This document shows, in pieces, positions 1-47,500 of a DNA stretch of 47,500 nt. Under the pieces are notes generated by a model. It was not told the origin of the DNA and ran no database searches. It saw only the letters and a list, made by a program, of their open reading frames with translations. Origin of the DNA: Chromera velia (taxonomy: Eukaryota > Sar > Chromeraceae). The first letter of the stretch is position 1, and each line of letters starts with the position of its first letter. Made by a program: the position numbers and the translations under genes. The stretch is from NCBI GenBank assembly GCA_018398765.1, contig JAHBMJ010000253.1:1-47500 (forward strand), read 5' to 3'.

Positions 1-2425
1 GACCCTCTCTCTGTACATCTTTCTTCTTTACAGACAGAGAAGGGCAGGACCCTCTCTCTGTACATCTTTCTTCTTTGCAGACAGAGAAGGGCAGAGACCC
101 CTCTCTTTGTGCAGCTTCATTCTTTGCAGACAGAGAAGGCAGGACCCCTCTCTCGGTACATCTTTCTGCTTTGTAGACAGAGAAGGGCAGGACCCATCTC
201 TCTGTACATCTTCTTCTTTGCAGACAGAGAAGGGCAGAGACCCCTCTCTCTGTACATCTTTATTCTTTGCAGTCAGAGAAGGGCAGGACCCTCTCTCTGT
301 ACATCTTTCTTCTTTGCAGACAGAGAAGGGCAGGACCCTCTCTCTGTACATCTTTCGTCTGTGCAGACAGAGAAGGGCAGAGACCCCTCTCTCTGTACAT
401 CCTTCTTCTTTGTAGACAGAGAAGGGCAGAGACCCCTCTCTTTGTGCAACTTCATTCTTTGCAGACAGAGAAGGGCAGAGATCCCTCTCTCTGTACATCT
501 TTATTCTTTGCAGACAAACAAGGGCAGGACCCCTCTCTCTGTACATCTCTCTTCTTTGCAGACAGAGAAAGGCAGAGACCTCTCTCTCACTAAATCCTTC
601 TTCTGTGCAGACAGAGAAGGGCAGAGACCCCTCTCTCTGTGCATCCTCAGTCTTTGCAGACAAAGGGGCAGAGACCCCTCTTTCTCTGCATCTTCTTATT
701 CTTCGTAGACAGAGAAGGGTAGAAATCCCTCTTTCTGTGTATCTTTTCATTCTTTGTACAGACAGAGAAGGACGAAGACGCCTCTCTCTGTGCATCCTCA
801 TTCTTTGCAGACAGAGAAGGGCAGAGAACCCTCTTTCCGTGCATCTTTTCATTCTTTACAGACAGAGATCGAAGGCCAAAGATCCCTCTCTCTGCTCACC
901 TTTATTTTTTGCAGCCAGACAAAAGCAGAGATCCCGCTCTCTGCGCATCTTTTCATTCTTTGCAGACAAAGAAGGGTGAACACCCCTCTCTCTGTGCATC
1001 CTCAGTCTTTGTAGACAAAGGGGCAGAGACCCTTCTTTCTCTGCATCTTCTTATTCTTCGTAGACAGAGAAAGGCAGAGACCCCTCTCTCTGTGCATCCT
1101 CAGTCTTTGCAGACAACCCCTCTTTCTCTGTATCTTCTTATTCTTCGTAGACAGAGAAGGGCAGAAATCCTTCTTTCTGTGTATCTTTTCATTCTTTGCG
1201 CAGACAGAGAAGGATGAAGACGCCTCTCTCTGTACATCTTCTTCTTTGCAGACAGAGACGGGCAGAGACCCCTCTCTCTGTACATCTTTCTTCTTTGTAG
1301 ACGGAAAAGGGCAGGACCCTCTCTCTGTACATCCTTTTTCTTTGCAGACAGAGAAGCGCAGGACCCATCCCTCTGTACATCTTCATTCTTTGCAGACAGA
1401 GAAGGGCAGGACCCCTCTCTCTGTACATCTTCCTTCTTTGCAGACAGGGAAGGGCAGGACCCCACTCTCTGTACATCTTTCTTCTTTGCAGACAAAGAAG
1501 GGCAGAGACCCCTCTCTCTGTGCATTTTTCTTCTTTGCAGACAGAGAAGGGCAGGACCCCTCTCTCTGTGCATCTTTCTTCTTTGTAGACAGAGAAGGGC
1601 AGAACACCTCTCTCTGTACATCTTTCTTCTTTACAGACAGAGAAGGGCAGGACCCTTCTCTCTGTACATCACATCCTTCTTCTTTGCAGACAGAGAAGGG
1701 CAGAGACACCTCTCTCTGTCCATGCTTCTTCTTTATAGACAGAGAAGGGCAGAGACACCTCTCTCTGTACATCTTCCTTCTTTGCAGACAGAGAAGGCCA
1801 AAGATCTCTCTCTCTATACATCTTTCTTCTTTGGAGATAGAGAAGGGCAGAGACCCCTCTCTCTATACATTTTTTTTCCTTGCAGACAGAGAAGAGCAGG
1901 ACCATCTCTCTATACATCTTTCTTCTTTGCAGACAGAGAAGGGCAGGGACCCCTCTCTCTGTACATCTTTCTTCTTTGCAGACAGAGAAGGGCAGGACCC
2001 TCTCTCTGTACATCTTTATTCTTTGCAGACAGAGAAGGGCAGGACTCCTCTCTCTGTACATCTTTCTTCTTTGCAGACAGAGAAGGGCAGGACCCTCTCT
2101 CTGTACATCTTCATTTGCAGACAGAGAAGGGCAGGACCTCTCTCTCTGTACATCTTTCTTCTTTGCAGACAGAGAAGGGCACAGATTGCTGTCTCTCTCT
2201 GTACATCTCTCCATTCTGGCAGACAGAGAAGGGCGAGACCCCTGTCTCTGGGCCGTCGCATCGTTTGCGGAGTTAAAAGGCAGCTGCTGCTGTGTCCAGG
2301 CATCCTTTGCAGATAGAGAAAGGCAACGTCTCATAGCGTATGCTCTTTCGATGCATCTTTAAAAGGCAGAGGGGATGTTATGGCTCTCCCTGTACCAATT
2401 GATCCGTTGCAGACCTGATGGCAGA
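1..2425. repeat. Large minisatellite, 47-51 bp unit, about 48 copies
   Basis: The window opens inside this array, so its left end is not seen. The first units are exactly 47 bp; later ones vary to about 51 bp through an extra AGA and extra C. Each unit contains a pyrimidine-rich stretch (CTCTCTCTGTACATC then TTTCTTCTTTGCAG) followed by ACAGAGAAGGGCAG. Units are nearly identical between 1 and 2200 and decay from about 2200 to 2425, where unrelated bases interrupt the pattern. Because unit length is rarely a multiple of three and stops are rare in this composition, long apparent reading frames run through both strands; they have no family features and I do not call them genes. Each unit ends its pyrimidine tract in a sequence that looks like a 3' splice site of this genome. 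Confidence 0.95.
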
Positions 2426-2720
2426 CACGGATCCGGCATGTTCTTCTGTATAGTCAGTAGATCACCATTGAAATAGGACCTCAAAGTTGATCAAAGAGGC
2501 AGTGTCCAAAGCAAAAAAAGATGACATAAATTTATTGGCAGCAATAAATTGTTGCATCTTTAAGCACATGCAGTTGCTGTATTATAGAATGTTTCAGCTC
2601 TATCTGATCTGTTCTAAGACATGAACCAGTAATGGCAAATCATAAACATAAATGTTTATTGATTAACCAAACTACGTATTACTGTTTCTTGTCTTTTCAG
2701 ACTGGGGACCCGTCTCAGAC
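2426..2720. other. Spacer, no gene seen
   Basis: Moderately AT-rich sequence between the decayed end of the minisatellite and the direct-repeat unit. I see no convincing reading frame, RNA gene or repeat. A pyrimidine tract ending in TTTTCAG lies at 2690-2700, just before the direct repeat, and could be a remnant of the array or a splice acceptor. Confidence 0.5.
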
Positions 2721-2918
2721 TGGGGGCTGCTAGATGCCTCGGGCGCGCGCCTAATGTTGCGTAAGCAAGCGAAACAGCTATACGGCATTAGGCGAAATGC
2801 GCCCCTTTGATACGGCTTAACGGAGTTACCCTTCGTTAAGACGTAAATCTAGTCGTGTCTACGGGTCCCACAGTCTAAACTAGGAGCGATCGGCATTTTC
2901 GCGAAGAAGTTTGAATGG
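2721..2918. repeat. Direct repeat, left copy
   Basis: About 198 bp that recurs at 3395-3593 in the same orientation with only a handful of differences (for example CTTCGTTAAG against CTTCATTAAG). It carries the GC-rich word GGGCGCGCGCCTAATG near its start and a small perfect hairpin, CTTAACG/CGTTAAG, near its middle. The pair encloses about 475 bp, a structure resembling a terminal-repeat element in miniature (TRIM) or a tandem duplication. Confidence 0.85.
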
Positions 2919-3394
2919 AAGGCAAAGCCTAGCTTGCGGGGTGAAGCCGGGCGTTCAAACGACAGAAATTATGATCCGACGGGAAATATAGTTCTGGCCC
3001 CGGCGTGGCCTTTACGGCACTAACGTGCCGAGCCGGGAACGTTAAATCCATCCCGCGCGGGTGAGAAAAAATAGTGGTCGCGGTTTTATCCGCCACACGC
3101 TCAGAAACGCTCAAAAAAATGCATGAGTCAGAAAAGATATGTTGAGTAGTTGAAGAGGAATCAAACGAAGGAGAAAAGACGATAGTCCGTTCTGACAGTT
3201 CCGTCGAACAAACCGGAACCCACCCTCCCACCGCTTTAGACAGTGCTTCTCCAATCCGTCGCCTTAGCTGTAAAGCCGATCGACTACTCGGGTAGTGAAC
3301 TCAGTTTACTGGGGAAAGACTATTTTGTACTGGTTTTTCGGGGTGAACGGGGGGGGAAGATTGTCGATGAGGGATCTAATCATATGCGGAATAG
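2919..3394. other. Interior of the direct-repeat unit
   Basis: A CpG-rich interval of about 475 bp. A frame of about 100 codons is open on the minus strand (2929-3231), with no recognisable motif. A purine run with eight consecutive G lies around 3347-3360, shortly before the right repeat, in the place where an LTR element would carry a polypurine tract; I regard that as suggestive only. No reverse transcriptase, gag or integrase coding is present. Confidence 0.4.
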
Positions 3395-3593
3395 TGGGGG
3401 ACCGCTAGATCCCTTGGGCGCGCGCCTAATGTTGCGTAAGCAAGCGAAACAGCTATACGGCATTAGGCGAAATGCGCCCCTTTGATACGGCTTAACGGAG
3501 TTACCCTTCATTAAGACGTAAATCTAGTCGTGTCTACGGGTTCCACAGTCTAAACTAGGAGCGATCGGCATTTTCGCGAAGAAGTTTGAATGG
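3395..3593. repeat. Direct repeat, right copy
   Basis: Second copy of the 198 bp repeat that starts at 2721. Ends at the shared word TTTGAATGG. In this copy the small hairpin has one mismatch. It ends about 390 bp before the start codon of the dehydrogenase gene, so it lies in or next to that gene's promoter region. Confidence 0.85.
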
Positions 3594-3983
3594 CACCGCC
3601 GCACAAAAGGGGCGGCGCGCCCGAGGAGACGGCCCTTAATTGACGTCACAAATCGCGCCGCCCGTTTCGGCGCATGAAACGAATTGAAACGACAATCGAC
3701 CAGCAGACTGGCAGCAGTGACAGTTCGGCGTTGCTCTTGTCTAGTCCGACCAAACGCTTTCTGCTCGCTGTTTGTTTGTACTCTGACTCCTTGTGTGAGC
3801 TTTTCGGTGAAACTGATCCAACTGTCGTCTGGGTGCCTGACTTTCTTTCCCTTGTTGAAGGAGACTGCGGAGACGGCAGAGTTGTCTGGTTTGCGTTAGT
3901 TATCTTTCGGCAGGGTTTGTGCACCTTCGTTCCGTACAGTTGAAGGGCGGTTCAAGTTCAGAGACTGTGAGTGAATAGAGAAG
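3594..3983 (+). promoter_or_regulatory. 5' flank of the SDR gene with a TGACGTCA site
   Basis: GC-rich upstream region. The palindrome TGACGTCA at 3641-3648 is a textbook CRE/bZIP site by sequence. It sits beside GC-rich words (GGGGCGGCGCGCC and CGCGCCGCCCG). No clear TATA box is visible. Use as promoter is inferred from position alone. Confidence 0.4.
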
Positions 3984-4763
3984 ATGCAGAGCTGCAAGAA
4001 GATTGTTGGCCTTGTCAGTGGGGGGGCTTCGGGTCTTGGGGCGGCGAGTGTGCGCCGTCTCGTGGAGAACGGGGCCCGGTGTGTGATAGCGGACCTGCCC
4101 TCTAGCCCTGGGAAGGCCTTGGCAAAGGAGCTGAACGCGTCTGCAGGAAGAGAGGCTGTGCGCTTTTGTCCGACAGATGTGACAAAGGAGGAGGAGGTGA
4201 AAGGCGCAATTGGGCACGCGGATGAGTGGGGAGGGGTGAACTTGGCTCTGTCTTGTGCCGGGATTGCGCTTGCCATCAAGACCTTGGGGAAGAAGGGAGT
4301 GCATCCTTTGGACAAATTCGAAAAGACAATTGATGTGAATCTGATTGGAACTTTTAACGTCGCCAGACTGTCAGCAGAGAGAATGAGCCAGAATGAGGCA
4401 GACGAAGAGGGACAGAGAGGGGTGATTGTGAACACAGCGAGTGTTGCAGCCTTTGAGGGGCAGATAGGCCAGGCCGCCTACTCAGCCTCTAAGGGGGGTG
4501 TTGTGGGAATGACGCTTCCCATGGCAAGAGACCTGGCACCTCTCGGCATTCGTGTGTGCTCGATTGCCCCTGGGCTCTTTCTGACCCCCCTGTTGATTGC
4601 ACTCCCCGAGAAGGTCAGGGAGGACCTCGGAAGAACTGTGCCGAACCCCGCGAGACTAGGGAGGCCCGAGGAGTTTGCGTCTCTGGTTGAGACCATCGCA
4701 CTCAATCCATACCTGAACGGGGAGACGATTCGGCTCGATGCGGCCCTCAGAATGCAGCCGTGA
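3984..4763 (+). CDS. HSD17B10: HSD17B10-like short-chain dehydrogenase/reductase (3-hydroxyacyl-CoA dehydrogenase type 2)
   Basis: Intronless gene for 259 residues, the length expected of the family. Classical SDR features are all present: a glycine-rich nucleotide-binding motif SGGASGLG (residues 12-19, first Thr replaced by Ser), Asp37 after the second strand (predicts NAD rather than NADP), the CAG motif at 91-93, Asn119, catalytic Ser153, and YSASK with Tyr166 and Lys170. The stretch [10 protein letters not shown] (151-160), the block ARDLAP (181-186) and the C-terminus RMQP match the animal 17-beta-hydroxysteroid dehydrogenase type 10 family, not a general SDR. Known members are mitochondrial tetramers that oxidise 2-methyl-3-hydroxybutyryl-CoA in isoleucine breakdown; in animals the protein is also part of mitochondrial RNase P. 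That second role is not implied here. The N-terminus is short, so mitochondrial targeting is not obvious. A likely poly(A) signal follows the stop. Confidence 0.95.
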
Positions 4764-4803
4764 CGATCGAGGGAAGACGGGGAAGGAAAACTGAATTCCA
4801 GTG

Positions 4804-4809
4804 AATAAA
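4804..4809 (+). terminator. Probable poly(A) signal of the SDR gene
   Basis: AATAAA about 40 bases after the SDR stop codon. Confidence 0.55.
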
Positions 4810-5287
4810 GGGGCAAGAGATGGAGCAACAGATGCATGGGGGATATAGAAAGGGGAGAGAAGATGAAAGAGCCCGCCGAGAGGCGCGCACACACAGAGAG
4901 AGAGAGACACGGAGAGCACAAACGCGGCCGCAGAATTCATGCGGGACAGAAGTCACGAGGGTCGGCCGTTCGGTCAGAGAAGCCGGGAGACAGCTTACAA
5001 AACAAAAAAACAATCACACATGCTTTTGCACGTGCAATAATCTCATGCATTCAATATGAGCTGAGATTGAGGTCTATAGTATAAGCTAGAGTATGATCGA
5101 AGTAGGAACTTCTCTTGAACTAGGCTACTAGTAGTAGTAGTAGGCTTCGAAACTTGAAAGCCTCAGTGCATATCAATCCAAACTATACTTTAACTTAAAT
5201 TCTAAGCTAATAAATATGATGTAACATGAATAAAGCTTAAAATTGCTTTAAATTTGTAACTCTGCTGTTATATCAATAGGGCTTGGA
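4810..5287. other. Spacer, no gene seen
   Basis: Downstream region of the SDR gene. It turns sharply AT-rich after about 5000 and contains a short TAG/AGT trinucleotide run near 5128-5143. No supported gene or RNA. Confidence 0.5.
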
Positions 5288-5370
5288 AAAGGTGCACCTC
5301 AGAAAAGGTGCAAACCAAATGCACCTGTTTTGTACCAGATGCACCTGATGCACCTGTTTTGCACCTGATT
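5288..5370. repeat. Cluster of GCACCT-type motifs, first copy
   Basis: Within about 80 bp the words GCACCTGTTTT, GCACCTGAT and their near matches GGTGCACC and GGTGCAAA recur six or more times. A similar cluster lies at 7470-7556 in the same orientation, so this is an interspersed repeat and not random composition. GCACCTG contains CACCTG, the complement of the E-box-type word CAGGTG; regulatory use is speculation. Confidence 0.6.
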
Positions 5371-5400
5371 GAATAGAATTGGATCAAAAGTGTCAGCGTC

Positions 5401-5480
5401 ATGGCCATGCAACGCGCCGCGGCCCCGCCCCTGTGGCTTCCCGCGGCCCCAAACGCGCGTGTTGCCGGGCCGCGGTATGC
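5401..5480. other. GC-rich islet with an inverted repeat
   Basis: An 80 bp block of almost pure G and C in AT-rich surroundings. CCGCGGCCC at 5441-5449 and GGGCCGCGG at 5467-5475 are perfect 9-bp inverted repeats with a 17-bp loop that is itself nearly palindromic (AACGCGCGTGTT). It adjoins the GCACCT cluster. Confidence 0.65.
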
Positions 5481-7469
5481 GGAACAAATCTAATCAGCCA
5501 ATTTTTGAGAAAAATTTAAAATCAGCTACATGCATACAGAGGTCACTGAAAGTACGTTCGACAACGCATACGCTGCAAGAAATCCTAGATGAAATCAAGT
5601 CCATTGGAGTATGAGTACCTCTTCTCTTTGCAGCATGAGAACTGTTTTATGGGCTGCCTTATATAACAGAAACGACTGCATATACACGTATAGCAACATA
5701 TAGCAACGCGGAGCGGATAAGCGTAAAAAGACCAGAACAACAGGTTTGAGTTAAGAAGCTGAGTAAGCAGACTGAGTCTGTTTGCATAGTAATCGTACAA
5801 TACCAAACAGTTTGCCAGGAGGAAACAGCTTCCTCGACCTTAATTTATTAGCAATCCGAGGATGAATACCAACACAGTGCTGTATGCAGATTCTTTTTCA
5901 TATGATGAAGAGAAGCAGAAATGGCACACACATGGAAACACGCATACGCAAAGGTACGTTAACACTCTCCCTCTCGGTTGTAGATAAAAACTTTTGAAAC
6001 CTGGTGCCAGGTGCTCTTTACGATTGGCGGGCTCGATCTATCTTAGTCAGTAAGAGTGCAATTGGTTTGATCATTCGATTTGTTGCTTTACCTTAGAGAG
6101 TGGAACCATTCATCACTTTCGTCTACTGATGGCTCATCAAGTTTGCATGCTCATACACATACAGATCTGTATTTGCCTTTCTGTCATGCTACGGCTTCTT
6201 GTTGCGTTTGGTACTTCAAGAGGGTTTGAAGTCCATCTGTAGAGGGAATTGCAGCTTTCCTAGGGGCGTTCACCCCTTTGTTCACGAGTCGTCAGTCATA
6301 CCGGTCCTGTATACTGATCACTGCAGTTAATCATTTTTTAATTTTACAAACCGGGGTCCTATCCAAATAGACGGCTTCAAACAAATGCCAGCAAACAAAA
6401 GAGGAGTTGTTGAAGAGTAGGGAGAGCCTTCTTTTAGATCTAAAGACGGAGAAACTACTTGTACTAGCCGCGTAGATCTTTGCAGGTGGCTTAGGAGGAT
6501 ATAAAAAGACAAGCTAGTCTGGATAGACATCATGAATCAAGCCTGGTCAGTCAAAAGAAGAGGGTCTGAGGTTAGGAATCGTACCTGTCCGACTCTGTTC
6601 ATATTTCTCTTATTCTTCAAAGCCAAACCTAGAGCCAACCCCAAATCAAAAGCCAAAGCTAAAACCTCCCCTCCATCCCAACCAGCCTGCATCAAACCAG
6701 AGGAGTTTCTAGGGAAGAAAGATGACATACTGAGGTCGACTTTCAAGTTGGACTTCGAGTGAAACAAAGTCTGCAAGGAGCCTGCTCTCTCCTCTTCTTT
6801 CTCCTCTTTTTCTTTCTCTTTTTCCTCTTTTTTGTCCTCCGTTATCATTTTGTGTGGGGGGGTGAGCTAGGGGGTGAGTGAAGAAGAGTGCTAGGGTATA
6901 TAACGGGGTTGGGCTCTGAGCCTTGAGATCAGGCCCTCACTCATCCTCACTTGCCCTTGCTCAAAGGAAAAATGCAAATAAAAAAAAGCCTTCTTTTATT
7001 TCATTCTTTCTTCTTCTTTTTTTTTCCATGAAAACACACCATTTGTGGTTGCTTTCTTCATGAGTTTGCTCCAAAGGGGCATGCATGCAGTTTGAAGGTT
7101 TTATGGACCGTAGGGACAGAACTGGACTACAGTGCAGCACGCAAATGGCACCAAACATATTCAAACACTATAAGCATGCAAAAAAGGCATTGGAGAGGTG
7201 AAAAACGTTGCTTAAGTTGAGAAAAGAGACCTAGAAAGAGACCGAAGTCATGAGACAGTCAGAGATATAGAGTTTTTAATTATAATATTTTTTATTTTTG
7301 CTTTTTATCGCCTTTTCACTGATATTTCTAGCAACATTTAAACTTGTTTTGCATAGTAAAAACTAGTGTGGCAAATCTATATCATAAAAAGCTTTTAGAC
7401 TTTGAATGAGGTGCTTTTTAGCCGTTAGAAACACTAGAAATTAACCCTAGAAACATAGTTTTCATAGGG
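5481..7469. other. AT-rich stretch, at most a weak small frame
   Basis: Nothing firmly supported. The best plus-strand frame is 6532-6762 (76 codons from a true ATG), with a Lys/Ala/Pro-rich middle and a better-looking last 20 codons; AATAAA-like sequence follows near 6970. The complementary minus frame (6537-6848) is equally open and begins with Glu/Lys low complexity, so neither can be preferred. A TATA-like TATATAA is at about 6897. Confidence 0.3.
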
Positions 7470-7556
7470 TAAACGGTGCACCTTATTTTGCACCTGTTTT
7501 ACACCTGATTCAAGGTGTAAACCTGTTTTTACACCAGTACCAGCACCTTATGCACC
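7470..7556. repeat. Cluster of GCACCT-type motifs, second copy
   Basis: Second dense group of GCACCT, ACACCTG and GGTGTAA words, same orientation as the cluster at 5288-5370, including the shared string TTTTGCACCTG. The copies are diverged in spacing. Confidence 0.6.
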
Positions 7557-7730
7557 TTTTTTCAGCCTTATATAATATTAATTATATATTGGAGTCTAAC
7601 TAATTCCATTAAACTTAATTAAACTATAACTTCAACTATTATATATAAAAGGATAACAACTAGGACTAGAATTAACATAAAAACTAAAAACTAGCCAAAA
7701 ACCTGCAAAAAAAGAAGTATAACTTGAATT

Positions 7731-9067
7731 ATAGCTAGCCCGTACGCAGATAGTAAGACCGCTTTACCGGACCTAGAGCTTTAAATTCCTGGGTCGCGCA
7801 AGGTATTAATCAGCTCTATCGCATGCAATCCAATCTGTCAATCTCATCTAGTGAATCAGAGTATCAACATGTTCTTCTGTTTATCTTTGTGCTTGCCTCT
7901 AGATCTGATAGTCCTTAGACTCTGAATGATGGCCGAGACCCCGGTGCTCTTCTATATTCTTTTTATGTCTGTTTAGCATCAACAGTACTGGTATACAATA
8001 TGGTACCAGGCCTGGTTGTTCGATCCATTCTTTTTTTTCAAGCAGCCTCACCAGATTCGTTCATGTGAGCCTCTAGGCCATGCCCTTCTGCTCTCCATTT
8101 CTGACAATGCTAGCCACTGCCTCAACGCATATTGGCATCCAAATTACTGGAAAAGATCCATTAGATAAATTGGTAGGCTGCGGCGTCATCCAGACACCTG
8201 AAAAATTGAGAGGAAGAAGTAGATGCCGAACGACATGTAGGGCGTTAATGTTGGATGTTGGAAGGACCAGGTAGCAAAATAATCAAAGAAGGCCCTGGGA
8301 AAGCCGATGAGAGGCCGTTTGTGATCTAGATGGCGGTCGCCGAAGTAGGAGAGGTTGATGGCGTGACGCAAAAAGTCCCTCCCAGAGTGTAAAGAGGAGC
8401 TCCCCACACTGGTTAAATATTTTGAAGTGCAAAAGGAAAGAAAACTGAAGTATAACCAAGAGAGACGGCACGACTGAGAAAAAAGATATACTGTGCGTCT
8501 GTACGTAGTATGTCTGTAGTTTGCAAAAAAATCGCGCCAAGAAGGGAGAAACCATGGAGAGGCTTCTTTTAGGGTAAAAGTAAAGAACAGATTGTTGCGG
8601 GTGAAAAGCTGAAACAGACTCTCATTTAAGTGTATATGTCAAACAGACTGGTGAATAATCTAGTGAATAATACTGTTAATTAAATAAATTGAAGTGGTGT
8701 TTTGAGCGTGAAACTTGAAGTCTAATTAAGCTTAGGTCTAAGCAAGGGTCTAAGCTAAATTTTGAATTAAGTATATCAGTGTGTTGTATACCAGTATTGT
8801 TGATGCTAAACAGATATAAGGAGGGTATAGAGGTGCACCCGGGTTAGAGACTCTCGGCCGTCATTCAGAGTCCAAGGACTGTCAGATCTAGACTCTAGAG
8901 GTAAACACAAAGACAGACAAAAGAATATGTTGATACTCTGATTCACTGGATAAGATTGACAGATTGGATTGTATGCGATAGAGCTGATTAATGCTTTGTG
9001 CAGCCCTGAAAAGCTCTAGGTCCGGCAAAGTGGTCTTGCTATCTGGCAGTGCGTGCAGGCCAGCCAT
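7731..9067. mobile_element. Non-autonomous element with ~270-290 bp terminal inverted repeats
   Basis: The left arm (about 7731-8002) and the right arm (about 8779-9067) are reverse complements over their whole length at roughly 85% identity by eye. Shared landmarks, read outward to inward, are CCGGACCTAGAGCTTT, TTAATCAGCTCTATCGCAT, GTGAATCAGAGTATCAACAT, CTCTGAATGA and GTTTAGCATCAACA. The outermost match is ATAGCTAGCCCGTACGCA against ATGGCTGGCCTGCACGCA. No clear target-site duplication was found. The 775 bp interior has no transposase. It does contain a minus-strand frame (about 8190-8400) that looks coding (see separate entry). Long arms around a foreign interior fit a foldback or Pack-type element. 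Confidence 0.8.
8186..8404 (-). pseudogene. Exon-like fragment inside the long-TIR element
   Basis: An open minus-strand frame of about 72 codons without an ATG. Its translation is rich in aromatic and charged residues (for example RDFLRHAINLSYFGD, then a hydrophobic end MSFGIYFFLSIFQ) and looks more like protein than the Ser/Leu-rich noise frames nearby. The sequence after FLSIFQ is GTGTCTGG, a possible splice donor. I do not recognise the family. It could be a host exon captured by the element, or chance. Confidence 0.3.
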
Positions 9068-9870
9068 CGGTGTGATGCTCTAGGTGATGCTAGACGGCGG
9101 CACACGTATACAACACAAATACCTTTTCTCTTTTCTTCTTTTTCCTTGAGTGACTTGTATTTGATTTGCATATGGAAGCAAGAGGGGCAACGTATGTGAT
9201 GGAGATGAATGTGAAAAGGCAGAAAAACACTCACTGACAGGGTGCTAAGCCTTGGAAGAGAAAAAATTAGTGGAAGTTTTTTGAATATATTATCGATCAT
9301 TTCAAACAAATGCGATCTCGAGTCATGCTCTGTCCTAGGTGTGATCTGTAAAGTTTAAAAGTGAAATAAAATTTAAAGTCTAGTTTGAGTCTGTAGACTC
9401 TAAAGTATAACTTTTGAAACACACTTTAATTTTTTTTTAACAAACATTAAAAAATGTTTTAAAAGGCTCAACAATCCTAAACAAAAACCTCAATCAACAA
9501 TCTTAAATAGGACATCAATGTGTTCAAGCTTTTTATTCTTAAAGTTTTAAAACCAAAAAAGTTTTAAAGTTTAAAGTCTGTGGTCACACCTTATTATAAA
9601 AATAACTTTAGTAACTTTACAGATCACATCTATAGGCTCTGTCAGATGTAGTCAGATATGATATTACATTATAAATTTAATGTAATTAAGGTTGAGTTTA
9701 TTGTAAAATATCGTATCACCATATCATATCATATTATCGATTAATTTACACTGTAATACTATTTATCATACATATTGTGCAGCATATACTTTTATGTATT
9801 TAATTTTAAAAATAAAAAAATTAATGCTTATAATAGTTAAAAGTTTTGTCCTATATTTCATAACTTGAAT
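9068..9870. other. AT-rich spacer, no gene seen
   Basis: Very AT-rich from 9340 onward. Repeated short words (AAAGTTTAAAGT, ATATCATATC) occur but no gene, RNA or element edge could be identified. Confidence 0.5.
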
Positions 9871-10646
9871 TACACTGCGTTGTTAGGAGTAACCAACTTT
9901 GTTTGGTTACTTAGGCGGCCTAACCATTTTTGTGGTTAGGGTAATTATGTAGAGTCATATTGATTACCATTGTTTTGGTAACCAAAACAGTAGTAATCGT
10001 TCTTTCCAAATAGCCAAACTAATGAGTAAATTTGGTATAAAAACTAGTGCAAAAGATAAATTTAGTGCAAAGTTCTCTTATATCCATAAATATATGTCTA
10101 ATTTAAGTAGATCAATTTAATGGACACTGCATTGGAGAACACCATAAAAAAAGCTTTTAAAAATGAATATATGAAATAAAACGGGCGGTATAAGGCGGTT
10201 AAAGTCATTAAATCATGGTCGCACCGCGGCTTGACGTGTTTGCTAAAGACTTAGAACTAGGCGCCGGTAAGCGCCGGCTAGAGAAAAAAAAAAAAGAAAA
10301 AAAATAAGCGATTTGAGGAGATCTTTTTTTTTTTCTTTTTTTTTTTTTATTATTTTTCAACTCTGAACAACACTTAGCAACAGTTGTGCAACACATAAAT
10401 AACACTTGTACAACACTTGAACAACAGTTGTTTGACTGATATAAAAAAAAAAAAGAAAAAAAGTAAACGGTTTTGAGGGATCATTTTTTTTTTTTTTCTC
10501 TAACCGGCGCCTAGACCTAGAATGGCCAGATTACGATGGTAGCGGTAGTTCCCTCAGACCCTCCCAGTTACCAAATTATGGTACCAATTTGATGGTAATT
10601 AAAGGCTTTCTGAAAAAGGCCGGTAGTTACTCCTAACAGCACAGTA
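9871..10646. mobile_element. Mutator-like MITE, copy 1, with a nested MITE
   Basis: Ends are inverted repeats: TACACTGCGTTGTTAGGAG on the left against TACTGTGCTGTTAGGAG read inward from the right, both continuing TAAC. The flanks TAACTTGAAT (9861-9870) and TAGCTTGAAT (10647-10656) are a 10-bp direct repeat with one mismatch, in the range of Mutator-like target duplications (9-11 bp). A small GC palindrome, TTAGGC-G-GCCTAA, sits at 9911-9923. No transposase is encoded. A hAT-like MITE is inserted inside at 10258-10514. Superfamily assignment rests only on duplication length. Confidence 0.7.
10258..10514 (+). mobile_element. hAT-like MITE, copy A (nested)
   Basis: Perfect 12-bp terminal inverted repeats CTAGGCGCCGGT. 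Flanks ACTTAGAA and ACCTAGAA are 8-bp direct repeats with one mismatch, the target-duplication length of hAT elements. Inside each end lies a long A-run or T-run block (A12-G-A8 type) and the centre has repeated AACAACACTT/AACAACAGTTGT words, so a transcript could fold on itself. A second copy lies inverted at 15582-15826. Confidence 0.8.
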
Positions 10647-10656
10647 TAGCTTGAAT

Positions 10657-11120
10657 GATACCTCTAGAAGGCTAAAGTTTCTGTCTTCACGTTGCCGACA
10701 ATTTTTATCTAAATTTGTATCCTAGTTTGTATCATAACGAACTTTATACTAGTACTTAATACAAAATAAATGAAAAGAGATTTAATTTTATATATCATTC
10801 ATACAATTTATATTACAATTTGTAAATTTAAAGCTTTTGAACAATGAATTGTATCGAATATGTATTCAAATTTGTTTGAAATTTAAATTCATATAATCAA
10901 AAGTTTTCAAATTCCTTAATTCACTCACTAGTTTGCTCAACTATCACAGGTTTCTGGGAGAATCTTGAGCACATGACTTTTAAGAGCAGCGCTTGAGCAC
11001 ACAGAACGTTATGCCAGCAAAAAAATTAAAACGCATTTGCATGTGGACGCCTGAGCTTGAAACGACAAATCTGCAAGCACTGTCGTATTTTACAAATCTC
11101 CTTTCGTAGAGACATTCACA
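10657..11120. other. AT-rich spacer, no gene seen
   Basis: No supported gene, RNA or repeat apart from AT-rich simple words. Confidence 0.5.
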
Positions 11121-11427
11121 TTCTCTTTATGTGCGAGCCTCTTCAAGTTGTGTAGACTTTTTCCGTTTTTTCTTTTTCTTTTTGCTTTCTTTCTCTTCCT
11201 CTGCAACCTCGCTTACTGCCACTAAACTCTTCCTGGATCCTGCTCATGAAGATCTCTTGGATGATTTGGCTGACTGCCCTCTCTTGGAAGGCGGTCTTTC
11301 TCTAGGGTCTTTCTGGAAGGGAAAGAAGATCACCGACCCTCACCTCCCTGCCTCCATAGTAGCCTCCTAGCCCTTCCCATTCCTCATCGCCTTTTTCTGG
11401 TTTACCAATCGTTACGGCATCACCTAA

Positions 11428-13106
11428 TTATTCCCTTCTACCCCCCTCTAAGACTTCTTCTTCACAGTATCCAGGGGGTGGTGCAAGTTCGACTGGAGCA
11501 TCTGGGGTGACATAGATGACGCTGACTGGAGGGGCTTGGGGGGCGGCCAGGTATAGCGTCACGTTCCCCCCTCCTGTGGGCTCCCCTGGTTTTGGTTTCC
11601 GGAGAGGCAAGAAGATTGAGATCAGTGCATACTCTCGATTGTGATCTTCAAGATAGTGGTTATCTCCACTGTGCATGCTGAATCGATTGAAGTCTGTGTG
11701 GAGGAACGGGAAATGGGTAGGACTTTGCTAAACAAATGCAATCAGGAAAAAGAGAGGTTAGATTAAGAACAGCCAATTCAATCAAGCCAGAATTTTAAAA
11801 GCTAGATCGAGTCAAACGACTCCCTTACGGACTGTCTCGACATTTTTTTGTTTGTTTGTTCGTACATGCGCTCTTTATTCTCTGTCTGTGTATCTTTTTT
11901 TTTCTGTTCCTCTCTCTACCTCTCTGCGTATATAGTGCGCGCGCGTGAGCGAGTGCGTACGTGTGTCCATGTATCTGTGTGTGTATATGTATTAATATAT
12001 GTGTATGCATCTTGTTTCATACTGAAGGAAGACGCACGCAACATTGCGGCAAGTCCTTCTCCGACTGCTTCTTGTCTTTAGTAGGATATGACAACAACTT
12101 TCTCTGATATAGAGAAAGAGAGAGACTTGCTGCTTAACCTCACTTTCGATCGAAGCACTCCTTCTCGGAATGCCACCTGACTGCCACAAAGTTGTTGTTG
12201 TACCTTGCAGAGCTGTCGTATCTGAGCAGGCGTCTCAGAATAGGAAACCAGCAACAGTCTGCACAAAGGTTAGAAGATATTGCATGATCGTTCAAAACTT
12301 TCAACAGAATATGGCTAGAGAAACAACCTGACAGATCCAATGAGTAGATTTATCTGCATGAACGAAATCCTGCTGACAGAAGGAAGCATTATGCTGTTAG
12401 GGCAGAAAGAAGGATGGAGAGGTTCAAATGTTCGATTTTCTCTCTTACTACTTCTGTAGAGCGTCTGTGTGCATGTGCAAGAGGGCAGGCAGGGAAAGAA
12501 GGGGGGGTGAAGGGAGCAGAAAAAAAGGGAGGAAGGGAGCCAGACAGGAAATTCACCAAAACTATTTTGAAGGATCGCGCACATTTCAAGATACGAGCGC
12601 AGAGGGCGGGAGAGGGCATTCCCCGGGCCAGGGACGGGAGACGAAGGAAAACATGAATTATTACACGCATGTATTTATGTACCCTCACACAATCAAACAA
12701 GACACGAGAAAGCTTTTTAGACACTTGTGCAATCACACCGTGGTCACATACGCAATAATGTCATACAACTATATACAACCTACACACCTCCGTAGAAGCC
12801 CGTGTTGAGGTTCAGGTTCCGCGACCTCTCTGTCCAGAACGCGAAACCGTTTTGTAACAAGATCCCTAGCAAGATCCCGTCTTCAATCTGGTTGTCGAGC
12901 GCATAGTAGATGATACTCCCTGCTTCGTTGTCGGTCTGTCGTTTTATGCGCTTATCTTGAGGGTGGGGGTCGCTCACTGCTCCGTCTATCCGCCATCCTC
13001 CCTCGTCTCTCGGTATCAGCGTGGGCCGGCCGCACGAATCTGCGCGGGCGGCGGCCGCGCGATTCGGGGTGTGGCTCTTCCTGTTTTTTATGCTCCCCAC
13101 GGTCCA
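11428..13106 (-). CDS. Unrecognised multi-exon gene, partial model
   Basis: Two well-supported coding segments and one doubtful one. Segment 1 is 12788-13106: it follows an acceptor-like CTAGACAG, stays open for 106 codons with varied residues (for example IIYYALDNQIEDGILLG) and ends at a good donor GGAG|GTGTGT. Segment 3 is 11428-11727: it begins after TTGTTTAG, reads about 100 codons including HTDFNRFSMHSGDNHYLED and a Pro-rich end, then stops. A middle segment around 12173-12258 is flanked by TTTGTGCAG and GT but its phase does not join both neighbours cleanly, so an exon is missing or wrong. No ATG exon was found; the 5' end may lie above 13106 in the repeat-rich region. Alternative 3' ends using a donor near 11439 are possible. 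Family unknown. Confidence 0.45.
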
Positions 13107-13725
13107 CTGTCTAGAAAAGGCTTATACTAACTATAGAAGTCTAGTCTAGACAGACAAGACTCTAAAGTCTATAGAGTCTAGATGAGTCCCAGGCATCGGC
13201 TTAGGAAAAAAAACAACAATTGGAGTTTTTTTTTTTCCTTTTTTATAATTATTTGCAATTCACAGCGAACTTGAAACAATTCTTGAAACAACACTTAACG
13301 ACAGTTATGCAATGAGATGCAATGAGGATGAATCCAGCCCTAACATGGCATGGCTGGATGATTACTTAGCCTGGATTGAAGTGGATCGAAGGGACCGGCC
13401 GGGGCCTACCGGGGCCATAAGATTCTTGTCTGGGCGGCACGTGAAGACGGGCCCAGCAATTGAATTCGTTGACAAAGCCTAAAAATTAGGTAACAAAAAA
13501 TCTGGACAGTGCAGCTTTCTTGATTTACCTAGGATTTAATATGATTTATACTGACATGCTCTGAGTGTATCTGCAATGATTATGTTTGCATTCACTTCCC
13601 TGAGTGCTAGCCTGGGTCACAGTAACTTCTATTAACTTCTCAACGATGCGAATATTCTAGTGCAAATTGAAGCCCGACCGGCATGTATGCACCGCAAAAC
13701 AACTTTGTGGACATAAACGATAAGG
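13107..13725. other. Repeat-rich spacer with a decayed MITE
   Basis: From about 13195 to 13315 the sequence resembles the middle of the hAT-like MITE (AACAACACTTA then CAGTTATGCAA, preceded by a T-run), without intact ends: a decayed relative. The remainder holds no supported gene. Confidence 0.5.
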
Positions 13726-14247
13726 CTATGATTGCGTCCGAGGTTCTTCAATCATCGCTTCCAACTGAAGAGCTTTCCGTTGCGCAACATCTGATGGATT
13801 GAAGTATTCTTTAATATGCTCTACAGACGTTGCACCGAGTCCTGAATCATCGACAATGAAGTTTGCGGCTTTCATACCGTCGATTTCGAATCTTGCATCA
13901 GTGGGTTAACTCAAAGGGGTATTTTCATAATAATTATGAATTTTCATAGTGACTCTGGATTTCATAATGATTATGGGGGGTCACCTAACTGTGGAAGCCG
14001 ATTTCTCATCTAAAAATCACTTTCTCAAAAAACTGTTTAAACGAGTTGATTTGTCTCATAAAGATGAATTTTAGCTGTAAAACTCCTTCAAATTCTCCTT
14101 TTTTTCATCAGACCATCCATAATGATTACGAAGATTTTATAGTCACTATAATGATGCCATAATGATTAACGAGTTAACCCAGTGATATGGAAACTTCAAA
14201 CAGAAGTCGCCTACTGCGTTCTTCACGGTGAGATTAAACGAGGACAT
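13726..14247 (-). pseudogene. 77-codon reading frame split by a MITE
   Basis: On the minus strand an ATG at 14247 starts 21 codons (beginning MSSFNLTVKNAVGDF). The frame is then interrupted by the MITE at 13899-14184 and resumes for 56 codons to a TAG at 13726. Removing the element and one copy of its AT duplication makes the two parts exactly in frame. The residue mix (for example NFIVDDSGLGATSVEHIKEY) is protein-like, with no stop in 77 codons. An in-frame stop precedes the ATG. I do not recognise the family; it could be a complete small protein or one exon of the gene to its left on the map. As it stands the frame is broken unless the element is spliced out. Confidence 0.55.
13899..14184. 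mobile_element. MITE with 14-bp ends CAGTGGGTTAACTC, inserted in a coding frame
   Basis: Terminal repeats CAGTGGGTTAACTC and, from the other end, CACTGGGTTAACTC. The subterminal parts also match in inverted orientation (CATAATGATTATGG and ATAGTGACT words), giving arms of about 75 bp. It is flanked by AT on both sides, consistent with a 2-bp duplication. No coding capacity. The element is 286 bp long. Confidence 0.8.
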
Positions 14248-14520
14248 TTTTGGGAAGCCACTGCCTCCGGTTTAAAGAACCCTCCACGTAGGCTCAAACA
14301 GCTGAGGCTCTAGGCAGAGGCTACAGAAATGGACAAGAGAAAGGAATCGATCAGTTTTATGGAATTAATGCTCAGCAAGCGTTGCTCATGGGTTATTGTC
14401 ATTCAGGAAGAAACTGAAACGCAATTGTGTCAATTAGATTGTCGATGACCACACAATGATTGGATTTTTCTGTCAGCTAATTGAAAGCTATCGATCAGCT
14501 AGTACTTGTATCGGTGCATG
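14248..14520. other. Spacer, no gene seen
   Basis: No supported feature. Lies between the split reading frame and the hairpin array. Confidence 0.45.
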
Positions 14521-14729
14521 CCGCGCTTGGCTCCGCGCGGTAAGGTCTATAGACGTGGCCGGCGCCTTCGGCGCCCACCGGTAAGGTCCAGACGGCGCCG
14601 GCAAAGTCTGAGGGCGCCTTCGGCGCCTATACCGGCAGTTTCTGACCGGCGCCTTCGGCGCCTACCGGCAGTTTCCGACCGGCGCCTTCAGCGCCTACCG
14701 GAAACTTCTTCAGTGGGCCTTTGGCCCAC
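14521..14729. repeat. Array of GC-rich hairpins, period about 32-35 bp
   Basis: Four units carry the same perfect or near-perfect hairpin GGCGCCTTCGGCGCC (14561-14575, 14613-14627, 14648-14662, and with one change 14681-14695), flanked by ACCGG and separated by short AAGGTCT/AAAGTCTG/CAGTTTC linkers. A shorter palindrome (CGGCGCCG, 14593-14600) sits at the third position. The last unit, 14713-14729, has different arms that still pair perfectly (GTGGGCC-TTT-GGCCCAC). The first (14521-14540) pairs CCGCGC with GCGCGG. Pairing is conserved although bases differ between units. The surrounding DNA is AT-rich. Confidence 0.85.
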
Positions 14730-14782
14730 CGGCATCTTCCCATTTGAAAAACGGCTTCCTGACCACCACCCTGGGGGTATTT

Positions 14783-16634
14783 TACACAGTATAGTTAGGA
14801 GTTACTACCGGCCCCTTTTAGCTAGTAACAAGTTACCGTGATAATGTTCCACGCTCCTCCTACTCGTAAGTGAACAAGCAGGAGTGGAAACTGGAAGCTA
14901 GAGGTCTACTTAGGTGAGATGACTCTCAAGAGACCGCAAGAGACTAGAACTTCAAGGGCTGAAGGTTGTTTATCACCAGTGGATGAGTGTATGTGCAAGT
15001 ATCTAGAGCTGATATCAATCAATGTTCGAGTGTGTTCAAAAGTGTGTCGATTCTTCTGGGAGTCAATTCGGTTGAATGAAATGAAAAAGTGGATCAATCG
15101 TTTTGTTGGGTTTCGGGATTTGATGAGTTGTGGTACAAAATAGATGATGTACATCGTTATTCTTTTTGCATGTGTTTGCATGCGTTGTATATGTCAGCTC
15201 GCTAACATACTCGTACCCTGAATAAGTCAATTTAGTAACATAATAACACACTGACAGACTGAGTACCTGAGTGTGTTACTTTGTTGACATACTAATCCCC
15301 TCAGTCTGTCACTTCATCAAAATCGGCTTCAGTGTGTCACTTCAGTCTGACTACCCAATCTTACTATCCTCTCTTCCATTTACCCTCATCTTTCCATCCT
15401 CCACTGCCTTTCTTTCTTTTTCTAAAAATTATATTACCAACCAATTCTTTTGATGAAACTCATAAATAAGTTTTATGAGGATTATCCTCTAAGCATCTCT
15501 TAGTATTTCTAAGCATTATCATATTTATACTTCTTTTCTTTATTCTTTTACTAAATTGATATTTAAGTATAAAGCTCAACACTAGGCGCCGGCTAGAGAA
15601 AAAAAAAAAAAAGATCTCCCAAAACCGTTTACTTTTTTTCTTTTTTTTTTTCTGTATCAGTCAAATAACTGTTGTTCAAGTGTTGTACAAGTGCTGTTTG
15701 TGTGTTGCATAACTGTTGCTAGGTGTTGTTCAGGGTCAAAAAGTAAAAAAAAAAAAAAGAAAAAAAAAAAGATCTCCTCAAATTGCTTTTTTTTTTTCTT
15801 TTTTTTTTTCTTTAGCCGGCGCTTAGGCTCAACATAACAATAATACCGTCAGTTTGGTAACCATGAGATGGTAACCAGCGGACTTGAAGGCATGTACCAC
15901 TACCACGGTAGTTCAAGGAAAAACTATGGGAAAAACAATTGCTAGACCCATTTTAAAGCCTGACCACTTAACCCATTAACAGTTTAAAGCCCTTAGCCCT
16001 AAAATGATCATACCGTGTGACTCAAAACGTATATGCTATATATAATGATATACTAGTTAGAGCGCGTTAGAGTTCAGTCATAAAATGATGAATAGTGAGT
16101 TTTGTTAGAATAAACTTTTGATGAATGTTAGTTAGTTAGTTAGAGGATGCCTAACCCCAGTTGGAGCGCTAAACTCCCAGGCAGCACATATATGCATGGT
16201 TGTTGTTTGTTAAGTCGCCGGTGGAGTTGATCAGTTAATCACTTTCTAGAATTGGGAGACAGGCATCAAAGAGACAGGCCGGATGCGAGTGTAGAAGTGA
16301 TCAAATAATATTACGGATGAAGAGTTCAGATGTACTTGCACCGGGAAGTGGACAGTTACAATCATTTGAATTAATGGATTCCAGCTCAGCCTACCAAAAA
16401 TCTAGATCAAAAATATAATTTTTACTATAGTCTAAATTTGGTTTTGTAGGTTAAGTTTAACTCAGAATGTGGCCAAATCTGCCTGTTTTTAGTTACTATA
16501 CCACTACTATTGGAACACTACTACCGTAACCACAAAATTGGTAACCGTCCTACTAGTAACCGTCCTAGCGGCCGCCTAGTAACCGTCCTACTAGTACTTT
16601 CGTTACTCCTAACCGTACTAGTAACCGTACTGTG
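14783..16634. mobile_element. Mutator-like TIR element, copy 2 (boundaries uncertain)
   Basis: The left end TACACAGTATAGTTAGGAG matches the inward-read right end CACAGTACGG...GTTAGGAGTAAC, with a short tandem duplication of ACTAGTAACCGT-type words in the right arm (about 16533-16630). Both resemble the ends of the element at 9871. No convincing target duplication was seen. The interior has no transposase; it carries a nested MITE at 15582-15826 and a NotI-type palindrome GCGGCCGC at 16568-16575. Confidence 0.5.
15582..15826 (-). mobile_element. hAT-like MITE, copy B (nested)
   Basis: Inverted copy of the element at 10258-10514. Ends are CTAGGCGCCGGCTAGAG and, from the right, CTAAGCGCCGGCTAAAG. 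It is bounded by a perfect 8-bp target duplication, GCTCAACA at 15574-15581 and 15827-15834. The A/T-run blocks and the centre with GTTGTTCAAGTGTTGTACAA are the reverse complement of copy A. Confidence 0.9.
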
Positions 16635-17030
16635 AACAAGTTTTGGGTTTTTATCGCTAGTTTTATCGCCACTGGCACGCTAGTCGCCATGGTAGTTTAA
16701 ATCATAACTTTAATGACAAATAATTTATATAGTAGCAGAATTAGTACGAACTACAAATTTAGGTTGTATTTATGTTGCATCATGTCTATTATCATATTTG
16801 CTTACCAGCTACTAGTAGCTTACCATGCAGTCCAAGTCACTCCAACAACTTGAATTTAATATAACAACCTAAATAACAACTTAAATTCAAACTTGGAGAA
16901 ATCAACTTTTGAACTAGATTTTGAATAATCAAAGTTCACTCCTTACTGCCCCCTTGTATTGTTGATTTACAGAGGGAGCAAGCCTGGAAGCAGGCTGCAA
17001 CCTGGCAGGCTGGCGACGTCTCGCAAGAAC
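16635..17030. other. AT-rich spacer, no gene seen
   Basis: 3' flank of the minus-strand coiled-coil gene. No further gene or element was identified. Confidence 0.5.
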
Positions 17031-17036
17031 TTTATT
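17031..17036 (-). terminator. Probable poly(A) signal of the coiled-coil gene
   Basis: AATAAA on the minus strand (TTTATT as written), about 22 bases beyond the stop codon at 17059-17061. Confidence 0.5.
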
Positions 17037-17058
17037 GCTTAGAACTTCTACCATAGCA

Positions 17059-19855
17059 CTATGAGCCTGACGGTAACGCACTCCCCAGAGAGAGAGAGAA
17101 ATCGCCCCGACGCGACCTCAACCTCTCACAGACCTGACGCAAACGCTCAGTTGACAGAGCAGCAGTCCCAACCGACTCCCTCGACACTCTCATGTCCCTG
17201 TCCCCAGACACCCTCGAGTTGATGCCTCTCTCCGCAACGTCCCGTGCGTTCGGCTCGCATCGAGATGCTGTGGGGGGAAGCGACACTGCCGAGTCTCTTT
17301 CTCTCTGAACGCCCAGCAACGCATCCCGCTCTGCTGGCCCGATTCCGAAATGCGCAGTATCTGTGGTTAACCCCCCTTCATCATATGATGCACTCAGCCC
17401 CCCTAGTCCCATCTTCTGCAACACCCCCTGTGCGTGGGCTCTGAGTGAGGCTTCTATTGACCTGTCAAGGAGTTTTCTCATTTCGGAAAAGACAGCAACG
17501 GGGGATTCGGCAGTGACGGCCGTTGGAAGAGGGACACCCGTCTCCTGCTGCTCCTCGGGTCCCTCTCCGTCTCTTTGGCTCACGCCTTCAAACTGAACCT
17601 GACTAGACTGTTCGAGCGGCACTGCCCCCATTCTGCCCCTTCCAATCCCTCCTGCTCTTCTTCCCTCAGAGGGGGTGCGTGAGGGTGAACCTCGGGCAGG
17701 CGACAAGGCACTCACCTGCACAGGGGGCCCCAGCCTGTCCCGCGTCGCTGTGAGGGAAGAAGATGGTCGAGTGGATTGCAGGGGCATCTGATCTCTCTCG
17801 AACGGCCCTGTCGGATGGCCTGTGAACCTCTGGTTTTGGCTGACTCGGAGAGGGGACCTGGAAGCCTTCGGGTGTGCGAGGGAGGGGGGGGAATTCGTTG
17901 GGGGGTTGAGGATTGAATAGTGAGACTGGATTTGCGTTTGCGCGTGTGTTTGTGTTTCTCTTTCGACCAGCGTCGTTGCTGCACTGAAAGAGGAAGAAGC
18001 CTCCTGCATGGGCCCGAATGAGAAGGCAAAAGGGGGCAGAGAGACAGGCGGAGAGGCAATTTGGGCTGGTGTCTTTGTGCCTGTACCGGAACGTTTGTGT
18101 ACCCGTTCTGAATGACCAGACTGGGGGGGCATAGAGGGAACCCCAACATGCAAACGGGAGGATTTAGCTTTCTGCCCTTCAGACTCTTTTGCACTCTCTG
18201 ATTCAGATTTCTTCTTTTCTTTCTCCCTCCCACCCACTCTCCCCCTTTCCTCTGTACGGGATTGATTCTGTGTCTGTGTCTGTGCTTGAGAGGGGCCTCC
18301 GTTTTCCTTCCCACCCGCTATCAGTCCTCCAGCTCCTTTCTTGAGAACACAGCCAGCTGCCTTCAGGGCAGGGGCAGCGCGTCCTTTCGCTGTCTGCTCA
18401 TTCATGGCCGCAGTGGCGCGTGTGAGTGTCAGGGTAGGACTGTGGAATCGTTTTGCTGTCAGGGGTGACCTTCTAGGCTGTGAGGGGTGTTCTACCGGAC
18501 GAGGGTCTGCTGATGTGGACAGCTGGGGGAGGGGGGCAGGAATCTGAGTCGCTCCTTGTGTCTCTGCCCAACTTTGGCTTGGGTCCCTCTGAAAGTTTTC
18601 GCTTTCATGGACCAGAGAAGAGGGGTCTGGCCAGACCCGGCCGGGGTGGGAATGGGCGGTCACTGCGTGCCTGGCTCCTCCTGGTGCGTGGGATGAGGCA
18701 GAGGGCGGAAAGCTGGGGAGGTCGGAGACGGGGGGAAATGGAACGAGACGGGAGGGAATGGAGGAGTAAAGTGGCTCCTCAGAGGTTGTGAAAGGAGAGG
18801 GGGACAATGCGTCGATCTTCGGACCACCTCCATGGCCTCCCTCAGGAAGGGGAGGGAGAGCAGGCAAAGCAACGAGGCTACTGGCAGGATTTACATGGGG
18901 TGGGGGCGATTGGAAATTGGAGTGCAACATCGAGCCTTGTGCAGGAAAGGAAAAAGAGAAGGATTGGGGGGAAGATGTGGCGGGAAGGAATGGAGAGTTT
19001 GGGACCGTGTGAGATGCACCGGCAGCTGTAGAGGCTCCCCTGGGCCTGGCGTGCGTCAACACTTGGTTGTCCGCTCTGAACCCATCACCAAATACTGGGT
19101 GGGGGTGTGACGGTCTGGCGGGGGGGGCAGAGGAAGACCTCTGTCCTCTGACTGGATACTCTGACCCGTCTCGTCTACTCTTCTGTCTGTACACACTCCC
19201 CTTCTCTTCCAAAGCCCTAAGAGACGCACCCCCATCGCTCTCCTGTTCGGAATCTGCTGACTGATGAGACCTCTGTCTTCTATCCTCTCCTCGTCGCCTC
19301 TGTCTGCTTTCTCTCTCTCTTTGCCTCTCTCGCTCAGCATCTCGTCGGAGTTGTGCGATGGCGAGGCCTCTCTCCTTGTCTCGCTCTCGTCGCAGTCTGG
19401 CCACCTCTGCCTTGAGGTCTGTGACCTCCTCCTCGCTCTTCTTCAACCTCCCCTCTGTTGTCTCCAGAGATGCAGCCAGCCTGTTTGCTCGGTTTTGAAC
19501 AACCCGCCCTGCATGCATGCAGTGGTTCCTTCCATTCGTTTGTGAAGAAGAAGCAGATAGGGAGGCTGACGAACAATTCACGAAACCTATGTTCATCTGA
19601 GAAAAGAGGATGTTTTTACTTCACAATGGAGTGCACTCGCATGTACTTAATATTCGAATGAGCCCGTTCTGCTCATTTGAAAAGGACGCGAAAGAGACGG
19701 TGAGAGAAGAGAAAATCAACCATGGGCAGATAGACAGACAGACAGACAGTCCATTTCCCTTACCGGCATTTGCGCTCTCTCGCAGTTTCGTCTTCAGAGT
19801 TTCAATTTCCTTCTCCTGCGCTTCCTGCGAAGGACGCGAGATACACACACACACA

Positions 19856-19908
<53 letters not shown>

Positions 19909-21948
19909 CTGCAACTTCCATTGAAGCACAGCGATATGCAAAGAGACGATCACGCTTTGTCAAGCCCCGTCGAGACAAACGAGAAAGACAATGCAGCCTT
20001 TGCAGAATTGAAGAAGAACATGGAAAGTAGACGTCAAAAGACCACAGGAGCGCTGTCACAGCGTGAACCAGGGACCACACAAGCGAAACAGGCCACTCGG
20101 ACGTAAAGCAGAAAGAAGCTGGGTGGACGAAGAGAGGAAGACAAAACAAGAGAGAGAGAGAGAGAGATCACGGGGTGTGTCCGTTCCCCCTTCGTTCCCA
20201 GGACCCGCCCTTGACCTTGATGACGTTGCTCTTCCTCTACGAAGACGCGGATTGATCATTGCCTTTTGCACGCATGCAGGTGGACAGGCTAATCAACAGA
20301 AGAGAAGCAGACTGACGGACGCATTTTTGTCTGATCTCCTTGGCAGACTTCACTTTCAGAGCGCACTCCTTTGCTGTGGCCACGCATCGAGCCTCCAGAG
20401 TTCGAAGGCGCTTGCTCTCCTGTGCGAAGCATCTGAAGGAAGGAGGGGAAAGCACAGAAGAAGAGAAGTAGAGGGAGAGGGCGGAAGGTGCAGAGGAATC
20501 AGACACGAAAAAGCAACTTGTTGTTCGATCGTCAGTCTCTCTTCATGCGCACGTGCTTGTTCTTTGCGTACGGTCAGCTTTATGCTTTCCACCTCTCAGA
20601 CTCTTCTGCCTCTTCTGTGTGCTCCCTCGCTCAGTCTGCCTGCTCATCTTCAAATGCACACAGTTCACTCACTGCCTGACTGACGCAGAGATGCGGTGTA
20701 AAGCCCTCTCCTCGAGAGCTTTTGCGTGTTGCCTGAGGCACTGCAGGCCCCTCTGCTCTGCAAGGGCTTGTCTGTCTGCGCGGTCGCGCAATCTGGACTC
20801 CTGCAAGAAAGAGGAAGAAAAAAAGGACGGAACGCAAAGTTGGAAGTCAAATGTGCATTTTGTATTCTGCACGCACACATGTCGAAGCAAGTCGGCGGAA
20901 TGCCATCTGAGTATCCGAGACGAGACTGCTGGCTGAGGGAAGACCCACCCATCAAACAAGGGGCCAAGGACAAGGGAGGCAGGAGCGGGGGGGAAGGGAC
21001 AACAAAGCGCAGGACCACACCGGATCGGTCGGATGGATCCCTGGCTTCCCTGGCTTCAGCGTCGGTTTTTTGGTTTTGGGATCTGCAATTTCGCTTTCCC
21101 CTCTGATCGTGACAAAAAACAACCTTTTCTCTGCGTCATCTCATCGGCTTTCATTTTGTATGCAGAGTACCTCAGCGCTTTCCCTTCAATCCTCTGACTT
21201 GACCTGTTCGAGTTCTAATTCTTACATGGAAACCAGGGGTGCTGTCATTCTGAGGGCACCTACTATGAAGTGAGATAGAAAATGAACGGCCTGCCTGTCT
21301 GTGTCTCTCTCTGACCTGCTCGTCGAGGTCTCTCGACTTTTTTTGGAGGAGGACTCTTATCTGCAGGAACACGGACACACGCAGGGGGTCCGGGGGGCAA
21401 GGGCTCGAGGGGATCGATAGAAGGACGTCTGATGAACAGAGAAAGAAGACAAGACGGTAAAAAGTAAGCAAGGAAAAGCGAGAAAAAATTGTACTTCTGC
21501 GACCTGTAGAAAGAAATGGGAAGAAACCGTTGGCGCACAATGGAACAAGGATCCTCCCAGATCCCTCTCGTTCTCCAACCTGCCGAGATAAACACAGACA
21601 GGTAGACAGACAAACACACAGACAGCCAGTGCAACACACTGGGCACAGACCAACACACAAAGTGACAGAGCGACAGTGGAACACAGAAAAGGCAAGGGGA
21701 TGTCGAGTTGGAGGGGAGAGCATCACACAGACCTCCTCGAGTTCTTCCGAGATGAACTGACTCAGAGGAGGGGGGCCTCCTCCGCCTACGCCTCCAACTG
21801 CCGAGCTAAGTCTGTCTTCGTCCTCTCCCCCTTCCACCTCTTCCTCTTCTTCCTCCATTGCTGTACAAACAAAAGCGTCCTCGTTCGATGGATATTGGTG
21901 GACAGTGTGTGCTCTAGAGCCGAGTGTGTCTGAAGGTCTGGATGTCAT
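17059..21948 (-). CDS. Coiled-coil protein with a long disordered C-terminal region
   Basis: Exons, in transcript order: 21733-21948 (ATG at 21948), 21316-21360, 20673-20800, 20354-20432, 19764-19824 and 17059-19508. All five introns are GT-AG and every phase matches, giving 992 codons before the stop. Residues 1-65 are acidic and Gly/Pro-rich. About 66-260 is strongly heptad-like with many Glu, Arg, Leu and Gln (for example EEEVTDLKAEVARLRRERDK), so a long coiled coil. From about 260 to the end the chain is Ser/Pro/Gln-rich and low complexity, hence probably disordered, closing with a short helical patch RLRQVCERLRSRRG. No catalytic domain. This shape is common in cytoskeletal, centrosomal or scaffold proteins, but no family is recognised. 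A possible extra exon lies at 20507-20592. It faces the PLAC8 gene head to head, 847 bp apart. Confidence 0.8.
19842..19908. repeat. (AC)n-(AG)n microsatellite in an intron
   Basis: Uninterrupted AC run followed by an AG run, within the intron directly upstream (transcript sense) of the coiled-coil exon at 19764-19824. On the transcript strand this is a CT/GT tract ending near the acceptor, so it may form part of the polypyrimidine tract. Confidence 0.9.
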
Positions 21949-22795
21949 GATGATCAATCAGGACAACATTGAGGTTCTGTCAAATGCCCGTACTTCCAAC
22001 TCTGAAAGGAGGACGGGCACACACTTTGTCAGGGAGCAATCCAGGAGGACTTGCGCTGGAACTGGACCCCGATGTACTCCCAAGATTCAATGCAAAGCCC
22101 AGCAGAAGAGTACAAATGGCGAACGGGTGTGCACCGTCTACGTTGAATGCTGCACAGCCACCGAAATTGAAGGAGACGGTACGTGTCGCATGCAGATCAC
22201 GGCAGTCACACAATCAATGCGATCGACAAAAAGGCTCTCTCTAGTGTGTACATTTGACTGCAGACTGTCGAACAAGGCCTGTTAACTGTGCAGCATCAGG
22301 TTTAATATGTACATACATACCCGTAATTGTCTGACATGACACTGAGACTAAGTTCAAACATTTCACAAACGGTGTCAGCAATCGATCGAACGCACACATG
22401 CAAGCGCGGAGAGCTAGCCATATATGCATTCCGCGCGCGCGCGTGCATGCGCTCTGCGCCATCTCTGCGCCGGGATGCGCCGGGTCCATGCCGGGATATG
22501 CCGGGTCCTGCATATGTCCTGCATGTATGGAAGTGTATATCTTTGACGTTCTGAGTCCAGTCTTGTAAGACTTGTCTTCCACGCTTCCCCAAACTGGTGC
22601 CAGTTTAACGACAGTCACTGCTCACATGTAACTGAAAGCAAAAGTTGTAGTTCGAACTCATTTCTTTGGATTTTGATTGTGTCGATCACGCGAGAGTAAG
22701 CTGAAGGAGCAGAGGAGACGCCAACTGTTGCCTGATTGGCTGATACTTCCATTCAGTGACGTCCCGGGACCTCGGCTTTCTTGAACGACACCAGG
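21949..22795. promoter_or_regulatory. Spacer between two divergent genes
   Basis: 847 bp separate the start codons of the minus-strand coiled-coil gene and the plus-strand PLAC8 gene. Near the PLAC8 start are an inverted CCAAT box (ATTGG, 22735-22739) and a CRE-like half site (GTGACGTC, 22756-22763). Around 22430-22515 lie an alternating CGCG run and a small tandem of ATGCCGGG words. No small gene is convincing. Shared promoter use is inferred from position. Confidence 0.4.
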
Positions 22796-23252
22796 ATGAA
22801 GGGCACTTCGGTGAGTGAGACTCCAAAACTGGTTGCAGCCAAAGCGCTGTGACTCCCTTGTCCAGGAGGAAGTGTCAGTATTCGATCCACTGATTTCACT
22901 TCTCTTCCCTTCTGTGTCGCTTGCAGGAACTTCGTCCCTGGTCTTCGGGTCAGTCCGCTCTTTTTTTCTGCTGAGGCCTCTTTTTGGACTTTTCTTGAAT
23001 GAAGGGAACATTGGGGGAAGTTCACACGGACGTGCTTTCAATTCGTCATTCAGAAAGGGAAGCGCGCAATGGAACACCTTTGTACCTCTTGGCTGTTCAA
23101 CCTTGCCCTCACGTATGTGCATTTGTTTTTTTGCATGTTTGGCAAAATTTTTGTCTCTGTATCTGGGCCATCCGCCTTTCTATCGTCTCTCCAGGACGCC
23201 CTGCCCACTTCCCTTCTCGCCCCACTTGTTTAGATGCGTCCGTAAGTCTCTG

Positions 23253-23288
<36 letters not shown>

Positions 23289-24565
23289 AAAGAGAGAATG
23301 TGTGTCTGTCTGCAGGCTTCTGTGACTGTTTCAGTGACTGCAACAGTTGCCTGATGGGGACGTTCTGTTGCTGTCAGGTGATCGGGGAGATGGGAAAGAA
23401 GATGAACGTCGACTACAACCTCGGGTGCTGGGGTGAGTCGGGTGCATGGTTGGTTGATCAACAGATAGATGCACAGGCCAAGCTTGACTCCTTTCTTCTT
23501 TTCTTTTCCGGACCGAATCAATTGGAATCAGTGGTGGGTGTTGGCATTCCTGGAAACATCCAATCCACCTACATGCATGTGCGACAAAAACAGATGTGTC
23601 CCTCTTTCGTGTGAATGCAAAATGACAAAATATGGTGGCCACTGCTGTTCTGAATGATCCCACGTGGCCTCTCTTATTTTTTTTACTTTGCGGAAGAAGA
23701 GCATGAACTGGAAGTGAGAAGAGTGGCGGTGTCAGGTCCCGTTGTTGATTGGACGTGGGGGGTCCATAGATTTTCCTTGCAGCATTTGACGTGGAGTGAG
23801 AAAGAGAGAATGACCTTGGAGCTGCGTCTGCATGCCTGGAATGCCAAAACAATTAACGAATTCGTTCAAAAGATGACCTTGCTGATGGCAAAGAAACCTA
23901 GGAGGTCCCATCTGAAAAATGAAGAGAGGATGAAGCGAACGATCCTCTGCAAGTGGTGATTTCTTTCTTGTACTCTTTTCTTCTCTTTGCAGGAGACGTT
24001 GCACTTCTCGTGTGCATTCCAACTGGCCACAACATCCTGCTGACAATGTTCCGGTTGGTCTTTTTCCTTCTTTTCCGTTTCTTGCATTTCCTCTGACAGC
24101 GGGCCATAGTCGGGGCATTCTTTCTGCTCTAATCGATTTCCCCCTGACGGTCTTCCTGTTTTTCTTAAATTCCTTTCCACGTCTCCCAATCCCACACATG
24201 TGATGTGCACATGATCTGCTACTGACCCACACACTTGTACACAATCCGAACCTTTTGACTCGATCGATCGATTCCATTCATAGGTTGTCTTGCTGCCTTT
24301 GATCGATCGATCAATCGATCAGGTACCAATTCCGTGAGGCGTCGGGCATCGAGGGCAACATCCTTTGGGACATCCTCGGAAGCTTCTGCTGCCCCTGCTG
24401 CGTCGCCATTCAGGTCAGGCAGTCAGTGAGTGAGTGAGGGAGGGAGTGAGTGAGTCAGTGAGTGAGTGAGAAGGAAGAAGAGCTGTGGGTCGAGTGCGTG
24501 CAGAAGAGCAATCGCTCCCTTGTCCATCTTTCTCGCTCTTTTCTTCTCCGTCTCTGTCTGTCTTC

Positions 24566-24599
<34 letters not shown>

Positions 24600-25311
24600 G
24601 TTTCTCTCTCTCTCTGTTTCTCTCTCTGTCTCTCTCGCTGCCTCTCTGACAGACGTACACGCACACGCACAAACGCTGGTTCGTCCTTTTTTGCTTGACT
24701 GCTTCGCCAGACTTTGGCTGTAAATCTCTACAGCTCTGCCCGCATGAAAGAAGAATCAGACGGGGGAAGAAGCCTCTTGGCCCCCGTGTGCCATTTTTCC
24801 CGTTAGACGCGTCGTGTTTTCGTCTCTTGCCGTCGCTCTTTTTTCCTCTGTCTCTCACAAAGATATTCACCCCACGCGCACAGACTCTCTCTTGCCTTTC
24901 ACTCCCGTGAGGTGCTTCTTTCGGGAGTTCACGAAGCAGAAGAATTACTGCGGCGGTGTCTGCCCCAGTCGTCTAATCAAGTCTCTGTCTGTCTCTCATA
25001 TTCGCCGTTGAAGAAACCGAATCAATGACGTCAAGGACGAGCCCTGCCCTCTTCCTGATCGATGAAATAAGCCGTTTTGCCTCTTCTTCTGTTGCGCCCT
25101 TGCCTCTCTCTGTTTCTTCTCTTCTTTTCTGTTCTACAGACAGGTCCATTTTAATCGTATCAGATTGATCAATCAATCCTTCTGGTGCCTTTCTTTTTTT
25201 TGCTTGCTCTTGTGTGTGCAGGCCCACAGACAGCTGAAGAACGACGGACTTGTCTCGGCACCCGGCAGCGCTAGCGCTCTTCCTGCACAGCAGCAGATGA
25301 AGACTCAATGA
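22796..25311 (+). CDS. PLAC8-family cysteine-rich protein
   Basis: Six exons: 22796-22810, 22927-22948, 23316-23432, 23993-24053, 24323-24413 and 25222-25311. Phases join exactly and give 131 residues. The first exon is only five codons, ending in a perfect GTGAGT donor. The protein shows the full PLAC8 pattern: W followed by GFCDCFSDCNSCLMG, a cysteine cluster FCCCQ, the hydrophobic segment DVALLVCIP, the FRYQFRE region, and the second cluster SFCCPCCVAIQ followed by AHRQLKND, then a short Gln/Ala tail. The family (plant FW2.2/CNR/PCR proteins, animal PLAC8) comprises small membrane-associated proteins acting in cell-size control or divalent-metal export; which applies here cannot be told. 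The fourth intron (24414-25221) holds GTGA and TC microsatellites and another TGACGTCA at 25026-25033. A weak additional open segment at about 24910-24980 is not needed by the phases. Confidence 0.92.
24416..24650. repeat. GTGA and TC microsatellites in a PLAC8 intron
   Basis: A GTGA/GTCA run directly after the donor (24416-24470) and a TC run with TGTT interruptions (24564-24650), both inside the intron from 24414 to 25221. Confidence 0.9.
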
Positions 25312-25636
25312 AAAGCCAAGAGAGAAAAAAAGAAACAGAACGAATGAACGGGACAGGTGGAAAAGGAGGTTGCATGGATGCTTTTAGTCGGACAAGGGGA
25401 GAGACAACCTGAGAGGGAAGGGAAGGCAGTAAAGCAAAGAGCTTGTATGTACGTGTCACTTTTTTTCGTGAACTGGCGCTCTCAGTTTCTCTTCTTCAGA
25501 GAAACAAGGAGAACGAAAAACTTGTGCCCGTCTTCCGCTCTCTGTCTCTCATTCCACTCCCCTAGTCTCATGGTCTCCCTGCATGACGAGAAACATCCAT
25601 CCATAAATCCATACGGGGCGATACCGAGGCAGATCA

Positions 25637-25642
25637 AATAAA
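25637..25642 (+). terminator. Probable poly(A) signal of the PLAC8 gene
   Basis: AATAAA about 326 bases after the stop codon, the first good match downstream. Confidence 0.45.
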
Positions 25643-26440
25643 CACATCCCATGCCACGAGCACATGATCCGCTTTGCAATTTCTTGCTTCCAGGCGGCCT
25701 TTCTCATCCTGCCATCCTCAAAAGAGAAGAGAAATTAAAACAAACAAAAAAGAGACGGACCAGATACAAAGGGACGAAATACAGAGCGCAAGTTTGTCTT
25801 GCGATTTGCCTATCTTCTTTCTCACTTGCGTTGTTTCTTGCTTTCCTCCAAGGAAACAAAGTTTGAAAGACGACAGGCGGACTTGAATTCATGTGAATGA
25901 CAGGCTTTGACAGCCTCGTTTTTTTGTTTTTGGAACTCTTTTCGGTGCGCTTGTTGACCACTACGTTTCAACAGCCTTGCAACAAGAAGAGACAGCCAAG
26001 GCCTAGGCCAAGGCCAGAGATACAACAACAACATCCCGCAACCTAGCGCAAAACATACATCATGCAGTTATTACATTTGATGGCTGATTTCACTTAGAAT
26101 TTTATTAGTAGTATTTGGCCCGCCGCCCTCGAGCTCTAATATAACCTCTACAAAGCCTTTACAAAGTTATAAAACGTTAGTTGTCATATTACAACTAGCA
26201 CTAGAATTAGCATTACAAACAAGTTTTTATTAGGCCAGTTTTTAAGCAATATCGAGAAACTTTAAACATAATGGCTTTACAACTTAAATACTGCAAATAA
26301 TCGAGTCAAATTTTTTTTTAACCGTAAATTTAAAATTAAACGTCAGCTAATCTGGTCGGTAACTATATAACTAGATACTATAGTACATGAATTATTTTTT
26401 TAAAGAAAAAAATCTCTCCAAATACATCATTTCTAGAATC
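25643..26440. other. Spacer, no gene seen
   Basis: Becomes AT-rich after 26040. Frames visible in it are short, without family features. Confidence 0.5.
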
Positions 26441-26450
26441 TAGCTTTTAT

Positions 26451-27496
26451 ACCGTCCACATAAGGGTTACGATGGGGGTCTGTGAGGAAATTACGGATTA
26501 CAACTCTTTTCATTACGGTTTTTCCGTAACTTGGCGCCTTCGGCACCAGTTTTTTTTAATGGAAAAACCATAATTCGGGCGTTGTGGGGCCAACATGGGG
26601 CCCCGGCATAGAAATCTCGCACAGTTCTTCATGTAGTGAGCATCTTGTATACGTACAATTCAATTATTCAATCATATGCATGCATGCTTGTACAAACGAA
26701 TGATTGCATTGAATCCAAGACCGGTAAGCCAAAGGAGCCAATTAACTATTGCTAACCGATGAAATGCGATCTTGTTAAGCTGCTGTTAATCTTTTGACAT
26801 AGGAATCACCGTGACGAGCATACATGCTTTCAGACAGAGAAAGCATGCTGGAGACGGAGATAGATGGGGGAAGCATACTTGTGCTTGCCTGTGCCTGATT
26901 GTGCCTGCCTGTTCTTGCCTGTGGCTGTGTCTGCATGCCTGACTGCCTGTCAGGCCTTGCCTGACAAAATGACTCTTTGCAAAGGTCAGGAGGGGTGAAT
27001 GAATGAATGAATGAATGAATGGATAGGTAGATGGATGGATGGATGGATGGATGGATAGATGGATGGATGGATGGATGGATAACGAGGAAGGGCAAAGGAA
27101 GGCTAGTAAAAGATAAGGCAAAAGCCAAAGTCGGTAGTTAAAAAGACCACAATTAGTTAATGGAAGGGAAGGGGATAGAAAAGGCTTGTAAGGTTGACTT
27201 TTTATATTATTTTGTCAAACTTTTGAATTTTTTTGAATGTAAAGGTAGCTATGGACATCTGTGGACATCGAAAAGCAAGTTTTGAACAGATTAAATTTAG
27301 TTTTTTTCCTAGTAGACTATTACTAGTGATATTTGTAACTGAATAATTGTATATAAGGCTATTATTAGCGGGTTACGTTACTGTTTTTCCATAATCTACC
27401 ATTTTAAACCTTCAGTTACTAAAAAACCGTAACCCGGCGGCCTAACGGCCGCCTCATTACTATTCTTTAACGGTTACTCTTATATAGACAGTGTAC
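26451..27496. mobile_element. Mutator-like TIR element, copy 3
   Basis: Left end ACCGTCCACATAAGGGTTAC and inward-read right end ACACTGTCTATATAAGAGTAAC match at about 16 of 23 positions. Flanks TAGCTTTTAT (26441-26450) and CAGCTTTTAT (27497-27506) form a 10-bp direct repeat with one mismatch. The right-hand end resembles the ends of the element at 9871 (ACTG then GAGTAAC). It contains GC hairpins near both ends (26533-26547 and 27436-27453) and the tetranucleotide repeat at 26997-27080. No transposase is present. Confidence 0.6.
26997..27080. repeat. GAAT/GGAT tetranucleotide microsatellite
   Basis: GAAT units change into GGAT/AGAT units without interruption. It lies inside the TIR element at 26451-27496. 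Confidence 0.95.
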
Positions 27497-27506
27497 CAGC
27501 TTTTAT

Positions 27507-27882
27507 GATTTATCTTAGGATTTGTTACTGGTAGCTAGATGTGACAGACTTCATGTTTCTAGTAATGCTTTAGTATATATCAATATTCGTCTAGATTAAT
27601 TTTAATTTTTAAGTTTTGGCTTTGACGCAGGCTGATCGAGGCGCTCAGTTCTTTAAATCTCGGAATCAGCTCTTTACTAGCCCTAGTACTAGCCTATAGA
27701 CCTTTCTATAGCTAGACCTATACACCAAGATAATATACTAGATAATATACTGAAAATATTCATGAATTGATAAATGAATGAATGAATGAATGAATAAATG
27801 AATGAATGAATTAATACAGTTTATCATGTGCAATTAAACAGCTTGAAGCAAGTCCTTCACATATACATAAAAGTACTACTTT
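27507..27882. other. Spacer with a GAAT microsatellite
   Basis: GAAT/AAAT units at about 27772-27812. No gene. Convergent boundary between the PLAC8 and NHL genes. Confidence 0.6.
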
Positions 27883-30800
27883 TCACCTGCGCCCCTTGCT
27901 TTGGCTTCTTTCGATTTTGTCAGATCGAGAACCTCCCATGGCAAGTGGGGGAGGCACTGCTGACGCGGTCGTCCCTCCTGCCAGTGCCTCCCCGACTCGC
28001 CGAGAGAATTGATCTTTGTCGGCAAAGGCCACAGAGACCAGAGTCTCATGGGCGACCAGAATTCCCTGGTGCTCTTTCCACTCTTCATCATTATCTCTTG
28101 TTGATAGCAGCGCCCTGCTACCACTTCGCACCATCGTGTGTTGCCGTCCTCCTGGAGGTGCAGCTTCTCCAAATATACCTGCAAAGAGAGAGCAAACAAG
28201 CTTAACGTACCGAGAATACAAGGTCAGTCGCTCTATACGAAAACATATTTATGTGCAGACATGTACACAACAAGACACATCCGAACATTGGAAGTACATG
28301 TTGGCAATTTGAAAGCATCCTGGCGGAGCGAACGAGCATGGCAGAAGGTGGAGAGAGAGGCAGGGGCGTAGATATAAAAAGTGGAGGTAGCGAGAAAACG
28401 ACACGCAAAAAAGGGCTGCTTGTGTTGCACTATAGCCTCCCCCTCAAACTTTCTGTTTGCTTCTGACCATCGGGCTGTATGGCCCGTGCGTGTTTCATTG
28501 CTTTTGCGCTGTCGATTTCTTTCCCGACTCTGCTGAAGACAAGTTCCCCCAAGGGAACAAACGAAAGAAAACGACAGTTTCCCTGCAGGTAACATCAAAA
28601 GCACACAATGCACGATGAAATGAGCTTCAAACGAGACAAAAACGCGTCCACAGAGACTGAAGAAGCGTTCGAGCGTGCGTTTGAAAGAAGGGAAAAGGAG
28701 GACGAAGCATACAGTCCTCTTGAAGCTCTAGCGCAACAGTATGCATGATCACCTTTCCTTTTCTTAAACAACAGCGAAACTAGACCCCCTCCTTCACTTA
28801 CAAAAGCACCCCTAGTTTGAAATTCGGAATTCTCAGCCACTCATTACCATGCTGACTTCCTCAATTTTGCAGTCGGTTGTCTATGTATTCACCCATGCTC
28901 TCATGCAGGTATGCATTGTTTCTTTCACTGACCAGCGACTCTGAAAACAGAAGCTCCCAGCGATCCAGAAAGTCCGCCCGTTTGTCAGAAATCCCACAGA
29001 TTACCTGCATGCACCAAAAGAAAGAAAACAAAAATCTTCCTTCTTCCTTAAATCACTTGAATGTGTTCACCCCATCCGCAAAAGCATTTGGCAGCCTGGC
29101 CAGCACGCGACCACTCAAATCTCCATGTAGGCTCACACGACGAGGAATGAAGACGCAAAGCGGCACTGTTAGGACATTTCAGCAAGAAGTGTTTGCCCAG
29201 AATAATTTCAGGCCCAAACTTTCGGACGATTTTAACTTTTACAACAATCAAAAAGGATTGATACAAAAAAATGTAATCAAAAGATGAAAGTCTGCTTACC
29301 AACCTCGCACTTTCTCTCCCCTCCCTTTCGCCCCATCTGCACGCGCCAGACAACAGCAGACGGCGGATCGCTTACGAAAAGCCACTCCCCCTTGCAATCG
29401 CAAGCTACACCAAGAGGGACCGAAAGCCGGACTTCGCTTGCGTTGCCCACGCCAGGAACAGATGTTTCGTTTCGCTTTACGGGACCAGCATTTCTCTGCA
29501 GCGGACTTCGACCGGATCCCATAATCGTCTCAATGGGCGTCTCCCGGTCTCTCATCATTGTGCCCGTCTCCTTCTCTGTGTACAAACGGACACTGCGCAC
29601 CTGCCCCCTGTCACTCTCTGCGAACACCAGCTGCACCGCATCTGCACGTCCATCGAGTCACAGAGGTCTCAGAGGTCCCGGAGACGCATGAGGAAGATGT
29701 AATGGATACACACACACATATATGAAATATGGGAGGCACGCACGCCAAAAGGTCCACGGAGAAAAGGATACGTAGTCAGAAGACAGAAAAAGATGCTGAC
29801 ATCACATACACACACACACACACACACACACGCTCCTTTCTCTGTCTGCTTCGTTGACCTTTTCCATTTTCCACCACGCAGAGCTGCTGCGGCCTTCCGA
29901 GAAGTTCTTCTTGGTCTCGTTCTTTTTCCTTTTTGTCCTTCCCCTCCATCCTCTGGGACCCTCTCAGCCAGCTCAAGTCCTGATTGTCCTCTTCCCCACG
30001 AATTTCTTCAGCCTGCACGCAGGGGAGTGACGAAGGCCAAACCATCATCATGGATCTCTCGCAGAACGAAGCCGTTGTGACTTCATCGATCATTCTTGCA
30101 CTTCCAGAAATAGAAACACAAAGGAACCATTCAAACAAACACACATTTACACAAAGATATTCAGATGAGGACGTAGTCCAACCTTCCTGAAGACGGAGAG
30201 GAGCTGAATACACCAACAACTAAAAGAAAGAGACGGGAAAATGTTCTGCGGGACTGACCGCCCGTCCCGGCACTCCAGCAACAACGACGCACTCCAGCTC
30301 TCCCTCCCCCTTTCTCCTCAGAAGAAGACGGATGCAGTGATTTCCTGTGTCTGCACACGTACGGACATACGCACAATGAAAATGAGGACAAGCTAGACAT
30401 AGCGGAGAAGCACTGATGGTATCCCTGTGGTTTTCTCCACTCAAATGAAAGAAGAAAAACGTGAGGACTCCCCCTTGCTTATGCAATAACAGCAACCGTT
30501 CTCTGGATAGATGTTGATCCATGCATTCTGCGGGGACACCCTGGCACGAACGTCACGCCATTCGATACTGAATCACACAGGCTTTCACAGTGACACGCTT
30601 TCACCGCACAATGCACCAACACCCTCATTCATACAGAGCAGCCACCCCCACTTGATCCCCTCCTCCCCATGCACCCATGCACCCACCCACCCGATATGTA
30701 CACATTCCCGAAACGATCCAGAGCAACAGAGGAGGGGGAACGGAGACGAACCTGCATGAGCGAATTAATGAAAAAAGAAATGAAGTCGATCACGGGCATG

Positions 30801-32125
30801 AACTGAGGAAGGAAGGAAGAGACAGAAAAGAGGCCTTCTTTTCAAAGCGTGGAGAGAGACTGCATGAAAATCTCTCTCTCTCTCTCTCTCTCTGGTCATG
30901 CTCTCGGTCCAAGCAGCCAGTTCGTTCTCTTCTCATCAATCACGGCTCACTAGTGGATTCGACAGCAACCCAACCCAGCGCATTCTCTTCTTCTCGGATG
31001 AGGAAAGTCCTTCGGGTTTCTTCTCTTCTCTTCCAGCCTCTGGAAGTGTGCCTGCCCGAAATTGTTTTTGGGAATCAAAGGAGGCGACCTCTGATTTGAA
31101 TGTGTCTCTTCAACTGCCAGACTCATGTGAACATTGACGGATTCAAACATTCATGGTCTCCCCAAGTGAAAGAAAGACTCAAGTTCTGCCTGACTGGCTG
31201 ACCTCTTCAGGTGCGACGCCCCTTCTGCCGTCCCCCCCACACTCATCCGCTCTCTCGGACGAGGTCGTCACCCGTCTTCTTCCCCCTCTGAACACACAAA
31301 ACACTCTGCCCTCTTTGCTGAAGTCTAATCTTCCAAAACGGGACCCTCCGTTTCTCTTCGCCTCTTGGAATCTTGAAAGAGTGAGAATCTTCACAGAGTC
31401 ATTGCCTGCACACATTTTTGGGTCACAAGCTTTCCAACTGAAAAATCAGACATTGCAGGTCCATCAGCACTTTTACAGAGTCACATCCTTTCGACTTCCT
31501 TCCTTCATGGTCGAAAAGCATCCGATGAAGTTAAACCTTGTTTTACGCACACATCCCTGATAAATGACTCTGGAGTACGGATCTTCTGGACCAGTGTGGC
31601 TTGTTGAAAATATGCCTCACACCTTCAATAAAAGGATTTCCACGATTCCACCGAAGACCCGTTTGAGCCTTTCCCCCATGCATTGAGTTCCCCACCAGAG
31701 TCACAGATCCAGAGCCTTGTCCCACAGGGCGACAGGGCGATTCCCTTCGGAGAATTCAGAAGACTGCAGGAGGCAGAACAAGACGTCTGCCCGTCTCCTG
31801 CCGACACGTCTCCAGGCAGGCCGTTACCCTGTCCCGCCAGTCTCCGAATCTTTCCCCTGTCGTCTAAGTGGAGAATCGCGTGGTTGCAGCAGTCAGACAC
31901 GAAGGCACCCCCACAACCGTCGCTAACTGCCTGGTAGGGCTGTCTCATCTCACACGCCTTTGCGGAACCCGAGTGAGGAGGAGCACCTGAACAAATCACC
32001 ACATCATGATTGTGTGTCTACGATCCTCTGGCGAGAGTACATCTTTCCGTAAGAGCATGCATAAGTGCACTGATTACATGGCGATGCTGTTTTTGTTGAG
32101 ATAACTGGACAGGAGGAAGCTTCCT

Positions 32126-32165
<40 letters not shown>

Positions 32166-32459
32166 CACGGAGCCTCTGCCCAGCTCGTTTACAGAGCAAT
32201 CACTTCTCCAATCGATCCTCTATATCTCCCTGTTCTTCCATTTCTTCGCCTCATCTGCTCATCCAATCAAATTTTGAAAAACAAAAGAGAAGAAAGTCGT
32301 CCTAGTGACCCATACCATCACTGCAATCGTCACTGTCTTTTTCGTGTCAACTTTCACCCTCATGCCCGTGTTGTTTTATCAAGACGATTGAGAAAGCTGA
32401 GAGACATGCAGAAAGAAGAGCAAAAAGGCATGCCCGAAAGACATACAAGAAAAAAGGGA

Positions 32460-32493
<34 letters not shown>

Positions 32494-32662
32494 CTTCCCG
32501 TCCGTTTCCGACCAGCCTGGCCCTCTTCCAGTTCCTCGCCTTGATCCTTCTCTCTTGCGCCGCGTCTGCAGCGCTGGTTCTGGGCCTGGGTGGGTGGGTG
32601 CAGTTGAGGTGGTTGCTCCATCGGGTGTCCCCCCTCTCCTTGAAGATTTCCTCTACATGCAT
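27883..32662 (-). CDS. NHL-repeat (beta-propeller) protein
   Basis: Ten exons in transcript order: 32494-32662, 31696-31986, 31203-31405, 30951-31088, 30691-30751, 30259-30350, 29859-30012, 29304-29641, 28893-29004 and 27883-28178. Every phase joins, giving 617 residues. NHL repeats are clear at residues ~85-110 (SDCCNHAIL), ~128-160 (NSPKGIALSPCG then CDSGNDSVKIL, split by an intron), ~272-297 (SPSSVALDRFGNVYIS then DTGNHCIRLL, also split by an intron) and ~447-473 (VPLGVACDCKGEWLFVSD). Such repeats build beta-propellers used for protein or ligand binding; no enzyme domain is attached. The C-terminal ~100 residues are Gly/Arg/Ser-rich. Start choice: the ATG at 32662 gives an N-terminal Arg/Lys-rich exon in the right phase but without homology support. 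The boundary at 29304 could be 29300 if another small exon exists. Confidence 0.85.
28608..28748 (+). CDS. Possible 46-residue ORF antisense to an NHL-gene intron
   Basis: A plus-strand ATG-to-TGA frame in the last intron of the minus-strand NHL gene. The translation is highly charged and helical-looking (ETEEAFERAFERREKEDEAY). The complementary minus frame is Ser/Leu-rich, and such pairs arise easily by chance, so coding is doubtful. Confidence 0.2.
   Translation: MHDEMSFKRDKNASTETEEAFERAFERREKEDEAYSPLEALAQQYA
29805..29832. repeat. (AC)n microsatellite in an NHL-gene intron
   Basis: Uninterrupted AC run in the intron between the NHL exons at 29859-30012 and 29304-29641. Confidence 0.9.
32131..32163. 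repeat. (AG)n microsatellite in the first NHL intron
   Basis: Perfect AG run; TC on the transcript strand, upstream of the second exon's acceptor. Confidence 0.9.
32466..32493. repeat. (CAGA)n microsatellite at an NHL donor site
   Basis: GACA units end exactly at the splice donor after the first coding exon of the NHL gene; on the transcript strand the donor reads GTCTGTCTG, so the donor itself belongs to the repeat. Confidence 0.8.
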
Positions 32663-33154
32663 TTCATAGAAAGACAGGACAAAGGGGAGGCGTCAGTAGC
32701 TGCATTTGATTGACTCAGGATGGCACGGGTCAAACTTTCAAACGATCCTTGAGCAACTGATCGACACTGACTGACTGTCTGGATGGATATTTGAGTGCAT
32801 GAATGAATCGACCATTTACGCATTCATGAGTACGCATATATAGAGTTCGTTTGTATTTTGGAAAATACGTGGACAGAAGGAGGAACCGATGGATAATAAA
32901 AATCTTCTCAGACGATTACTCTTTTCATTCATTTGAATGAGTTCGATTAGGAAAGCGACCGATCCGCTTTGACATTGTTCAAGCAGCCATTGAGCCACTG
33001 ACACACTTAGTCCGTAAACTGAACGGTCTCTGCAGCAAGCTTCTGAGCCAGGCATTTGCTTGCATACGTACTCACTTGCAGAGTCAGCCAGCAACCTAGT
33101 CAGTTAGTAAGTCAAAATGCGTACGTATTATCCGAGCCAGCCAGAGAGTCAGCC

Positions 33155-33204
33155 CCTCTCTCAGTCAGTCAGTCAGTCAGTCAGTCAGTCAGTCAGTCAG
33201 TCTT

Positions 33205-33238
<34 letters not shown>

Positions 33239-33301
33239 AGTTAGTCACTCAGTCAGTCAGTCAGTCAGTCTGTCTGTCTGTCTGTCTGTCCGTCCGTCCG
33301 T

Positions 33302-33338
<37 letters not shown>

Positions 33339-33476
33339 TGTCTGTCTGTCTGTCATACATATAGTCTGTCATATAGTCTGTCAGTCAGTCAGTCTGTCTG
33401 TGAGTCAGTCAGTCAGTCAGTCAGTCAGCGATTCAGTCAGTTTATCAGTCAATGAGCCAATCAGCAGTCCACGCAG

Positions 33477-33526
<50 letters not shown>

Positions 33527-33550
33527 GCACGCACGCACACACACACACAC
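33155..33550. repeat. Compound microsatellite: GTCA, TCTG, CTGC then AC
   Basis: Successive blocks of different tetranucleotides that change into each other by single substitutions, followed by an AC/CG run. Confidence 0.95.
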
Positions 33551-34158
33551 GAACAGTGAGGCGCTCAGTCTGGGCACACATTCAATTAATGCATGGCATG
33601 CGAAGTGTAGTCTATCCGCCAGTCCTTCGAGCAGCGGTCAAGCATCTACTGTTTTCTTTTTATTTTTCACGTCCCCGCCCGATTCCTTTGATTTGTCACT
33701 TCGAGACTGACCGATACGTTCCAGCAGCGCCATCAGTGTGTCAGAAAGTTTCTCATGCAAGGAAACTTGTTGACAGACCACCTCTCTGAATTTAGAAAGA
33801 CCGCGCGATCACTGCTGTCAGCAGCGGATGAGGCCAACCAGGTTCTCTGTGGATTTTCGTTTCCCTTTTGTATTGCTGCATACACGGATCGACTGGGACC
33901 TTATCCCCCTCAAGACACTTCCATCTCAAGTCTGACCACTCCGTGGGGTCAACACACGCATGGAAACCATTGACAATTCGTCTTTTTTGTGTCAGGAGTA
34001 AGCTGAGAACAAATTCGAGCGATTTTGTTGTTTTTTGCAGCCTTAATAATTTTCGCATGCATGATTTTCTGCATTCATGCATGCATGCTATATATATGCA
34101 TGCATGCTTGCTGCTTGCATGGAATTCAAAATTCAGATGATGGAGAGGAGCATGCAAA

Positions 34159-34464
34159 TCATTCTTCGTTCTTCTGAAGATCACCGACATGAATGTTTAC
34201 ATCAGAGTTACAGTCCTGGAAGCTGTGTACGATAAGTAAGTGCAGGGTCTTCCATTTTCCCTGGCTACCTTCGTTTTCTACTTCTCTACCTTGCAGGGTG
34301 TTGTTCGTATATATATAAATCCCGCAAAACTGAGACAAATACAAGTCTAAATTTCTTGGAGGAACACCTGCAGACCCACGCAGATACCTAAACGCGACCC
34401 AAAAACGCTTCTCTTGGGCCGTCAGGTCCTGTCTCATCTGGAAAGGGTGAACTGAGGAGACCAT
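34159..34464 (-). CDS. Possible 101-residue hypothetical protein
   Basis: Open from a true ATG at 34464, only 58 bp from the EEP start codon on the other strand. Composition is protein-like (for example EKRFWVAFRYLRGSAG, then LLIVHSFQDCNSDVNIHVG). It has no family motif, overlaps the presumed EEP promoter, and contains internal donor and acceptor-like sites (FR|GTATCT). It may be an uncharacterised gene, a first exon, or chance. Confidence 0.3.
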   Translation of the reverse strand: MVSSVHPFQMRQDLTAQEKRFWVAFRYLRGSAGVPPRNLDLYLSQFCGIYIYTNNTLQGREVENEGSQGKWKTLHLLIVHSFQDCNSDVNIHVGDLQKNEE

Positions 34465-34522
34465 CAGTAACTCCCGTTCTTCACAGGCCCTTTAATTGCG
34501 TCGAATTAAATAATTAGAGAAG

Positions 34523-35508
34523 ATGAGTCCCGGAAGAAAGTCGTTCACCTTCGGAGCGGCTTCCTCTTTGCTTCTTCTCCTCGTCCTTCTGCAAGTCACT
34601 CTTTCCCTCACCTCCAGTCTTCAACTGAAGGAGTCTCTTTCCTTCACTCTCCACGGAAATACGGAGGACTCTCCCCCACCTGACGCCGACGGAGGAGACG
34701 GAGCAGAACAGACGCTAGAGGTCCCCCAGGCAGATCAGGAGGAGGAGGATGGAAAGGAGGTCAACCCAAAAGCCCACAGTCTGTTCCAGGTGGCGACTTT
34801 CAACACCGACGAGAGCTTTGTGGTGAAGGAGCAGTTGGACGCGATGCTCCCGAGATTCACGAAGAAAGAGGAAGTCGGGGCGTATCTCTTTTTCTTCCAG
34901 GTCGGCCGGCACAGGGCTGGAAACAAAGTGGTCTGCATGCACAAAGCTGAGTGTGTTTGTGAGTGAGTGATTGACTGAGTGAGTGAGTGAATGACTGAGT
35001 GAGTGGCTGAGTGAGTGAGTGAGCCAGTGAGTAAGCCAGTGAGTCGGTGAGTGAGTGAGTAACTAAGTAAATGAGTAACTAAGTAAATGAGTGACTAAGT
35101 AAATCAGTGATCAAGTAAATAAGTAAGCAAGTAGGAGTGTGTGTATGTGTGTTTGTGTGTGAATCCAAGCTCAAAGAATACCGATGGAGAGAGATTCTCT
35201 GCGTCCTTCATTTGACATTTCTCTCTCTCTCTTCTCTGCAGGAGGCCCCGTCCTACCTAGAGACAGACCCCGTGTATGTCCCCCAGGGGCGCGGCGAACA
35301 GCAGGAGGTGTATGCAGGGATGCTCAAGTACCTCCAGGAGTCAGACAAGACCGCATTCAGCGTCAAAGAGGCAGCAGAAGCAAAGCCGCGAAGGATTGCG
35401 ACCGCAAATTTGGAAGGCAACTTGTCAAAATACTTCAAGTCAGTCAATCGGCTCCTTTTGATCAATTACACATTTAGGCATGCGTGCACAGACTTGCTCC
35501 TCTGTCCG

Positions 35509-35550
<42 letters not shown>

Positions 35551-38500
35551 TTCCTTCCTTCCTTCCTTCCCTCCTTCCTTCTTTCCCTTCTTCCTTCCTT
35601 CCTTCCTTCCCTCCTTCCTTCCTTCCTTTTCGTTCCCTCCTTCCTTCCTTCCTCTATCCCTCTCGTTCGTTCTTCGACCGTCCGTCCCCCCGTCCTCCCT
35701 TTCCTCCTGTCCGTCTGCCTGCCTGCCTGCCTGCCCGTCTCTCTTTCTCATGGTCTGTCACTGTTGATGTTGTTTGTGCTTTTGTTCACGCATTCACTCA
35801 CTTACTCCGCCAGTCAGCCACCAAGACAGAGAGGAAGCAGAAAAGCAAAAAGTCAGGCAGGCAGACAGGCAGGCAGGCCGGCAGCCGGAAAGAGGGAAGA
35901 GCTCGGAGCACATGGAGGACGAGTCGGAGAAGTTCTGAGACCGAAAGGGAGCCAAAAGCGCCATTAGTTCTCCCCGTGGATATTCAGCTTCCTTCCGCTC
36001 TACTCCCCTCCCCCCCCCCCCNNCCCCTGCCTGCAGATCGACAGGAAACAAACAGTACGCGATGGCGGTAGTCAACCCGGAGTCCGACATCCAGTCAGTA
36101 AGCCTCCTCTCCCTCGTAGATCTGTACGCCTGCATGTACATTGGTTCTGTATGCCATGAGTCATTGATCGACTTTATTTCATTTCCCCTGTTGGTTGCCC
36201 AGATGGCTTGGTGCGTATCTGCCTGCCTTCCTGCTTCCCTGCCGGTGTGCTCCCGTATCACGTATTTGCTTTGTTTCGAATCCTGACAGATCTGTGTCTC
36301 GCTGTTGCCATCTTTCTATTTTGTGACGCTGCATGCAAAGGATCGGAAACACTTCACTGAGAACCCAGAAACACACACGCACACGCACGCACACACGCAC
36401 ACACACACACCCGCGCGCGCGCACACACACACACGCACCAAAGATACACGCACCTACCACAACACACGATGACCAATGTATCTCTATTTTTCTCTCTTCT
36501 CCTTCTGATACTGGACAGGGTATGGTCAGGCAGCCACGAGTTGCGCTCCCGAAGCGAGAGACTCTGGGGCCTTGGGACCAACACCGACAAGGGGGCGGTG
36601 ACTCTGGCTGTGAGGTCAAAAAGCCAAAAGATCGCGGCTCTGTTTATGGGCGTCCATCTCTCCAGAGTCCATGGGGCAAAAAAAGTGAGTTGGTTCGTCC
36701 GATTGGACTTGTTCTCTAGGGTTAACTTTGCGCCTGTCAAGTCTTGACATGACTACCAGTAAGAAAGAAAGAAGACAAACCTGTATTCCGTCCTCATCCG
36801 ACTTATTTTCCTTCTGTTTCATTCTCGTCCCTTCACCATACCAAGTGTGAGCAGCTTGTTCAAAACACGACTCGAATATTTTGTGTGTACGTCCTCCGGC
36901 GCTTTTTTTTTTGTTGCGACACGGAAGGCAAGATGAGGAAAAGTGCGGGGGGGATGAAGAGAACGTCGATAGGACCATGCAGCTTTCACAACGTGTCTGT
37001 CTGTCTTCTCTACTGATTGTTCGAGTGTTCTGACTGCCTCCCTCCTCCCGTCCTCCTTCCTGCAGTCCGCAGCCCAAGTAGAGAAGGCAGAGGACCTCAA
37101 TGACGGGTTCCAACAGGCACTCGATACCCACTGCCAGAAACTACTCATCAAAAGTGACTTCATCGACCAAAAGACAAGTCTCGGAAAGTCACCCACAGAC
37201 CTTTCCACTGTCGTCGCACTCTTGAAGAAATGCTTCCCCTCAGGAATGTGAGTCAGTCCGGCGAACAAAAGGCATCCGGCCAGATGTGCATGCTTGTTTT
37301 GTTTTGTCCATTTTGAAAAGCGCTTTTCATACAAAGAATCAGAATTCCTTCTCGAAATTGGAGTAATTTCTATCCCAAATTTGCTTCGACGCACGCCTGC
37401 TTGACCCACTGACTGCCTGGCTAGTACGTTTTTGTTTCTCCATCGAGACTGCGTTTGTTTCTCCTGAACATGGCTGGCTCTTTTCGTCTCTCTTCCCTTC
37501 CCTTCCCTTCCCTTCCCTTCCCCTCCCTTCCCTTCCCTTCCCTTCCCTGACTCGATGTACGTCCTTGCTGGTTTTCCGCCCTTCACTGTTGCGCGGCGCC
37601 TGACTGTTCAATGGGGAGCGTGCGCCTACGTTTCTCTCTTTCTATTCGCTCTTTGCTCGAGCGTTCTCTTGTCAGTGACCAGTTCGTTTGCTTTGCCAGT
37701 CAGATCTGCGCATCCGCATCTTGTGCACAGCACTTTCCTGATTGATTAGTGTCTGTTTGCGTCTGTCTGTTCGTCGGAACAAAGGATGTGCGCATGAGTG
37801 AATCGGCACAGGCTGAATGCAGAAGTGTGTATGAGGGGACATGCCGCATAAACAAGCGCACGAACAGACACTTTTCCCCCTTCTTCCCTGCATGCAGCTA
37901 CATCGTGGGGGACTTGAACTTCCGCCTGGATCAGTGCAGCATGGCGGACCTGATCGGATCAGAGCAGGAAGACCGAGTCGAATTCGCAAAACAACTTAAC
38001 GCGACTGAAATCTCACCCCATACTATCAAGTGAGTGCGTGTTTGACCGAAACAAAGAGGCAGAATAATTCCGCCTTCAAAAAGCCTGTCATCGTTCCTCT
38101 GCTTTTTTGAAAGTGTTCAGTTTTGCCTGCCGTCTGTTTGACAGGTAGGGAAACAAAACTGAGAAGACAGGCACGGAGAAGAGAGGAGAGAACATGCGGA
38201 GAGAAGATGAAAGTTACTGCCTTGTGCGTTTTCTTTCTTCGAAGCTTCTTATCCACATGCGGCTGTCAATCATGTTGAATGAAGCGTCGAGTCCAAAAAA
38301 AGTCCAAAACTTCTTTTCCTTTTCCCGGACTCAATGCAGGTGGAGTTTTTGGAAGGCTTATTTCAAGATCAACAGTCAGAAGAGGAAGGAGATCATGGCA
38401 GAGGCCGACATGGGAAGAAGACACGTTCTGGAGCAACAGTTCGGATTCACACTCGACAGCCCATACGACAAAATTCCTTCGTCAGTCTCCCTCTTTATGT

Positions 38501-39870
38501 ACAAAAACCGTTCTGGCAGATTTGGCTTCTTTGTTCTGTCTCCAGACGGACGAAATTGGTGTGATATCCACTTTCAGCATTCTTTGCCTGTGTCCACACA
38601 GACAGTACTTTGTGGAGTGGAGAGGGGCGCTGGTTTGTTGGGGATTTCTCTTGGGGCTTTCAGGGCTTCTTGTCAGGGAAGAGACGTATGCACAAAAGAC
38701 TCGATCAGGATGCGCGACCCACTGGACTCGAACGCTTCCATTGATCGAATGATGATGGGGGCACTCTTTTTTCTTGACTGAGTTATGAATTACTGTATCA
38801 TGTGCAGATACAAATGGAACCCAAAGCACCTCCCGCACGTCTGCAAGAAGCTTCGAGACAGTTGGACCACGGGGGATCTGACAGACTCGGATGCCCGGGC
38901 AAGGGGTCTGAATGTTGCAGACGAAACGTGTTTGAAAACGAAGGGAAAAGGGAGAGCAAAGGACACTTGGGCGTGCGCTATGACGGCTGCAGAAGGAGAC
39001 AGGGATTCCTGTGAATCTTGTATGGAGAAGACAAAAGGGGGTGAATTTATCAATATTGGATACACAGAGAGACTCTTCTACTGGCCGGGATCCAAAAGGG
39101 TTGCCTCGGGTTCCCTCAAGTGGACCAAGTTTGTTCCTCTCGCCATGTCCGATCACCTCCCCGCTCTTTATATTGTCAGATTCAAACCCCCAACTGAGCC
39201 CGCGCTTCCCCCAGAAGAAGAGAAAGAGGTCGGGGACTTCCAAGGAATGGAAAACGAAAAAATCAGCCAAGGCGGCGGCCCCCTGTCCCTCAAAGTACCG
39301 GGGGATGACTCGAAAGAGAGTACATCAACACAAGATGGACCACCCAAATCCGTATCTCCCAGTGCAAAAGAGCAATCAGATTCCCTTCCTGCTCTTCCCA
39401 TTCCAACCGGAGATGTCGATGAAGTCCCGTCCCCTCCACTGCATGCCGGGGCCCTTGGGAGTGCCCCCGAGGAAAGCGACGCAAAATTGCCTGGGCCCCC
39501 AGTGCAGGGGTCGGGCAGCGTCGTTCTATCTGTTGCTGAGCCTGATGAGGGCGCACCCCTCCACTCGGGTGCTCTCGGAAGTCCCCCTTCCCAAGGAAGT
39601 GGACAGGTAGTCCTCGGAGGAGAAGGACGGGGGCCCTTCCAGTCTCCCCTGCATGCCGGGGCCCTGGGAAGCCCCCCCACTTCCGCAGAGGACACCTCTG
39701 CCGGGCCTCCCGTCTCCACGATACTCCACTCTGGCTCTCTCGGTTCCCCCTCGGGATCCTTGAATTCTTCCCCTACCCGCCCGAGGAGGGGAGCAATTAG
39801 GATGGAGGAGATGGGGGTTCCGATTTTGCCACTAGAGGAGACGGACGAAGACGACAATGAAGAACCATGA
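34523..39870 (+). CDS. Secreted EEP-fold phosphatase/nuclease, inositol 5-phosphatase-like
   Basis: Eight exons: 34523-34900, 35242-35438, 36037-36093, 36519-36684, 37066-37247, 37898-38029, 38340-38480 and 38808-39870. All phases agree and give 771 residues. Residues 1-30 form a signal peptide or anchor (Leu-rich run 15-27 after a basic start). EEP (endonuclease/exonuclease/phosphatase) motifs follow: ATFNTDE (91-97), GAVTLAV then FMGVHLS (about 236-258), VGDLNFRLD (330-338) and the catalytic SDHLPAL (532-538). GDLNFR and YTERLFY (503-509) resemble the two signature motifs of inositol polyphosphate 5-phosphatases, but the usual Asp-Arg is Glu-Arg. The last ~230 residues are Pro/Ser/Gly-rich, with four imperfect LHAGALGS-type repeats, then acidic. 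It acts probably in the secretory route or outside the cell; the substrate is unknown. Introns are loaded with microsatellites. Confidence 0.88.
34965..35135. repeat. GAGT/AAGT microsatellite in an EEP-gene intron
   Basis: GAGT units with GACT and AAGT variants, in the intron between the first two exons. Confidence 0.9.
35507..35740. repeat. TTTC/TTCC/CTGC microsatellite in an EEP-gene intron
   Basis: TTTC units pass into TTCC and later into CTGC units; upstream of the third exon. Confidence 0.95.
36022..36023. other. Two undetermined bases (N) in a C-run
   Basis: An unresolved spot inside a run of C that forms the pyrimidine tract of the acceptor at 36035-36036. The true length of this run is uncertain; the coding sequence is not affected. 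Confidence 0.95.
36369..36436. repeat. (AC)n/(CG)n microsatellite in an EEP-gene intron
   Basis: ACAC and ACGC units with a CGCGCGCGC core, in the intron upstream of the exon at 36519-36684. Confidence 0.9.
37495..37548. repeat. (TTCCC)n microsatellite in an EEP-gene intron
   Basis: Pentanucleotide TTCCC run, in the intron 37248-37897. Confidence 0.95.
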
Positions 39871-42277
39871 GGAGAAAAAAAAATAAGAGGAACGAGAGAG
39901 AGGCCTAGTGGCGTTGTCAACTAGACTTTCTCTCTATGTCCCTCGGTCTCTATGTGTGGAGGGATGCGAGCGAGGGTGTAATGCAAATAAGAGAGAACGG
40001 GAAAGGAACAAGAAAAGAGGGGAAGGGGCAATTCACCCTGATGTAACAAGAAGGGTTTCAAAAGACGAAGTTTCGACCGTCTTAACCAACAAAGTACAGT
40101 CCATCTCATATATCTGACTGTTGTTCCGATCCTGATGGTCCTGCCGGCAGAATTCTTTTTTTTTTACTTGAAAGTTTCATTCTGTCCCCGATACAGGAGA
40201 TTATACGAGGTGAACGAAAGGGTGTCCGTTGCTGCGTCTGTCGTCTTTCCGTTTTGTGTCAGAGAGACAACAGGCCTCCGTCTGACCGTTGATTTCTTCA
40301 ATTCTTCAAAGCTCATCTTTTCTACGCATTTTGTACATCTCCTTTCTCTTAGAGAGTGCATCTCCTTCCGTCCCCTTCTGTGTCTGTTCTCCTCCCGTGT
40401 CTGTCTACCTTTTTGTTCGCCTGCGCACGTCGTTCCCTCTTCCCAGCTGTCCTCCTCTTTGCGTGTCTCTCCACACTCTTTGTCACCGCGTGCGTCACTC
40501 GCTCGAGTTGCTACTCACCCGAGCTTTCTGGCCTCCTGCCCGGCCTTTGGATCTTCAAATTCGTGCCTCGAGTGGCCACTTCAAATCAGGCAGCTGCACC
40601 ATCGCATTGCTATTAAAGGCGGCAACCTGTTTTGTTATCCTTTAGGACTCTCAAGTTTCAACTTTCAGGACATTCAGGAAGTATAGGAAAATAAAAACAC
40701 CTCCTAGAACACCTCTTCTAACGTCTTTCACATTTGCAACCAACATCGTCTACAATGAAGGGCCCCCAGGTGTACAGCTAGGTGTATAACTCTAGATGTA
40801 GATAATGATCAATAAAAGACCAGGAAATAATAAACATTTCCTTCAAGTTAAGTTTAAGTTAAAAGTTTAAAATAGTATGTCATAATCAGCGAACTGTGAT
40901 AATTATACAATAACAGTATGAAATTAAAAAATTTTAAAGCTATACAATATTTAAATTGAATATTAAACTGTAAGTTTAACAGCTTGACCTAATCAAAAAA
41001 CTAGTATAACTAAGTGGAAAAGCTTGCTTTGAAACCGAAACATTAATCCTAACTTGAATTCTCTAGTGAATCCTCATAATATAATATATAATTCTAGAGT
41101 GATATTAGAATTATCTAGAACTATCAGGCTTATATTATTATTGAATGATGCAATGTATGCCGGGTAACTAGAAGCCGGGGCCAAAAACTGTACCTCCCCA
41201 AGTTAAATTCATTTATTTTGATTGATGAGATTTCTAGTGAGATTTCTGCTTAGAATCCGCTGTCGCTAGCCTAGTTGCTAACTAGTAGGTTGCTATAGCA
41301 CTGGCAGGCCGAAAGCTCTACCACAGCGGCGGACACAAACAGACTCTGAATGAAAATGTCAATCAAAGGTTTAATTGCAGTTTGTTGAAGATTTACACAC
41401 CGCACTGGTATTTCATGATCGATTTAAAGACATTGGTCTATTTAGAACATAATTTCGTGCACCAACGAAGAGTGAGCACCGGCAACGAAGCTTGCGAAAC
41501 GGTCTTACACTCACACGTACTGCCAGCCCTCTCACACTCTCACCACCGAAAAAAATAAAAAGAGGGAAAGCATTGCGATAAGAAGAGGAGAAGTCGACAC
41601 CCTGACTTCTTCTTCAGATTTCTTTTTTTTCGATCGAAGAAATCCTTTTCTTCATTGCTCTTTGGCATCCGTCGTCCAATTTGAAATGGAAATACACCCA
41701 CAAAAGACGACTTCTGCTCCGGCCAATGTACATGCACACAAGTATCAGACAGACAATTGAATTCTTCGTTCCTTCTTTTGTCTTCTTCATCCCCTTCTCG
41801 CAACCTCTCTCAGACTGCCTGCGGGCAAGTCCAGGTTGAGAAGGAGGGAGGGAGGGAGAGAGAGAGAGAGAGAGAGAGACGCAGCTTCTTTCCTCCTCAT
41901 TCTTTTTACACAAACAAATGAAATGAAAAATGGGAGTCCGCTGTCGAGCTGGACGGACTCGCTGTCGTTCCCCCTTATTTACGACTCCCTCCGGCTCTCT
42001 CTGAAGCTCCCCCTCCGCTGCTCTCTTTCATTTCTCTCTCTCTCTCTGTCGGCCTCACTGTCTGTCTGTCTGCCTGTCTACATCCACCTGTGTCTGTCTC
42101 TGTCTGAGTGTCTCACTCTTTCTGGCTCTCTTTGCGGGTGTGTCTGCCTGTGTGTGTATCTCTCCATGTTCCTTTTGCTGTCTACCGGTTTCTTTCTGTC
42201 CCTGTGTGTCTTCCTGTCCGTCTGTCTACCTGCCTGCCTCTGTGTCTCCCTGCCTGTCGTTGCAGTTGCAAAGACGT
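39871..42277. other. Convergent intergenic region, no supported gene
   Basis: Between the EEP stop and the methyltransferase stop. A plus-strand frame at 40135-40686 starts with a true ATG but is Ser/Leu/Phe-rich and low quality, so I treat it as UTR or spacer; AATAAA-like words at about 40690 and 40811 may end the EEP transcript. 40700-41480 is AT-rich. An AG run is at 41848-41879 and a TC/TGTC-rich stretch at 42030-42260. Confidence 0.5.
41848..41879. repeat. GGGA/AG microsatellite
   Basis: GGGA units followed by a perfect AG run. Confidence 0.9.
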
Positions 42278-43513
42278 TCAGCGCCTTCTAGGGGTGGCGG
42301 AGGGGGAGCGGGCGGGGAGGGGCACAAGCTCTGTGAAGGTCGGGTAGAAGTCGTCGAACGAAATGCGGACCTCCTCCAGATCCACCACCGCCCCCCTCTT
42401 CGTCAGCACGCTGCAGTGAACGTGGTAGGAGGGGCGTCGGTCGGCCAGGAAGGCCGTGGCGAGAATGCGGAGGCGGCTGCCTGCCTCCACTCGTGTGGGT
42501 TTGGAAAGGAGGAAAATGGGATTCCTCCAATTCCTGGAGTACGAGTTGTCGGAGGCGTTGGAGGAGGTCCAAAGGAAATTCTCGGGAATCTCCTCGTACT
42601 GACAGGAGGGCCAACGCTGTCTCGGCCGCTTGCGGGAGGGGGCGGGGGCTATGAGGGTGATGTATGCAGCAAACCCCCGCAGCACGCCTGTTTGGGAGAC
42701 GGGCAGTGTCGTCTCATGCTCCTGCTTTGTCTTGATTCGGGACGCCTGGAAGTCCAGTCGTTCGAGCAACGCAACATCGGTGCCTGTCAGGCTGTTGGTT
42801 GCAAAATCGAATCTCCTCGCAAGCAGCATTTTGGGAGAGACGTAGAGCTCGTCTACATCCCGCCATGCTGAGCTGAGGGTTTGGACGTCGAGAGTCACGG
42901 GGACGATGCAGGTGGAGGCACACTGGGGGATGAACGTGACGTTGTTGGGGGTTGAGAGCTGTTTGCGGATGAAGTTCATGGTCTCCACCACCCCCTCTGA
43001 GGAAGCAACGGGACCAAATAATTCGAACAATACAGCCTCAGGGGAACGGGCTGCCTTCTCTCGGGGGAGGTCCCTCGAGTGCAAATTTCGAACCTCAAAC
43101 CGGCCTGCAAAAAGAGGCTGGCTTGCCAGCGCTCTTGACGCACGCCGAGCAGACTCCTGGTTGACCTCCAGGGCGAAGACCCTCGTGTCGTTTCGGGAGA
43201 GGACCATACTGGAGAGCAGTGCCTCTGCACCACAGCCAATCTCCAACCAGGTTCGTGCATCGACACTCTGAATCGCCCTGCTGAAGAAAAGGTTCCTCTG
43301 CGTATCGCTGTTCATGGACGCATACCCTTCACACGAATAATGGTCACAGATACTTTTTGTGTCTCTCTCCTGCTGCTGATAAGCTTCGTCGATCAGTGCA
43401 ACAAAAGTGCGTCTATTGCCGTTTATTCGGAAGCGAAGCAACGAATAGAGAAACTTGTTCCTCGTGTACTCCGACTCCAGAGGATCAACCGTCTCTGTCT
43501 CCGTCTCCGACAT
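42278..43513 (-). CDS. Protein arginine methyltransferase-like SAM-dependent methyltransferase
   Basis: Intronless, 411 residues from the ATG at 43513. Landmarks are the helix before the Rossmann fold (SMNSDTQRNLFFSRAI, residues 66-81), motif I WLEIGCGAE (89-97) that binds SAM, the acidic end of strand two ALEVNQ (114-119), and a double-Glu loop analogue FELFGPVASSEG (163-174) with Glu164 and Glu173. A C-terminal half with beta-barrel character and the segment WRNPIFLLSK resemble PRMT barrels. The family transfers methyl groups to arginine; substrates and product type (mono, symmetric, asymmetric) cannot be told, and the glycine-rich part of motif I is weaker than usual (GCGAE). The frame is open upstream to 43645 but that part is low quality. 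The chosen ATG directly follows TTTGTACAG, an acceptor-like sequence. Confidence 0.85.
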   Translation of the reverse strand: MSETETETVDPLESEYTRNKFLYSLLRFRINGNRRTFVALIDEAYQQQERDTKSICDHYSCEGYASMNSDTQRNLFFSRAIQSVDARTWLEIGCGAEALLSSMVLSRNDTRVFALEVNQESARRASRALASQPLFAGRFEVRNLHSRDLPREKAARSPEAVLFELFGPVASSEGVVETMNFIRKQLSTPNNVTFIPQCASTCIVPVTLDVQTLSSAWRDVDELYVSPKMLLARRFDFATNSLTGTDVALLERLDFQASRIKTKQEHETTLPVSQTGVLRGFAAYITLIAPAPSRKRPRQRWPSCQYEEIPENFLWTSSNASDNSYSRNWRNPIFLLSKPTRVEAGSRLRILATAFLADRRPSYHVHCSVLTKRGAVVDLEEVRISFDDFYPTFTELVPLPARSPSATPRRR

Positions 43514-44867
43514 CTGTACAAAGGAACACAAGCACGAAAAAGGACGCCGTACAAGCTGCAAAAAAAAACTGTAGAGCCGGTACAAGCCCACGAAAACCAC
43601 ACCCGACAGGCACGAATTTTTGGTACTGGAGGAAGCCGTCACCACGTAGTATTACCTCCAGAGACCCTCGCTTCGATCGTACCTCAATCAGTGATTCGCC
43701 ATCCATGATTCGCGCCCTTGCACGCGGTGTCCCGAGCTCGAGCTCGCGCGCGCCGCGCGCGCGTGGCCTGTTTTTTTTGCGGCGGCGCGTCGCGATGTTG
43801 CAAGTTTTTTTTTTTTTTTTGACACTATATTTTATGGTCATTTTTGTTAGATGCAAATGTTGCAAGTCGTTGCAAGGTGGGGAGCATTTGTGGTAATTTG
43901 TTGTTCGATCGAATTTAATCGCATTCGAGTGTATGTCAATTCGTACCGGCCCAGGGCTGGCCCCCGGATCGACCTCCCTGAACCTAACTACCACTTGAAA
44001 GTTCACGCTGGATTTTTAGATTAATTTGAAAATCCACGCAGCAGACACACATCATTTACGGTGTTTTAAAAGCCAAAGCCGCATATCTGGACGGTGTCTT
44101 GACCATCTACGCCGCAGGCGTGGACGGTCTCTTAAAAAACGATACCGCAAATAGAAATAATTTTGATTATATTTTTTCAAGTGTTTTGGGAGGTTCTCGG
44201 ATGTACCTAAATTAACCCAGATCGATATCGCGTGGTGAATGATCCAGGATGAACTATTGAAGCTGTATGAGCTATCTTCCAAAGTGATCTAACGCATATA
44301 TACATACAGATTCTATTACAGAACATGTCAGACGTCATGCCTCACAGTGTGATTCCGCTGCAATTTCCACAACAAAATCAAAAATATCGATCTCCCCCCT
44401 AATGAATATATATCAAAAGTGATTATAGCGGGAAGGCCTAACGCGGTTTCAAACCAAGCAGTGGCGTAATCAATCAATCACACAGTATTAGGAAATATCA
44501 AGGTGTCCCTATAGGGCCTGACTAGGCCTGACGATATAGGCCGGTATCCTAAAAGACATCTCAGCCGATCTCAGCTAATGTCAACTAATCCTAGTAAAAC
44601 TTAAAGCAAAACTGAGTTGCTTCGAGGCATCATAAAGTTAAATTTAATACTCCGTAACCTAGTTACGGAACTTCGCGGGCTTGTGTAGGCTTGTGAGTGG
44701 CAGTGAGCCACTGATATCGAACATTGATTCGCAAACTATAAGTTAGACGCTCTGTTGCCGATCATATGACTAAATATGTAGCTATCAGGATTTGTAGGAC
44801 ATCCACAATTTAACGTATACTTATTCTATATAATACTATATAACATGAAACCTGATGTTTTTTTTTG
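43514..44867. other. Upstream region of the methyltransferase gene and spacer
   Basis: Contains a self-complementary GC run with GAGCTCGAGCTC and CGCGCGCGCCGCGCGCGCG at about 43735-43769, a T-run at 43807-43820, and a perfect hairpin TCCGTAAC/GTTACGGA at 44651-44669. From 44000 on it is AT-rich with no supported gene. Confidence 0.5.
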
Positions 44868-45149
44868 TTAGGAAAAAACTCTATAGGATCGATTCGTGTA
44901 CACAAAAAGAACCACTTGTTTACACTTAACAACAAGTTGGACTAAGTCAAACTGACTCTTGTCGACACCAGAAAACTCAATTTTTTGGAACTTTGAAGCA
45001 AAAACCCATATAAATCGACATCGAATTTCATTAGCACTTTTCTTTCTCGCATATTCTCTCTTCACCAATTTGACAAGCAATGCTGCAGCATCTGATTCAT
45101 TCCCGGACTCATGTGTGAGTGTCGCTTTACATGATACGCTTCGCATCAT
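44868..45149 (-). CDS. Possible 93-residue hypothetical protein
   Basis: Open from a doubled ATG at 45149 to a TAA at 44868. The translation is varied and plausible: an acidic/polar start, then Lys/Arg-rich (KREYARKKSANEIRCRF), then hydrophobic beta-like stretches (QLVVKCKQVVLFVYTN). No family is recognised. It could be a last exon. The opposite strand is also open (44959-45208) and ends at a strong donor GTGAGT, so the coding strand is not certain. Confidence 0.35.
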   Translation of the reverse strand: MMRSVSCKATLTHESGNESDAAALLVKLVKREYARKKSANEIRCRFIWVFASKFQKIEFSGVDKSQFDLVQLVVKCKQVVLFVYTNRSYRVFS

Positions 45150-45988
45150 TGGGAGCTTCTCGCGGAACAAAAGACGGTCAGAGTCAACCCGAAAAGAGAG
45201 AGACTCGGTGAGTACGTGAGTACAGAAAAAGAAACCTCTTAATTGATGGGATATGCATCATGCAGGGCCTTTCCTGTCTGCGCCCTCGAAGGCAAACTCC
45301 ACCATGAAGATGCACTCAACGTGCCTAAAATCTCCATTTAAGAAATTGACCTGCACCTTTCATCATGCAAAACACAGTAGACTCCCCCCCATTCCCCCCC
45401 GCCCCCCGACCACATCGCACCGACAGTGCAGGCCACCGACGTGATCAAACAGTCTCCTGACCGACCGGCTCTTTGAACACTTACCCCTCGATCGGACTTT
45501 TTCTTTACACTGCGCAACAGACAGCACACTCTCCCTTCTCACGCCAAGCTCTGAGCCACTCCGTGTGAAGTGCCCAGAAAGCGAAGTTTCCCCCCCTGAC
45601 CTCATGACTTCCTTCTCGCAACCAGAACCTCCTCTTCAGCCCACCAAAAAACAAAAGAATCAACAACCAATCTCGCGGAAAACAACGGACCCTCTGGTTT
45701 TCTGTCGCTTCTCAGACTGCAACTTCCCTTTTCACGTCCCCTAACCTCGACTTCCCTCGCCTTGCTCTGTGAGTGTGTAAAGAAAATTCTCTTCTCTCGC
45801 CAGAAAACAACAACTGCACCTACTCGTACCCCCCCCCCTCTTCCTAACCCCTCTGGGACCTCACGGGACTGACTTTAAGTCCGCAACCACCAGGCACAAA
45901 CATGAGGCTGGCATCTGTCCTCGAAATCCCCCTTTCTCCCTTCCCTCCCACCTCCCTTTCCTTTCCTTTCCTTTCCCGTCTCTGTTAA
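45150..45988. other. Spacer, no gene seen
   Basis: C-rich, with CCCCCC-type runs (about 45389-45412 and 45831-45840) and a TTTCC run at 45957-45975. Small frames on the minus strand are Gly/Ser-rich and not convincing. Confidence 0.5.
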
Positions 45989-46451
45989 TCAATCCGTCTC
46001 CTCCTCGAGGGACTGAAGGTCCACTGCGAGAAGAATTCGGGGAGAAGGGACAGTCTCCCCAGCCTCCCCCAAGACCACCTCCGGACTTCTGTGCACAGCG
46101 GCTCTCCTCTCCAGCCCCGGCACTGCAGCACCCTTCAGAAGGAGGCCGTCCAGCAGTCCGGTCGCATAAGGTCGCTTTCTCTTCGGACCTTTCCTTTTTG
46201 GATCTGCCCTCTCGTCGAGACCCTCTTGCACAGACAATTCAGGCACACCCTCCACAGGCAAGTGAGAAGGAAGCGACAGGCCACCAAATGAGGAAGCCAT
46301 GAGAGTCCTGAAGTCAAAGGACGGAGAGGACGACGCAGAAGAAGAGGGAAGGAGAGAAATGGGCCTCAAGTTGTGTGGACCCGTGTCCCTTTCTCTGTCT
46401 CCCTCTGACAAATGAACCCTGAAGTCCCCACTTGAAGGCGATCGCTCGATC
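45989..46451 (-). CDS. Probable last exon of an unrecognised minus-strand gene
   Basis: Follows the acceptor-like CCTCTGACAG and stays open for 153 codons to the stop at 45989. It opens with IERSPSSGDFRVHLSEGD, then a Ser-rich part, a nuclear-localisation-like basic patch (KRKGPKRKRP) and an acidic C-terminus (SLEEETD). No domain is recognised. A possible upstream exon follows TTGCAG at about 46932 (PGTEWVDERDVSHVDILFE), but its end was not found. Low-complexity tails like this evolve fast, so the rest of the protein lies upstream. Confidence 0.5.
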
Positions 46452-46569
46452 TGTCAGAGGCACATGGAGCACAGAACATGAGCTGGAGTGATATATACAG
46501 CGACGCAGGCATACAAATTGTCGCGCTCTTTCTCAGTCTGTCATTCATCGACCCGCTTACTTTCTGACA

Positions 46570-46624
<55 letters not shown>

Positions 46625-47457
46625 GCACGCACAGACAAGAGAGGGAGGGGCGCGCTCGAGCCACAGTCGACAGAATGAGAACAATCGACAAACGTCACGA
46701 GCCAGTCCAATAAGAGCTTTGCATTTACATTGGCTCGTTCATTTAATGGTGCACGTCTAATTGGCGTAGCAAAAAGCGCCCAGAAAACCAACAAAGAGAG
46801 AAACCAACAGAAAGAGGGAAATTGAGCATGGTCGGAGACAGGAAAGAAGGGAGAACGGCCCTCATTCGTTTCAAATAAAATGTCGACATGACTGACGTCC
46901 CGCTCATCCACCCACTCAGTACCCGGTCCTGCAACGTAAACGTGACTCATACCGTGCACACAGTTTCCTACACAGACATGCACACCCATACATTTGCACA
47001 CCTCCCTGCACGCAAACGCCGACTTATGGAGCAAAGAGAAAAAAAAAGGGGGAGGGAAAGAAAAAGAGAGCAAACGAAGGAAAGATAGCAAAAAAACCGT
47101 CTTGGTTTTTCTCTTCTGATTTTTATCTTTTGATCGAACAACTTTGTTTTTATGACTTTTTGCTCTGGAGAAGCCACCCGTCTCGCCTTCCTGTCTCCCT
47201 CTCTCCCTCCAATTCTCCTCATCCCCTTCGCGGCTTCTCACTTACCCTTTAGAGTCATCAACAGCCGAAACGTTGTTTTGTCAACATGCCACAGGGGACA
47301 CTGCACACACGCATTGAACAAAGCAAAGTGGAGAAACTATGTGAGTGTGTTTGTCTACGGGAACGTCAATGGTGAAGCACCTGAGGAGACGATCTTGCGA
47401 TTGAGTGAATGGGTGAAGAGTGTGTGTGTGTGTGTGTGAATAGACCAGTCCAAGCAG
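46452..47457. other. Intron or spacer, with microsatellites
   Basis: TC then AC runs at 46568-46632 and a GT run at 47411-47439. If the exon at 45989-46451 is real, part of this is its upstream intron. An A-rich tract surrounds 47036-47095. Confidence 0.5.
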
Positions 47458-47500
47458 GAGGGGTAGAGACAATTCCGTGTGTAGAGGAAGGGGTAGAGAC
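47458..47500. repeat. Start of a ~30-bp tandem repeat at the window edge
   Basis: GGGGTAGAGAC recurs after 30 bases (unit begins GGGGTAGAGACAATTCCGTG). Only about 1.4 units are in the window, so array length is unknown. Confidence 0.55.

Follow-up and report, generated by a model that had tools for sequence, protein, structure and literature searches.

A regular array of GC-rich hairpins near the right end of a dispersed family of DNA transposons

The window (the whole stretch of 47,500 nucleotides that we analyzed) contains an array of GC-rich hairpins at positions 14521 to 14729. We are nearly certain that this array forms the right subterminal region of a DNA transposon. Its distance from a sharp right tip, GGGGGTA, is about 50-260 bp, and we assign the element to a dispersed family, designated here family A. 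A related family, B, has an array of the same design. Judging from the anatomy of the two families, the array is probably kept as an array of sites for end recognition (with a rough probability of 0.6). The two families add an unassigned type of transposon that has 8-bp target duplications and, at one end, hairpins in an unusually regular array. Paired changes in the arms of hairpins are often taken as a sign of selection on RNA. The families provide a test bed for separating such selection from template switching, as the arms change in a paired manner between units and one-sidedly within copies, and as arm loss tied to loop inversion leaves a mutational footprint of a kind able to produce matching arms in the absence of selection.

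Anatomy of the hairpin array

The array includes the following features:
14521..14729, + strand: hairpin array, right subterminal region of a family A transposon (sequence, pattern and genome matches)
14521..14540, + strand: wide-loop hairpin CCGCGC ... GCGCGG (sequence, folding)
14561..14575, + strand: H1, hairpin GGCGCC-TTC-GGCGCC
14594..14599, + strand: H2, bare GGCGCC palindrome standing where a unit is expected
14613..14627, + strand: H3, hairpin GGCGCC-TTC-GGCGCC (sequence, folding)
14648..14662, + strand: H4, hairpin GGCGCC-TTC-GGCGCC (sequence, folding)
14681..14695, + strand: H4b, hairpin GGCGCC-TTC-AGCGCC with one mismatched pair
14713..14729, + strand: H5, the last hairpin, GTGGGCC-TTT-GGCCCAC, in the intact state (sequence, folding)

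The original prediction had placed here seven hairpins spaced by about 32-35 bp, four of them sharing GGCGCC-TTC-GGCGCC. The array is indeed there, but it is made up of six hairpins, five with TTC or TTT triloops and one with a wider loop, and the seventh place is taken by the bare GGCGCC palindrome. The GGCGCC cores follow each other at 52 (across the palindrome), 35, and 33 bp. Three hairpins have exactly the shared form, and the fourth (14681-14695) departs from it by one mismatch. The first and the last hairpins have the arms that were described for them, the loop of the first one being wider.

At a threshold of up to 3 mismatches, the core GGCGCCTTCGGCGCC has 9 matches in the window against 0.53 expected and at most 2 in any shuffle; 7 of the 9 matches fall within the array, and three palindromic sites were counted on both strands. 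The GC content is 68% in 14521-14729 vs 40% and 38% in the adjoining kilobases. The segment 14515-14745 (231 nt) folds better than all 200 of its 200 shuffled versions, on each strand and with DNA as well as RNA parameters (z from -4.5 to -5.4).

When read on the opposite strand, the array carries C-GNA-G triloops (C-GAA-G or C-GTA-G) on GC stems. In this it is similar to GNA DNA mini-hairpins, e.g., d(GCGAAGC), which are described as extraordinarily stable, with a Tm given as 78 C (PMC4686876). The mini-hairpins are synthetic oligonucleotides. We counted loop classes by hand at 50 listed of the 96 genomic places of GGCGCCNNNGGCGCC and obtained 33 TTC/GAA, 8 TAC/GTA, 7 TTT/AAA, and 2 other loops. 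At least 17 of these 50 places are within the fetched copies of family A; therefore, GNA loops are a trait of transposon families more than of the genome. A control stem, CCGCGGNNNCCGCGG, has a different closing base pair and so gives an imperfect comparison: among its 31 places, all of them listed, none has a GAA or GTA loop, one has GGA, and one has AAA.

A dispersed family of DNA transposons

A search of the eukaryotic assembly (177.8 Mb, 4,040 contigs) with the array as a query returned 31 matches including the window, which contradicts the view of the array as a one-off product. These matches constitute family A. All 30 of the others were fetched with their flanks. When the copies are aligned on the right, nearly all of them end with ...CATCTTCCCATTTCAAAAACGGCTTTCTGACCACCACCCTGGGGGTA, with small differences, and unrelated DNA follows; L011, L013, and L034 diverge at the right tip itself. 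A left end, TACCCCCCGGGCGCTAGTCAGATTTT..., is common to many copies. The tips of family A are inverted, TACCCCC ... GGGGGTA (7 bp). The tip patterns were found 24 times on the left (up to 2 mismatches) and 29 times on the right (up to 3 mismatches); reversed patterns were found 0 times.

The target duplication is 8 bp long. Among the 13 loci that have both tips by the strict pattern, the only ones counted, the flanking 8-mers are equal at 7-8 of 8 positions in 11; the two weak loci are L033 (5/8) and L035 (2/8). The 13 loci derive from 14 rows: L032 was left out, since its left flank is beyond the fetched stretch and the locus is already represented by C2669. Of 182 mispaired flanks used as a control, one reaches 7 equal positions, and both of its members are listings of a single locus. 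Outside the 13 loci, duplications at 7-8/8 were seen by eye in L014, L020, L026, and L036, and inspection by eye found none in L019, L022, and L034. The left tip is absent from the fetched stretch in L010, L016, L028, and L038. Copies range in length from about 0.5 kb to several kb and have internal deletions and internal tandem repeats; the short copies L009, L017, and L023 retain both tips and the duplications, and the longest ones carry nested insertions.

The inverted, defined tips and the constant 8-bp duplication are features of cut-and-paste transposons. The constant right end had suggested the 3' end of a LINE or SINE, and we dropped this reading because the left tips are constant and the 8-bp duplications are present. 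Helitrons are recognized by 5' TC, a 3' hairpin plus CTRR, and the absence of target duplication; tips of the form TA...TA and 8-bp duplications do not fit them. Target duplications of CACTA (EnSpm) elements are 2-4 bp long, and neither such duplications nor CACTA tips are found here. The tips of hAT elements are near YARNG, unlike the TACCC of our elements. The 8-bp target duplication, a hAT feature, is present; duplications of this length are common to hAT, P, and other superfamilies. The KDZ transposase domain PF18758 has 0 matches in this genome and also 0 in all 14 control genomes. A search of a plasmid collection gave zero matches.

The window copy and the gene of the element

The remaining parts of the window copy are the following:
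14773..14779, + strand: right tip GGGGGTA
14780..14787, no strand: 8 bp beyond the right tip, the place of the target duplication; its partner was not found, as the left tip of this copy was not found either
13759..13896, - strand: remnant of the element gene, residues 28-73 of the C907 frame, 83% identity
14170..14271, - strand: remnant of the element gene, residues 1-34 of the C907 frame, 74% identity
13903..14180, no strand: nested short element GGGTTAACTC...GAGTTAACCC with AGT on either side, foreign to family A

Three left-end queries found no left tip of this copy. The window copy is dead: its gene is broken, and the left tip was not found in the searches made. The nested element (278 bp, with inverted ends) splits the gene remnant. 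A 91% copy of it is located at L032 609-902, and the C907 copy is without it.

The C907 copy occupies L039 6101-9108, with TTTACAAG and TTTATAAG as flanks (by eye). Its frames on the - strand start near the right end and run leftward; therefore, the array is situated between the right tip and the start of the gene. A 175-residue piece of the gene has 31 matches in the genome including itself, of which 15 are at 41-46% identity and the rest at 28-38%, except for one short stretch at 55%. A homologous gene is present in both families A and B. The Pfam scan covered pieces of the gene, and none of the pieces from A and B has a family match at the cut-off; with E up to 5, there are below-cut-off matches only. 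Pfam recognized no DDE transposase in the gene pieces of either family, and no hAT dimerisation or BED domain was found in the scanned pieces. A sequence search of the PDB with the shared gene gave nothing credible. The elements may belong to a superfamily whose transposition protein is undescribed so far.

Several longer copies were considered as sources of a transposase and rejected. C1009 (L042) contains a nested Ty3/Gypsy-like polyprotein (frames read by eye), C221 (L043) has no recognizable frame, and C1623 and C860 have only parts in common with C907. The Ty3/Gypsy-like polyprotein frame of L042 is at 4791-7020, inside a family A copy. On contig C4028, positions 9500-9922 hold a 34% relative of the element gene within a stop-free open frame of 1,844 residues, which may be an intact relative or a host gene.

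Family B, a related element of the same design

Family B was traced in nine loci with the homologous gene (L052-L060). The left tip TACCCCCA... is present in all nine, and the right tip ...GGAAGCCTT(C/T)TTGGGGGTA in L055, L057, and L058, the three stretches that reach it. The families have the same short tips, and the inverted tips are longer in B. Duplications of 8 bp are found in two loci, ACGCTCAC/ACGCTCAC and ATCACCAT/ATCACTAT; a third locus is cut by the locus end, and the four duplication bases available there agree.

The right ends of family B carry hairpins at exactly 33-bp steps, and the number of units varies among the three copies: 6 in L055, 9 in L057, and 4 in L058. These 19 hairpins come from three of the nine loci, those with the right end within the stretch, and were kept from a scan of 29 rows after 10 were excluded as offset linker matches. 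The loop of the last hairpin begins 60 bp from the tip. The unit is GGGCTTTGGCAG... plus CCGCGCC-TTC-GGCGCGG. Compared with family A, it has a different linker, the same core, and outer pairs in which both bases have changed. Since the core GCGCC-TTC-GGCGC is largely common to A and B, the conservation is partly one of sequence and not of pairing alone. A query with the B array yielded at least 75 matching stretches, in places several per contig.

Subterminal motifs at both ends

Three copies of a second repeated motif, ACCGGCNNTTTCCC, are found at the right end of the window copy at up to 2 mismatches:
14631..14644, + strand: subterminal motif
14664..14677, + strand: subterminal motif
14728..14741, + strand: subterminal motif, 52 bp from the tip

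At the left end of family A, the motif begins 46-48 and 76-78 bp from the tip in all five scanned elements, and also at 110-111 bp in three of them. At the right end, its distance from the tip is 52 bp in five of six elements and 63 bp in C907, with more copies at 100-149 bp. All family A copies of the motif are on the + strand; mononucleotide shuffles give 0-0.3 per element. The left-end copies are embedded in A-rich DNA without hairpins, and those at the right end alternate with GC hairpins. The motif of family B, GGGCTTTGGCAG, begins 50 bp inside the left tip in each of the three elements. Near the right tip, its first copy starts at a distance of 50 or 81 bp, and from there it recurs mostly every 33 bp; one copy is on the - strand in each of the three elements. 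The layout is one of subterminal repeats unequal between the two ends, and this anatomy is the strongest pointer to a probable function.

Paired arm changes between units and decay within copies

The arms were predicted to change together, and between units they do. The comparison rests on 24 hairpins (5 from the window and 19 from family B; 19 distinct) that are related by duplication, so that the counts are inflated and the following figures are not probabilities: 86.5% of cells are paired vs 75.3% after shuffling and 27-46% with slid partners; 14 cells are changed on both sides vs a shuffled mean of 5.2; and the covariation score is 0.353 vs 0.151, with 0 of 500 shuffles as high in any of the three respects. 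The number of pairs with two-sided change, 3, is unremarkable (335 of 500 shuffles). The proposed check for arrays with compensatory arms at other loci is answered by family B, to which the two-sided changes extend and whose arms are changed yet matching.

The within-family comparison used 20 aligned right ends of family A, i.e., those of the 30 fetched copies that have the longer right-end sequence in common. Transitions affect 70 of 870 C/G cells in stems vs 330 of 3,874 other C/G cells (p = 0.69). G-to-A changes in stems number 43 of 435 and C-to-T changes 27 of 435 (p = 0.06). In two hairpins of the A copies, 32 pair-cells are changed: 21 are broken, 10 became G-T, and 1 is changed on both sides. 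The suggestion that the structure is kept is thus not supported for individual copies, whose arms decay one-sidedly in 31 of 32 cells; mutation of arms without compensation is what the original prediction had named as evidence against itself. As expected, dead copies decay freely, and any constraint acts on the lineages that went on moving.

Arm loss and loop inversion

The intact last hairpin has the form CTCC-GGTGGGCC-TTC-GGCCCACC-GGCA. In the 31 copies of family A it is intact in 16, has lost the left arm in 3 and the right arm in 8, and is in another state in 4, including L036 and L038, which the classifying script missed and which were placed there separately, and L034, which has a single arm and no loop. 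The form without the left arm is CTCC-GAA-GGCCCACC-GGCA, and the form without the right arm is CTCC-GGTGGGCC-GAA-GGCA, in some copies with AAA. All 16 intact hairpins have TTC or TTT loops, and all 11 one-armed ones with a readable loop have it inverted (GAA or AAA). A plain deletion would leave TTC; the inverted loops are a footprint of template switching or cruciform resolution. Template switching inside a hairpin predicts inverted loops together with newly matching arms (PMC8794818). Cruciform extrusion, resolution, and rejoining of the opened hairpins would, we infer, yield the same two products. Under either mechanism, the footprint suggests at least occasional folding of these sequences.

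The left hairpin of family B has an intact TTC loop in 5 loci, is one-armed with GAA in 2 and with AAA in 1, and is absent in 1. In the first hairpin of family A, the left arm, GGCCGGCGCC in the window subfamily and GGCGCCGGCC in the main one, is exactly inverted between the two. Both one-armed forms of the last hairpin occur in the window subfamily (L011, L010) as well as in the main one, and the case for recurrent loss of arms rests on this. The tree of 20 A copies is star-like (17 inner branches, 1 starred) and does not date or count the changes of state, of which it needs 7 vs 8.9 when states are shuffled (as low in 13 of 200 shuffles).

In a mechanical count, inserts made up entirely of an inverted copy of neighboring sequence are weakly above chance: 5 of 23 in A against 2.2 expected, and 2 of 10 in B against 1.4. 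By the same script, palindromic inserts number 5 of 23 in A and 0 of 10 in B. By eye and post hoc, we also noted 4-bp palindromic inserts (CATG, TGCA, CTAG, TCGA), built as w-rc(w)-w from a two-base w, in L017/L020/L030/L037, L019, L022, L024, L025, L033, and the wide-loop hairpin of L011. They resemble very small inverted triplications; inverted triplications of about 150 bp have been described (PMC13334657). The inserts AGTCTGC (L033), TGACAT (L032), and GCCTAG (L012) appear by eye to be inverse copies of adjacent bases, and the exact-match script confirms just that of L032.

Possible explanations of the array

If the array serves end recognition, its 33-bp units, each a motif plus a dyad, would be sites that lie about three helical turns apart and are occupied next to each other, and the putative binder would be a protein encoded by the transposon. 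In this way one end would be marked and the transposition complex loaded; perhaps the adjacent promoter would be controlled as well. The dyad would be kept through paired arm changes between units and families, and single copies, presumably under no selection after insertion, would hence decay. The palindromes would cause mutations of their own, i.e., arm loss with loop inversion and the gain and loss of units. A protein-binding or cruciform site, one of the options put forward originally, would fit the context of a transposon end. It is possible, if unlikely, that the folded hairpin array, extruded in vivo at a 33-bp phase, is itself read by the machinery of the element. Extrusion would then expose the array to template switching and cruciform resolution, which would both repair the dyads, so that arms change together, and turn them into one-armed forms with inverted loops, and one physical structure would explain recognition, paired evolution, and decay. 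The families thus allow a direct test of whether the end of a DNA transposon can be read as folded DNA.

The array could also have no function of its own, with unit duplication and template switching or cruciform resolution at GC palindromes making, repairing, and homogenizing the hairpins, one arm being copied from the other. We consider this unlikely. The following observations speak for it: the loops are inverted in 11 of 11 one-armed last hairpins and likewise in the left hairpin of B, loop inversion is named as an outcome of template switching (PMC8794818), GGCCGGCGCC is the exact inverse of GGCGCCGGCC between subfamilies, the B unit number is 4, 6, or 9, and stems are not conserved within A copies. 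Such an origin leaves unexplained why two diverged families have an array at the same end, with a phase near 33 bp and the same core but different linkers. Moreover, inverted-copy inserts are not clearly above chance in either family, and GAA or GTA loops are not general in the genome (0 of 31 places of the control stem). Selection on a structured RNA, either a leader of the element or a small RNA, would account for the paired change between units and for RNA folding far better than shuffles on either strand (z of -4.7 and -4.5), and the array, being upstream of the element gene, could be a 5' leader on the - strand. We regard this as quite improbable. The window has 0 Rfam matches at the gathering score, ACCGGCNNTTTCCC is present at both element ends, and changes of stems within copies are one-sided in 31 of 32 cells with no excess of C-to-T on the + strand. 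The + strand version of the RNA reading is not favored, as pair-breaking G-to-A changes are not rarer than C-to-T in stems; the same imbalance (43 vs 27), if real, would favor an RNA from the - strand. Least probable is a run of palindromes that moved independently and landed within each other, as GC clusters do in organelle genomes. The hairpins are GC-rich within AT-richer DNA, and at one place in family B, copies differ in having or lacking a hairpin, those with it having the flanking motif twice. However, what L060 lacks is one complete unit with a motif copy on either side, the expected product of unequal exchange, and intact hairpins keep a constant loop orientation and phase. The originally proposed run of palindrome-targeted insertions is disfavored by this constancy of order, orientation, and phase among copies and by the existence of family B.

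The nearest described layout that we found is that of Tgmt*, a soybean CACTA element (Tgm) with stem-loop subterminal repeats, 12 at the right border and 2 at the left, which its authors expect to be recognized by an element-encoded binding protein (PMC2613891). The likeness is in the asymmetric array of stem-loops near one tip. Tgmt* has CACTA tips and a 3-bp duplication (PMC2613891), unlike the TACCCCC tips and 8-bp duplication of our elements, and its stems, as described, are formed by the repeated motif itself, whereas here a separate GC triloop core lies between motif copies. The 7-base Tgmt* motif TTGGCAG is also found inside GGGCTTTGGCAG, at that length probably by chance. Among hAT elements, Hermes produces target duplications of 8 bp, and Tam3 is reported to have hairpin-prone subterminal regions. 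The subterminal repeats of Hermes are unlike at the two ends and are bound by BED domains, and a quasi-palindromic pair of repeats at one end raises affinity (PMC10368747). Our elements share with Hermes short repeats arranged differently at the two ends and the 8-bp duplications. In Hermes, the repeats consist of AAGT motifs and there is no array of GC hairpins, and the gene pieces studied here contain no hAT domain. The template-switch cases (PMC8794818) resemble ours in predicted perfect new arms, paired changes, and inverted loops. They concern RNA genes along phylogenies; here we have many copies of one transposon hairpin in the intact and both one-armed states. Among the papers listed in a literature search that covered few subscription journals, none described a transposon combining TACCCCC tips with hairpins arrayed every 33 bp, which is weak evidence that such elements are unpublished.

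Other repeats and genes in the window

A short element with poly-A/poly-T arms is present twice in inverted orientation (91%), at 10268-10514 and 15582-15825. Its ends are like CTAGGCGCCGG...CTCTAACCGGCGCCTAG (by eye), with GGCGCC again at the tips. By eye, inverted ends GTTAGGAGTAAC...GTTACTCCTAAC enclose about 750 bp at about 9884-10640, and a related sequence, GTTAGGAGTTAC, is near 14794, just beyond the right tip of the transposon. A direct repeat of 197 bp (2722-2918 and 3397-3593, 97% identity) includes GGGCGCGCGCC, and an inverted repeat of about 260 bp (81% identity) is formed by 7747-7998 and 8784-9045. Positions 3-2250 are a minisatellite with a 49-bp unit in about 46 copies. At 3984-4763, an open frame with 259 residues encodes a short-chain dehydrogenase (PF00106, E 8.5e-43).
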